Source of the DNA: Anaerobaca lacustris
Lineage (GTDB): Bacteria > Planctomycetota > Phycisphaerae > Sedimentisphaerales > Anaerobacaceae
NCBI RefSeq assembly: GCF_030012215.1
Contig: NZ_JASCXX010000035.1
Coordinates: forward strand, 1 to 44,739
DNA: 44,739 nucleotides
Reading direction: 5' to 3'
In this document: positions 1 to 44,739 of the stretch, piece by piece
How the letters are laid out: the number at the start of each line of letters is the position of its first letter
Position numbering within the stretch: the stretch's first letter is position 1
Program-made: the position numbers and the translations under genes
The notes under the pieces: generated by a model
Told to the model about the DNA's origin: nothing
Database searches by the model: none
The model's input: the letters and a program-made list of their open reading frames with translations, nothing else

Positions 1-120
1 ACCCAGCACACAACAAACGGGCGAACAATCACTCGCCCCTGCAGCGTAGCCCGAAACACCCCTGATATGTCCAGGTCTCTCTGGCCGCCGAAGACCTTCG
101 ATTCAAACCCGATACGTCAG

Positions 121-148
121 GGGCCGGGCCAAGTGAATGGCCCGGCCT
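121..148 (-). terminator. GC-rich hairpin downstream of the secreted LamG protein
   Basis: A perfect 9-bp inverted repeat (GGCCGGGCC at 122-130 and GGCCCGGCC at 139-147) with an 8-nt loop lies about 75 bp beyond the stop of the minus-strand gene ending at 221. The T-run that should follow on the minus strand is weak, so this may be a terminator or only an mRNA 3'-end hairpin. Nothing else was recognised in 1-220. Confidence 0.45.
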
Positions 149-220
149 CCTGTCAATCAACTGCGTTCGTAGCACCAGACGCCGGCCTGCCTCAACAGCG
201 CGGCTTCGACGCACCGCTTC

Positions 221-3208
221 TCAGAACGGTTTGTGTATCGGAGCCCTTTGTCCGGCCAGCCAGAGGATCTCCTCCTCCGACAGAGCCCTGTCGTAAACGC
301 GAACATCATCCATCTGCCCGGTGAGCTCGCGCACGATATCTCCGTTGTTGTTCCACGCCCCGACCGATCCATTGCCGAGGATCATCGTCAATGGGGACGC
401 AAACGTGCGGGAATCCTCCCGGTGGCCGTTCAAGTAGATGACTGCCTCGCGATCCGAAACAGTCAGGGCCAGATGGACCCACACATTCGCAGCGGCAACC
501 GTCGTGCCCTGCAAATCCCCGCCGGCCAAGCCATTGATGCCGGCATTGGCCATCCCATTGCGGAACTTGCAGTGGATCCCGCCGGCCGCCCAGCCGTCAC
601 TGTTGATCCCGCCGGCAAAATCACGAGACGCCGGATCGACCGTCGAGTAGAGCCACATGGAGTAGGTACACTGATTGAACGTCGCGGTCGCACCGCCGAG
701 TCTCGGCACGGCCATGGCGTCGTCGGTCCCGTCAAGAACCAAGACACCTCCGGCCGCATGGGCATTGCCCAGGAGCGTTCCGTTATATCCGTTCCCGGAA
801 CTGTCGAACGCGCCATTCTCAAATGTGTATTCCGCCAGCAGGCCCGCCATGCCGGGGTCAACCGGCGCAATCCGTTCCGGCGCCTGAGGATAGAGCCGAA
901 TGTCGTCAATGTACAGAACACCTGATACGCCGGCGCCTTCGACGCCGATTGTCAGCTTCGTGACCCGGCTCAGATTGCCGCCCACTGCAGACAGGTCGAT
1001 GTTCCACACCTGCCAGGCGGCCTTCTTGATATCGGCCGGGTCACCATCGTAGGGCACCTTCGTGTTGTTGATCTTAACGTACAACTGCCCGCTGTTGTCC
1101 GGGCTGCCGTAGAAATACAGCGACAGACTTTTGATGCCTCTGGCGGTCCAGTCCTGTGCCTCGAACTCATATTCGGCCTCGGCCGTGGCCACGCCCGCGT
1201 TGTCGTAGAACAGCGGCATGGACTGCCGGCCGCCGTGGACGATGGTCCGCTCGGCAAATGGAGTTTCCAGATAACCGACAGTCGAGCCGGTGTTGTTCAC
1301 CCACCCGTCCAGCCAGGTGTCGAAGATCGCCTTGCCGGACTCGATGTCGTCGGTATAGCTCTCGAAATCCTCGAGCACCGCGTAGGCCAAGGTCGTGAAG
1401 CTCCAGAGCTCGCCAGCCCAGACATCGTCGCTGACCGCGTCGACTCGCCAGTAGTAGGTGCCGCCAAACCGCACATCATCCGGGACATACTCGGCCTGCC
1501 CAGTCGTGGCGACGAGTTCCAGCGCATCGGGATCGGCGCCCAGATACACCTCGTGCGCGGTCGCATCGCGTCCGGCCCGCCAGTTCAGCACCACCTCCGG
1601 ATCCACATCGGTTGCACCGTCGGCCGGTTGCGGCTGCCGCGCGTGGGCGGGGATGTAGAGGAAACGCACCTCGCTCAGACCGAACTGACCCATCGGACCC
1701 CACCCGCTGTTGACCGTCAGGCGGACGAACTGCGCAGCGACGCCCTGCAAGTCGACAACGGTATTGGCAGCATAGTCCGCCCGGGCGGTCGCCCGCGCGA
1801 ACTGTACGTCATCGAGAACCATCCACTCGGCGCCGTCGGCAGAATACTCGATCGTCACGTCTTTGAGGCCGAAGCCCAGCACCAATTCGAACTGCACGTT
1901 GTAGTTCCAGACGACCATCTCATGGAGTTTGTAGACGCGGTCAAACGCATACTCGATGTACAGATCGCCGTCGGCCGGGGGATCGGCCAGCCACATGTCG
2001 GCGGCGTCGATGGAGTGCCGGTCGTCGGCGCTCAGACCCGAGCCATCGACGGTCTTGTCGGGACCGGCGGCCGGCTGCGAAATCCCATTGCTGGTCGCGA
2101 CGATGTTCTGCACGGAATAGGCAAGCGGCTCGGTGGTGAAGCTCCAGACGTTGCCTTTGAAGATCGTGCTGTCGGGCGGCGCGTTGACTTCGTCGATCCG
2201 CCAGTAGTAGACCGTCTCGAAATCGAGCAGCCCCAGCGGATCGTACGCCGTTGCCGTCTGACCCTGGCTGACCAGAACGCCCCTCGGATTGGCGCGGCCG
2301 GCATCGTTCACATCGGTGAAGTCCGTGCCGAAGTACACGTCGTGGGTCGCCGCATACTGGCCCGCCGTCCAGGACAACGTCACACCGAGCGGGACATCGG
2401 TTGCCTGATCGTCAGGACTCGGATTGCGGGCCAGACCCACGCCGCCGATCACTTTGGCGTTGGTGATTCGGATCTGGTCGATTGCGATCCAGCCCCAGCC
2501 GCCCGCAAAGGCATCGACGACCTCAACGGTGACTTTCTGTCCCGCCAGGTGGGACAGATCCACGGTGTACTCGCCCCAGTTCTGAGAGGGCGTAAACAAG
2601 CTCTCCACGATCTCGCCGGAACGATTGAGAATCGCGATGCCGCAGGAACCCGTCGTATACCATTGGGCGGGATCCGGATCGTGTTCCGGCGCACGGTAGG
2701 TGCCCGTGCCGCCGAGAGCATGCACGGTCATAACAGACCCTTGGCCCAGATCGACGAGGGGCGAGGTGGCGACCTGGTCGTTCGTGGCCGTGTGGAGGTT
2801 GTCGCCCCACATGGTGATTGCATAGGTGTTCAAATAGCCCGTCTGTCCCAACTGACTGGGGCCGCGACCTTGTGGAAGGGAATTGGTGGGCACCAGCCGG
2901 CCGTTGATGATGTTGTTGCCCTCCGTGAGTGCGGGGAGAAGCCCTTCAAATTCGTACAGATCGCAAATCGTCCACGCGATTCCCGCGCCCGGCAGACCGT
3001 TGGGACCTCCGATGCCGGTAATGGACTCATCCCCGGCGCGGTCCGGGTCCTGCGGCGCCGGGGTCGCGGGGACCAGAGATTGCAGGACGAACCCATGATC
3101 GTTGCCATTCTCGAAATCCCACACAACGTCGTCTGCCTGTGCACAGGGGGTGAACATCAGCAGACACGCCAACATCGTCACGGCGACACGAACCATTTTT
3201 GTGCACAC
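221..3208 (-). CDS. Large secreted multi-domain carbohydrate-binding protein (discoidin, FN3-like, LamG)
   Basis: The 995-residue protein has a signal peptide (about residues 1-25, ending CAQA). From the N-terminus I see a beta-rich jelly-roll-like region (about 26-260), an FN3-like repeat ending in VWSFTT (about 263-360), an F5/8 discoidin-like domain (about 365-515), a second FN3-like repeat ending in LWSFTT (about 516-610), a second jelly roll opening with DFESYTDD and closing with LYIDDIRLY (about 612-785), and a LamG/concanavalin-like domain at the C-terminus (about 790-985) starting LLAEYTFENG. No catalytic domain is recognisable, so a role in binding polysaccharide outside the cytoplasm is inferred. 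It follows a pseudopilin gene by about 60 bp and probably shares its transcript. Such proteins are abundant in Phycisphaerae. Confidence 0.85.
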   Translation of the reverse strand: MCTKMVRVAVTMLACLLMFTPCAQADDVVWDFENGNDHGFVLQSLVPATPAPQDPDRAGDESITGIGGPNGLPGAGIAWTICDLYEFEGLLPALTEGNNIINGRLVPTNSLPQGRGPSQLGQTGYLNTYAITMWGDNLHTATNDQVATSPLVDLGQGSVMTVHALGGTGTYRAPEHDPDPAQWYTTGSCGIAILNRSGEIVESLFTPSQNWGEYTVDLSHLAGQKVTVEVVDAFAGGWGWIAIDQIRITNAKVIGGVGLARNPSPDDQATDVPLGVTLSWTAGQYAATHDVYFGTDFTDVNDAGRANPRGVLVSQGQTATAYDPLGLLDFETVYYWRIDEVNAPPDSTIFKGNVWSFTTEPLAYSVQNIVATSNGISQPAAGPDKTVDGSGLSADDRHSIDAADMWLADPPADGDLYIEYAFDRVYKLHEMVVWNYNVQFELVLGFGLKDVTIEYSADGAEWMVLDDVQFARATARADYAANTVVDLQGVAAQFVRLTVNSGWGPMGQFGLSEVRFLYIPAHARQPQPADGATDVDPEVVLNWRAGRDATAHEVYLGADPDALELVATTGQAEYVPDDVRFGGTYYWRVDAVSDDVWAGELWSFTTLAYAVLEDFESYTDDIESGKAIFDTWLDGWVNNTGSTVGYLETPFAERTIVHGGRQSMPLFYDNAGVATAEAEYEFEAQDWTARGIKSLSLYFYGSPDNSGQLYVKINNTKVPYDGDPADIKKAAWQVWNIDLSAVGGNLSRVTKLTIGVEGAGVSGVLYIDDIRLYPQAPERIAPVDPGMAGLLAEYTFENGAFDSSGNGYNGTLLGNAHAAGGVLVLDGTDDAMAVPRLGGATATFNQCTYSMWLYSTVDPASRDFAGGINSDGWAAGGIHCKFRNGMANAGINGLAGGDLQGTTVAAANVWVHLALTVSDREAVIYLNGHREDSRTFASPLTMILGNGSVGAWNNNGDIVRELTGQMDDVRVYDRALSEEEILWLAGQRAPIHKPF

Positions 3209-3269
3209 AATCGTGCTCCTCCAAGAAGATGTAATCCGAATTGACTGTTAGCCGGGGCTCGAACCGCTG

Positions 3270-4031
3270 TCAGCTTCCGCCCGCGGACATACCTTTTGTC
3301 GGGGTGTACGGCAACTCCCTTTTGGGCCAGGCCAATCGGAAACCCGCGTCCAGGTCATCCAACCGACGCAGCAACTCGACATGGCCGTCCACGAAGACGA
3401 TATTGGCGCCGCCTCGATCGAGATCGCCCGGCGGGTTGTGGAACGTCGCGTAGTTGTCAATCTGCCTCTGGGCGTGGCCCACCGTGAAATGCGTATCATT
3501 GAACGGCGCGATGCTGTACCCTTCAATCGTCCAGGGATTCTCCTCCGTGAAGACGATCACCTGCGAAGGGCTGTAGACCTCAGTCTCCTTGGTCACACCT
3601 TTGACGCCGGAGCCCAGCCAGTTCGACCAGATCTCTCCGCCGCGGCCCACATAGGAGTTCATGACGTAGCTGACCGCCGTATCCTGCCAGGTGGTGCCCT
3701 TGGCCAGCATGTTGAACTTGGGGCACATGTGCACATCGAGCGCTTTCAGATACGCCCACAACACTCCATCGGGAATCTCCCCTTTCCGCACGTATTGGTG
3801 TCCCTCCGACTTGAGCCACGTCCAGGCATCGGGGAACTTGTAGCTGTTGTCATCCAGGTACATGCGCAGAGCGATGCCGTACTGCTTCAGATTGGCGCGG
3901 CATCGCAAGGTACGAGCTTGATCTCTCGCTTTGCTCAAGGCGGGCATGAGAATGGCCATCAGCAGGGCGATGATGGCGATGACGACCAATAGCTCGATCA
4001 GTGTGAAACCTTCTCTCGTTCTCACATCCAT
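3270..4031 (-). CDS. Pseudopilin-like secreted protein (N-terminal methylation motif, DG-H C-terminus)
   Basis: The N-terminus carries a type IV pilin/type II secretion signal, [18 protein letters not shown], with cleavage expected between Gly and Phe; the hydrophobic stretch then anchors the protein. The C-terminus has [13 protein letters not shown], the DG-H signature of the Planctomycetes and Lentisphaerae pseudopilin-like family (DUF1559-type). The start at 4031 (253 residues) leaves a short lead before the motif; 4046 is an alternative. A start at 4109 can be discarded because it lies upstream of the predicted transcription start. The protein is the first gene after the XylR-type operator and is followed by the secreted LamG protein, so it may take part in surface display or export of carbohydrate-binding proteins (inference). 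Confidence 0.85.
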
Positions 4032-4083
4032 ACCCTTTCCGGCCATGCCTGTTCGGGCTCTGCACTGCGTCTGCGCCTTCCCT

Positions 4084-4113
4084 ATTATGCGATTTCGACG
4101 TACGCTCAAACAA
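4084..4113 (-). promoter_or_regulatory. Predicted sigma-70 promoter of the pseudopilin/LamG unit
   Basis: On the minus strand a -35-like TTGTTT (4108-4113) is followed after 18 bp by CATAAT (4084-4089), placing transcription initiation near 4077, about 45 bp upstream of the pseudopilin ATG at 4031. The weak -35 directly abuts an AraC-type repeat, as expected of an activator-dependent promoter. Confidence 0.55.
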
Positions 4114-4148
4114 TGCCATTTTGCGCATCAACACTGTCATTTTGCGCA
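4114..4148 (-). promoter_or_regulatory. Tandem direct-repeat operator, probable XylR/AraC-type activator site
   Basis: Two near-identical 14-bp direct repeats, TGCCATTTTGCGCA (4114-4127) and TGTCATTTTGCGCA (4135-4148), differ at one base and start 21 bp apart, two helical turns. The proximal repeat touches the -35 of the downstream promoter. AraC-family activators bind tandem direct repeats of about this period next to -35. The regulator gene ending at 4216 has an AraC HTH domain and is the obvious candidate binder (inference). Confidence 0.7.
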
Positions 4149-4215
4149 ATGTCGCCGCGCCTCCGGCTTTCGGTCCAGGCTGACAGCCGGACCTCTCGAC
4201 ACGAAACACCTCGTC

Positions 4216-5376
4216 TCAGATCTGACACTGCCGGCGGTACATCATCGGACTAATCCCTTTGGCCTTGCGAAAGAAGCGCGAGACATGAGCGGCGTCCGGA
4301 AACCCCAGGGTCCTGGCGATCTCCCCGACGCTTTTCTGCGTCTTGGCCAACATCTGCGTCGTCAGCTCCAGGCGGACCCGCTCGATCTCGTCGTGGATGG
4401 AACACCCGAGAGTCTTGCGGAAGCGCTGCTCCAAAGCCCGACGGGACAGACCCGTGCGCTCGACGACCTGCTGGACCCCGATATTGAGGAACCCACAACA
4501 CCGAATAACGCGAAGGGCCGCCGCAACCTCCAGGTCCTCCATCGCCAGGACGTCCGTCGATTGTCGTGCGACGATGTGCGTCGGATGAATCCACAGCGTC
4601 GGCCTGTCCTTCTCCTGGCCTTTGATCATGCGATCGAGGCTCTCCGCCGCTTCATAGCCACCCTTCTCGAGAGTCCAGGCCACACTGGACAGGCGCGGGC
4701 TGCACAGATCGCAGATCAGCGCGTCGTTGTCCACACCCACCACGGCCACCTCATCAGGGACCTTCAGACCTTCCATCTTACAGGCCTCGATCACCAACTC
4801 GCCCCGGTCGTCGTTGCATGCCATGACGCCGACCGGCTTGGGCAGATGGCGAAGCCAGTTTACGATGTGCGGCAATTCCTTGTCCCACGTCCGCTCGGAT
4901 TTCGGTCCGGGCAGACGGTAGACATCCGCCTCGAAACCCACCTCGCTCACCTTCGCGCAGAAGCTGTCACGTCGCCGGCGCGACCACCACCAGTCATCGA
5001 ATCCGCAATAAGCGAAGTGTGACAGGCCCAGAGAGAGCAGATGATCGGCCGTCATTCGTCCAACGGCCTCATGGTCCGTGACCACGTTGACAACCCCTTC
5101 GATGGTCTCACGACTGTAAGGGAAGCACACGGTCGGAATGCCCATATTGATGATGGCCCTGGCTTGCGGCGGTTCGCGCATGAAAATGCCATCCGGGCGC
5201 AGCGTCTTGAGGACTTCCACCAGTTGCTGTCCTGCCTTCGCTTCGCGGTATTCCAGTGGTCGGTAGAACGTCCAAAGACCTTGGAGCCGGGCGTATTCAG
5301 CGATCCCGCCGAGGATGCCGCGCGTGTACCAGCGGGAGGGATTGATCAACAATGCGATCTTGATGTTCTCCGGCAT
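4216..5376 (-). CDS. XylR-like transcriptional regulator (LacI-type sensor + AraC HTH)
   Basis: The 386-residue protein joins a periplasmic-binding-protein-like sugar sensor (about residues 5-270, starting NIKIALLINPSRWYTRGILG) to a C-terminal AraC-type double helix-turn-helix (about 285-386, with VGEIARTLGFPDAAHVSRFF and GISPMMYRRQ). This order and length match E. coli XylR. It is the last gene of the minus-strand sugar cluster, 33 bp after the FGGY kinase, and sits just upstream of an AraC-type direct-repeat operator. It therefore probably senses a sugar and activates the pseudopilin/LamG unit, perhaps also the catabolic genes. The true ligand need not be xylose. Confidence 0.88.
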   Translation of the reverse strand: MPENIKIALLINPSRWYTRGILGGIAEYARLQGLWTFYRPLEYREAKAGQQLVEVLKTLRPDGIFMREPPQARAIINMGIPTVCFPYSRETIEGVVNVVTDHEAVGRMTADHLLSLGLSHFAYCGFDDWWWSRRRRDSFCAKVSEVGFEADVYRLPGPKSERTWDKELPHIVNWLRHLPKPVGVMACNDDRGELVIEACKMEGLKVPDEVAVVGVDNDALICDLCSPRLSSVAWTLEKGGYEAAESLDRMIKGQEKDRPTLWIHPTHIVARQSTDVLAMEDLEVAAALRVIRCCGFLNIGVQQVVERTGLSRRALEQRFRKTLGCSIHDEIERVRLELTTQMLAKTQKSVGEIARTLGFPDAAHVSRFFRKAKGISPMMYRRQCQI

Positions 5377-5409
5377 CGGCCTGGCCCTCAGGTACGTCTG
5401 ACCGTATTG

Positions 5410-6924
5410 CTACGTGCTCTGCGCCTCGTAGATGTCCTTCATCGCCGGATACAGCCGGCGGTAGGTTTCGTACCGGCGATCGTATTCGCCGGTGCGCTGC
5501 GGGTCCGGCTCGATGATCGCATCGAGGCGCACAGCAGCAGAGGCCGCGGCCGGGACATCCGGATAGTCCCCGGTCGCCACAGCCGCCAGCATGGCAGCGC
5601 CCAGACAGGCGGCCTCCGTCACACGAGGTACGCGCAGCCGCTGACGACAGATGTCGGCCTTCAGTTGCAGCCACAATTTACTGCGCGCGCCGCCGCCCAC
5701 CGCGTGCAGCTCGTCGAATGCGATACCGGCCTGTCGCAGCAGCTCGAGGTTGACCCGCAGTTCGAAGGTCAGACCCTCCAGAATCGCCTTGGCGATCTCG
5801 GCCTGTGTCGTGGCAAATGTCAATCCGATGATCGCCCCCTTGGAATGCGTATCCAGCAGAGGCGTGCCCGCCCCAGCGAAATGAGGCAATACCAGCAGAT
5901 CCGTCGGGGCTTTGGGTGCGCCGGCCAGCAAGAGGTCGTAGGCGTCCCGGCCCGTCTGCGCCGCCTCGGCGATCCGATCCCGGCAGAGCGTGTCGCGGAA
6001 CCAGCGTAGAGCAAGACCCCCGCTATGGTTCAACGTCATGGCCAGATAGAGGCCGGGGACCACGTGTCGATACACCGAGATGTTGCCCTCGCGCAGATTC
6101 GGAGCCAGGACCGGCGACGCCATCGCCACCTCGACCACCTCCGCTGTTCCGGTCGAAACCATTGCCCGTCCGGGCCGGGTCACGCCGCTGCCCAAAGCGG
6201 CGCAGGCTTGGTCGTGTCCACCCGTCGCAACCAAGATGGATCCCGACAGGCCCACCGTGCGCGCGACGGTCTCATCGAGCGTTCCCACAACCGCCTCATC
6301 CGGTGGCAGAAGCTCCGCCAAGCGATCCGGATCGATTTGGCAGCGATCGAGGATATCTGTTGCCCAGGCGGACGTTTCGAGGTCGTACATCTGCGTCCGC
6401 GAGGCCAGACAGTGACTGATGACGGCGCGGCCGGTCAGACGGCGAAGGAAGTAGTCTTCGTAGAGCAGAAACTGGGCGGCACGGCCCCAGAGCTGCGGCT
6501 CATTTCGCTGGAGCCAGAGGAGCTTGGTGACGGTGTTCATCGTGTGCATGGGCATGCCGGTGCGCCGGAAGAGCGCTTCGGCGCCGAAGGTCTCGGCGAG
6601 CCAGTCGCTCTCGGCCGTCGTCCGCGTGTCCATACCCAGGATCGCGTGTCGCATGGGGTGGCCGGCCCCATCGACGGCAATGACCGCCTCGCCCTGGACC
6701 GACAGCGCGATGGCCTTGGGCGGGTCGGCCCGGCTCTCGGTCGCAACCTGCGCCAGCACCTCCAGGGCCAGTTGCCAGACGAGTTCCGCGTCCTGCTCGG
6801 CCCAGTGGGGGCAAGGCGTGAGCACGGAATACTCGCGGGCGGCCCTGGCGAGGATTTCCCACTGGTCGTTGAACACAGCCGCTTTGCAGCCCGTCGTTCC
6901 GATATCCAACCCGATGACCGACAT
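5410..6924 (-). CDS. FGGY-family carbohydrate kinase, xylulokinase-like
   Basis: The 504-residue protein has the ribokinase-independent FGGY fold: N-terminal phosphate-binding [14 protein letters not shown], a mid-protein [15 protein letters not shown] segment, and a C-terminal [15 protein letters not shown] adenosine-binding motif followed by [10 protein letters not shown]. Family members phosphorylate ketoses or polyols in the cytoplasm. I prefer the ATG at 6924 over the GTG at 6930 because GGGAGG lies five bases before it. It lies within the minus-strand import and dehydrogenase operon and has a divergent paralogue at 16190-17734. The link to XylR suggests xylulokinase, but the partner enzymes suggest an unusual sugar. 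Confidence 0.85.
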
Positions 6925-6956
6925 GAACACCTCCCATCCGAGATTGCGGTGTGGCG

Positions 6957-8306
6957 TCAGCCCAACTCGACGGCATCGAGCGATTCGAGCAACTCGCGCT
7001 CGTCGATCCGGCCGGCCGTCCAGCGGTCCTGGAGCCGACGCAACAGCAGGACCGTAGACGACTCACACAGGTCCACGTCGTCGTACCGTATCGGCGTATC
7101 CTGCCCGACGGCTCTCAGGAGCCTGGCGCCGTTGGCCAGACCGATGGGCAGAAGGTTCTCGGTCTTGGCCGTCTCGTATTTGTCGATTAGGGCATAGAAG
7201 GAACAGCCGCCGATGCCATCCAGCACATCGCCCGCTCGAAGGTCCTGCTTGGCCACGGCGAAGACTTCCGAGACCAGGCGATTCATGGGCTGCATACTCG
7301 ACTTCCCGCGAATCGCCAGCATGGCGCACGTCAAAGGCACCTCGATGCTGCAAAGGTGGTACGGGCGAAACAGCGTGTAGTACGGACCGTGGCCCATGTC
7401 TCGATAGACCAGCGCCTGGCGCAGACGCGGATGATCGGTGGTCACCACGAGGAAGACGCCGGGATGCACCCCGCCGATGCCATAGTCGACCACGCCGGCG
7501 CGATCCAGCACGCCGCCATGCTCCTTGAGCGCAAAGGTCTCATGCAGTTTGTCTCGGCTGGTTCGGGGGCCGTGCATGCCGCGAACGTCGGGCACCAGTC
7601 CCGTCGCGTTGGAGACGGCCGCCATCTCGATCATCGTCTTGCTGCCGTCCACGAACTCGATCAGCATGTTGGGATTGAGGCCCCGCCGCGCCGCCTCCTT
7701 GGCCCAGGCTTCATCCGTCGGCTTCGCATGGCGATCGAGAGGGTTGTTCTTGCCCTTTCCGGCTGCGACGATGGTGAAACCCAGCGCATCGGCGAAGTCG
7801 TACAACTCCTTGCATGCCGCCGGCTCGTCCCCGGCGGCCAGCGCATAGAGCACCCCCTTCTGCGCCGCATACCAGCTCAGCAACGGTCCGACCGTGATGT
7901 CGGTCTCCACATTCATCATGGCCAACTGCTGACCGTTCCGGGCGGCGAGCATCGCGGCCCGGGCCCCCACGTCAGGCATACCCGTCGCTTCGAGCATCAC
8001 CTCGACCCGCTTCATGGCCGTAACCACGCGAAAGTCGTCCGTGCAGACCCTCTTGCCGGCCGCCACGGCGGCATCGGCCTCGGCCGCCGAGTCCGTCTCG
8101 ACAACGTCGCCTTTGAGCCCGGCGATGCCAAACGCCTCTCTCGCACGCGGCAGATTCACGTCTGCGATCACGGGGATATCGATTCCCTTCATCATCGTGA
8201 TCTGAGCGACGACATCGACGCCCATCTGCCCCGCGCCGATCAGGCCGATCCGCACCGGGTTGTTCTGCTCGTGTCTTTCACGAAGTTCCGTGTTCAAACC
8301 AATCAT
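6957..8306 (-). CDS. SAF-domain NAD(P)-dependent oxidoreductase, homoserine-dehydrogenase-like (DRL/COG4091 type)
   Basis: The 449-residue protein begins with a Rossmann NAD(P) motif ([15 protein letters not shown], about residues 18-32), continues through a catalytic domain with conserved [37 protein letters not shown] and YRPYHLC, and ends in a SAF-like domain (about 365-430). This is the family annotated as homoserine dehydrogenase with C-terminal SAF. To my recollection it includes Brucella DRL, an alternative 1-deoxyxylulose 5-phosphate reductoisomerase, so a reductive or oxidative rearrangement of a sugar phosphate is plausible here (inference). It starts 3 nt after the alcohol dehydrogenase stop. 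A paralogue is encoded at 20468-21772. Confidence 0.8.
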
Positions 8307-8309
8307 CGT

Positions 8310-9356
8310 TCATTCTTTCTCAAAGGAGATGAGGACCTTCAGTGCATTTCCGCTTGCCGCTGTCCGATAGGCTCGGTCGATCTCATCCAGTGAAAACCGA
8401 TCGGTGATGATCTTCTCGGCCGGCAGTGTCCCGTCCGCCAGCAGATCGAGCGCCCGACGATGGATGCGCGGATGGTATGAGAAGGTCCCGATGACTTCGA
8501 TCTCACCGTAGTGAATCCTGTTGCCGTCCAGTGTGGTCATGGGGTTGGCCTTGGGCAGCCCGCCGAAGAGCAGAACCTTGCCGCCCTTGCGCACCATCTC
8601 CACGGCCTGCCTCTGCGTCTCGGCCACGGGATTGGCACAGACGGCAATGTCGGCGCCCAGCCCGTCGGTAAACTCCCGCACTCGCGCGACAACGTCATCC
8701 GCTGCGTCCACGACCAAATCCGGATCGAATCGCCTGGCAAGCTCCTGCCGCACCTTGCTGCGCTGGACCACGACGACCCTGGCCTTCCGCGCCTTGGCGA
8801 CCGAGATATGCAGACAGCCGGTAGGTCCGGCCCCGATGACAACGACGGTGTCCCCTTCGCGTGTGCCGGCTTTCTCGTGGGTCGCCAGCACCGAGCAACT
8901 CGGCTCGGATACGGCCGCGTGTGCAAAGCTCAATCCTTCCGGCATCGGGTGAACGATGCCGTTGATCAGGATCCCAGGCGTCAGCGCCATCTGCTCGGCA
9001 AAGCCGCCGGGAAAGCCCGGTGTAATGCCCACCAGTTGCAGGTGGTCGCAAAGATTGTACCGCTCATGCTGACAGTAGTAGCACCTGCCGCAATGCACGT
9101 CCGGTGTAATCGCCAGGCGGTCGCCCACTTTGAAGCGGGTGCACCGCTGATCCACGGCGATCACCACACCGGCGGCCTCGTGCCCCGGAGTCACCCCACC
9201 AGAGCCGGCCGGCGGCCCTTCCTTCCAGCGACGCAGGTCCGAGCCGCAGATACCGCAGACCCTGACCTGAAGAACCAGCCCGCCCTCGGGGACGTCGGGG
9301 TCCGGGACATCATGAATCTCGATCGTCTGTGGTGCCGTCAGAAACGCCGCTCTCAT
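8310..9356 (-). CDS. Zinc-dependent medium-chain alcohol/polyol dehydrogenase
   Basis: The 348-residue MDR protein shows the catalytic zinc region CGICGSDLRRW, the GHEAAGVV motif, a complete four-Cys structural zinc site (CGRCYYCQHERYNLC), and the nucleotide-binding VVIGAGPTGCLH. The family oxidises secondary alcohols of polyols or sugars with NAD(P). It is closest in layout to sorbitol and threonine dehydrogenases; substrate is unknown. It lies between the SIS isomerase and the SAF dehydrogenase in the minus-strand operon and has a paralogue at 21769-22815 sharing the GGLPK segment. Confidence 0.85.
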   Translation of the reverse strand: MRAAFLTAPQTIEIHDVPDPDVPEGGLVLQVRVCGICGSDLRRWKEGPPAGSGGVTPGHEAAGVVIAVDQRCTRFKVGDRLAITPDVHCGRCYYCQHERYNLCDHLQLVGITPGFPGGFAEQMALTPGILINGIVHPMPEGLSFAHAAVSEPSCSVLATHEKAGTREGDTVVVIGAGPTGCLHISVAKARKARVVVVQRSKVRQELARRFDPDLVVDAADDVVARVREFTDGLGADIAVCANPVAETQRQAVEMVRKGGKVLLFGGLPKANPMTTLDGNRIHYGEIEVIGTFSYHPRIHRRALDLLADGTLPAEKIITDRFSLDEIDRAYRTAASGNALKVLISFEKE

Positions 9357-9391
9357 TCATTCTTCTCAATCATAGGTATACAGGTCACGGA

Positions 9392-10012
9392 TTATCGTCC
9401 GCGTTTCTCCGTTTCGATTCTCACGCCGACGGCGCCGCCGGGGTGGGTGTGTCCAAACTGCTCCTTTGTGTAGCCGCGCAACTCGAGCAACAGCACGCAG
9501 AGCACATCGCAGGCGGCGCCGTTCATCAAGGAACTGCCCGTTGCGATCATGCCATATGGATCGGCGCTCTCAGGCGCCGTCACGCAGATCACAGCGTCGC
9601 TGAGCCGGCCCAGAGGTGAGTCGGGCTTCTCCGTGTGCGCGACGACCTTGGCCCCACGGTCTTTGGCGATCCGTGCGAACGCGTTGATCTCGGCGCTCTG
9701 CCCGCCTTTGGAGATGATGTACACAATGTCCTTGTCGCTGATCGCGCCGGCGCCGCCGTGGATCGAGTTGGCCGCACTGATGAACAGCGCCGGCGTTCCG
9801 CAACAGGCCAGCAGATGAGCAAAACGCTGGGCCATCGCGCAGCTCGTACCCGCGCCGGCCGTCAGGATATGTCCCGGACACTCGAACAGCAGTCGAGCGA
9901 CTCTCACGAAATCCGCATTCAACTGATCCAGCAACATCGATACCGCACGGGCCTCTGTCCGGACGACCCCTCTTGCTCTTGCGAGCATCGTGTCAATGGT
10001 TGATTCCGCCAT
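9392..10012 (-). CDS. SIS-domain sugar-phosphate isomerase (KpsF/GutQ-like, SIS only)
   Basis: The 206-residue protein is a single SIS domain. It shows TAGAGTSCAMAQRFAHLL, ISKGGQSAEINAF and a C-terminal HTHPGGAVG resembling the HPGGALG of arabinose 5-phosphate isomerases; it lacks the CBS domains of KdsD. 6-Phospho-3-hexuloisomerases are the other close architecture. The ATG at 10012 is preferred because GGAAGGTGG lies just before it. As part of the import operon it likely isomerises a phosphorylated intermediate; the substrate cannot be read from the sequence. The plus arm has no counterpart. Confidence 0.78.
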   Translation of the reverse strand: MAESTIDTMLARARGVVRTEARAVSMLLDQLNADFVRVARLLFECPGHILTAGAGTSCAMAQRFAHLLACCGTPALFISAANSIHGGAGAISDKDIVYIISKGGQSAEINAFARIAKDRGAKVVAHTEKPDSPLGRLSDAVICVTAPESADPYGMIATGSSLMNGAACDVLCVLLLELRGYTKEQFGHTHPGGAVGVRIETEKRGR

Positions 10013-10087
10013 ATCCACCTTCCGATTCAAGTTGTCGATTCCGTTTCGAGGATCAGGTTGTTATGACGTATTCTGCATGTCACTCGA

Positions 10088-11074
10088 CTACTCCTCGATT
10101 CGGATGTTATGTCGTCCCATCTTTGCCAGGACGGTGTTGCGGATGCTGTCGAGCAGGACCGCCAGAAAAACGATCGCAGCGGCAATCAGGGGCTGAAGGT
10201 ACAGATCAGTCCGCGTGGCGACCAGGCCCGCCCAGACCATCTGGATCAGCAGGGCACCGAGAACCGTGCCGGGAAACACGTTGCCGATTCCGCCGAACAG
10301 GCTCGTGCCACCCAGGACTGCGGCGGCGATGGCCTGAAACTCAACCATCTCGCCGAACCCGGAATTGACGTTGCCCAGTTGAGCGACAGAAACGAAGCCG
10401 CCCAAAGCAGCCAGCACGCCGCAGAGGCAATAGGCGGTCGCCTGCACCCGGCGCGTGTTGATGCCGGCCTTGTGGGCCGCTTCGATCTCGTGACCGACCG
10501 CATAGATCTGGCGGCCCAACGTCGTACGAGTCAAGACGATCCACGCAACGAGCACTACGGCAGCAAAGATGAGAATCGGTCCGGGAATCCCGAACAGTTC
10601 GGCTGCACCCAGTCCGGTCACACTCTGCGGGAAGGCCACCGCTCGGCTCTTGCTCAGCATCCACCCCAGGCCGCGTCCGGCGAACTGCGTCGCCAGCGTC
10701 ACCACGAAAGGAATGATGTGCAGGCGGGTGACCGCAAAGGCGTTGACCAGGCCGAACGCCAGGCCCACCGCCAGACAAATGACCAGCGCCAGGACCGGCG
10801 AGATCGAGAATCTCTGCATGAGCAGCCCGGCCGTCACGGCCGAGACGTACATGTTCGACCCGACGGACAGGTCAATCCCACCCGTCAATAGAACGAACGT
10901 CATGCCAACCGCGATGATGCCGATATAGGAGGCCTGCTTGGCGATGTTCTCCAGACTCTGAACCTCCAGGAAGCGCGGAGACAGCATGCCGAAAACCACG
11001 AATGTGCCGATGAACAGGAGGATCGGAACGTTCCGCAGCGCGGCCGTCAATATGGGCTGCTTCAGCGAATACAT
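10088..11074 (-). CDS. Sugar ABC transporter permease, RbsC-like (second permease)
   Basis: The protein (328 residues from 11074) is a hydrophobic RbsC-type permease with the N-terminal GMTFVLLTGGIDLSVGSNMY signature and about eight to ten membrane segments. The start at 11074 is favoured by AGGAG ten bases before it and gives a 13-nt overlap with the ATPase gene, indicating coupled translation. It pairs with the other permease (12618-13754), so the channel is probably a heterodimer. Confidence 0.88.
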   Translation of the reverse strand: MYSLKQPILTAALRNVPILLFIGTFVVFGMLSPRFLEVQSLENIAKQASYIGIIAVGMTFVLLTGGIDLSVGSNMYVSAVTAGLLMQRFSISPVLALVICLAVGLAFGLVNAFAVTRLHIIPFVVTLATQFAGRGLGWMLSKSRAVAFPQSVTGLGAAELFGIPGPILIFAAVVLVAWIVLTRTTLGRQIYAVGHEIEAAHKAGINTRRVQATAYCLCGVLAALGGFVSVAQLGNVNSGFGEMVEFQAIAAAVLGGTSLFGGIGNVFPGTVLGALLIQMVWAGLVATRTDLYLQPLIAAAIVFLAVLLDSIRNTVLAKMGRHNIRIEE

Positions 11075-12621
11075 GGATCGGACGCTCCTGACTTCTCCGG
11101 CGATTCGCACTCGAGGTGACCTTCGAACGCCGCCGCCAGAATCCGTTCTTCGTTGAATTCGCTGCGCCGGAATCGACCGCGGATCCGACCCCTGCTCATC
11201 ACAAGCAGTGTATCACACATGCCGGTCAGTTCCTCCAGCTCAGACGAGACGCACACCACGCCGGCGCCTCGGTCGGCCAGATCGCCGATGATCGAGTACA
11301 CCTCGTATTTGGCGCCGACGTCGATCCCGCGGGTCGGCTCGTCCATGATGCAGACGACCGGCTCGGCGAGCAGCCACTTACCGATGACGACCTTCTGCTG
11401 GTTTCCGCCGGACAGATTCTTGACGGCGTCGGTCCTGGGATCGACGCACCTGACCTTCAGGGCCCCGATCATATCGTCGAGGGTACGACGCAACGCCGAC
11501 CGATCGAGGGTGCTCAGAATGCGATTGCGGCGGTACCTTGGCAAGGCTACCAGCGCCATGTTCTCGGCCACCGACGCCTCCATCAGCAGTCCCTCCTCGC
11601 GACGGTCCTCCGGAACGAACGCCATCCGGCCGGCGATGCTCCTGCGGGCGGTCCGTTTGCGCTGCGACTGTCCGCAGACCTCGATCCTGCCGGAGCGGAA
11701 GGGATCCAGGCCGAACAGGATGCGGCCCAGTTCCGTGCGCCCGGATCCCATCAGCCCGAACAGACCGAGCACTTCGCCCTCATGGAGATCGAACGAGATG
11801 TCTTTGACCTGGCCGGGCTCCGTGACACGGGACACCGACATCAGGACCCGGTCGCCAGGCGCTCCGCGCCGAGTCGGATAGAGCTGATCGATCCGTCGGC
11901 CCACCATCGCCGCAATCATCGTGTCGATGTCGAACGTCTCCCGGGGCCCTGTTTGAACCACCTGACCGTCGCGCAGGACGGCGATCTCGTCGGCCAGCCG
12001 AAGGACATCGGCCAGGGCATGAGAGATATAGAGGATCGTGCATCCGTCTCGCCGCAACCGCTCGATCAGAGAGAACAGCCGCTGCGTCTCGCGAGATGTC
12101 AGCGAGGTCGTGGGTTCGTCGAAGATGATGATGCGCGCCCCGCCGTGCAAGGCCTTGGCGATTTCAACCAGTTGCTTGTTCCCCGGGGTCAGGCGGTCGA
12201 CCCGTGTCTTGGGGGAGAGGTCGAGTTCGACCGCCGCCAGAGCTGCTGTCGCGCGCCGCGTGGCCTGACGCCGATGGATCAAAGGAGTTCGTCCGAGACG
12301 CGGGAATCCGTCGATGAACAGATTGTCGATGATGCTGAGATTGCCGAACAGATTCAGCTCCTGGTGGATGAATGCGATGCCGGCGGCGGTGGCGTCGGCA
12401 GGACCGGCGGTACAATACGGCCTGCCGCACAGACGCATCCGCCCCTCATCAGGCTGCAAAACGCCCCCGAGGATGTTCATCAGGGTGCTCTTGCCCGCGC
12501 CGTTCTCTCCGATCAGCCCCATCACCGATCCGGGCCGAACCGCCAGACTGACATCGTGCAGCGCCCTGGCACCGAAGAAGCTCTTGCTGATATGCTCGAA
12601 CTGAAGAATGGGGTCGCTCAT
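11062..12621 (-). CDS. Sugar ABC transporter double ATPase, RbsA-like
   Basis: The 519-residue protein contains two ABC cassettes. The first has Walker A GENGAGKSTL, signature LTPGNKQLVEIAKAL and Walker B IIIFDEPTTS; the second has the typical non-canonical Walker A region (GLFGLMGSGRTELGR), signature NLSGGNQQKVVIGKWL and Walker B VCIMDEPTRGIDVG. This is the RbsA/XylG/MglA architecture that energises import of monosaccharides. The open frame extends further upstream but the MSDPILQFEHISKSF start at 12621 is real: it forms an ATGA overlap with the upstream permease stop. Confidence 0.93.
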   Translation of the reverse strand: MSDPILQFEHISKSFFGARALHDVSLAVRPGSVMGLIGENGAGKSTLMNILGGVLQPDEGRMRLCGRPYCTAGPADATAAGIAFIHQELNLFGNLSIIDNLFIDGFPRLGRTPLIHRRQATRRATAALAAVELDLSPKTRVDRLTPGNKQLVEIAKALHGGARIIIFDEPTTSLTSRETQRLFSLIERLRRDGCTILYISHALADVLRLADEIAVLRDGQVVQTGPRETFDIDTMIAAMVGRRIDQLYPTRRGAPGDRVLMSVSRVTEPGQVKDISFDLHEGEVLGLFGLMGSGRTELGRILFGLDPFRSGRIEVCGQSQRKRTARRSIAGRMAFVPEDRREEGLLMEASVAENMALVALPRYRRNRILSTLDRSALRRTLDDMIGALKVRCVDPRTDAVKNLSGGNQQKVVIGKWLLAEPVVCIMDEPTRGIDVGAKYEVYSIIGDLADRGAGVVCVSSELEELTGMCDTLLVMSRGRIRGRFRRSEFNEERILAAAFEGHLECESPEKSGASDPCIR

Positions 12622-13754
12622 ACCACCACCCTCGGGCCGGTCGGCGTCCGGCCCATGCGAACCCGGTTGCGAAGGACGTCCAGCAGGGCCGCCACCAGGA
12701 TCACCGCGCCCTTGACGATGTTCACCGTGTAGAACCTGAGGTTCAGCATGTAGAGAGAACTGTCCAGCACAACGAAGAAGAGCACCCCGTAGAACGCCCA
12801 TCGCACTTTGCCTTTGCCTCCATAGAGGCTGATGCCTCCGATCACGGCCGCACCGACGATGTCCAGCAGAACGTTCGCACCCAGCGTGGGCCGGCCGGCC
12901 CCCAGACGGGACGAATACAGCACCGACCCCAGTGCCGCACAGAACCCGCTGATGACATAGGCGCACACGATCACACGATCCGTGGGAATGCCGGAAGCCG
13001 TCGCGGCGCGACGATTCATCCCGACGGCATAGAACCAGCGTCCTGCAATGGTCCGCCCCAGTATGAACCACGCGGCCCACGCCAGCGCCACACCGGCGAA
13101 GAACGAATACGGCACCAGGCCGACCGTGCTGCGGCCTGCCTGAACGTGGCCGAGGTAGTTCTGGCCAATGGCCAGGAACGCGACGGGCAGATTGGTGACG
13201 TTTTCGCTACGCGTGATGAGAATGGCCAAGCCGCTGAAGAAGAACATCGACACCAGTGTGACCATGAACGGCGGCATCCGACATTTGGCAACCGCCAGAC
13301 CGTTGGCCAGGCCGATCAGTGCACCAATGGCCAGCATCACGAGAATTCCGACAGGAACCGCCGCGATGCTTCCGGCCAGCGGTCCGCCCTGCTCCGAGAC
13401 CAGGACGCCCCAGAGGGGGTTTCTGGCAAACAGTGCCGGGTCCAGCCCGGACGTCATCAGCAGGGCCCCACAGACACTGGTGATGGCCATGATGGACGTC
13501 TGCGACAGATCGATCCCCCCAACGATCAGCACGAACATCTGACCGATGACCAACACGAACAGCGGCCATATGTTGGACGAGAGATTGCTCAGATTGCGGG
13601 CGCTGCCAAGTCGAGGTAGGAAGGCCCAGAGCACCAGGAAGTAGACCACGGCAAGAAACAGGACGAAGCTGTCGGACAGAAGCACCCGGCGAAGGAACGC
13701 ATCCTTCAGGCGGCCGGTCGGGGCAAGTGCCGTGACGTTGTCGCTTCTGTGCAC
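12618..13754 (-). CDS. Sugar ABC transporter permease, RbsC-like (first permease)
   Basis: The 378-residue membrane protein has the MFVLIVGGIDLSQTSIMA motif characteristic of RbsC-type permeases and about ten hydrophobic segments. Its stop overlaps the ATPase start by four bases (ATGA). It is longer than the second permease of the system and has a large segment between the signature and the next helices. Position directly after the binding protein gene supports its role in the same importer. Confidence 0.9.
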   Translation of the reverse strand: MHRSDNVTALAPTGRLKDAFLRRVLLSDSFVLFLAVVYFLVLWAFLPRLGSARNLSNLSSNIWPLFVLVIGQMFVLIVGGIDLSQTSIMAITSVCGALLMTSGLDPALFARNPLWGVLVSEQGGPLAGSIAAVPVGILVMLAIGALIGLANGLAVAKCRMPPFMVTLVSMFFFSGLAILITRSENVTNLPVAFLAIGQNYLGHVQAGRSTVGLVPYSFFAGVALAWAAWFILGRTIAGRWFYAVGMNRRAATASGIPTDRVIVCAYVISGFCAALGSVLYSSRLGAGRPTLGANVLLDIVGAAVIGGISLYGGKGKVRWAFYGVLFFVVLDSSLYMLNLRFYTVNIVKGAVILVAALLDVLRNRVRMGRTPTGPRVVV

Positions 13755-13791
13755 TGGTCTATTCCTGTCACTGTCGATTCAGACGCCACGG

Positions 13792-14811
13792 CTATTGTCC
13801 GCGCAGCACCCGGTAACCCCACATGTCTTTGGCTCGCTCGGCCATATTCTCCTGGGTCAGTGCGAAACCCGGATCCTCAATCCACTTCTCAGGCGTCCTA
13901 TGACCTGTTTCGATCGCATCGAGCAGCGCATCCATGATCGCATGCGCCTCGAAGAATAGGTCCTGGACGCCGGTGGCATCGACGTACCCTTCTTCCATCA
14001 ACTTGTAGGCCGTGCTGTCGCCGTCGAGCCCGCCAAGGATGACGTGGCCGGGCTCGCCGATCTTCTTCCATTTGCCCAGCGGCTCCAGAACTGCCCGGAT
14101 CTGTGGGTAGAGGAAATCGGAACTGGTGAAGAGGAAATCCACGTCGGGATTCGCCTGCAAAGCGGCTTCCAGATTCGCCAGAGTGGTCGCCGGATCCCAC
14201 TTAGAGGGCACTTCGATCGGCGTCTCGAACAGATCGGGGTTCTTCTCGATGACGTTGAAGAAACCCTGGCGGCGAGCCACCGCATTGCGGTCGCCCAAGT
14301 CACCGACCACAATCAGGGGTTTCCACTTGCGGTCTCGACGCTTCTGGCGGGCGACCTTGGCCATATACGTCACGGCCTCTTCCGCGATTTCTTCATTGTC
14401 GGCCACAACCACCAATGCCGGCTTGCTGCGGTCGCTCGGTGGGCGATTGAACACGGCGATGGGAATCCCGGCCCTGTTGGCCTCGCCCACAATGGTTACG
14501 GCACTTTCGCCGTCCTGGGGAATGATAATGATGCCGTCCACGTCCTGGGCGATGGCGTCGCGAACCTGCTCGAGCTGGCGGTTCGCATCCTGGTTGGCGT
14601 TACGTTCGAGGACCCGGATCCCTTTGCCTCGAAGGGTCTCGGTGATGGCTTTGTGGCCGGCGACCCAGAACTCGGTCTCGAGGTCCTGAAAGGCAAAACA
14701 GATCGTCAATTGACCTTCCTGCGGACCTCGCCGTGAGCAGGACAAGGCGCCCACAACCACGGCAGAAGTTCCCAACAACACCACGGTGCGCAGCAATGCC
14801 TTCATCGTCAT
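13792..14811 (-). CDS. Sugar-binding lipoprotein of the ABC importer, RbsB/periplasmic binding protein type
   Basis: The 339-residue protein has a short lipoprotein signal with GALSC (Cys25; the -3 residue is not consensus) followed by a type 1 periplasmic-binding fold: TICFAFQDLETEFWVAGHKA, QLEQVRDAIAQDVDGIIIIP and VILGGLDGDSTAYKLMEEG. It captures the ligand outside the membrane and delivers it to the permease pair. It is the first gene of the minus operon. ATG at 14811 has AAGGG seven bases before it. Ligand is unknown. Confidence 0.9.
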   Translation of the reverse strand: MTMKALLRTVVLLGTSAVVVGALSCSRRGPQEGQLTICFAFQDLETEFWVAGHKAITETLRGKGIRVLERNANQDANRQLEQVRDAIAQDVDGIIIIPQDGESAVTIVGEANRAGIPIAVFNRPPSDRSKPALVVVADNEEIAEEAVTYMAKVARQKRRDRKWKPLIVVGDLGDRNAVARRQGFFNVIEKNPDLFETPIEVPSKWDPATTLANLEAALQANPDVDFLFTSSDFLYPQIRAVLEPLGKWKKIGEPGHVILGGLDGDSTAYKLMEEGYVDATGVQDLFFEAHAIMDALLDAIETGHRTPEKWIEDPGFALTQENMAERAKDMWGYRVLRGQ

Positions 14812-14850
14812 GGTCGTCCCTTCACAACTGGCAGACAGGCCGTTGACATA

Positions 14851-14874
14851 TGTTCACTCGTGAACGGATGAACA
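14851..14874. promoter_or_regulatory. Operator for the divergent sugar locus, minus-arm side (TGTTCA/TGAACA repeats)
   Basis: TGTTCA (14851-14856) and TGAACA (14869-14874) form an inverted pair, and between them GTTCAC-TC-GTGAAC (14852-14865) is a perfect palindrome. The block lies immediately downstream of the predicted -10 of the ABC operon promoter, where a repressor would block initiation. The same hexamers occur at 15116-15139 in front of the SorC gene. Confidence 0.7.
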
Positions 14875-14875
14875 C

Positions 14876-14904
14876 TTTCTACCGTCTGACACCCACGATG
14901 TCAA
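14876..14904 (-). promoter_or_regulatory. Predicted sigma-70 promoter of the ABC importer/catabolic operon
   Basis: On the minus strand a consensus TTGACA (14899-14904) is followed by exactly 17 bp and TAGAAA (14876-14881). Transcription would begin near 14869, inside the TGAACA operator block, and run into the binding protein gene. Confidence 0.6.
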
Positions 14905-15077
14905 CTGCTATCTCGCTGGCCGTACCCTCGATTCTCCGTTTTGATGGCTGCCCTGTAGCCAATTCACAAGGGACTCTCGCACATTGCATATCCCACTCTA
15001 TCTTCTTAAGGCTATTACATACAAAGATTTATGAAAGATCACTCATCAGCACCCCAGGAATCCTGTGACTTTGTCGC

Positions 15078-15106
15078 TTGACAGCCCGGTCAACGCTTCA
15101 GATAAT
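15078..15106 (+). promoter_or_regulatory. Predicted sigma-70 promoter of the SorC regulator and plus-arm operon
   Basis: A consensus TTGACA (15078-15083), 17 bp of spacer and GATAAT (15101-15106) form an almost ideal sigma-70 promoter. Initiation is expected near 15113, directly in front of the TGAACA repeats and about 35 bp upstream of the SorC ATG. Confidence 0.75.
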
Positions 15107-15115
15107 TCGAGAATA

Positions 15116-15139
15116 TGAACATTGCTGAACACATGTTCA
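15116..15139. promoter_or_regulatory. Operator for the divergent sugar locus, plus-arm side (TGAACA/TGTTCA repeats)
   Basis: TGAACA occurs at 15116-15121 and 15126-15131 (10 bp apart, one helical turn) and TGTTCA at 15134-15139, so TGAACA-CA-TGTTCA makes an inverted repeat. It covers about +3 to +27 of the predicted transcript, a repressor position implying autoregulation by the SorC-type protein. Confidence 0.7.
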
Positions 15140-15148
15140 AGGGCGATC

Positions 15149-16183
15149 ATGGCCACAGACGCCGATCTTAGAAAACTCCTGTACAAGGTCGCCAAGGCCT
15201 ACCACGATGATGGCCTGACGCAGCAACAGATCGCGATCAGGCTGGGCTTGTCGCGAATCAAGGTATCGCGATTGTTGCGCACCGCCCGTGACGAGCGGAT
15301 CGTGCAGATCTCTATTGCCTCGCCGCAGGATTCAAACGCGGACATCGAGCGCCAACTCGAGCGGCAATACGGGCTGAAAGAGGCCTTGGTGGTCACCTGC
15401 CTGACAGACGATCCCGTTTCGATCGTCGATGGGCTGGGCGTTGTCGCAGCAAGCTGTCTGACTCGCGGCCTTCAAGGCGATGAGGTCATCGCCCTGAGCT
15501 GGGGCACATCGGTTCTCTCCGTGGTCAATGCGCTGGCTCCCATGGACCTGCCTGATGTCCGAGTGGTTCAGCTTTTGGGTGGCTTGGGCGAATTGGAGGC
15601 CCAGACCCATGGAGCGGACCTGGCCCGCCGGATGGCGCAGGCCCTTGGGGCCAAGCCCCGCCTGATTCATGCGCCGGGCATCGTCAAGGACGAGATCGTG
15701 CGCGAGGCACTGGTGAAAGATCCACAAGTCGCCGACACACTCGATTTGGCCGGACGAGCCGACATCGCCCTGGTCGGCATCGGTCTGTTCGCGCCGGGCT
15801 CGACGCTGCTGTCCGGCGGCAACACCCTCACGACAGCCGAAGTCGAGCAGTTGAAGTCGCAGGGTGTAGTGGGCGATATCGCACTGCAGTTCTTCAACGA
15901 ACAAGGCCTCAAGGTGGATCACCCGATCAATCGCCGAATCGTGGGGACGGATCTGGAGAAGATCAAGGCCATCCCTCGCGTCGTCGGCGTTGCCGGCGGA
16001 GTGGAGAAAGTCCGAGCGATCCGGGCAGCCCTCCTCGGCGGACTGATCGACGTTCTCGTCACCGACGACCGGACGGGCGAGGCGCTTCTGGCGGCGCCGG
16101 AATCGCGTCCGCACGGGAACCAACCTGCCTGGGGGCAATCCGCCGACGATCTGCAATGCACGCCCGACGGCAACAGAGGATGA
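15149..16183 (+). CDS. SorC-family sugar-binding transcriptional regulator
   Basis: The 344-residue protein has an N-terminal helix-turn-helix (QQQIAIRLGLSRIKVSRLL, about residues 28-47) and a C-terminal SorC/DeoR effector domain (about 60-325), including LSWGTSVLSVVNAL and VGIGLFAPGSTLL. SorC proteins bind phosphorylated sugars and usually repress their operons. ATG at 15149 is chosen because upstream start codons overlap the operator. The gene is first in the plus arm, 6 bp before a kinase gene, and faces the ABC operon across paired promoters and matching operators. Confidence 0.92.
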   Translation: MATDADLRKLLYKVAKAYHDDGLTQQQIAIRLGLSRIKVSRLLRTARDERIVQISIASPQDSNADIERQLERQYGLKEALVVTCLTDDPVSIVDGLGVVAASCLTRGLQGDEVIALSWGTSVLSVVNALAPMDLPDVRVVQLLGGLGELEAQTHGADLARRMAQALGAKPRLIHAPGIVKDEIVREALVKDPQVADTLDLAGRADIALVGIGLFAPGSTLLSGGNTLTTAEVEQLKSQGVVGDIALQFFNEQGLKVDHPINRRIVGTDLEKIKAIPRVVGVAGGVEKVRAIRAALLGGLIDVLVTDDRTGEALLAAPESRPHGNQPAWGQSADDLQCTPDGNRG

Positions 16184-16189
16184 TACGCC

Positions 16190-17734
16190 ATGTTCCTTCT
16201 GGGAATCGATTACGGAACGGGCGGCGCCAAGACGACGATCATCGACCCGCAAGGCACCGTCCTGGGCTATGCCTTCGAGGAATACCCCCTTCTGACGCCG
16301 CATCCCGGCTGGTCCGAGCACGATCCACATCTCTACTGGGAGATCGCCTGCCGCATCATCCGCAAGGCTATCGCCGAAGCGAAGATCGACGCCCGGCAGA
16401 TCAAAGGCATCGCGGTCTCCTCGGCCCTGCCGTCACTGGTCATGGTGGACGCAGATCACAACCCCGTCAACAATGCGTATAACCTGATGGACAAGCGCGC
16501 GACCGAGCAGGTCCAGTGGCTCAAGGACCACCTCGGCCAGGACAAGGTCTTCGAGATCTCCAAGAACCGTCTCGACGACCATCCGAGCCTGGTGAACCTG
16601 ATGTGGGAGAAGGCCCACCGGCCGGACGATTTCAAGAGGATCTGCAAGGCGCTGACCATCGATGGCTACATCACGCTGCGACTCACGGGCAAACCGACCT
16701 GTCACTATTCAGGCGCGGCCTTTTACGGCGTCGCGTACAGCCTCTTGGAGCGCCGCTTCGAGAGAGACCTTCTTGAGCGGATCGGCATTCCGCAGACCCT
16801 GCTACCCGATCTGTGCCGCTGCGAAGAGATCGTGGGCACGGTGACACGTCGAGCCGCCGAGGCAACCGGCCTGGCGCCGGGCACGCCCGTCGCCGCCGGT
16901 CAGGTGGACTGCAACGCCGGGTGGGTCGGCGCCGGCGCGATCGAAGAAGGCGACATCCAGATGAACCTGGGCACCTGCGGCAACTTCGGCATCGTCCATC
17001 GCGACACGCAGTTCCACGACACGATGATCGCCTTCGCCTACACGACCGATTCGGAGAACACCTACGTCACCGTCCCGACCACCACCACGGGCGGCCAGCT
17101 CATCCGGTACATGCGGGACAACTTCTATCAGGCCGAACTGATGGCCCAGGCTGAAACGGGCGTCGATCCGTACGACGTCATCAACGCCGAGGCTGCGCCC
17201 GTGCCGCCCGGCGCCGAAGGACTCGTGGCATTGCCGTTTCTGATGGGCGAGCGCACGCCGATCTGGGACGTCTACGCGCGCGGGACGCTCTTCGGCCTGA
17301 GCATGCACCATACGCGCGGCCACGTCATCCGGGCCATGATGGAGTCCGTGGCCTACGCGCTGTACGATTCCTTTCGGATCGTCCGGGCGACCGGCCGAAG
17401 GATCAACACGCCGATCGTGCTCAACGAAGGCGGCGCCAAGAGCCCGCTGTGGCGCCGGATCATCACCGATGTTTTCAATGTCCCCACTGTGCTGGTCGAA
17501 CGTCGGACCGGCGCGCCTTACGGCGACGCCATCCTGGCCGGCGTGGCGACCGGCTTGTTCAAAGACTTCTCCATCGCCCGCCAGTGGACCAAGTACATCG
17601 AGCCCATGGAACCCGACCCGGAGAAGCACGAAATCTACATGGAATACTTCGATCTATACAAGGGTCTGTACGAGCACGTCCGGGACGACTACCGCGTCCT
17701 GGCGGCTCTGCGCGAGAAGCATCACACGCGGTAG
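16190..17734 (+). CDS. FGGY-family carbohydrate kinase (plus-arm paralogue)
   Basis: The 514-residue kinase has the FGGY phosphate motif [15 protein letters not shown], a central [15 protein letters not shown] and INLGTC-like segment, and a C-terminal [20 protein letters not shown] adenosine motif with [15 protein letters not shown]. It phosphorylates a sugar or polyol in the cytoplasm, but the specific substrate is unknown. It diverges clearly from the kinase at 5410-6924, including in the first strand, so the two probably act on different intermediates. AGAGGATGATACGCC supplies a ribosome-binding site. Confidence 0.87.
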
Positions 17735-17747
17735 CAAGGAGTGGAGT

Positions 17748-20444
17748 ATGAGACGCATTTCGGCAACCATCTTCTGTTGCCTTGTTCTGATCGTGTCCGG
17801 CTTGACGGGGCCCGCTTGTGCCAGGGAGATCCAATTCTCCGACGCCTCCCGCCAAGTGGAAGTCTACGATTTCATGGAGTCGATCATTCATGTCAAGGAC
17901 CCGGACGTCGCCAATCCGTTCACCGATGTATCGGTGCAGGGAATCTTCCGGACCGGCGGGCAGCAGTCGATCCGCGTGGACGGCTTCTGCGACTCGCCCG
18001 ACGGCAGGGTGTTTCGCATCCGCTTCATGCCGACGCGCCCGGGACGCTACGAGTATACAATCCAGTACAAACAGAAGGACGTGGAGCGAACACACCAGGG
18101 CTCCTTCACCGCCGTCAACGCGGGACGCAAGGGCCTGCTCCGCGTCGACCCCGAGAACCGCTGGCACTTCATCTGGGAAGGCACCGGCGAGCACTACTTC
18201 TGGAATGGGACGACCACCTACTATCTGATGGGGTGGGACGATGAGACGATCCGCCGGAGCATCGACCGACTGCACCGGCTGAAGATCAACCGCCTCCGCG
18301 TCCTGGTCTACGGCCGTAACAATCCCCGCCCGTGGGGCCAGCCCGTGGTGCCGACGGAGACGTTCAAACTGCACCTGAACCCCTGGCTCGCGGAGCGACC
18401 GGACGACATCAAAGACCCCGGATTCGACCTGACACGGTTCAACCTCGACCACTGGCAGAAGTACGAGCGGCTTCTGAAGTACGCCCGCGAGAAGGACATG
18501 GTCGTCTCGGTCATCCTCTACATTGGCGGGCAAGTTCTCCCCACGCCATTCGAGGCCGACAGTGAGGAAGAGCGGCTCTACTATCGCTACACGGTCGCGA
18601 GGCTCGCGGCCTTCTCAAACGTGACCTGGGACTTGGGCAATGAATACAACTTTCACCGCACGGCGCCGGACTGGGCCGATCGGATGGGCCACATGGTCAA
18701 GGAATGGGACCCGTATGACCATCTGACCTCGGCACACAACGTCACACATCGCACGCCGAAGTCCACCTGGCTGGACATGCAACTGATTCAGCGATGGGAC
18801 AGCGGCCAAACCGCATTCATGCTCAGCCAGCGAGCCGAGCAGGAGAAGACGGGCTACATCATTCCCCAGATCAATGAAGAATACGGCTACGAGGACCTGT
18901 GGGAGAAGTATCCCGGCCAGCGGGCGGCTGAGACGCGTCGCAAGGATGCCTGGGAGATCTACATGGCCGGCTGTTACCAGACGACCGGCGAGTCGGCCCG
19001 GCAGGGTACCGGCGTCCTGCCCGATACCGGTGGCGGCTGGGTCAACGGCCGGGGCGACGACACGATGACCATGCTCCTGGGCTACAGCCATATCGTCGAT
19101 TTCTTTACCGCCTTTGATTGGTGGAACTGCCAGCCGCTCAGCGAAGCGGTCGAAGGTCCGGCCTCCTGTCTCGGCAAGCCGGGACAGCTCTACATCCTCT
19201 ACTTCCGCGAGGGCGGCCGGACCAATGTCCGGCTCACCGACCACCAGTATCGCGGCAGATGGTTCAACCCGCGAACCGGTCGATGGAAAGGCACCTGCCA
19301 GGGGTCAGGCCCCGGCTGGACCACGCCGCCGACGCCCGACGACAACGACTGGGTCCTGTGGCTCGAGCGAGACGACACTTTGAAGGACACGACACCCCCT
19401 GAGATCGTATCGGTGGTCACAAGCGGTCAGGGTGATAGGATTCTCATCGCGTTTGATGAGCGACCCGAAACGGCTTCCGCAACGAATCCCGCCAACTACC
19501 GCATCACGCCGGAGGTGAAGATTCGCAAGGTTTCGCTCCAAGGCCGCCACGACAAGACGGCCACCCTGTCCGTAGAACCTCTGCAGGAGGATCGCCCATA
19601 CACGTTGACCGTCGAGGGCATCCGGGACCGTGCAGACAACCGCATGAAGGCCACGGAACGGTCCTTCGAGTTCATTCCCGCCGGCCGGCCGTTGGTCGAA
19701 TTGACGTTTGACGAGGGACAAGGGCAAACGGCGAGGAACACAGGAACCACTCGGCAGACCATCCCACATGCGGACGTGATGCGACAGGGACCAACGTGGT
19801 CCACGAACACTCCGCCGGGCGGCGGTTCGCACAGTGTGGACTTCGGCAACGAAGCCGGGCCGCACGCGGTCGATCTACCCAGAGAAGCCACCAAAGTGCT
19901 TGAAGGATTGGCGTCCTTCACCGTCACCGCGTGGGTCAACCCCACAAGCAACAAGGAAGGCCCCGGCGGCAATCGGATCGTACACATGGCCGACACGCTG
20001 GGCTCGCGCGCAGGAATCGACCTGGTTATCACGCGGGATGGCCGTCTGAAGATCGGCGTGAATGAATGGCCCGACAGTACGGCAGCCGTCAGTGAACCAG
20101 GTCTGGTTCCGATGGGTGGAAACGAAGGCGAGGACAACTGGCTGTTCATTGCCGTCACCTACGATTCCACGGCTCCAAAGGAGCATGTGAAGCTCTACAT
20201 CGGCGCTCCGGAAACCGGTGTCCGGCTGCACAAAGCCATCTCGTACGACCGGGGCCCCGTAGGCAAGGGCGCCGGGATACTGACCATCGGACATTTCAAT
20301 CCGAGCCTCCGGGCCAACCACAGCGACCGCATGTTCCGAGGGCTCATCGACGAGGTGCGGATCTTCGGCAGCAGAACCGACGGAGCCGGCGCGTTGTCGC
20401 TTGAACGAATCAGCGCCATGCAGACAGCCGCCCCCACGCGCTAG
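17748..20444 (+). CDS. Secreted DUF5060-type glycoside hydrolase with C-terminal LamG domain
   Basis: The 898-residue protein starts at 17748, after GGAGT, with a signal peptide ending near ACA (about residue 25). A DUF5060-like beta domain (about 28-125) precedes a TIM-barrel domain (about 130-430). WDLGNEYNFH supplies a likely acid/base Glu and IINEEYGYE-like IPQINEEYGYE a likely nucleophile, the clan-A arrangement. A beta domain with YILYFREGGRTNVRL and WFNPRTGRW resembles the C-terminal domain seen after DUF4038 glycosidases. An Ig-like domain (about 545-640) and LamG domain (about 645-890) follow. It likely cuts a polysaccharide side chain outside the cell and feeds the adjacent importer (inference). 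Confidence 0.85.
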   Translation: MRRISATIFCCLVLIVSGLTGPACAREIQFSDASRQVEVYDFMESIIHVKDPDVANPFTDVSVQGIFRTGGQQSIRVDGFCDSPDGRVFRIRFMPTRPGRYEYTIQYKQKDVERTHQGSFTAVNAGRKGLLRVDPENRWHFIWEGTGEHYFWNGTTTYYLMGWDDETIRRSIDRLHRLKINRLRVLVYGRNNPRPWGQPVVPTETFKLHLNPWLAERPDDIKDPGFDLTRFNLDHWQKYERLLKYAREKDMVVSVILYIGGQVLPTPFEADSEEERLYYRYTVARLAAFSNVTWDLGNEYNFHRTAPDWADRMGHMVKEWDPYDHLTSAHNVTHRTPKSTWLDMQLIQRWDSGQTAFMLSQRAEQEKTGYIIPQINEEYGYEDLWEKYPGQRAAETRRKDAWEIYMAGCYQTTGESARQGTGVLPDTGGGWVNGRGDDTMTMLLGYSHIVDFFTAFDWWNCQPLSEAVEGPASCLGKPGQLYILYFREGGRTNVRLTDHQYRGRWFNPRTGRWKGTCQGSGPGWTTPPTPDDNDWVLWLERDDTLKDTTPPEIVSVVTSGQGDRILIAFDERPETASATNPANYRITPEVKIRKVSLQGRHDKTATLSVEPLQEDRPYTLTVEGIRDRADNRMKATERSFEFIPAGRPLVELTFDEGQGQTARNTGTTRQTIPHADVMRQGPTWSTNTPPGGGSHSVDFGNEAGPHAVDLPREATKVLEGLASFTVTAWVNPTSNKEGPGGNRIVHMADTLGSRAGIDLVITRDGRLKIGVNEWPDSTAAVSEPGLVPMGGNEGEDNWLFIAVTYDSTAPKEHVKLYIGAPETGVRLHKAISYDRGPVGKGAGILTIGHFNPSLRANHSDRMFRGLIDEVRIFGSRTDGAGALSLERISAMQTAAPTR

Positions 20445-20467
20445 CGTCACTACGACAGGAGACATCA

Positions 20468-21772
20468 TTGGAACTCGTTCGCAAACTCAAGCAGCGACAG
20501 GCCGAGGGCAACCCGGTTTCTGTGGGCCTGATCGGCTGCGGCCAGATGGGATCGGGACTCGCTCACACGATCAACAACATCGACGGCATGACCGTACGCG
20601 CCATCGCCGACATCGATCCCCAGCGCGGGATCGCCACCTTTCGCGAGATGGGCGTTCCACGCGACGCCATCTGCTCGGCCGAAACGGCCGGACAGCTTCA
20701 GGATGCGCTAGCGGCCCATCGTGTGGCGGTTACGCCGAACGCAGAACTTCTCACGCAGGCCGAGACGATCGAGGCCAACGTCGAGGCAACCGGCGTGCCC
20801 GACGTCGGCGCATTCATCGCGCTGCGCTCCATCGAGAACCGCAAGCCCATCATCATGCTCAACGTCGAAACCGATGTCACTGTAGGCGCCCATCTCAATC
20901 ATCTGGCCCGCAAGACCGGCGCGCTCTACACGGTGGCCTCCGGCGATGAACCGGGGGTGTGCAAGATGCTGTTCGATCAGGCCGTGCTGATGGGCTTCGA
21001 GGTGATCTGCCTGGGCAAATGCAAGAACAACCCCATCGACTACGACATGACGCCGCAGCGATGCGAGGCCGAGGCACGCTCGAAGGACATGAACTCCAAG
21101 ATCCTTGCGTCGTTCATCGACGGCACGAAGACGATGGTGGAGATGGCGGCCGTCTCCAATGCCACCGGCCTGCTGCCCGACCGGCCCGGGATGCACGGCG
21201 CAAAGGTTGAGATCGAGGACCTGGCTCGCACATTTGTCCCCAGGGAAGCCGGGGGCATCTTCGCGCACCGAGGCACCGTGGAGTATTCCACGGGCCGCTT
21301 TGCCCCGGGCGTCTTTGCCGTCGTCTACACGGACGATGCGCGAATCCGCAAGGACATGAAGTTCATCACCAAGGCCGAGGGTCCGTATTACCTCCACTAT
21401 CGGCCTTACCACCTGTGCGATTTGGAGACGCCGCAGTCGATTGCCGAAGCGGTCCTGCTCCATGAGGTCACGGTGGCGGCCGAGACCATGCATTCCGAAG
21501 TCGTCGCCGTCGCCAAACGCAATCTCCAGGCCGGCGCCAGGATCGGAGGGATCGGAAGCGCCGACATCTATGGACGGATCTATACCTACGCTGAGGCGCA
21601 GAAACAGAAGGCTGTCCCGCTTGGAATCGCGCCCGGAGGCGTGGTGACGCGCGACATCGCCAAAGGCGAGGTTCTCTCACAGACTGCTTTCGCGCCGGAC
21701 GATTCGACCTTCATCTACAAGTTGCGCCAACAGCAGGATGAATGGCTCGTCCGGGAAGGACGGAGTGCATGA
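20468..21772 (+). CDS. SAF-domain NAD(P)-dependent oxidoreductase (plus-arm paralogue)
   Basis: The 434-residue protein is a paralogue of the one at 6957-8306: [15 protein letters not shown] Rossmann motif, [46 protein letters not shown] and a C-terminal SAF-like region ([13 protein letters not shown], about residues 335-415). It begins with TTG at 20468, supported by AGGAG eight bases upstream; no ATG is available before the first strand. Its stop forms an ATGA overlap with the next dehydrogenase. Two diverged copies in one locus suggest two successive or alternative sugar-phosphate reactions. Confidence 0.82.
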
Positions 21773-22815
21773 CAATGAAGGCCATCCTCGTGCGAGCGCC
21801 GATGGACTTCGGCTTGGAGGACGTCCCCGTGCCGGAGTGTTCCTCCAGGGGGCTACTGCTGAGAGTCCTTGCCTGCGGCCTATGTGGGTCGGATCTGCGA
21901 ACGCTTCGCAGCGGACATCGCAAGGTCACGTTGCCCTGGATTCTCGGTCACGAGATCAGCGGCGAGGTCGCCGAGGTGGGAGATCGATATCGCGGTCCCT
22001 GGCAGCAAGGGGTTCGGTTGTCCATAGCACCCTTGGTCTACTGCGGGCGATGCGACTTCTGCCAATCGGGCCAATGTGAATTGTGCGAGGATTATCGAGA
22101 AATCGCACAGACCTGGCCCGGCGGGTTCGCCGAGTACATGGCAATCCCGGAGGAGGCGATTCAGAGAGGCACCATCCGGCCGGTGCCTGAGGGATTGGAC
22201 ATGGACCTGGCGGCCATTGCCGAGCCCGTCTCTTCCTGTATCCACGCCCAGGAGAAGGGCGCCATCGGATTGGGTGACACAGTGGTCGTGATGGGAGCCG
22301 GGCCGATCGGCTGCATCCATATCGCCCTGGCGAGAGCCCGCGGCGCCGATGCGGTGATTGCCGTGGACGTCAACGAGTGCCGTCTGGCACAGGCAAAGCA
22401 ATTCGGTCCGGATGCTCTCGTCAACGCAAGTCGGAACGATGCGGCCGGTGAAATCCGTCGGCTCACCGGCGGTCGCGGCGCCGAGGTTGTCATCACAGCG
22501 AATCCTTCGGGCCAAGCCCAGATTCAGGCGGTGGAGATGGCGCGCAAAGGCGGGCGCATCCTGCTGTTCGGCGGGCTGCCCAAGACCGACAGTCGGCCAC
22601 AGATCGATATGAACCTCGTCCACTACAACGCCCTGCACCTGATCGGAACCACGATCTTCGCCCCGCGCCATCATCACCAGGCCCTGAGCATGCTGGCCGA
22701 CGGTCGTATCGACGGCAGATCGCTCATCACACATCGCGGCCGCCTGGAGGACTTCGCGGCCGTCGCCGGCGAAGCGCTCGAAGGCAACGTGTGCAAAGCT
22801 GTCATTCAACCATGA
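21769..22815 (+). CDS. Zinc-dependent alcohol/polyol dehydrogenase (plus-arm paralogue)
   Basis: The 348-residue MDR enzyme contains [20 protein letters not shown], the structural zinc motif [15 protein letters not shown] and [20 protein letters not shown]. The start at 21769 overlaps the preceding stop by ATGA; 21775 is possible. It keeps the same length and GGLPK segment as the paralogue at 8310-9356 but lacks close identity elsewhere, so the substrates may differ in chirality or carbon position. Confidence 0.86.
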
Positions 22816-22826
22816 AGGTATTGCCC

Positions 22827-23345
22827 ATGACCGATGGAAATCCTCAAGCTCTCTTCCCGATTACGAACATCGCGCAGGTCTGCGTCATCGTGCCGGATCT
22901 GGACAAGGCTGTCGAGAACTACTGGAAGGTCTTCGGGATCGGGCCGTGGACGTTCTACACGTATAGCAAGCCGCTGGTCAAGCGGATGACGCGGCACGGC
23001 CGGCCCTGTGAATACCAGATGCGCGTCGCGCTGGCCAATGTCGGTCCAATGCGAATCGAGCTCATCGAACCGCTGGAAGGCGATACCGTCTACAGTGAGT
23101 TCGTCGCCCGGCACGGCTACGGCGTCCACCACATAGGTGTTCTGATCGAGAACATGAACGAGGCGTTAGACCGGGCCCGGCAGGCGGGACTTGAAATGAC
23201 ACAGGATGGAGCAGGGTTCGGCCCCGACGACGATGGGCACTACGCCTATCTCGCCACCGAGGATCTCATTGGAACAACCGTTGAACTGATCGAACGGCCC
23301 AAGCGACGAAATCAGCCGGAGAAGGTTTACCCACCAGAGGAATGA
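22827..23345 (+). CDS. VOC-superfamily protein (glyoxalase/epimerase-like)
   Basis: The 172-residue protein has two beta-alpha-beta-beta-beta units typical of vicinal-oxygen-chelate enzymes: AQVCVIVPDLDKAVENYWKV near the N-terminus and YGVHHIGVLIENMNEALDRA in the centre, with a C-terminal ATEDLIGTTVELIE carrying the likely metal Glu. It may be an epimerase, lyase or isomerase of a sugar acid or keto sugar. The ATG at 22827 has GAAGG eight bases upstream; 22812 overlaps the previous stop and is an alternative. It ends the plus-arm operon. Confidence 0.78.
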   Translation: MTDGNPQALFPITNIAQVCVIVPDLDKAVENYWKVFGIGPWTFYTYSKPLVKRMTRHGRPCEYQMRVALANVGPMRIELIEPLEGDTVYSEFVARHGYGVHHIGVLIENMNEALDRARQAGLEMTQDGAGFGPDDDGHYAYLATEDLIGTTVELIERPKRRNQPEKVYPPEE

Positions 23346-23697
23346 CACCATGCTGCATCGTATCCCCCACTGATGGAAATCGCTTTGACCGTCCGCAGTT
23401 GCTGTCAAAGGTCCCTACAGACACTTGTACGGCTTCGGAGGGATTCTCGCGCGCTCGTGTGATTGTTCGTGTCCTGCCGCCTCGGCTTTCGGCGGGCAGG
23501 GTCATGCCAGTCGCTTTGCTTGGTTTCGGTCATGGCGAGTCTGTTGGAAGGTCTCGACGAGATGTTCACGATTGACCGGCTTGACTTGCCCCTGTAAGCC
23601 TCTGCTTATCGAACACCCCGGGGCCATTGTCGGAAACGGCTCCGTGTTAACGGCGTATTGGATCACCATTTTGGAACGCCATTGACCTGATCCTTCA
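23346..23697. other. Gene-free stretch after the plus-arm operon
   Basis: No supported coding sequence was found. An imperfect hairpin at 23473-23500 (CCTGCCGCC pairing with GGCGGGCAGG with one bulge) could end the operon transcript but has no T-run. The stretch marks the boundary between the sugar locus and a region with recombinase remnants. Confidence 0.4.
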
Positions 23698-23916
23698 TCA
23701 GCGGTCCTGCTCGAGAGTCTTTGGATTCTGGGCCATCCGCGGCGCGACGACCCTCGTCTCGAATACGCCGAAATCACGAAGCTCGATGCGATTGCCTCGG
23801 GCCAGTTCATGGCTGACTTCATCAAGGAACGCCTGAACCACAGCCTTGGCGCATGTGTGCGTGGCGCCCGTGCTCTCAGCGATGCACGCGACAAGGTCCC
23901 TCTTGGTAGGGGCCAT
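23698..23916 (-). pseudogene. HU/IHF-family DNA-binding protein, C-terminally truncated
   Basis: The 72-residue protein aligns in its layout with bacterial HU: a two-helix N-terminus (KRDLVACIAESTGATHTCAK), RIELRDFGVFETR, and the start of the arm region ending NPKTLEQDR. Normal HU proteins have about 90 residues with a further PAS-like tail (GRNPKTGE then about 15 residues). The stop cuts the tail, so it may be a shortened but functional variant or a remnant. It begins three bases after the stop of a small Cys-rich ORF on the same strand. Confidence 0.6.
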
Positions 23917-23919
23917 GAT

Positions 23920-24171
23920 CTACCCGCCAGCCCCACAGCAATGATCCATTTGTGTTGGTCGGAACCAGAGGCCAGTGTATTGCGAAAGGTTATGGCAGGC
24001 AAGCTTCCATGTGTCATGGGGGCAACGCCGGCACCGCAGATGCTGCCAGAGTGCATCGGGCGCACGGATTCGGGGCGATACGATCTGGGTGAGGGGGCAT
24101 GGTTCTGGTTGTTCTATGCCCTTGAAGGGGCCGAACTCTAAGTCTTTTTTCAGAATTGAGTTATATGGCAT
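23920..24171 (-). CDS. Small Cys-rich ORF upstream of the HU-like gene, function unknown
   Basis: An 83-residue ORF ends in LRCRRCPHDTWKLACHNLS and WFRPTQMDHCCGAGG, giving closely spaced Cys and His residues that could form a zinc site. Translation could be coupled to the HU-like gene, which starts three bases later. No clear ribosome-binding site precedes its ATG. I do not recognise a family, and it may be a remnant. Confidence 0.35.
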   Translation of the reverse strand: MPYNSILKKDLEFGPFKGIEQPEPCPLTQIVSPRIRAPDALWQHLRCRRCPHDTWKLACHNLSQYTGLWFRPTQMDHCCGAGG

Positions 24172-24267
24172 GGGTGCACGCCTGGCCGGCCCGTGTCTCC
24201 CTTCTGTCTCCACCCGGTTTGCGGATGCCCCTCGCCAGTGGTCTTGGCAGACAAAACCGCCGATACA

Positions 24268-24825
24268 ATGGACACCATGAGAAAAGCATGGGTCTACAAA
24301 CGAAAGCACATCAAGGGATGGTGGTGCGGGTGGTACGAAGGAGGCAAGAGGAAAGCCAAGGCTCTGCCGAGCAAGGCACTGGCCGAGCACTTTCGCCACA
24401 TCAAGTACACCGAACTCAACTCCGATGTGTTCACCAGCGTGGTTCACTTCGACCGACACACGATCTCGACCCGCAACCGCAAGGCCGGCAAAGCGATGCC
24501 GGAACGCCCTGTCCCCGAGGAGACCATGACCGAATTGTCCAACCATGTCGCCACACTCCCCGATGGCCAGGAGCAGCTTTTTGCCGACAAATTCAACACC
24601 AAGAAATGGGACCGGATACGCGAACAAGTCAAATTCCCTGGTCTGACATTCCAGGTTCTACGGAGGACCTTCGCCTCACTCCTGGCCCAGCGGGGTGTGT
24701 CCACGGCGGTGACGCAGCGATTGCTGGAGCACTCCAGTCCGCAGCTCACGAATGACGTGTGCGCCAACGTCGATCCGGTGTTGCGACAGGCAGTCGGTCT
24801 GCTGTCCGTGGCAAGCCGGGTATGA
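24268..24825 (+). pseudogene. Degenerate tyrosine recombinase/integrase remnant
   Basis: The N-terminus (RKAWVYKRKHIKGWWCGWY and the KRKAKALPSKALAEHF segment) resembles an integrase arm-binding domain, and the C-terminus (LRRTFASLLAQRGVSTAVTQ, LLEHSSPQLTNDVCANV) is the end of a catalytic domain. At about 185 residues it is half the usual length: the core-binding domain and first catalytic Arg box are missing. The usual FHDLRR reads FQVLRR and the position of the nucleophilic Tyr before ANV is Cys. It should be inactive, leaving a scar of a mobile element. Confidence 0.75.
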
Positions 24826-25165
24826 GACCTATCCATCCGCATATGGCGCCCGGACAGATTTGTATTGGGCTCGTTCGCGTTTGACAGTAGACTGGTCAGG
24901 GCACGGGTCGCCGGGTGTGTGCTGTCCGAAGTGGGGGGTATCTGTGTGGCTTGATCGCCGTCGATCGCTGGAATGTCTATGCGGTCCAAAGCCGGCAGTT
25001 CGTGAGGTTTGCATTCACAGAACGGCTGTGACAGCCTCTGGTGTCGTCAAGGTCACCGATTCCCAAAGGGACGCTGGTTCGAGCGCTCCCCTCGCAGTGA
25101 CATGGTCTGCCCCGGTTCAGCGTGCCCACAACAGAGACTGGCTCCAAGTGGAGGCCGAGTGACAT
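24826..25165. other. Gene-free stretch before the PAS histidine kinase
   Basis: No supported gene was found. It must hold the histidine kinase promoter, but a TTGACA near 24883 has no matching -10, so none is called. Confidence 0.3.
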
Positions 25166-28100
25166 ATGACAGAGCAGGGACGCGACATCGGGCACGGACA
25201 GGCGGGTCGTACATTGAACGAGGAGGTCCGCTCCTTGCGCACGAGGTTGACCCGATTCGAGCGGGCGAAGGGCGAACATGACGCTACGGCAGAGCTTTAC
25301 CGTGCCGTGGTCGACAACTCCGCCCAGGGTCTGGCCGTCATCGAGAATGGCCATATTGTGTTTGCCAATCGAAACATGGAGACTCTCACCGGCTACAGCG
25401 TCGAAGAACTCAGGGCCATGTCCGTCGAGCAGGTCCGAACTCTGGTCCATCCGGAGGATCAGCAACTCGTTTGGAGTCGTCATCGGGATCGCCTGGCGGG
25501 GGACGACCCACGAAACCACTGCGACTTTCGAGTGATTCACAGGGATGGGACTGTGCGATGGCTCCGGCTGTACGCCAACCGAATTACCTATCGTGGTCGT
25601 GATGCGGTACAGGCGGCCTGCGTGGATATCTCGGATTGGAGACAGGCCGAGGAGCGGCAGGCCCATATCAAGAAGGTGCTGCTGGCCATCCGAAGCATCG
25701 ATCAACTCATTGTCGCCGAGACCGACCGGCAGAAGCTCACCGAGCGGGCCTGCGCGAACCTGACCGAGACCTTGGGCTATTTCAGCGCGTGGATCGCTCT
25801 GTTGGACAAGACGGGCCAATCCATAGCAATGACGGCAGCGTCCGGCTTCGATGGTGACTTCGAGGCGATGCGCGGACGGCTCGAGAGAGGCGAATTCCCT
25901 CGCTGCATGACCGAATCGCTTTGGGAGGACACGACCGTCGTTGTGGGTGGGCCGAAAAATGACTGCCCGGAGTGCCCGGTTGCGCCGGTACATGGCAGCC
26001 GCGCGGGGCTGGCCCGGCGTCTGGCCTCCAGTGGCAAGGTCTATGGCGTGCTGGTCGTGTCGGTCCCCGGTCCCTACGCTCACGATCTCGAAGAGCAGGA
26101 CCTTTTCAGGGAACTGGCCGATGACCTGGGTCTTGCGCTGCATAGGATCGAGGCGGCCGAAGCGCTGCGAGACAGCGAGGCCCGATACCGGCGTTTTGTG
26201 GAGACGGCCCTCGAGGGGATCTGGGCTATGAATCCCGAGCACGAGACGACCTTCGTCAACGAACGCATGGCGTCGATGCTCGGATATGCGCCACAGCAGA
26301 TGCTCGGACGCAAAGTCGAAGACTTCATGTTCGAAGAAGACCTTCCCGCCCACCGCCGGCGGATGCAGAGCCGTCACGAAGGCAAGGGCGGGCAATACGA
26401 GCACCGGTTCCGCCGCGCGGACGGCAGGGAAGTGTGGACCCTGGTCTCGGCCACGGCCATCGTGTCTGAACAGGGGCAATTCGGCGGCTCGTTCGCCATG
26501 TTTACGGACATCACCGAACGCAAGCGGGCCATCCGGGCGCTGGAACGGAGCGAACAGCGGTATCGCGCCCTCTTTGAAGGTTCGCCGATTGGGATCGGTC
26601 TGGCCGAGCTTGACGGCCATGTCCTGGCCGCCAATCAGGCAATGGAGGAATTGCTTGGCTATTCAGTCGAGCAGTGGGAGCATCTGAACCTCGCGAATCT
26701 CTATGAGGACCCGAAAGACAGGATTGCTTTGATCGAACGAGTCCAACGGGATGGGCGCGTCAGAAACTATCCGCTGCGGTTGAGACACAAGGACGGTCGT
26801 CCGGTCGACGTCCTGCTCAGCACGTCGCTGATTCAATCCGAAGGTCGGGCACTCCTACAGACGATGTGTGTTGATATCACCGACCGCGTGCGTGCTCAGG
26901 AGGAGTTGGCCGAGGCCTCCAGACGCCTGCGCGAGGCGGTCCGGGCGGGCAATGTCGGGCTCTGGGACTGGGACCTGGCCACCAATCGCGTGCAGTACTC
27001 GCCCGAATGGAAACGGCAGATCGGCTACGACGAGCATGAGATCACAGACAGCTTCGAGGAGTGGCAAAGCCGCGTCCATCCCGAGGATCTGGCGCCCACG
27101 CTGGCACGGGTCCACCGGGCGATTGCGGACGGCAGTGCCGAGTATTTCACCGAATTTCGCTTTCGCCACAAGGACGGTTCCTATCGGTGGATTCTGGCCC
27201 AGTCCTCGGTCTTCTGTGACGAAGCGGGCCGGCCGAGTCGCGTGCTGGGTTCGCACATCGATATTACGAACCAGAAGCGAATAGAGGCTGCTTTGCAGGA
27301 GAGTGAGGAGCGATTACGGCTGGCCCACAAGGCTACCAACGATGTGGTCTGGGACTGGGATGTTGTTCACGACGCGCAGCGATGGAATCCGGCCGGAGTA
27401 AGCGTATTCGGCTGGAAGGACATCGTCGAGGCGCCCCAGACGGCCGGTTGGTGGGTCGGGCGCGTTCATCCCGAGGACCGACAACGTGTAGACGAGGGCT
27501 TCTTCGCGGTCGTGAACGACCCGGCGAGAAACCACTGGCAGGATGAATACCGATTCCGCAGGGCTGATGGCAGTTATGCCGAGGTCCTGGATCGCGGGCA
27601 CGTTCTGCGCAACGATAACGGAGAGGCGGTGCGGATGATTGGCGCGATGCTCGATATCACCGAGCGCAAGCGAGCGGAAGAGACGCTGAATCGCCAGCGT
27701 GCCGAGCTCCAGGCAATTTACGACCACGCGCCGGTGATGATGTGCGTGCTGGACCCCGATCGCCGGGTGCTCTTTGCGAACCGGGCGTTTACGGAGTTCA
27801 CCGGTGTTTCTGAGAGCCATCTGCGGCAAGGTCGCGCCTGTGGGGTGTTTGGGTGCATCAACGCCAAGGACGATCCGCGCGGCTGCGGGTTCGGACCGGC
27901 CTGCCAGGGATGCGCCCTGCGCCGGGCTTTGGACGTTACGCTCAGGACGGGAGTCGGCCATCGAAACATCGAATACCGTGCTACGATCGAGCACAATACG
28001 AGTCGGCGGGACGTCGTATTGATCGGCGCGACCGCCGCAATCCACACGGGCGAGCACACCAACGCTCTGCTGTGTCTGGAGGACCGCACCGAGCAGGAAC

Positions 28101-28888
28101 AGGCCGAACACCAGGCCCGGCAGCGGGAACTGGAATTGCTGCACGTCGCCCGCCTGAGCACGCTGGGCGAGATGGCCTCCGGGTTGGCGCACGAGCTGAG
28201 CCAGCCGTTGTCGGCCATCGTCAACTACAGCACCGCCTGCGCGCAACTGGGAGCGGCGGATCGGCCGGACCTGCAACGGATCGTGAAGAACATTCACAGG
28301 ATCACCGAACAGGCCGAACGCGCCCGAGACATCATGGTGCGCATCCGGGAACTGGCCCAGCGCCGCCGACCCCGTCTGGCCTCGGTCGATGTGAACCGGG
28401 TCGTCGCCAACGTGCTGGATCTGCTGTCATGGCAGATTCGGCAGAAGGGAATCGATCTGAATTCGGACCTCGACGCCCGATTGCCGGCGGTGCGGGCCGA
28501 CGCCGTCCAGGTCGAACAAGTGCTGGTCAATCTCACCCGAAACGCCATCGAGGCGATGGAGCAGACGCCTCCGCAGCACAGGCATCTGACGATTCGCACC
28601 GGCTCCGGCGAGGGGGGCACCGTTCGCATCGAGGTCTCCGACACCGGCGTCGGGATCCCCGACGGCAGCCCCGAGCGCATCTTCGATGCGTTCTTCACCA
28701 CCAAGGCCGACGGGTTGGGCATCGGCCTGTCGATCAGCCGCACCATTGTCGAGATGCACGAAGGGACCCTCCAGGCCGGTCGAAACGCCGAGGGGGGCAG
28801 CACCTTCGTCGTGGTGCTTCCCAGGGCATCGAAGCAGGACGGTCGCGGGCCGGGCGGCAGCGGTGTGGGCACCGGAAGCGCATGGTGA
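25166..28888 (+). CDS. Multi-PAS/GAF sensor histidine kinase
   Basis: The 1240-residue protein lacks obvious membrane segments. In order I see PAS (about 44-155), GAF (about 169-331), five further PAS domains (about 338-451, 460-573, 588-701, 715-831, 847-975), a HisKA domain (991-1062) with phospho-acceptor His1009 in GLAHELSQPLS, and an HATPase domain (about 1110-1222) with NLTRNAIEAM and DTGVGIPDG. The last PAS contains four Cys between CGVFGC and ACQGCALRRA, a possible redox or metal sensor. It is followed by a FixJ-like regulator, a typical two-component pair. The signal is unknown. Confidence 0.9.
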   Translation: MTEQGRDIGHGQAGRTLNEEVRSLRTRLTRFERAKGEHDATAELYRAVVDNSAQGLAVIENGHIVFANRNMETLTGYSVEELRAMSVEQVRTLVHPEDQQLVWSRHRDRLAGDDPRNHCDFRVIHRDGTVRWLRLYANRITYRGRDAVQAACVDISDWRQAEERQAHIKKVLLAIRSIDQLIVAETDRQKLTERACANLTETLGYFSAWIALLDKTGQSIAMTAASGFDGDFEAMRGRLERGEFPRCMTESLWEDTTVVVGGPKNDCPECPVAPVHGSRAGLARRLASSGKVYGVLVVSVPGPYAHDLEEQDLFRELADDLGLALHRIEAAEALRDSEARYRRFVETALEGIWAMNPEHETTFVNERMASMLGYAPQQMLGRKVEDFMFEEDLPAHRRRMQSRHEGKGGQYEHRFRRADGREVWTLVSATAIVSEQGQFGGSFAMFTDITERKRAIRALERSEQRYRALFEGSPIGIGLAELDGHVLAANQAMEELLGYSVEQWEHLNLANLYEDPKDRIALIERVQRDGRVRNYPLRLRHKDGRPVDVLLSTSLIQSEGRALLQTMCVDITDRVRAQEELAEASRRLREAVRAGNVGLWDWDLATNRVQYSPEWKRQIGYDEHEITDSFEEWQSRVHPEDLAPTLARVHRAIADGSAEYFTEFRFRHKDGSYRWILAQSSVFCDEAGRPSRVLGSHIDITNQKRIEAALQESEERLRLAHKATNDVVWDWDVVHDAQRWNPAGVSVFGWKDIVEAPQTAGWWVGRVHPEDRQRVDEGFFAVVNDPARNHWQDEYRFRRADGSYAEVLDRGHVLRNDNGEAVRMIGAMLDITERKRAEETLNRQRAELQAIYDHAPVMMCVLDPDRRVLFANRAFTEFTGVSESHLRQGRACGVFGCINAKDDPRGCGFGPACQGCALRRALDVTLRTGVGHRNIEYRATIEHNTSRRDVVLIGATAAIHTGEHTNALLCLEDRTEQEQAEHQARQRELELLHVARLSTLGEMASGLAHELSQPLSAIVNYSTACAQLGAADRPDLQRIVKNIHRITEQAERARDIMVRIRELAQRRRPRLASVDVNRVVANVLDLLSWQIRQKGIDLNSDLDARLPAVRADAVQVEQVLVNLTRNAIEAMEQTPPQHRHLTIRTGSGEGGTVRIEVSDTGVGIPDGSPERIFDAFFTTKADGLGIGLSISRTIVEMHEGTLQAGRNAEGGSTFVVVLPRASKQDGRGPGGSGVGTGSAW

Positions 28889-29038
28889 CATCCAACGGCT
28901 TGTGGTATGAAGTGGAATTCGCATAGGGTACAGCAGGATGCTCAAGGGCAAGACACAAGAAGACGGCCCGGTCTGTCCGATAGACTGTAGTGTAGTAGAA
29001 GTGACGTTGGATGAAGCCATACTCTTCGGGAGGCGAAG

Positions 29039-29689
29039 ATGGCGGTTGCTGGTGCAAAGGTTTTCGTGGTCGATGATGATGCGGCTGCTCGTGACGCCAT
29101 GCAGGAGTTGATGGAGAGTGTCGGGCTTGACGTGCGGACCTTTGCCTCGGCGACCGAGTTCCTGGAGGTCTACGATTCCCAATGGCGCGGCTGCGTTCTG
29201 CTGGACGTCCGCATGCCGGGGATGAGCGGCTTGCAGCTTCAGGAGGAAATGCGCCGCCGGGGGTCTCATCTGCCGCTGATCTTCGTCACCGCTCACGGCG
29301 ACATCCCGATGGCCGTCGAGGCGCTGAAGAAAGGCGCAGCGGACTTCGTGGAAAAGCCGTTCGGCGGCCAGACCCTGCTCGACAAGGTCCACGAGGCCCT
29401 GTGTCTGGAAGAACGCAATTTTCTGCGACACACGCAAGTGGAGGAGGTCCGGTCCCGACTGGCCCTTCTGACGCCCAAGGAGAAACAGGTCCTACAGCGT
29501 CTGGTGGAAGGCCAGCGCTCCAAACAAATGGCCCTGGCGCTCGGGCTCAGCCGCAAGACGGTGGATTGGCACCTGTCGGTCATACGCGAGAAGATGGGGG
29601 CCGATTCCACGGGCGATTTGATGCTGCTTCTCCACAAGGCCGGCTGTCTCGACGCCGAGGGCGCGCTGCCGCCCACCACACGCTTCTGA
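29039..29689 (+). CDS. FixJ/NarL-like response regulator
   Basis: The 216-residue protein has a receiver domain with acidic DDDA at the N-terminus, phospho-acceptor Asp56 in VLLDVRMPGMSG and a KPFGG lysine, followed by a LuxR-type helix-turn-helix (LTPKEKQVLQRLVEGQRSKQ, with SRKTVDWHLSVIREKMG). GGAGGCGAAG precedes the start. It lies 150 bp after the histidine kinase, its probable partner. The target genes are unknown. Confidence 0.92.
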   Translation: MAVAGAKVFVVDDDAAARDAMQELMESVGLDVRTFASATEFLEVYDSQWRGCVLLDVRMPGMSGLQLQEEMRRRGSHLPLIFVTAHGDIPMAVEALKKGAADFVEKPFGGQTLLDKVHEALCLEERNFLRHTQVEEVRSRLALLTPKEKQVLQRLVEGQRSKQMALALGLSRKTVDWHLSVIREKMGADSTGDLMLLLHKAGCLDAEGALPPTTRF

Positions 29690-30037
29690 CAGCGACTTGC
29701 TTCCCTGTGCCCCGACGGGCGCGCGACCCTGATCTGTCTCGCGGCCAGGCCGGTGTCCCCGCGCTTTGAAGGGCGCCATCCGAATTCCTTTCCCCTTCGC
29801 GCTGGTCAAATATCGGGGCGGACCAGGAAATCCCCGGCGCGACATGGCCATGTCTTGGACTCGCTCGGTCACTCTCCCGACGCATCCGGCAAAGCTTTGA
29901 TTATTCTCGGCTCGCAAGAGTCCGACGGTGTTCTCTGGACGGTGCGGACGGAATGATTCCGAGTCGTCGGCGCCCGGCCGAACGTGTGTGTGCCGGCTCG
30001 TGCGAAGACCGTTGCGTTCCCGTCCCGGAACGATGCG
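29690..30037. other. Gene-free stretch after the response regulator
   Basis: No convincing coding region or RNA gene was seen. A GTG at 29984 could extend the following gene by 18 residues, but no ribosome-binding site supports it. Confidence 0.3.
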
Positions 30038-30907
30038 ATGCGAAGAGTTCGAAAAACCAAGCGAAGACCGAAGGCCGGCTCGGCGTGGACGGCCCATGAC
30101 GTGGCGATTCTCACCGAGCTGTATCCGAGGTGCAACAACCGCGATCTGGCGATGCGGCTGGGCCGGTCCGAGTGGGCTGTTGTGGGCAAGGCGCGCGGCC
30201 TCGGACTGACGAAGGATTGTCGGCGGAACTGTCGCCGACGGGCAGGCAGAGGCCGGACGTGGTCGAGCCAGGAGGTGAGTCTGCTTCGGACGCTGTACCC
30301 CACCACGCCGAACGAGGACATCGCCGAACGAATCGACCGGACCCGCAATGCGGTGCACATGAAGGCGCGGCAACTGGGGCTTCGCAAGATGGAATTCTGG
30401 AGCGAGCAGGAGGATCAATATCTGCGAGACGCTTACCACGCGTGCCGCTGTGATGAGCTGGCCCGGCGGCTGGGACGGACCCTTCCGGCTGTCAAAGCCA
30501 GAGCGATCACCCTGAAGCTCGATTCCAAAGTCCCCAACTGGACCGAAGAGGAGATTCGATTCCTGCGAGAGTCGTATGGGACGACGGATGTGGGGATGAT
30601 CGCCGGCGAACTGGGCCGCACGCGCGCCGCCGTGGCCAAGAAGGCGCGCGAGATGGGGCTGGTGTGCTTTCGCCATTGGTCAGGTCGGGACGTGCGGAAA
30701 CTCCGAGAGTTGTATCCTCGCTGCACCATCGGCGAACTGGCCGAGGAGTTCGGCCGCTCTTGTGACTCCATTCGAGGCAAAGCGGCCCAGTTGAAACTGT
30801 CCAAACGAAGTTCGTCTTCGCAACCCACAGAGACTGTTCCCCCAAGGGACGCAGCACGCTCCGCAGGGGCGTGCTACGACCGGCCCTTGGCGTCGTGCTG
30901 TATCTAA
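30038..30907 (+). CDS. Protein of five tandem Myb/GcrA-like helix-turn-helix repeats
   Basis: The 289-residue protein is almost entirely five repeats of about 45 residues. Each starts with a conserved Trp (Trp17, 75, 121, 168, 214), followed by an acidic helix, a central LYP or related motif, an LGRT-like turn and a KA..LGL helix end. Spacing between Trp residues is 58, 46, 47 and 46. The pattern resembles Myb/SANT or GcrA DNA-binding helices, and the basic N-terminus (RRVRKTKRRPK) fits nucleic acid binding. Fold and binding are inference. The gene lies between a FixJ regulator and CheW and has no clear ribosome-binding site. Confidence 0.8.
   Translation: MRRVRKTKRRPKAGSAWTAHDVAILTELYPRCNNRDLAMRLGRSEWAVVGKARGLGLTKDCRRNCRRRAGRGRTWSSQEVSLLRTLYPTTPNEDIAERIDRTRNAVHMKARQLGLRKMEFWSEQEDQYLRDAYHACRCDELARRLGRTLPAVKARAITLKLDSKVPNWTEEEIRFLRESYGTTDVGMIAGELGRTRAAVAKKAREMGLVCFRHWSGRDVRKLRELYPRCTIGELAEEFGRSCDSIRGKAAQLKLSKRSSSSQPTETVPPRDAARSAGACYDRPLASCCI
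30080..30805 (+). repeat. Five 45-residue protein repeats within the tandem HTH gene
   Basis: Units lie at 30080-30214, 30254-30388, 30392-30526, 30533-30667 and 30671-30805. Shared positions are Trp3, an aliphatic-Leu pair near 10-11, Tyr15, Ala/Ile near 24, Gly-Arg near 28-29 and the closing Lys-Ala...Leu. DNA identity between units is low, so the duplications are old and held by protein-level selection. Confidence 0.8.
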
Positions 30908-30943
30908 CGGGTCACATTTGGACCATTGTTAAGGAGTTCTATG

Positions 30944-31441
30944 ATGGCGGAAGCTGTGGTCAAACAACAAAACCGAGAAGTGGTAAGCAAGGAGGGCAAA
31001 TACCTGACCTTCTCTCTGGGGGCCGAGGAATACGGCCTGGAGATTCTCAAGGTCCGCGAGATCATCGGGTACATCGATGTCACCGCCGTGCCCCAGACGC
31101 CGCACCACGTCAAAGGCGTCATCAACCTGCGCGGCCAGGTCATCCCGGTCATCGATCTCCGCGCCAAGTTCGGTATGGAGACCGCCGAGGTCACCGAGCA
31201 AAGCTGTATCATTGTCGTCGAAATCGTCCAGGAGGAGCGAAAGTGCAGCATGGGGATTGTCGTGGATCGCGTCCAGGAGGTCCTCGACATCGCCGGCGGC
31301 AGCATCGAGGATGCCCCTCGGTTCGGAGCGTCGGTGAACACCGACTTCATCCTCGGCATGGGCAAGGTCGGCGACGCCGTCAAGATCCTGCTCGATATCG
31401 ACAAGGTCCTCGCCGGCGACCATTTCGACGGCCTGGCATAG
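30944..31441 (+). CDS. cheW: Chemotaxis adaptor CheW
   Basis: The 165-residue protein has the CheW fold: [40 protein letters not shown], and [15 protein letters not shown]. It couples chemoreceptors to the CheA kinase. AAGGAG ends seven bases before the ATG at 30944, favouring it over 30941. It is followed by a chemoreceptor gene 118 bp downstream; no cheA, cheY, cheR or cheB is in the window. Confidence 0.95.
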
Positions 31442-31559
31442 ACATAAATCGAGCCCGGCAGAAGAGTTCGGGCCAACGTCCGCCCGAAGGACGAACAGGA
31501 CAATCGTGGAAATGCACATCACACAGAAATCGTGTTGGCAGAATGAAAGGACAGCAGAG

Positions 31560-33584
31560 ATGAATTCAAAATGGACCATTGGAAAGAAACTGATTGTGTC
31601 GTTCCTAAGCGTGGCGGCGGTGACAGCGGTTCTCGGCGTCGTCGGCTACTACGGCGTCAATCAGGGCGGCAAGGCCATCAATGAACTTGGTGGCGTGCGG
31701 TTGCCCAGCGTCGAGAGCACGCTGGCGATCCGGGCTGAGGCGGAGAACATTCGGGGGACGCTTCGTACACTGGCGATCTCCGGACTGCCGACGGAGATGC
31801 GTCAGCGCCAGTACAACAACCTTGCCCGGGCTCGAGAGGCCTACGAGCAGGCGTGGGCCGTCTACGAACCTCTGCCGCAAACGCCCGAAGAGGCGGAGGT
31901 ATGGAAGAAGTTTGTTCCCGCCTGGAACGCCTGGCGCGCGGAGAACAGCAAGGCGCTGGAACTGGCCAGGCAGTTCGACGCGCTGGGTATCCAGAAACCC
32001 TACACGCTCAAGGAGAACATGGAGACCTATCGAGGCGACCACTACCGGTTGCAGATGCAGGTGCTCGGCATGATCCAGAGCAAGGAGGTCTTCGAAGGGG
32101 GCGAAAGCCACACCGACTGCAGGTTCGGCCAGTGGATGGCCTCGTTCCAGACGGACAACCCCGTCATCCGCCAGGCGATGCAGGCCTGCGCTGAGCCGCA
32201 CCGGCAATTCCACCTGGCGCTTCATCAGGCCAAGCAGCTCGTGCAGGAAGGCAAGATGGAGGAGGCCCAGAGGCTGTATGAGACCGAGATGGCCCCGGCG
32301 GCCGAGAAGACCTTTGCAGCATTGTACGACATGCGCGGCGTCGCCGATCAGGCCCTGGCGGTTCTTCTGGCGGCCGAGCAACAGGTGCTGGGCCCCGTGA
32401 CGGACACGCAGCGAGCGGCGGTGGACCTGCTCAACCAGATCGTGACGATCAACTCGGAGATCGGCGCCGAGGAGGCGGCCCATTCACAAAGCCAGGCCGC
32501 GTTCCTGAAGGTCCTGGCGGTGGTCGCCCTGGCCATCGGTGTGGTTCTGGCCGTGGGTCTGGGGGTCATCATCAGCCGGTCCATCAACAAGGTCCTGACG
32601 AGAATCGTGGAGGCGTTGTCCGAAGGTTCCGAGCAGGTGGCGGCGGCGTCGGGGCAAGTCTCCGCTGCATCGCAGTCGCTGGCCGAAGGGGCGACCGAGC
32701 AGGCCGCCGGTCTGGAAGAGACGTCTTCGAGCCTGGAAGAGATGTCGTCGATGACCAAGCAGAACGCCGACAACGCCCAGCAGGCCAATGCACTGGCCGG
32801 CGAGGCCCGCAAGGCCGCCGACACCGGCGCCGAATCGATGGGCCGAATGAGCCGGGCCATCAACGATATCCAGAAGAGTTCCGACGAAACCGCCAAGATC
32901 ATCAAGGTCATCGACGAGATCGCCTTCCAGACGAACTTGCTGGCCTTGAACGCCGCGGTCGAGGCCGCCCGGGCCGGCGAGGCGGGTAAGGGCTTTGCCG
33001 TCGTCGCCGAAGAGGTGCGCAATCTGGCGATGCGGTCGGCTGAAGCCGCCAAGAACACCGCCAGCATGATCGAAGAGTCGGTCAAGAACGCCAAGAACGG
33101 CGTGGACATCGCGTCCGAGGTGGGCAAGGTCCTGGACGAGATCGTCCAGAGCATCGGCAAGACCACGAACCTGGTCGGCGAGATTGCGGCTGCTTCGCAG
33201 GAGCAGGCCCAGGGCATCGATCAGGTCAACACCGCCGTCTCCCAGATGGACAAGGTGACGCAGCAGAACGCCGCCAACGCCGAGGAGAGCGCCAGTGCTT
33301 CGGAGGAACTCAGCAGCCAGGCCGAATCCATGAACGAGATCGTGGGGGAACTAACCGCCTTGGTCGGCGGCAATCGCTCAGCAGGCCGCAGGGCGCAGAC
33401 GAAAAGGTCTCCGGTCCGTCGCATGAAAGCGACGTCGCACCATGACATGGTGCCGGCCAAAGGTCGAAGCTATGGAAAGTCCGACGAGGCGTTCCACCAT
33501 ATCGCATCGAAGCCTAAGACCTCGACCGAGTCGAAGCGCACCATCCCGCTCGACGACGAGGATCTGGACCACTTCAACAACTGA
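31560..33584 (+). CDS. Methyl-accepting chemotaxis protein with CZB-like zinc motif in the sensor part
   Basis: The 674-residue receptor has a membrane segment at about 10-30, an extracytoplasmic sensor (about 31-313), a second segment (about 314-338) and a cytoplasmic signalling domain with the [20 protein letters not shown] hairpin. In the sensor, His161, Cys187 (TDCRFGQW), His214 and His218 match the 3His/1Cys zinc site of CZB domains; the Cys-His-His spacing (27, 4) equals that remembered for E. coli DgcZ. CZB domains are usually cytoplasmic, so this location is unusual. AAAGGA precedes ATG 31560. It may sense zinc or oxidants. Confidence 0.9.
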
Positions 33585-33676
33585 GTCGTTTGCAGATTCG
33601 TCTGTGCTTCCAGGTGGGCCCTGCCGGCCCACCTGGGAGTGCGGCGGAGCTTGCGAATTCCGCTGAAGGGAGTCTT

Positions 33677-33918
33677 ATGACGGACGCAGAAACGGAATTC
33701 CGGACACTTGCACCGGGGGAGGGGCCGCCGGTTGGGCCTACAGAAGCCAAAGACCTCAAGGAAGAACTCTTACGCGTCCAGAGGCAACTGGCCGTCGCCA
33801 GGAGAACTGCCCGTCCGAGGAGGCCTTGGCATCTGAGGCCACGACGCCCGTTGACGTGCCGCCGGCGGTGTCTCAGCCGGCAAGTGATCTCGTTCGCAGG
33901 CCGGGGGCAACGGAATGA
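33677..33918 (+). pseudogene. Short frameshifted gene after the chemoreceptor, family unrecognised
   Basis: GAAGGGAG precedes an ATG at 33677 encoding about 40 residues rich in Glu, Leu and Lys, ending in LKEELLRVQRQLAVA, a probable coiled coil. This frame then runs into low-complexity Arg-rich sequence, while another frame from about 33796 continues with an Ala/Glu/Pro-rich coding-like tail ending at 33918. A frameshift or partial deletion is likely. It may have been a chemotaxis or regulatory protein. Confidence 0.45.
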
Positions 33919-34250
33919 CCGTGCGACTTGACCGACAAGAGTTCGTCGCGATGGCCTTTCGGCCAGGTAGGGCTACAGTTCTTGACTACACCTTGGAGAC
34001 TTGCGTTCACCTGAATTCGCCGCGTTCGGTTGGCATCGGTCTGAGCGGGCGAGTGCTCCGGCGCCGAGGACGGACCACCGGCATCACGAGCATTGTCCGC
34101 AGCCGTGAAAAGCCACGCATCTTCGCAGAAGACCTGTGGAGGTGTCACAGTCTCACGCCGCTCCGCCAGACGCGATACCTTCCCTCCGCCCTTCGCATGT
34201 GTCGGCAACGACCCGTTGATGCCGTACAGAGACGCATGTGTGTGGGCCAT
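33919..34250. other. No recognisable gene between chemoreceptor cluster and dehydrogenase pseudogene
   Basis: A minus-strand open frame covers this stretch but has no recognisable domain, no ribosome-binding site and odd composition; I do not call it. Confidence 0.3.
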
Positions 34251-35051
34251 CTATGGTCTGATCCCCATGCGGGTGTATTTGCCGGAGGCAGCTTCCTGGA
34301 TCGCGTCATTGATCCGGGCCAACGGAAAGACCCTGCCTACAACGGCATCGAAGGGATAGGCCGTGTGGTGGGCTTGAAGGAACTCCAGCGCCCCCTGGAG
34401 ATGGCCCGGTCCGTAATTGTGCACGCCTGCGATGGTCAGAACCTTGCGGATGACTTGATTGGCGTCGATGCGCAGAAGGCTGTTGGGCGTGACCGGGCCC
34501 GCCAGAAGGTATCGGCCCGCGACATCGAGGGCCTCCATGGCGACATCCGCCGCTTCTGTGGCGCCGCAGGCCTCGAAGGCTACGGACAGTCTTCCATCAG
34601 GACAGGCCTCTCGGATTCGTCGGACCAACTCCGCCGGTTCGTAATCCTCGACGGCAAAGCAGTGATCGGCGCCGAACTGTCGGGCCATCTGCAGTCGGGA
34701 TGGATCGAGGTCGGTTGCGATAACGGCCGGGCCGCCCTTCGACAAGGCAACACCGTTGAAATCACGAAGATCCTCCGTGCGGTGCTCCACGATCTCGCCC
34801 ACGATTTCGTGGCCCAGAACGCTGGGCGCCGGCTCGGGCCGACGGCCGAAGACCGTGTGGAGATCGGAACCGCAGAGAGTGCTCATTCGAACCCTGCACA
34901 AGACGGCATCCGGTTCCAGCACCGTCGGGATCGGTATGTCGCGAATGACGAGTCCAGCGTTGGGGCGTTCGAACACGGCGGCTTTGCATTGCCTCGGAGC
35001 GCTTATCCGCAGCTCATTCGTCTGGGGCGTCTGTTCTAAGTCGGTCTTCAT
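34251..35051 (-). pseudogene. Zinc alcohol dehydrogenase with internal deletion (phosphonate-associated type)
   Basis: The 266-residue frame keeps the start of an MDR enzyme (STLCGSDLHTVFGRR, LGHEIVGEIVEH) and its second half (VIATDLDPSRLQMARQFGAD to the C-terminus), but jumps from FNGVALS to KGGPAVIATD. The structural zinc Cys cluster and the GxGxxG nucleotide site are gone, about 100 residues compared with normal 360-380. It should be inactive. The N-terminus resembles dehydrogenases found beside phosphonate transporters, and it starts six bases before the end of the PhnE-like gene. Confidence 0.7.
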
Positions 35052-35056
35052 GAATG

Positions 35057-36272
35057 TCACTGAGCCTTTCGCCTTAGCCAATTCGAGAGCATGTCGATGG
35101 CCACAATGGTCGCCAGAACGAGAAGGATGACGGCGGACGCCTGATCGTAGCGAAACACTCGCAGCGTGTCGTGAAGGGTCCGTCCAATGCCGCCGGCGCC
35201 CACCAATCCAAGCACCATCGCCATGCGCACGTTGCGATCGAAGATGTACAGGGTATAGCCGATCGTCTCACGCACGGTTCCCCGCCAACCGGCAAAGGCC
35301 AGGATTTGCACGTATTCGGCTCCGGAGGCCCGCAGCGCCTCGCAACTGCCCTGATCGACGCGTTCGAGGTTCTCGGCGAAGAGCTTGCCGAGAAAGCCCG
35401 AGGTGTGCAGGGCCAGCGCCAGGACGCCTGGCATCGGTCCCAAGCCGATCGCCGAGACGAAGATCAGGGCCAGGAGCAGATCCGGCATGGCGCGAAAAAA
35501 GGTCTGCACGTGCCGGACCGCGTGGTAGGCGACTGCCGAGGGGGCGAAGTTGCGGGCGGCACACGGCGCGAAGGCGAAACTCAAGAGAAACGACAGCGTC
35601 CTGCCCCAGGCGGCAATACTGAGGGTCTGTCCCAGAAGGGCTATGTATCGTCTCCAATGACTGAAATCCGGATGCCTGTATCGCGCAAGGTACTGGCCCA
35701 TGTCGGACAACATCGAACCCATCAAGGCCGGCCGGAATCCCAAGTCCCATGCGATGCCCACCAGGATGGCCGATACGATCAGCGACAGCCGGTCGAAGCG
35801 AAACAACTTCAGTGCGACGATCATGTCGTACCCGATCCCGCCGGCGCCGACGAGCCCGAGCAGCGTCGCCGCACGCAGATTGTGGTCCAGAAGGTAGAGG
35901 CTCGTGCCGACCATATCGGGCATGGCCTGGGCAAGCACGCCGTAGAGCCGAACCTGGCCCCAGCCGGCTCCGTGGGCAGTGACGGTCTCGGCGACCTTCA
36001 TATCCACCACTTCCAGGGACTCGGCGTAGAAGCGTCCCATGAACCCGACCGAAACGATGGATATGGCCAGGACGCCAGCCGGCGCGCCGAGCCCGAAGGC
36101 CGAGACGAACACCAGGGCCCAGACCAGTTCCGGCAATGCCCGAATGCCTCAGAAACCTGCCGATGTCGGCGCACGAGAAAATCATCTCTCGAGCGTTCAA
36201 CTCACAGGCGCGTGCGGCCGGGACCAGAACGATGCCGATGACAACGAGCGCGACCGTGGGCATAGGGGGCAT
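35057..36272 (-). pseudogene. PhnE-like double permease, broken in its first half
   Basis: The frame ending at 35057 encodes about 360 residues with two PhnE-type permease units; both carry an GLVGAGGIG loop typical of phosphonate/phosphite permeases. The first unit has lost its middle: its beginning (VALVVIGIVLV and FSCADIGRFL, 36272 to about 36150) is in another frame, and the continuing frame has an in-frame TGA just before ALPELVWALVFVS. About 60 residues seem missing with a frameshift. Function is likely lost. Fused PhnE permeases serve phosphonate import in related systems. Confidence 0.72.
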
Positions 36273-36398
36273 TCAGCCCGATCGTGTGGGCCAGGCGTAT
36301 CGCAGAACCCCCCGTCATACTCGAGCTGCCCATGAACCGGATCGATCCTGTTGTTCAGCCCATAGCAGTGGATCGGACGATTCCGTTGAGGCGGCGCC

Positions 36399-36825
36399 GT
36401 GCGTTTTGAGCCCGGCATATTCCCTGACTCCGTGCCGGATGCGGCCGTCGAACACTATGTCGCCTTGTTTGCACGCCATCGTCATCTTGTGGGCATTGAG
36501 GTGCTCAACCGCACCCGGCCGGATCGCGAAATCCCGCTCGACCCGCCTGCACGGCATAACGGCCGATGTCGCGCGTGTACCACGGATCGAGCGAGTGACC
36601 TATGACGCAGCGGCAGGTCACATTGTCGTCACCGCCACCGTGGCGGGCAAACCCATACCCGACCGCGCTTGCGTATGGATCTCTGACGGACAGACTGTTC
36701 ACACCGACTCCACTCTGCCGTATCGCCGTGTGACCGGCATTGGGACCTACGTATGTGCCGAGATCACCGGGGACGGCGGCACGACCTATACCAATCCCTT
36801 CGGCTTCGTACGTCGTGAACCCTGA
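36399..36825 (+). pseudogene. PHP-superfamily hydrolase (CehA/McbA-like) remnant
   Basis: Two fragments in different frames read like one protein: VPDAAVEHYVALFARHRHLV with GIEVLNRTRPDRE (36399-36545), a typical central part of PHP/CehA proteins, then IERVTYDAAAGHIVVTATV and TTYTNPFGFVR (about 36580-36825), a typical C-terminus. The part between, including the following helices, is missing. The N-terminal metal-binding half is not seen here. The assignment rests on remembered family patterns and is moderate. Confidence 0.5.
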
Positions 36826-37077
36826 TCGGTTGTGGGACGCCTGTGGTTTTCGACTCACCACGGGTCCACCGCGAAGCAGCGACAGACCCTCCAAGCTCGC
36901 TGGGGCTGACGGAGGCACGTTGGAGTGGTGCTGGACGCCGTCAACACCGGCTACAACCGAGAAATATTGGACATCGTGCTTCGGCGGCCGAGGGAGGTTT
37001 CGTGCCGGATGCGGCATTGTGCGCATTCGATGTGCCGAAAAGCCGCCCGGCGCCGTGGATGGTCTTTCGACTCATGG

Positions 37078-37266
37078 AGACGCTACACGTGCGAGCCCGC
37101 TGTTGAACTGGCCGAGAAACTGATCGCGATGGCGCCTGGCGGTCTGGGCAAGGTTCTGTTCGCCACGGGGGGATCCGATGCAATCGAGATTGCACTGGCC
37201 TACGCCCGTGCCGCAACAGGACGGTTCAAGACGATCTCCTTCTGGGACGCCTTTCACGATGCGGGG
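37078..37266 (+). pseudogene. Class III aminotransferase-type fragment (PbfA-like)
   Basis: About 63 residues with AVELAEKLIAMAPGGLGKVL, FATGGSDAIEIAL and ATGRFKTISFWDAFH match the N-terminal third of PLP-dependent class III aminotransferases and of related phosphonate ammonia-lyases. The Lys-containing active site and the rest are absent. The neighbouring phosphonate-like permease and dehydrogenase suggest it belonged to that operon. Confidence 0.6.
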
Positions 37267-37297
37267 TATGAAAACGGGCCTTGGTGGCAAAGAGCAC

Positions 37298-37459
37298 CTC
37301 ATTGCGCTGGACTTCTCGGCCGATTATCAACCGCGTGAGGCTGTGAGGGAGGCTCTCGATGCCGGTCGGACGGTGGCCTGTTTCAACGGCATGCTCTGCG
37401 CCCACCGGTCGGTGTTGGAGTTGCTGATGGCAAGCCTGGTCGATGTCTCGATGAAAGAG
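37298..37459 (+). pseudogene. Fragment resembling a PHP-type hydrolase segment
   Basis: About 54 residues including QPREAVREALDAGRTVACFN and MLCAHRSVLELL resemble the segment that follows the catalytic His region in PHP/CehA-like proteins. It is in a different frame from the aminotransferase fragment just before it. Assignment is tentative. Confidence 0.35.
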
Positions 37460-37922
37460 ATGGGGGACGACAACGACCCTCTACGCCAAGTCTGTGGTAC
37501 AGCCTGGAATCGACGTTCGCCTGAGCAACTTCGCCACGTACACATGTGGCCGTGGCCGCGTGCTGCCATGTCATACCTGATCCCATGACCATAGGGATTA
37601 TCGGCAGGAAAGCCCCTGGCAATCAAACTGCCTTTGGACCGCGTCGCCCCTCTATGCGGACGAAGTCGATGTATCAGCGGCCTGGGAAATCACCTGGGTT
37701 GGACCCATTGGTATGGGAATTGCACGTGCATGTCTCGCGGCAGGGAGGCTGCCGGGTGGCTCGCTCCGGACACAGCCATGCAGGGTTTGAGTGGCAGGTT
37801 CGGGCTGTATGACAGGGGGCCTGCCGCATTCTGTGCCACCCCTGAGGTCTGGAGCTTTGCTCACCGGCCCCGAGGTACAGCTACACGAATGTAGGTATGT
37901 GGAACTGGTTCTACGGAATTGT
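37460..37922. other. No recognisable gene upstream of the NifA-like pseudogene
   Basis: Open frames here are short with no recognised domain. The stretch presumably held the promoter of the activator gene and remains of the phosphonate-like genes. Confidence 0.3.
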
Positions 37923-39258
37923 ATGACATCGATTGAGAAGAGGCAGAAAGCACAAATCGCACAACTGGAGCGCCTGTATACCGTCGCACAGTCTTTGAGC
38001 GTACACTTCGGTCAGGGAGAACTCCTTCGGAAGGTGCTGACCGGCATCGAGCGCGAGTTCGGGCTGCGGCGGTGCACCGTTATGCTACTGTCGCCCAGTG
38101 GGGCGGAGCTGGTCTTTGAAGCGTCGGGTGATACGACACCGGTGGTGGGCGAGAGCATCTCCTATCATCGGGGCGAGGGGGTCACGGGGCGAGTGCTCGC
38201 CACCGGCCAGCCGGCCATCGTACGCCGGATCGCCGAGGAACCGGAATTTCGCGGACGCATCCACAGACGCTGCCAGGAGGAACACCACACAGCAGGCTTC
38301 ATCTGTGTGCCGATTGTCGCCGGGACGGCAGTCGTCGGGACGCTGGCGGCCGACGTACCCCACGGCGCGGCGCTGGGCATTGAGGATGCCAGGTCCATTC
38401 TTGGCATCGTCTCGTGCATGATCTCGCACGACGTGCAGTTGCGTCGCGAGGCCCGGCTGCGATACCAGCAACTCAAGGAGGAGAACCTGCGACTCCGTGG
38501 CGAGTTGGAGGGGATCGAGCGGCCGGGGAACCTCATGGGCAACTCGCGTGGCATGCGTGAAGTCTTCCGGAGGATTCATCAGGTCGCCCAGACCGATACG
38601 ACCGTTACAGGTGAAGCTCCTCCGCGTGCTGCAGGAACGGGAGTTTCAGCGCGTCGGCAGCAATCGGACGATTCCGGCCGATATCCGCATTCTCGCGGCA
38701 ACCAACCGCGATCTGGAGGCGGCCATGGCGGACGGCCAGTTCCGACAGGATCTGTTCTACCGAATCAATGTCTTCGCCATTCACGTTCCGCCGCTGCGTG
38801 AGCGCCGGGACGATATTATGCCCTTGGCGGACCACTTCGTGGCGAGGTACGCCCAGAAGCTGGCCAAGGAGATCCGCCGGATCACTACCAGTGCCATCAA
38901 CATGATGTACGCCTATCATTGGCCGGGCAATGTCCGCGAGTTGGAGAACTGCATCGAGCACGCCGTGCTGATGAGCCGCGACCAGGTGATCCATGCCTAC
39001 GACCTGCCGCCGACGCTGCAGATGCCCGACACGATGGATACCAACTCGTCGCAGACGCTCAGGTCGCGTGTAAACCTACTCGAACGGGACATGATCGTCG
39101 ATGCGCTCAAACGCAGCCAAGGCAGCGTCAGCCATGCCGCTGCGGAGCTGGGCATTACGGATCGCATGATCCGATACAAGATCAAGAAGCTTGGCATCGA
39201 CTACCGCCGTCTGTTTCCCAAGCGAGTCCTGCGGGCCCGGACGAAGAAAAACCGGTAG
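37923..39258 (+). pseudogene. NifA-like sigma-54 activator lacking its ATPase core
   Basis: The first frame (37923 to about 38610) encodes a GAF domain (QSLSVHFGQGELLRKVL to VGTLAADVPHG) and the start of the AAA+ region (LMGNSRGMREVFRRIHQVAQ). After a junction near 38605, another frame resumes at QVKLLRVLQEREFQRVGS and runs through the AAA+ end (RQDLFYRINVFAIHVPPLRE) and a Fis-type HTH (HAAAELGITDRMIRYKIKKL) to 39258. Walker A, Walker B and GAFTGA, about 90 residues, are missing, so it cannot activate sigma-54. The order GAF-AAA-Fis is that of NifA. A [2Fe-2S] ferredoxin gene lies about 5 kb away. Confidence 0.78.
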
Positions 39259-39510
39259 GCCCTTTCCGGCATCCCATCCGATCCCGCCTCTATTGCCCTC
39301 GGGTGGCCGCTCCCGAGGGAGCAGTCCACGCTTGAAATCCATGCGGGGGGCCGTATACTTGAGCCGTTGGCCGCCGGCGTCGTTGCCGGGTGACGGTCGT
39401 CTGGGGCGACGCTGCGGTCCCAACGCCACGACTGTTTGGACGCGCGTGCAGGGCGGAGAAGGACGTCGGACAAGGTGAACGCTAACCGACACGGGTAAAG
39501 GATGGTTCGT

Positions 39511-40085
39511 ATGAAGACACCGAACTTGATTCTCCTATTGGTGATGGCCATTCTTGCTGCCGCTTTCTCGACACAGACGGCCAGTACTACATGATTTACG
39601 GGGGCTGGTCCCACTGCAATATCGCCAGGCTCAAGGGCGACTTCACCGGATTCCTGGCGTTCGACGATGGCGCGCTTTTCAAGGAGATCACGCCCCAGGG
39701 CTATGTGGAAGGCCCGGTCATGTTCCTTCGGAACGGGAAGTACTACTTCATGTGGTCCGAAGGCGGCTGGGGCGGACCTCACTACAGCGTCGCCTACGCC
39801 ATGGCGGACTCGCCGCTGGGGCCGTTCCAGAGGATCGGCAAGGTCCTGCAGCAGGACCCGGCCGTGGCCACCGGCGCAGGGCACCACTCAGTGATTCACG
39901 ATGCGCACGCGGACCTCTGGTACGCCGTGTACCACCGCCGGCCGCTGGGTGAAACCCACGCCAATCACCGCGTGACCTGTATGGACAGGATGTATTTCGA
40001 TGAACAGGGATTGATCAAGCCCATCAAGATCACTCACGAGGGCGTCGAGAGGAAGACGCTGCGGCCCGTGGCGGATCGCGACTGA
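39511..40085 (+). pseudogene. GH43-like glycosidase, N-terminal deletion with frameshift
   Basis: A signal peptide (KTPNLILLLVMAILAAAF) starts at 39511 after GTAAAGGATGG, then the frame ends at TGA, while a second frame continues with FLDTDGQYYMIYGGW, GPVMFLRNGKYYFMWSEGG and HHSVIHDAHADLWYAVYH to 40085. These are middle and C-terminal motifs of GH43 five-bladed propeller enzymes. The catalytic Asp of the first blade is missing. About 100-150 residues have been lost between signal and propeller. Originally a secreted arabinanase or xylosidase-type enzyme (inference). Confidence 0.7.
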
Positions 40086-40147
40086 CGGGCGGCAATCGGG
40101 CGGAGGGGCAGGCGGCATGTCCGATGTGACACAATCGTTACAGCCGC

Positions 40148-40540
40148 TTGTTGGCGCGACACTATTGTAACACGCCCCTTCCTCGTGCGAGGAGCCGGTC
40201 TGAAGGCCCACTGCATTTGCTCTCGTCGTGCGCCGTGACGGTTCTTTCCGAGAACGACTCCACTGCCTCGGGCAGCCTTGCCGTGTGGACGAAGCGTCCG
40301 GCGGTGCTGTATCGGGCCCATGCCCGCGAGCGAAAGCCGGGCCGGCCGCGTCGGTCTGCTCGGCTCAAAGCCAGGAACAACCCCAAGGTGGAGGTCCGAA
40401 ACATCCTGGCGTATTCGCCGTTGCTGCGGAAGGTCCCCTGGCAGGACTATTACGTCAAGGACGGCAGCAAAGGCCCGATGGTTTGGCAGGCCAAGCGGCT
40501 GATGGTCTATCTGGCGGATGAAGAAGGCTTGCCGACCTGA
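40148..40540 (+). pseudogene. DDE transposase fragment (IS701-like)
   Basis: About 130 residues contain YRAHARERKPGRPRRSARLK, VEVRNILAYSPLLRKVPWQD and SKGPMVWQAKRLMVY, a pattern I associate with IS701/IS4-type transposases. The catalytic triad is not complete, terminal inverted repeats are not visible, and the N-terminal part before about 40250 looks non-homologous. It is the right border of the broken-gene belt and overlaps the non-canonical start of the next gene. Confidence 0.55.
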
Positions 40541-41547
40541 GCATCAACCAGTCGACGGAGGACCGCGGCTGCGGACGGGGCGACGAAGGCTTCACCTTGG
40601 CCGAACTCCTCACGGTCCTGGCCGTCATCGCCGTCCTGCTGGCGGTTCTCGTTCCTTCTCTAAACGCGGCTCGAAGAGCGGCCCGGGCGGTGGTCTGCCA
40701 GAGCAATCTGCGCTCCAGCGGCCTGGCCATCCTCGCCTATTGCGACGCGCAGGACGGATACCTTCCGCCGGCCTATGGCTACGTCGGCTCGGCTGACCTG
40801 TATGCGCAGCCTGAAGAGCCGGTCTTGGGAATCCGCCATTGGTCCGGACTGCTCCTGTCCGGGCGGCACGTGACGGAAGAGGCCCTCCACTGTCCCGAGA
40901 TTCCCCAAGGAGGACTGGCCCCGCAGAACACCGAGGAGTCCAACCTGGATCGAGGCCAGACGGCGGGCCGGACGGGCGTCGTCGATGTTCAGGCGCGACG
41001 GTGTGCGTTTACCGTCAATGAGGCCCTGTGCCCCCGAAATCGCTTCAGGACGGGTTTCGAAGGGACGCAGAGACCCTCGCGGCTCGTCCGGCTCGCGCAG
41101 ATCCGCCGCCAGCAGAGGACGGTTCTGCTGACCGAATGGCCCGCGGACTGGCGAATCGTCTCGGGCCCCGACTCGACCCTGTCCCACAGCCACCTGCCGG
41201 TTCACGGGTTCAGGGGGCTCGGCGAGATGGTCGGGCCGGACCGTTACGACTTGAACATGACGGTGTCCGACGCCGCGCGGCCCTGTCTGTCGACCGGGAA
41301 CTACAGGAAAGTCAACTCGAACGACCTCTCCATCTCGCCGAACGGCCTGCGCCGGTATCCGCCGAGGCTGGACTGGGTAGGACGCAATCATAAGGGCTCC
41401 GCCGCGCAGAGAGGCGTGAAGGAGAGCAATTTCTTCTATCTGGACGGCCACACGGAGTCCAAGAGTGTCCACCGCACAATCGATGAAACCGCCTTTGAAT
41501 GGGGCGATAGAATTTATAGTCTCACCGGTCACAACAGCATCAAGTGA
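40537..41547 (+). CDS. Pseudopilin-like secreted protein (second copy), non-canonical start
   Basis: The protein carries a prepilin motif GFTLAELLTVLAVIAVLLAV and a C-terminal FFYLDGHTESK, the DG-H signature; about 335 residues. The frame is open from 40522, but no ATG, GTG or usable TTG precedes the motif; CTG at 40537, with GAAGAAGG about 10 bases upstream, is my tentative start. Alternatively the true 5' end was lost when the transposase fragment was inserted. The next gene, a dockerin protein, starts 24 bases after its stop. The other pseudopilin in the window also precedes a secreted protein. Confidence 0.7.
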   Translation: MSINQSTEDRGCGRGDEGFTLAELLTVLAVIAVLLAVLVPSLNAARRAARAVVCQSNLRSSGLAILAYCDAQDGYLPPAYGYVGSADLYAQPEEPVLGIRHWSGLLLSGRHVTEEALHCPEIPQGGLAPQNTEESNLDRGQTAGRTGVVDVQARRCAFTVNEALCPRNRFRTGFEGTQRPSRLVRLAQIRRQQRTVLLTEWPADWRIVSGPDSTLSHSHLPVHGFRGLGEMVGPDRYDLNMTVSDAARPCLSTGNYRKVNSNDLSISPNGLRRYPPRLDWVGRNHKGSAAQRGVKESNFFYLDGHTESKSVHRTIDETAFEWGDRIYSLTGHNSIK

Positions 41548-41570
41548 CCGGAACGGAAGAGGAGGAACCC

Positions 41571-42497
41571 ATGAGAGAAGCACTTTGCATCGCGCTGCTC
41601 GTGCCGGCCGCTCAGGTCTTCGCGGTCACCGGCTCGTTACGACCCGTCAACAACACGTTTGTGCTGAGCCCCGGCATCGTCTCGCCGCTGCCCGACGCCA
41701 ACGACCGCAACTTCGGAGGATCGGGTTCATTGTGCGTGTCCTCGTCGACCGCGCGGGCCTATGATCCCAATGACGGTATCGACCATTTGCCCAAGGGCGA
41801 GTTCATCACGCTGCTGAAGTTCGACTTCTCCCTCTGCAAGGGCACCACCCTCTCGGCGCTAACGCTCCGGCTGGCCATCACCAACGGCAATCAATCCGCC
41901 AATGGGATCTTCAACTACCTGGGCAGCCCCGGCAGCTTCGACTTGTACTGGATATCGAGCGACTGGCAGCAAGGGTACGGAACACCGAACGTTGCCGTCG
42001 GTTCCGACGGGGGGATCACCTATACCTCGCTTGTGTCTCTACTGAACCAGAGCGGTTCGACGTACCTCGAAACGCTGTACTATGACGCTCGGTATCCCTA
42101 CTGGACAGGGGAGAACGGGTTCGATTTCGAGTTGAATCTTGCAGACCCCAACTACGCCGGCCTGGTGGACGCAATCGAAAACGGCGAGACGGTGACGTTC
42201 ATGCTCCATGCCCCGCAGGACAGCGGCGTATGCTTCAATCTCAGGGCCTACATCCAGCATAACAAGAACGGGACCCACACGATTCGGGACACGGGTCCGT
42301 TCCTCGATGTCGAGGCGACCCTTCCCGTCAGCGCCGTCGACTTCGACGGAAATGGCGAGATCGACTCCGTCGACCTGTCCTATATCGTCGATCACTGGCA
42401 GGAGACGGGCCAGGGCCTGAGCGGCGACATCGCCCCTCTGGGCGGGGATGGCATCATCGACATTCTCGATCTCATCGAGTTCATGAAGTACTGGTGA
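41571..42497 (+). CDS. Secreted dockerin-containing protein
   Basis: The 308-residue protein has a signal peptide (REALCIALLVPAAQVFAV), a beta-rich middle (about 25-245) that resembles a DNRLRE/CBM96-like jelly roll, and a C-terminal dockerin-like pair of EF-hand calcium loops (DFDGNGEIDSVDLSYIVDHW and GDGIIDILDLIEFMKYW, about 255-308). Dockerins bind cohesins in extracellular complexes; no cohesin is seen here. AGGAGGAA precedes ATG 41571. Probably co-transcribed with the pseudopilin. Confidence 0.82.
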   Translation: MREALCIALLVPAAQVFAVTGSLRPVNNTFVLSPGIVSPLPDANDRNFGGSGSLCVSSSTARAYDPNDGIDHLPKGEFITLLKFDFSLCKGTTLSALTLRLAITNGNQSANGIFNYLGSPGSFDLYWISSDWQQGYGTPNVAVGSDGGITYTSLVSLLNQSGSTYLETLYYDARYPYWTGENGFDFELNLADPNYAGLVDAIENGETVTFMLHAPQDSGVCFNLRAYIQHNKNGTHTIRDTGPFLDVEATLPVSAVDFDGNGEIDSVDLSYIVDHWQETGQGLSGDIAPLGGDGIIDILDLIEFMKYW

Positions 42498-42515
42498 GCG
42501 GAGGAGCCGCTCACC
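42493..42515 (+). terminator. Perfect hairpin between dockerin and MFS genes
   Basis: GGTGAGCGG (42493-42501) and CCGCTCACC (42507-42515) form a perfect 9-bp stem with a 5-nt loop AGGAG, overlapping the dockerin stop codon. There is no T-run, so it may be a processing or attenuation hairpin; the AGGAG loop could also be a ribosome-binding site presented in a loop for the MFS gene, whose TTG start is 20 bases further on. Confidence 0.5.
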
Positions 42516-42534
42516 GCGCGCGGATGGTGCGACC

Positions 42535-43917
42535 TTGGCGATACAGACTGGACAGAGAAGAGTTCACTGGGGATGGCTGCTGTTGCTCAGCATCCCGGTG
42601 GCGACGTTCGCCTTCGTCGAGAAGCGCAGTGGGACCGCGTTGACGTTCACGCTCAGGAAGCACATCGACACCCCCGCCTGGATCCTCGCCGTGGGCAGTA
42701 TCAGCAGTCTGTTCGCGGTCGTCATTGCCCCGTGGGCCGCCTACAAGAGCGACCACATATTCACGCTCCTCGGGCGGCGGAAGACCTTGATCGCCGTGGG
42801 GTTCGTGTTGCTGGCCGTTTCGCTCGTCCACGTCCCTGAAGCCTCCAGCCTCTGGCTGCTCATCCTCCTGATCCTCGTGTATCAGTTCGCGGTGGACCTG
42901 GGCTACACGGGCCCGTGGGACCCGCTCTACTTCGACATTGTGCCCAAGGCGCAGCGGGGACGCGGGGGGATCATCAATCGCTACGCATCGATCGGAGCTC
43001 GGTTTGTCTTTATGTTCTTCCTGATCGGTCGGTTCGACGAGCCGATCGGCGCCAGGAAGACCGCGTCGGCACTGTCGGCCTCCCGGTGGGCGACGTTGAC
43101 GGGTGAGCAGGTCATTTACTTCTCCGCCGCGCTGCTGGTGCTTGTATCCCTGGGGGTGATCCTGATCTTCGTAAAGGAGCGGCGGCCCCCGGAGCAGAAG
43201 AGAGAGAGAACAACCCTTCCGCAGTATCTGCGTCAGATGTTCCTCGTTCGTGAGAATCGCCTGTTGTGCATCCTGGTCGTCGGTTTCGTACTGATGTCCA
43301 CACAACTGATGAACCTTCGTCCTCTGCTGATCACCGAACAGTTCGGCTATTCGAAGCAGATGTTCGGCAACATGCACGGTGTAACGATGCTGATCAACAC
43401 GGTCCTGGTCCTTCCTCTTCTGATCGTGTTCATCGACCGCGTGGACAAGTTCAAGCTCTTCGCAGTCTGCATCCTTCTGTCCACCCTGCACCCGGCGGTC
43501 TTCTGGGTTTATGTGAAGTACTTCGCGCCGGGAGGGGTCCCCCCGGTGTCCGCCATCATCGCCTTCAACGTGGCCGATTCGGTATTCGACAGGACGGCAC
43601 TGCTGGCCTTATGGCCCTTCCTGTTCGATCTGGTGGATCCCGCCAAGAAGGGCTTCATGCATTCGGGATTCCTGATTGTCGCCGGCGGCGCGAAATTCGT
43701 GAATACGAACTTGATGGGACTGTGGGTGCAACTGGTGTACGTCCTCACGGGCAGACCGGCGCAGACGGACTACATGAGTTGCTATCTCTACATCTTCCTG
43801 GTCGGCGTGATCGGGTGCGTGGGCACGATGCTGTTCGCCGAGCACAGACGGCGTCTTGCATCTCCCTCAGCAGCGCTGCCCCAGGCGTCTGCCGGCGGGG
43901 TGCTGGAACCGAGTTGA
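42535..43917 (+). CDS. MFS transporter
   Basis: The 460-residue protein is strongly hydrophobic with about 12 membrane helices and an MFS-like loop (YKSDHIFTLLGRRKTLIAVG) between helices 2 and 3. It starts with TTG at 42535 since no in-frame ATG or GTG precedes the first helix. It lies 37 bp after the dockerin gene. Substrate is unknown, perhaps an oligosaccharide (GPH-type sugar/cation families look similar). Confidence 0.8.
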   Translation: MAIQTGQRRVHWGWLLLLSIPVATFAFVEKRSGTALTFTLRKHIDTPAWILAVGSISSLFAVVIAPWAAYKSDHIFTLLGRRKTLIAVGFVLLAVSLVHVPEASSLWLLILLILVYQFAVDLGYTGPWDPLYFDIVPKAQRGRGGIINRYASIGARFVFMFFLIGRFDEPIGARKTASALSASRWATLTGEQVIYFSAALLVLVSLGVILIFVKERRPPEQKRERTTLPQYLRQMFLVRENRLLCILVVGFVLMSTQLMNLRPLLITEQFGYSKQMFGNMHGVTMLINTVLVLPLLIVFIDRVDKFKLFAVCILLSTLHPAVFWVYVKYFAPGGVPPVSAIIAFNVADSVFDRTALLALWPFLFDLVDPAKKGFMHSGFLIVAGGAKFVNTNLMGLWVQLVYVLTGRPAQTDYMSCYLYIFLVGVIGCVGTMLFAEHRRRLASPSAALPQASAGGVLEPS

Positions 43918-43968
43918 ACGCATTCGTTCTCTTCAAGTTCAGCGGAACAGACAGATAAGGAGAACAAC

Positions 43969-44274
43969 ATGGCCAAGCCGCAATACCACATTCTTGTATG
44001 CAACAGTTTTCGTCTGACGGGCGGGCCGCAAGGCGTTTGCAACAAGAAAGGAGCCACCAACCTGCTTCAACACCTCGAAGAAGAGATCATCAACCGGGGC
44101 TTGGACGCTCTCGTCTCCAGCACCGGATGTCTGAAGGTCTGCGCGCACGGACCCGCCATGGTCATCTACCCGGCCGGTTGGTGGTACGGCGAAATGACGG
44201 AGGAAGCACTCGATGCGGTGCTCGACGCGCTCGAAGCAGGAGAGCCCGCAACGGAGCACTTGGTCTATTCGTGA
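43969..44274 (+). CDS. Thioredoxin-like [2Fe-2S] ferredoxin
   Basis: The 101-residue protein has Cys11, Cys24, Cys54 and Cys58, with CNSFRLTGGPQGVC and STGCLKVCAHGP, the cluster ligands and fold of thioredoxin-like [2Fe-2S] ferredoxins. TAAGGAG precedes the ATG. In several diazotrophs this family lies near nif genes; combined with the broken NifA-like gene it may be a leftover of a nitrogen-fixation region, but it could also serve other redox enzymes. No electron partner is visible. Confidence 0.9.
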   Translation: MAKPQYHILVCNSFRLTGGPQGVCNKKGATNLLQHLEEEIINRGLDALVSSTGCLKVCAHGPAMVIYPAGWWYGEMTEEALDAVLDALEAGEPATEHLVYS

Positions 44275-44556
44275 TGGACGCCGCCGCGATGCATCGCCGA
44301 AGGCACCCGTTTCTGAGCCTTTGGTGTACGCAGTGGCTCTGGCATACGGGGCGGACCCCGCGCGAGCCTTCATCGAGGACGGCGTTTACCACCGCTCTAT
44401 CTTCCGTTCCGCGGGAGGTGTGGAGCCGTACAATTCGAAAAGTTGTCGTGTCGGGATTGGCGGGCAGCTACGGCGGATTCGGATTGCTTCGCGCACGGTG
44501 TCCGCTCGGCGTGGCAGATCGAATGGAACGGCTCAGGTGTAACAGATAGACAAGAA
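44275..44556. other. No recognised gene between ferredoxin and terminator
   Basis: Open frames show short coding-like pieces (for example PLVYAVALAYGADPARAF in the +2-type frame near 44315-44370), but none has a start, ribosome-binding site or family I recognise. Possibly another gene remnant. Confidence 0.3.
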
Positions 44557-44587
44557 TGGGGCCCCCGCCCGACTTGCAGGGGCCCCA
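44557..44587 (-). terminator. Strong hairpin terminator
   Basis: TGGGGCCCC (44557-44565) and GGGGCCCCA (44579-44587) form a perfect 9-bp stem with a 13-nt loop. On the minus strand it is followed by T-rich sequence (ATTCTTGTCTATCTGTTA), a good intrinsic terminator for the gene ending at 44622; it may also end transcription from the ferredoxin side. Confidence 0.7.
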
Positions 44588-44621
44588 GGTTGGATTCTGC
44601 CATACGCGGCATAGCGAAGCG

Positions 44622-44739
44622 CTATTGTGCGCTGGCGGGTCGACCGAAGCCGATGTCGTCGACGTAGACAATGCCGGTGCCGCCGGCGGTCGGGCTGGTC
44701 TTGCTGCCGACGCCGATTGCCAGCTTCTGGATACGGCTG
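44622..44739 (-). CDS. C-terminal end of a secreted jelly-roll protein (partial)
   Basis: The last 38 codons of a minus-strand gene enter from the right edge. The sequence (IQKLAIGVGSKTSPTAGGTG, then IVYVDDIGFGRP) resembles the jelly-roll segment VTKLTIGVEGAGVSGVLYID of the secreted protein at 221-3208, so another secreted carbohydrate-binding protein or enzyme lies beyond. Stop TAG at 44622, terminator 35 bp downstream. Confidence 0.7.
   Translation of the reverse strand, partial: SRIQKLAIGVGSKTSPTAGGTGIVYVDDIGFGRPASAQ

Follow-up and report, generated by a model that had tools for sequence, protein, structure and literature searches.

Five tandem Myb/GcrA-like helix-turn-helix units in a chromosomal array beside sensory genes in Anaerobaca lacustris

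A forward-strand gene at positions 30038–30907 of the window (the whole 44,739-nucleotide stretch of Anaerobaca lacustris DNA that was analysed) encodes a protein of 289 amino acids with five tandem units of the Myb/GcrA helix-turn-helix (HTH) type. When the five units are pooled, unit-specific residues at putative base-contact positions are kept between orthologues, a pattern that does not hold for unit 2 alone. On balance, we lean towards the protein being a sequence-specific regulator whose units would lie along one long site and which is co-inherited with a sensor kinase, a response regulator, CheW and a chemoreceptor. The interpretation offered by an earlier sequence-only reading of this DNA is partly supported.

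The array gene and its predicted fold

The start of the gene was taken as the ATG at 30038; a GTG at 29984 is put out of frame in orthologue L030 by a one-nucleotide insertion just upstream of the array start. Each unit is 44 residues long, and each has a third helix carrying a distinct set of residues at six variable contact positions. Unit 1 spans 30083–30214 (residues 16–59; third helix 45–55; contact set E W V G R G), unit 2 spans 30257–30388 (residues 74–117; helix 103–112; R N H M R Q), unit 3 spans 30395–30526 (residues 120–163; helix 149–158; L P K A I T), unit 4 spans 30536–30667 (residues 167–210; helix 196–205; R A A K R E) and unit 5 spans 30674–30805 (residues 213–256; helix 242–251; C D R G A Q), all on the forward strand. 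The five-unit array that had been proposed at 30080–30805 was therefore recovered almost exactly. The regular tryptophans noted with it were also confirmed, as those at the unit starts (residues 17, 75, 121, 168 and 214) are spaced by 58, 46, 47 and 46 residues; the units do not fill the whole protein, covering 220 of its 289 residues. The unit-start tryptophan is the sole conserved one per unit, present in 86 of 87 units from the window and its relatives, and unit 1 of the window array has a second. Outside the units are a basic N-terminus of 15 residues, a basic linker of 14 residues between units 1 and 2 (30215–30256) and a tail of about 32 residues; the remaining linkers comprise 2, 3 and 2 residues. 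We also observed an inverted-repeat-like sequence at 30850–30900, within codons of the C-terminal tail.

Chance repeats were ruled out by shuffling and random-register tests and by a unit profile with a shuffled-frame control. Units of the window array are on average 38% identical to one another, and their observed similarity score was reached by none of 2000 within-unit shuffles and none of 2000 random registers. A unit profile built solely from relatives outside the window and outside its two orthologues found exactly five units in the array frame (44–58 bits each, E 1.5e-78). The same profile gave one weak match among the other 412 frames of the window (E 0.008, best stretch 9.2 bits) and none among 413 shuffled frames.

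Predicted structure and remote homology both place the units in the Myb/GcrA group, in line with the Myb-like, DNA-binding assignment first made by eye. AlphaFold2, run on the window protein together with its two orthologues, predicted three helices in all five units, the unit-by-unit check that the sequence-only reading had suggested. Confidence was at least 70 pLDDT in 195 of 289 residues and below 50 in the N-terminus, first linker and tail. With a pTM of 0.26 for the whole protein and 0.34 for units 2–5 alone, the relative placement of the units is not predicted by the model. The best VIA-align matches were to GcrA, namely 5yiu on unit 4 (Z 8.4, 1.4 Å over 47 residues) and DNA-bound 5yiv on unit 2 (Z 8.3, 1.0 Å over 43 residues). 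These were followed by spliceosome chains that we take to be tandem-Myb-like, and then by c-Myb 1h88 (Z 6.9, 7.4 Å over 136 residues) and Reb1 5eyb (Z 6.8, 8.1 Å over 134 residues), both aligned over units 2–4. As Z scores below 8 can reflect merely a common arrangement, we treat the multi-unit matches as supporting evidence and not as proof.

Foldseek returned no match at E <= 0.001 in the PDB and 30 among viral predicted structures, including a Vibrio phage D5 protein, and only two matches (E 0.067 and 0.14) came from searching solved structures with the single protein. The structural case therefore rests on VIA-align and the profile search. A profile of ten arrays best matched 2lvs, a CRISPR repeat binding protein (E 8.1e-6), aligned in register with c-Myb R1R2R3 (1h88) across three repeats (E 5e-4) and matched the GcrA DNA-binding domain (E 1.4e-3). 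The window protein itself matched Pfam GcrA (PF07750) in three stretches (E 5e-10, 40.4 bits against a cut-off of 26.9), the best of which covers profile positions 2–49 of 155 and ends at 49. A TyrR-type HTH (NCBIfam) scored 23.7 bits, under its cut-off of 30. A defence-system protein was considered and rejected, as PADLOC yielded one model for the window protein at E 0.051.

The sequence-only reading had named TPR-like repeats, or the lack of a conserved basic surface, as outcomes that would speak against DNA binding. TPR-like and other solenoid repeats were ruled out by the HTH matches and the three-helix units. Every recognition helix is basic, with a helix-3 segment charge of +3 to +5 in all five units against 0 to −4 for helices 1–2.

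Constraint on the recognition helices

Two congeners carry orthologues that are 89% and 81% identical to the window array, and all three proteins have five units. Across the three orthologue pairs the array gene shows dN/dS of 0.28–0.37, which indicates protein-level selection on the gene. The recognition-helix segment was less variable than helices 1–2, with 10 of 80 codons variable in amino acid compared with 45 of 125 (Fisher p 1.8e-4; as in all of these selection tests, there are three orthologues only, cells are non-independent and position sets were picked after the data were seen). Synonymous-only changes ran the opposite way, at 26 of 80 and 20 of 125 codons. Among the three orthologues, dN/dS was 0.07–0.19 in the helix-3 segment versus 0.40–0.52 in helices 1–2. 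Constraint specific to the recognition helix is thus a further point in favour of the DNA-binding assignment.

Six helix-3 positions (30, 31, 34, 35, 38 and 39) are hypervariable among the 87 units, at 3.33–3.75 bits within a well-conserved frame. In the c-Myb register, positions 34, 35, 38 and 39 align with K182, N183, N186 and S187, which we take to be base contacts. Between orthologues these six contact positions were variable in 4 of 30 cells, compared with 22 of 40 for equally variable positions in helices 1–2 (p=4e-4). The residues that set one unit apart from another are therefore stable within that unit between orthologues, which is how specificity residues should behave. Counted per unit, changes at contact (of six) and control (of eight) positions numbered 0 and 5 in unit 1, 1 and 1 in unit 2, 1 and 6 in both units 3 and 4, and 1 and 4 in unit 5. 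Over the whole helix, units 1, 3, 4 and 5 had 0, 2, 1 and 2 variable positions out of 16, versus 7, 10, 13 and 9 out of 25 in helices 1–2. Unit 2 showed no such contrast (5 of 16 in helix 3 versus 6 of 25 in helices 1–2; contact 1 of 6 versus control 1 of 8), and for this reason we graded our best explanation lower and regraded its rivals.

We sought the same pattern in six other array pairs, where it was largely not reproduced. Four of these pairs come from a separate four-unit family, matched at E <= 1e-15 in 21 of 294 genomes. Nineteen of its 20 fetched arrays have four called units and one has three, and ptsI (PTS enzyme I) lies within the 1.5-kb flank in 19 of the 20. This ptsI-linked family (L039–L058, L089–L095) is spread over four planctomycete families and shows strong conservation of the fourth recognition helix and of a C-terminal MGRENV-like motif. 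Its four pairs gave p values of 0.24–1, with L040/L050 and L048/L041 slightly contrary to the window pattern; contact change was absent from unit 4 in all four pairs and from unit 1 in one. Recognition-helix conservation exceeds that of the scaffold in unit 4 (0.77 versus 0.48) but not in units 1–3. The two remaining pairs pointed in different directions, with L012/L013 in the expected one (p 0.09) and L011/L018 in the opposite one (p 0.0496).

Such unevenness among units could be explained if the array were mixed, with one or two units reading DNA at a short site and the rest acting as spacers or as protein-binding, SANT-like modules. The ptsI-linked arrays that keep only the recognition helix of unit 4 would fit this explanation, as would window unit 2 with its lack of contrast between helix 3 and helices 1–2. 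Unit 5 also resembles the SANT region of CoREST (five rows, Z 5.8–5.9, 1.7–1.9 Å), and two more CoREST rows fall on unit 2. However, helix 3 is basic in all five units, and in units 1, 3, 4 and 5 it is less variable between orthologues than helices 1–2. We consider a mixed array unlikely, and the strongest of the alternatives to a regulator with units along one long site.

Unit number and contact change among relatives

Related arrays are patchily distributed and vary widely in unit number. Matches occur at E <= 1e-6 in 15 of 61 genomes (that of the window and 60 relatives) and at E <= 1e-5 in 24 of 294 genomes across the phylum, the window's own included. Loci of the 61-genome search contain 1, 2, 4 or 6 units, in addition to the window array and its orthologues with five; we dropped L001, L004 and L005, which are the same as the window, L029 and L030, as well as duplicates of other loci (L020, L021, L024, L025, L061–L066). 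Matches at E <= 0.01 were also found in 91 of 72,556 plasmid records and 32 of 50,697 phage records, all below 60% identity. A Sphingobium plasmid protein has six called units and Listeria phage B025 gp44 has three. The suggested search for proteins with variable numbers of the repeat thus returned called-unit counts from 1 to 6. The view that bacterial units of this type are usually single or few was not supported, as arrays of 3, 4, 5 and 6 called units are present in the window's order and phylum, on plasmids and in phages. With arrays of 3–6 units in other Planctomycetota, plasmids and phages, five units are not exceptional.

Several features of individual relatives were observed alongside these counts. 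Small relatives with a single unit, which look like one Myb unit attached to a histone-like or nucleoid protein, include L002 in the window's own genome, L017, L026, L027 and L028; at least L026 and L017 have a lysine-rich (KKKK-like) N-terminus. In L033, on a plasmid of Scandinavium, genes for type VI secretion precede an array gene, and a viral contig encodes a one-unit protein that is GcrA-like by eye (L070, 2941–3477). One or two C-terminal Cys-pair (zinc-ribbon-like) modules occur in some arrays (L104, L111, L119, L126). A possible separate-gene form of this module, L096:6374–6733, lies just downstream of an array and gives blastp matches to loci L100, L134 and L135; there was no Pfam match.

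For a related sister family, 19 of the 161 genomes examined in the order gave matches at E <= 1e-25, a number in which the window's own array is counted; single genomes carry as many as three copies. Three of its 26 arrays have three units, 19 have four and four have five. Comparisons used a core of 17 arrays, leaving out L109, L112, L115, L116, L118, L119 and L124–L126 for unit number or distance; L120 was further left out of the unit 2 identities and, owing to a register shift, wholly out of the random-pairing analyses. L117 is the window itself.

The contact pattern of the sister family is the reverse of that at the window locus. Sixteen sister arrays carry 15 distinct unit 2 contact sets, with an identity of 0.15 at these positions compared with 0.63 for the scaffold. 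Contact versus control identity over 16–17 arrays was 0.15 versus 0.42 in unit 2, 0.38 versus 0.49 in unit 4, 0.47 versus 0.51 in unit 1 and 0.25 versus 0.26 in unit 3, so that the excess of contact change over controls in units 1, 3 and 4 was smaller than in unit 2 or absent. With all units pooled, contact changes exceeded controls in 200 of 200 random disjoint pairings (medians 0.49 versus 0.36, scaffold 0.22), in draws that overlap, from 16 arrays paired at 65% identity or above. The first six disjoint pairs gave a unit 2 contact omega of 3.85 (bootstrap 1.59–17.49), while 60 re-drawn pairings gave a median of 1.29 (range 0.68–5.01, above 1 in 44 of 60) and a scaffold median of 0.32. Since omega is unstable across re-drawn pairings, we limit our claim to fast change relative to the scaffold; positive selection on the contact positions is not robust. 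In the similar arrays L105 and L107, four of six contact and one of 26 scaffold positions differ in unit 2, and units 3 and 4 differ too.

Whole units are also gained and lost in this related family. One sister locus with shared neighbours, including SurE, has five units in one species and four in two, a difference of exactly 48 residues. The fifth unit there came from duplication of unit 1, with copies that are 77% identical in amino acids and 80% in nucleotides. Exactly 48 residues, equal to one unit plus linker, are likewise absent from three other sister arrays, with the gap placed inside a recognition helix. Units therefore come and go whole.

Genomic context, possible roles and known systems

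The array lies between two signalling modules, as the sequence-only reading had stated. Upstream on the same strand are a PAS/GAF sensor histidine kinase (25166–28888) and a FixJ-type response regulator (29039–29689), both co-inherited neighbours. Downstream, also on the forward strand, are CheW (30944–31441), beginning 36 bases past the array gene, and a methyl-accepting chemotaxis protein (MCP) with a CZB domain (31506–33584). Both orthologues keep the five-gene order of kinase, regulator, array, CheW and chemoreceptor (24838–33651), save for a differing kinase middle. In G005, 18–19 kb on each side of this block is without a blastn match to the window, a flank comparison that rests on this genome, as the G001 contig ends about 1 kb beyond the block. 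Pieces of the window flanks that occur in G001 and G005 are short and lie elsewhere. These patterns suggest that the five-gene sensory block moves as one piece. At the thresholds used, the response regulator and array occur together in three of six congeners and neither was found in the other three, two of which are only 75% and 80% complete; CheW relatives are present in all six. We also observed that the matched response regulator in G001 (L078) contains an in-frame TAG and may be broken.

The 222 bases before the array (29816–30037, forward strand) are 83% identical in all three orthologues, whereas identity at the third codon positions within the array gene is 69%. This region could be a promoter or leader and is a candidate autoregulatory site. 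A consensus scan found no Sigma70-like promoters or terminators, and no target site for the array was found; both orthologues have a palindrome-like CCAGGAAATTCCTGG, which is changed in the window. A structured RNA was rejected, since Rfam gave no match up to E 1 over 28800–31100, two upstream stretches folded no better than shuffles (z 0.84 and 1.23) and the tail/intergenic stretch had a z of −0.89. A local regulatory role for the array is plausible, with the array linked to the chemotaxis genes by neighbourhood only.

Under the regulator reading that we favour, each of the five GcrA/Myb-type units would be a three-helix HTH whose third helix enters the DNA major groove, as suggested by GcrA and c-Myb. 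The six variable third-helix positions would set the base preference of each unit, to judge from their variation and constraint. Linkers among units 2–5 are just 2–3 residues long, so these units would sit side by side on one composite site, perhaps of the order of 15–25 bp. Reading of one long DNA site by the array, as first proposed, is likely. From the conserved upstream region, the array probably controls its own block (array-cheW-MCP, perhaps also the kinase and regulator genes), and would thereby serve the sensory locus as an output or a fine-tuning element; this is the weakest step of the scheme.

A different role is suggested by the phage family PHROG 323 ("transcriptional regulator, D5-like"), which matched the window protein at E 2.4e-60 in three stretches, the best covering profile positions 85–190 of 319. 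Listeria phage B025 gp44 covers positions 4–219 of this profile and T5 D5 covers 3–270. T5 D5, apparently the name-giver of the family, is annotated as a DNA-binding protein required for replication and late transcription, and a 2026 preprint reports that D5, as modelled with AlphaFold3, binds retron msdDNA via an HTH (PMC13405049). Like D5, the array could be an architectural binder that coats DNA cooperatively with little sequence preference and blocks or bends it. Its net charge of +27, with a basic N-terminus and linker, would suit such a protein. However, non-specific binding needs no unit-specific contacts fixed between orthologues, and T5 D5 itself matches the unit profile weakly, in two stretches near 12 bits. 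We find this explanation improbable, somewhat more so than a mixed array. That the array is a phage or plasmid gene that was domesticated and now has no role in the host is very improbable, for although its strongest database family match is to a phage family, relatives occur on plasmids and phages and its presence is patchy, its dN/dS is low, especially in the recognition helices, and its place in the five-gene block is conserved.

More broadly, we raise the tentative and rather doubtful idea that planctomycete Myb/GcrA arrays form a natural, re-targetable modular system for reading DNA. In such a system, which would resemble zinc-finger arrays, a fixed scaffold would carry a six-position recognition set per unit and evolve through changes in the helix and the gain or loss of whole units, with the window array as a member held at one fixed target. 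Modular DNA readers with separable units include eukaryotic zinc fingers and tandem Myb proteins, as well as TALEs. If each unit reads its own subsite, such proteins would reveal the way in which new DNA targets evolve in bacteria, would offer a small scaffold for designed DNA binders and would connect a sensory block with a regulator of its own. Pairs of similar arrays distinguished mainly by the recognition helix of one unit, such as L105 and L107, bear directly on per-unit reading. Phage forms of such arrays are already known and collected in PHROG 323; this analysis adds the pattern of contact residues that are fixed in one setting and changing in another, together with the gain and loss of whole units. 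Our literature search found no bacterial or phage Myb-like arrays or chromosomal bacterial HTH arrays by title or start of abstract, with "tandem HTH" and "D5-like" occurring in some body texts and subscription papers outside its scope.

Compared with known systems, the array is not a GcrA. The three-helix unit is common to both (32–37% identity, 1.0–1.4 Å to the Caulobacter protein), but GcrA has a single HTH followed by a C-terminal sigma70-interacting part, whereas the array has five units, a best-matching stretch that ends at profile position 49 of 155 and a tail (residues 258–289) with pLDDT below 50. It is also not a canonical Myb. c-Myb R1R2R3 and fungal Reb1 likewise hold tandem units in one DNA-bound chain, in register with the array over three units in the case of c-Myb, but the multi-unit rmsd is large for both. 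The canonical animal Myb repeat is longer and has three regularly spaced tryptophans, compared with one conserved tryptophan per array unit.

Members of PHROG 323 share with the array several tandem units in one small protein. However, the window array is chromosomal, has five regular units where those of T5 D5 are degenerate, and is kept in a signalling block; by our own criterion it also differs in matching the family in pieces and not in one colinear match as gp44 and T5 D5 do. Archaeal Cbp1 has several HTH domains in tandem, and 2lvs, the best profile match of the arrays, is presumably related to Cbp1 itself. Cbp1 differs in being archaeal and in acting at CRISPR arrays. Its three HTH domains, thought to have originated by duplication, lie in order along one CRISPR repeat, and deletion variants assign individual units to portions of that repeat (PMC10883916). 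Cbp1 is the best prokaryotic parallel to the array among those compared here.
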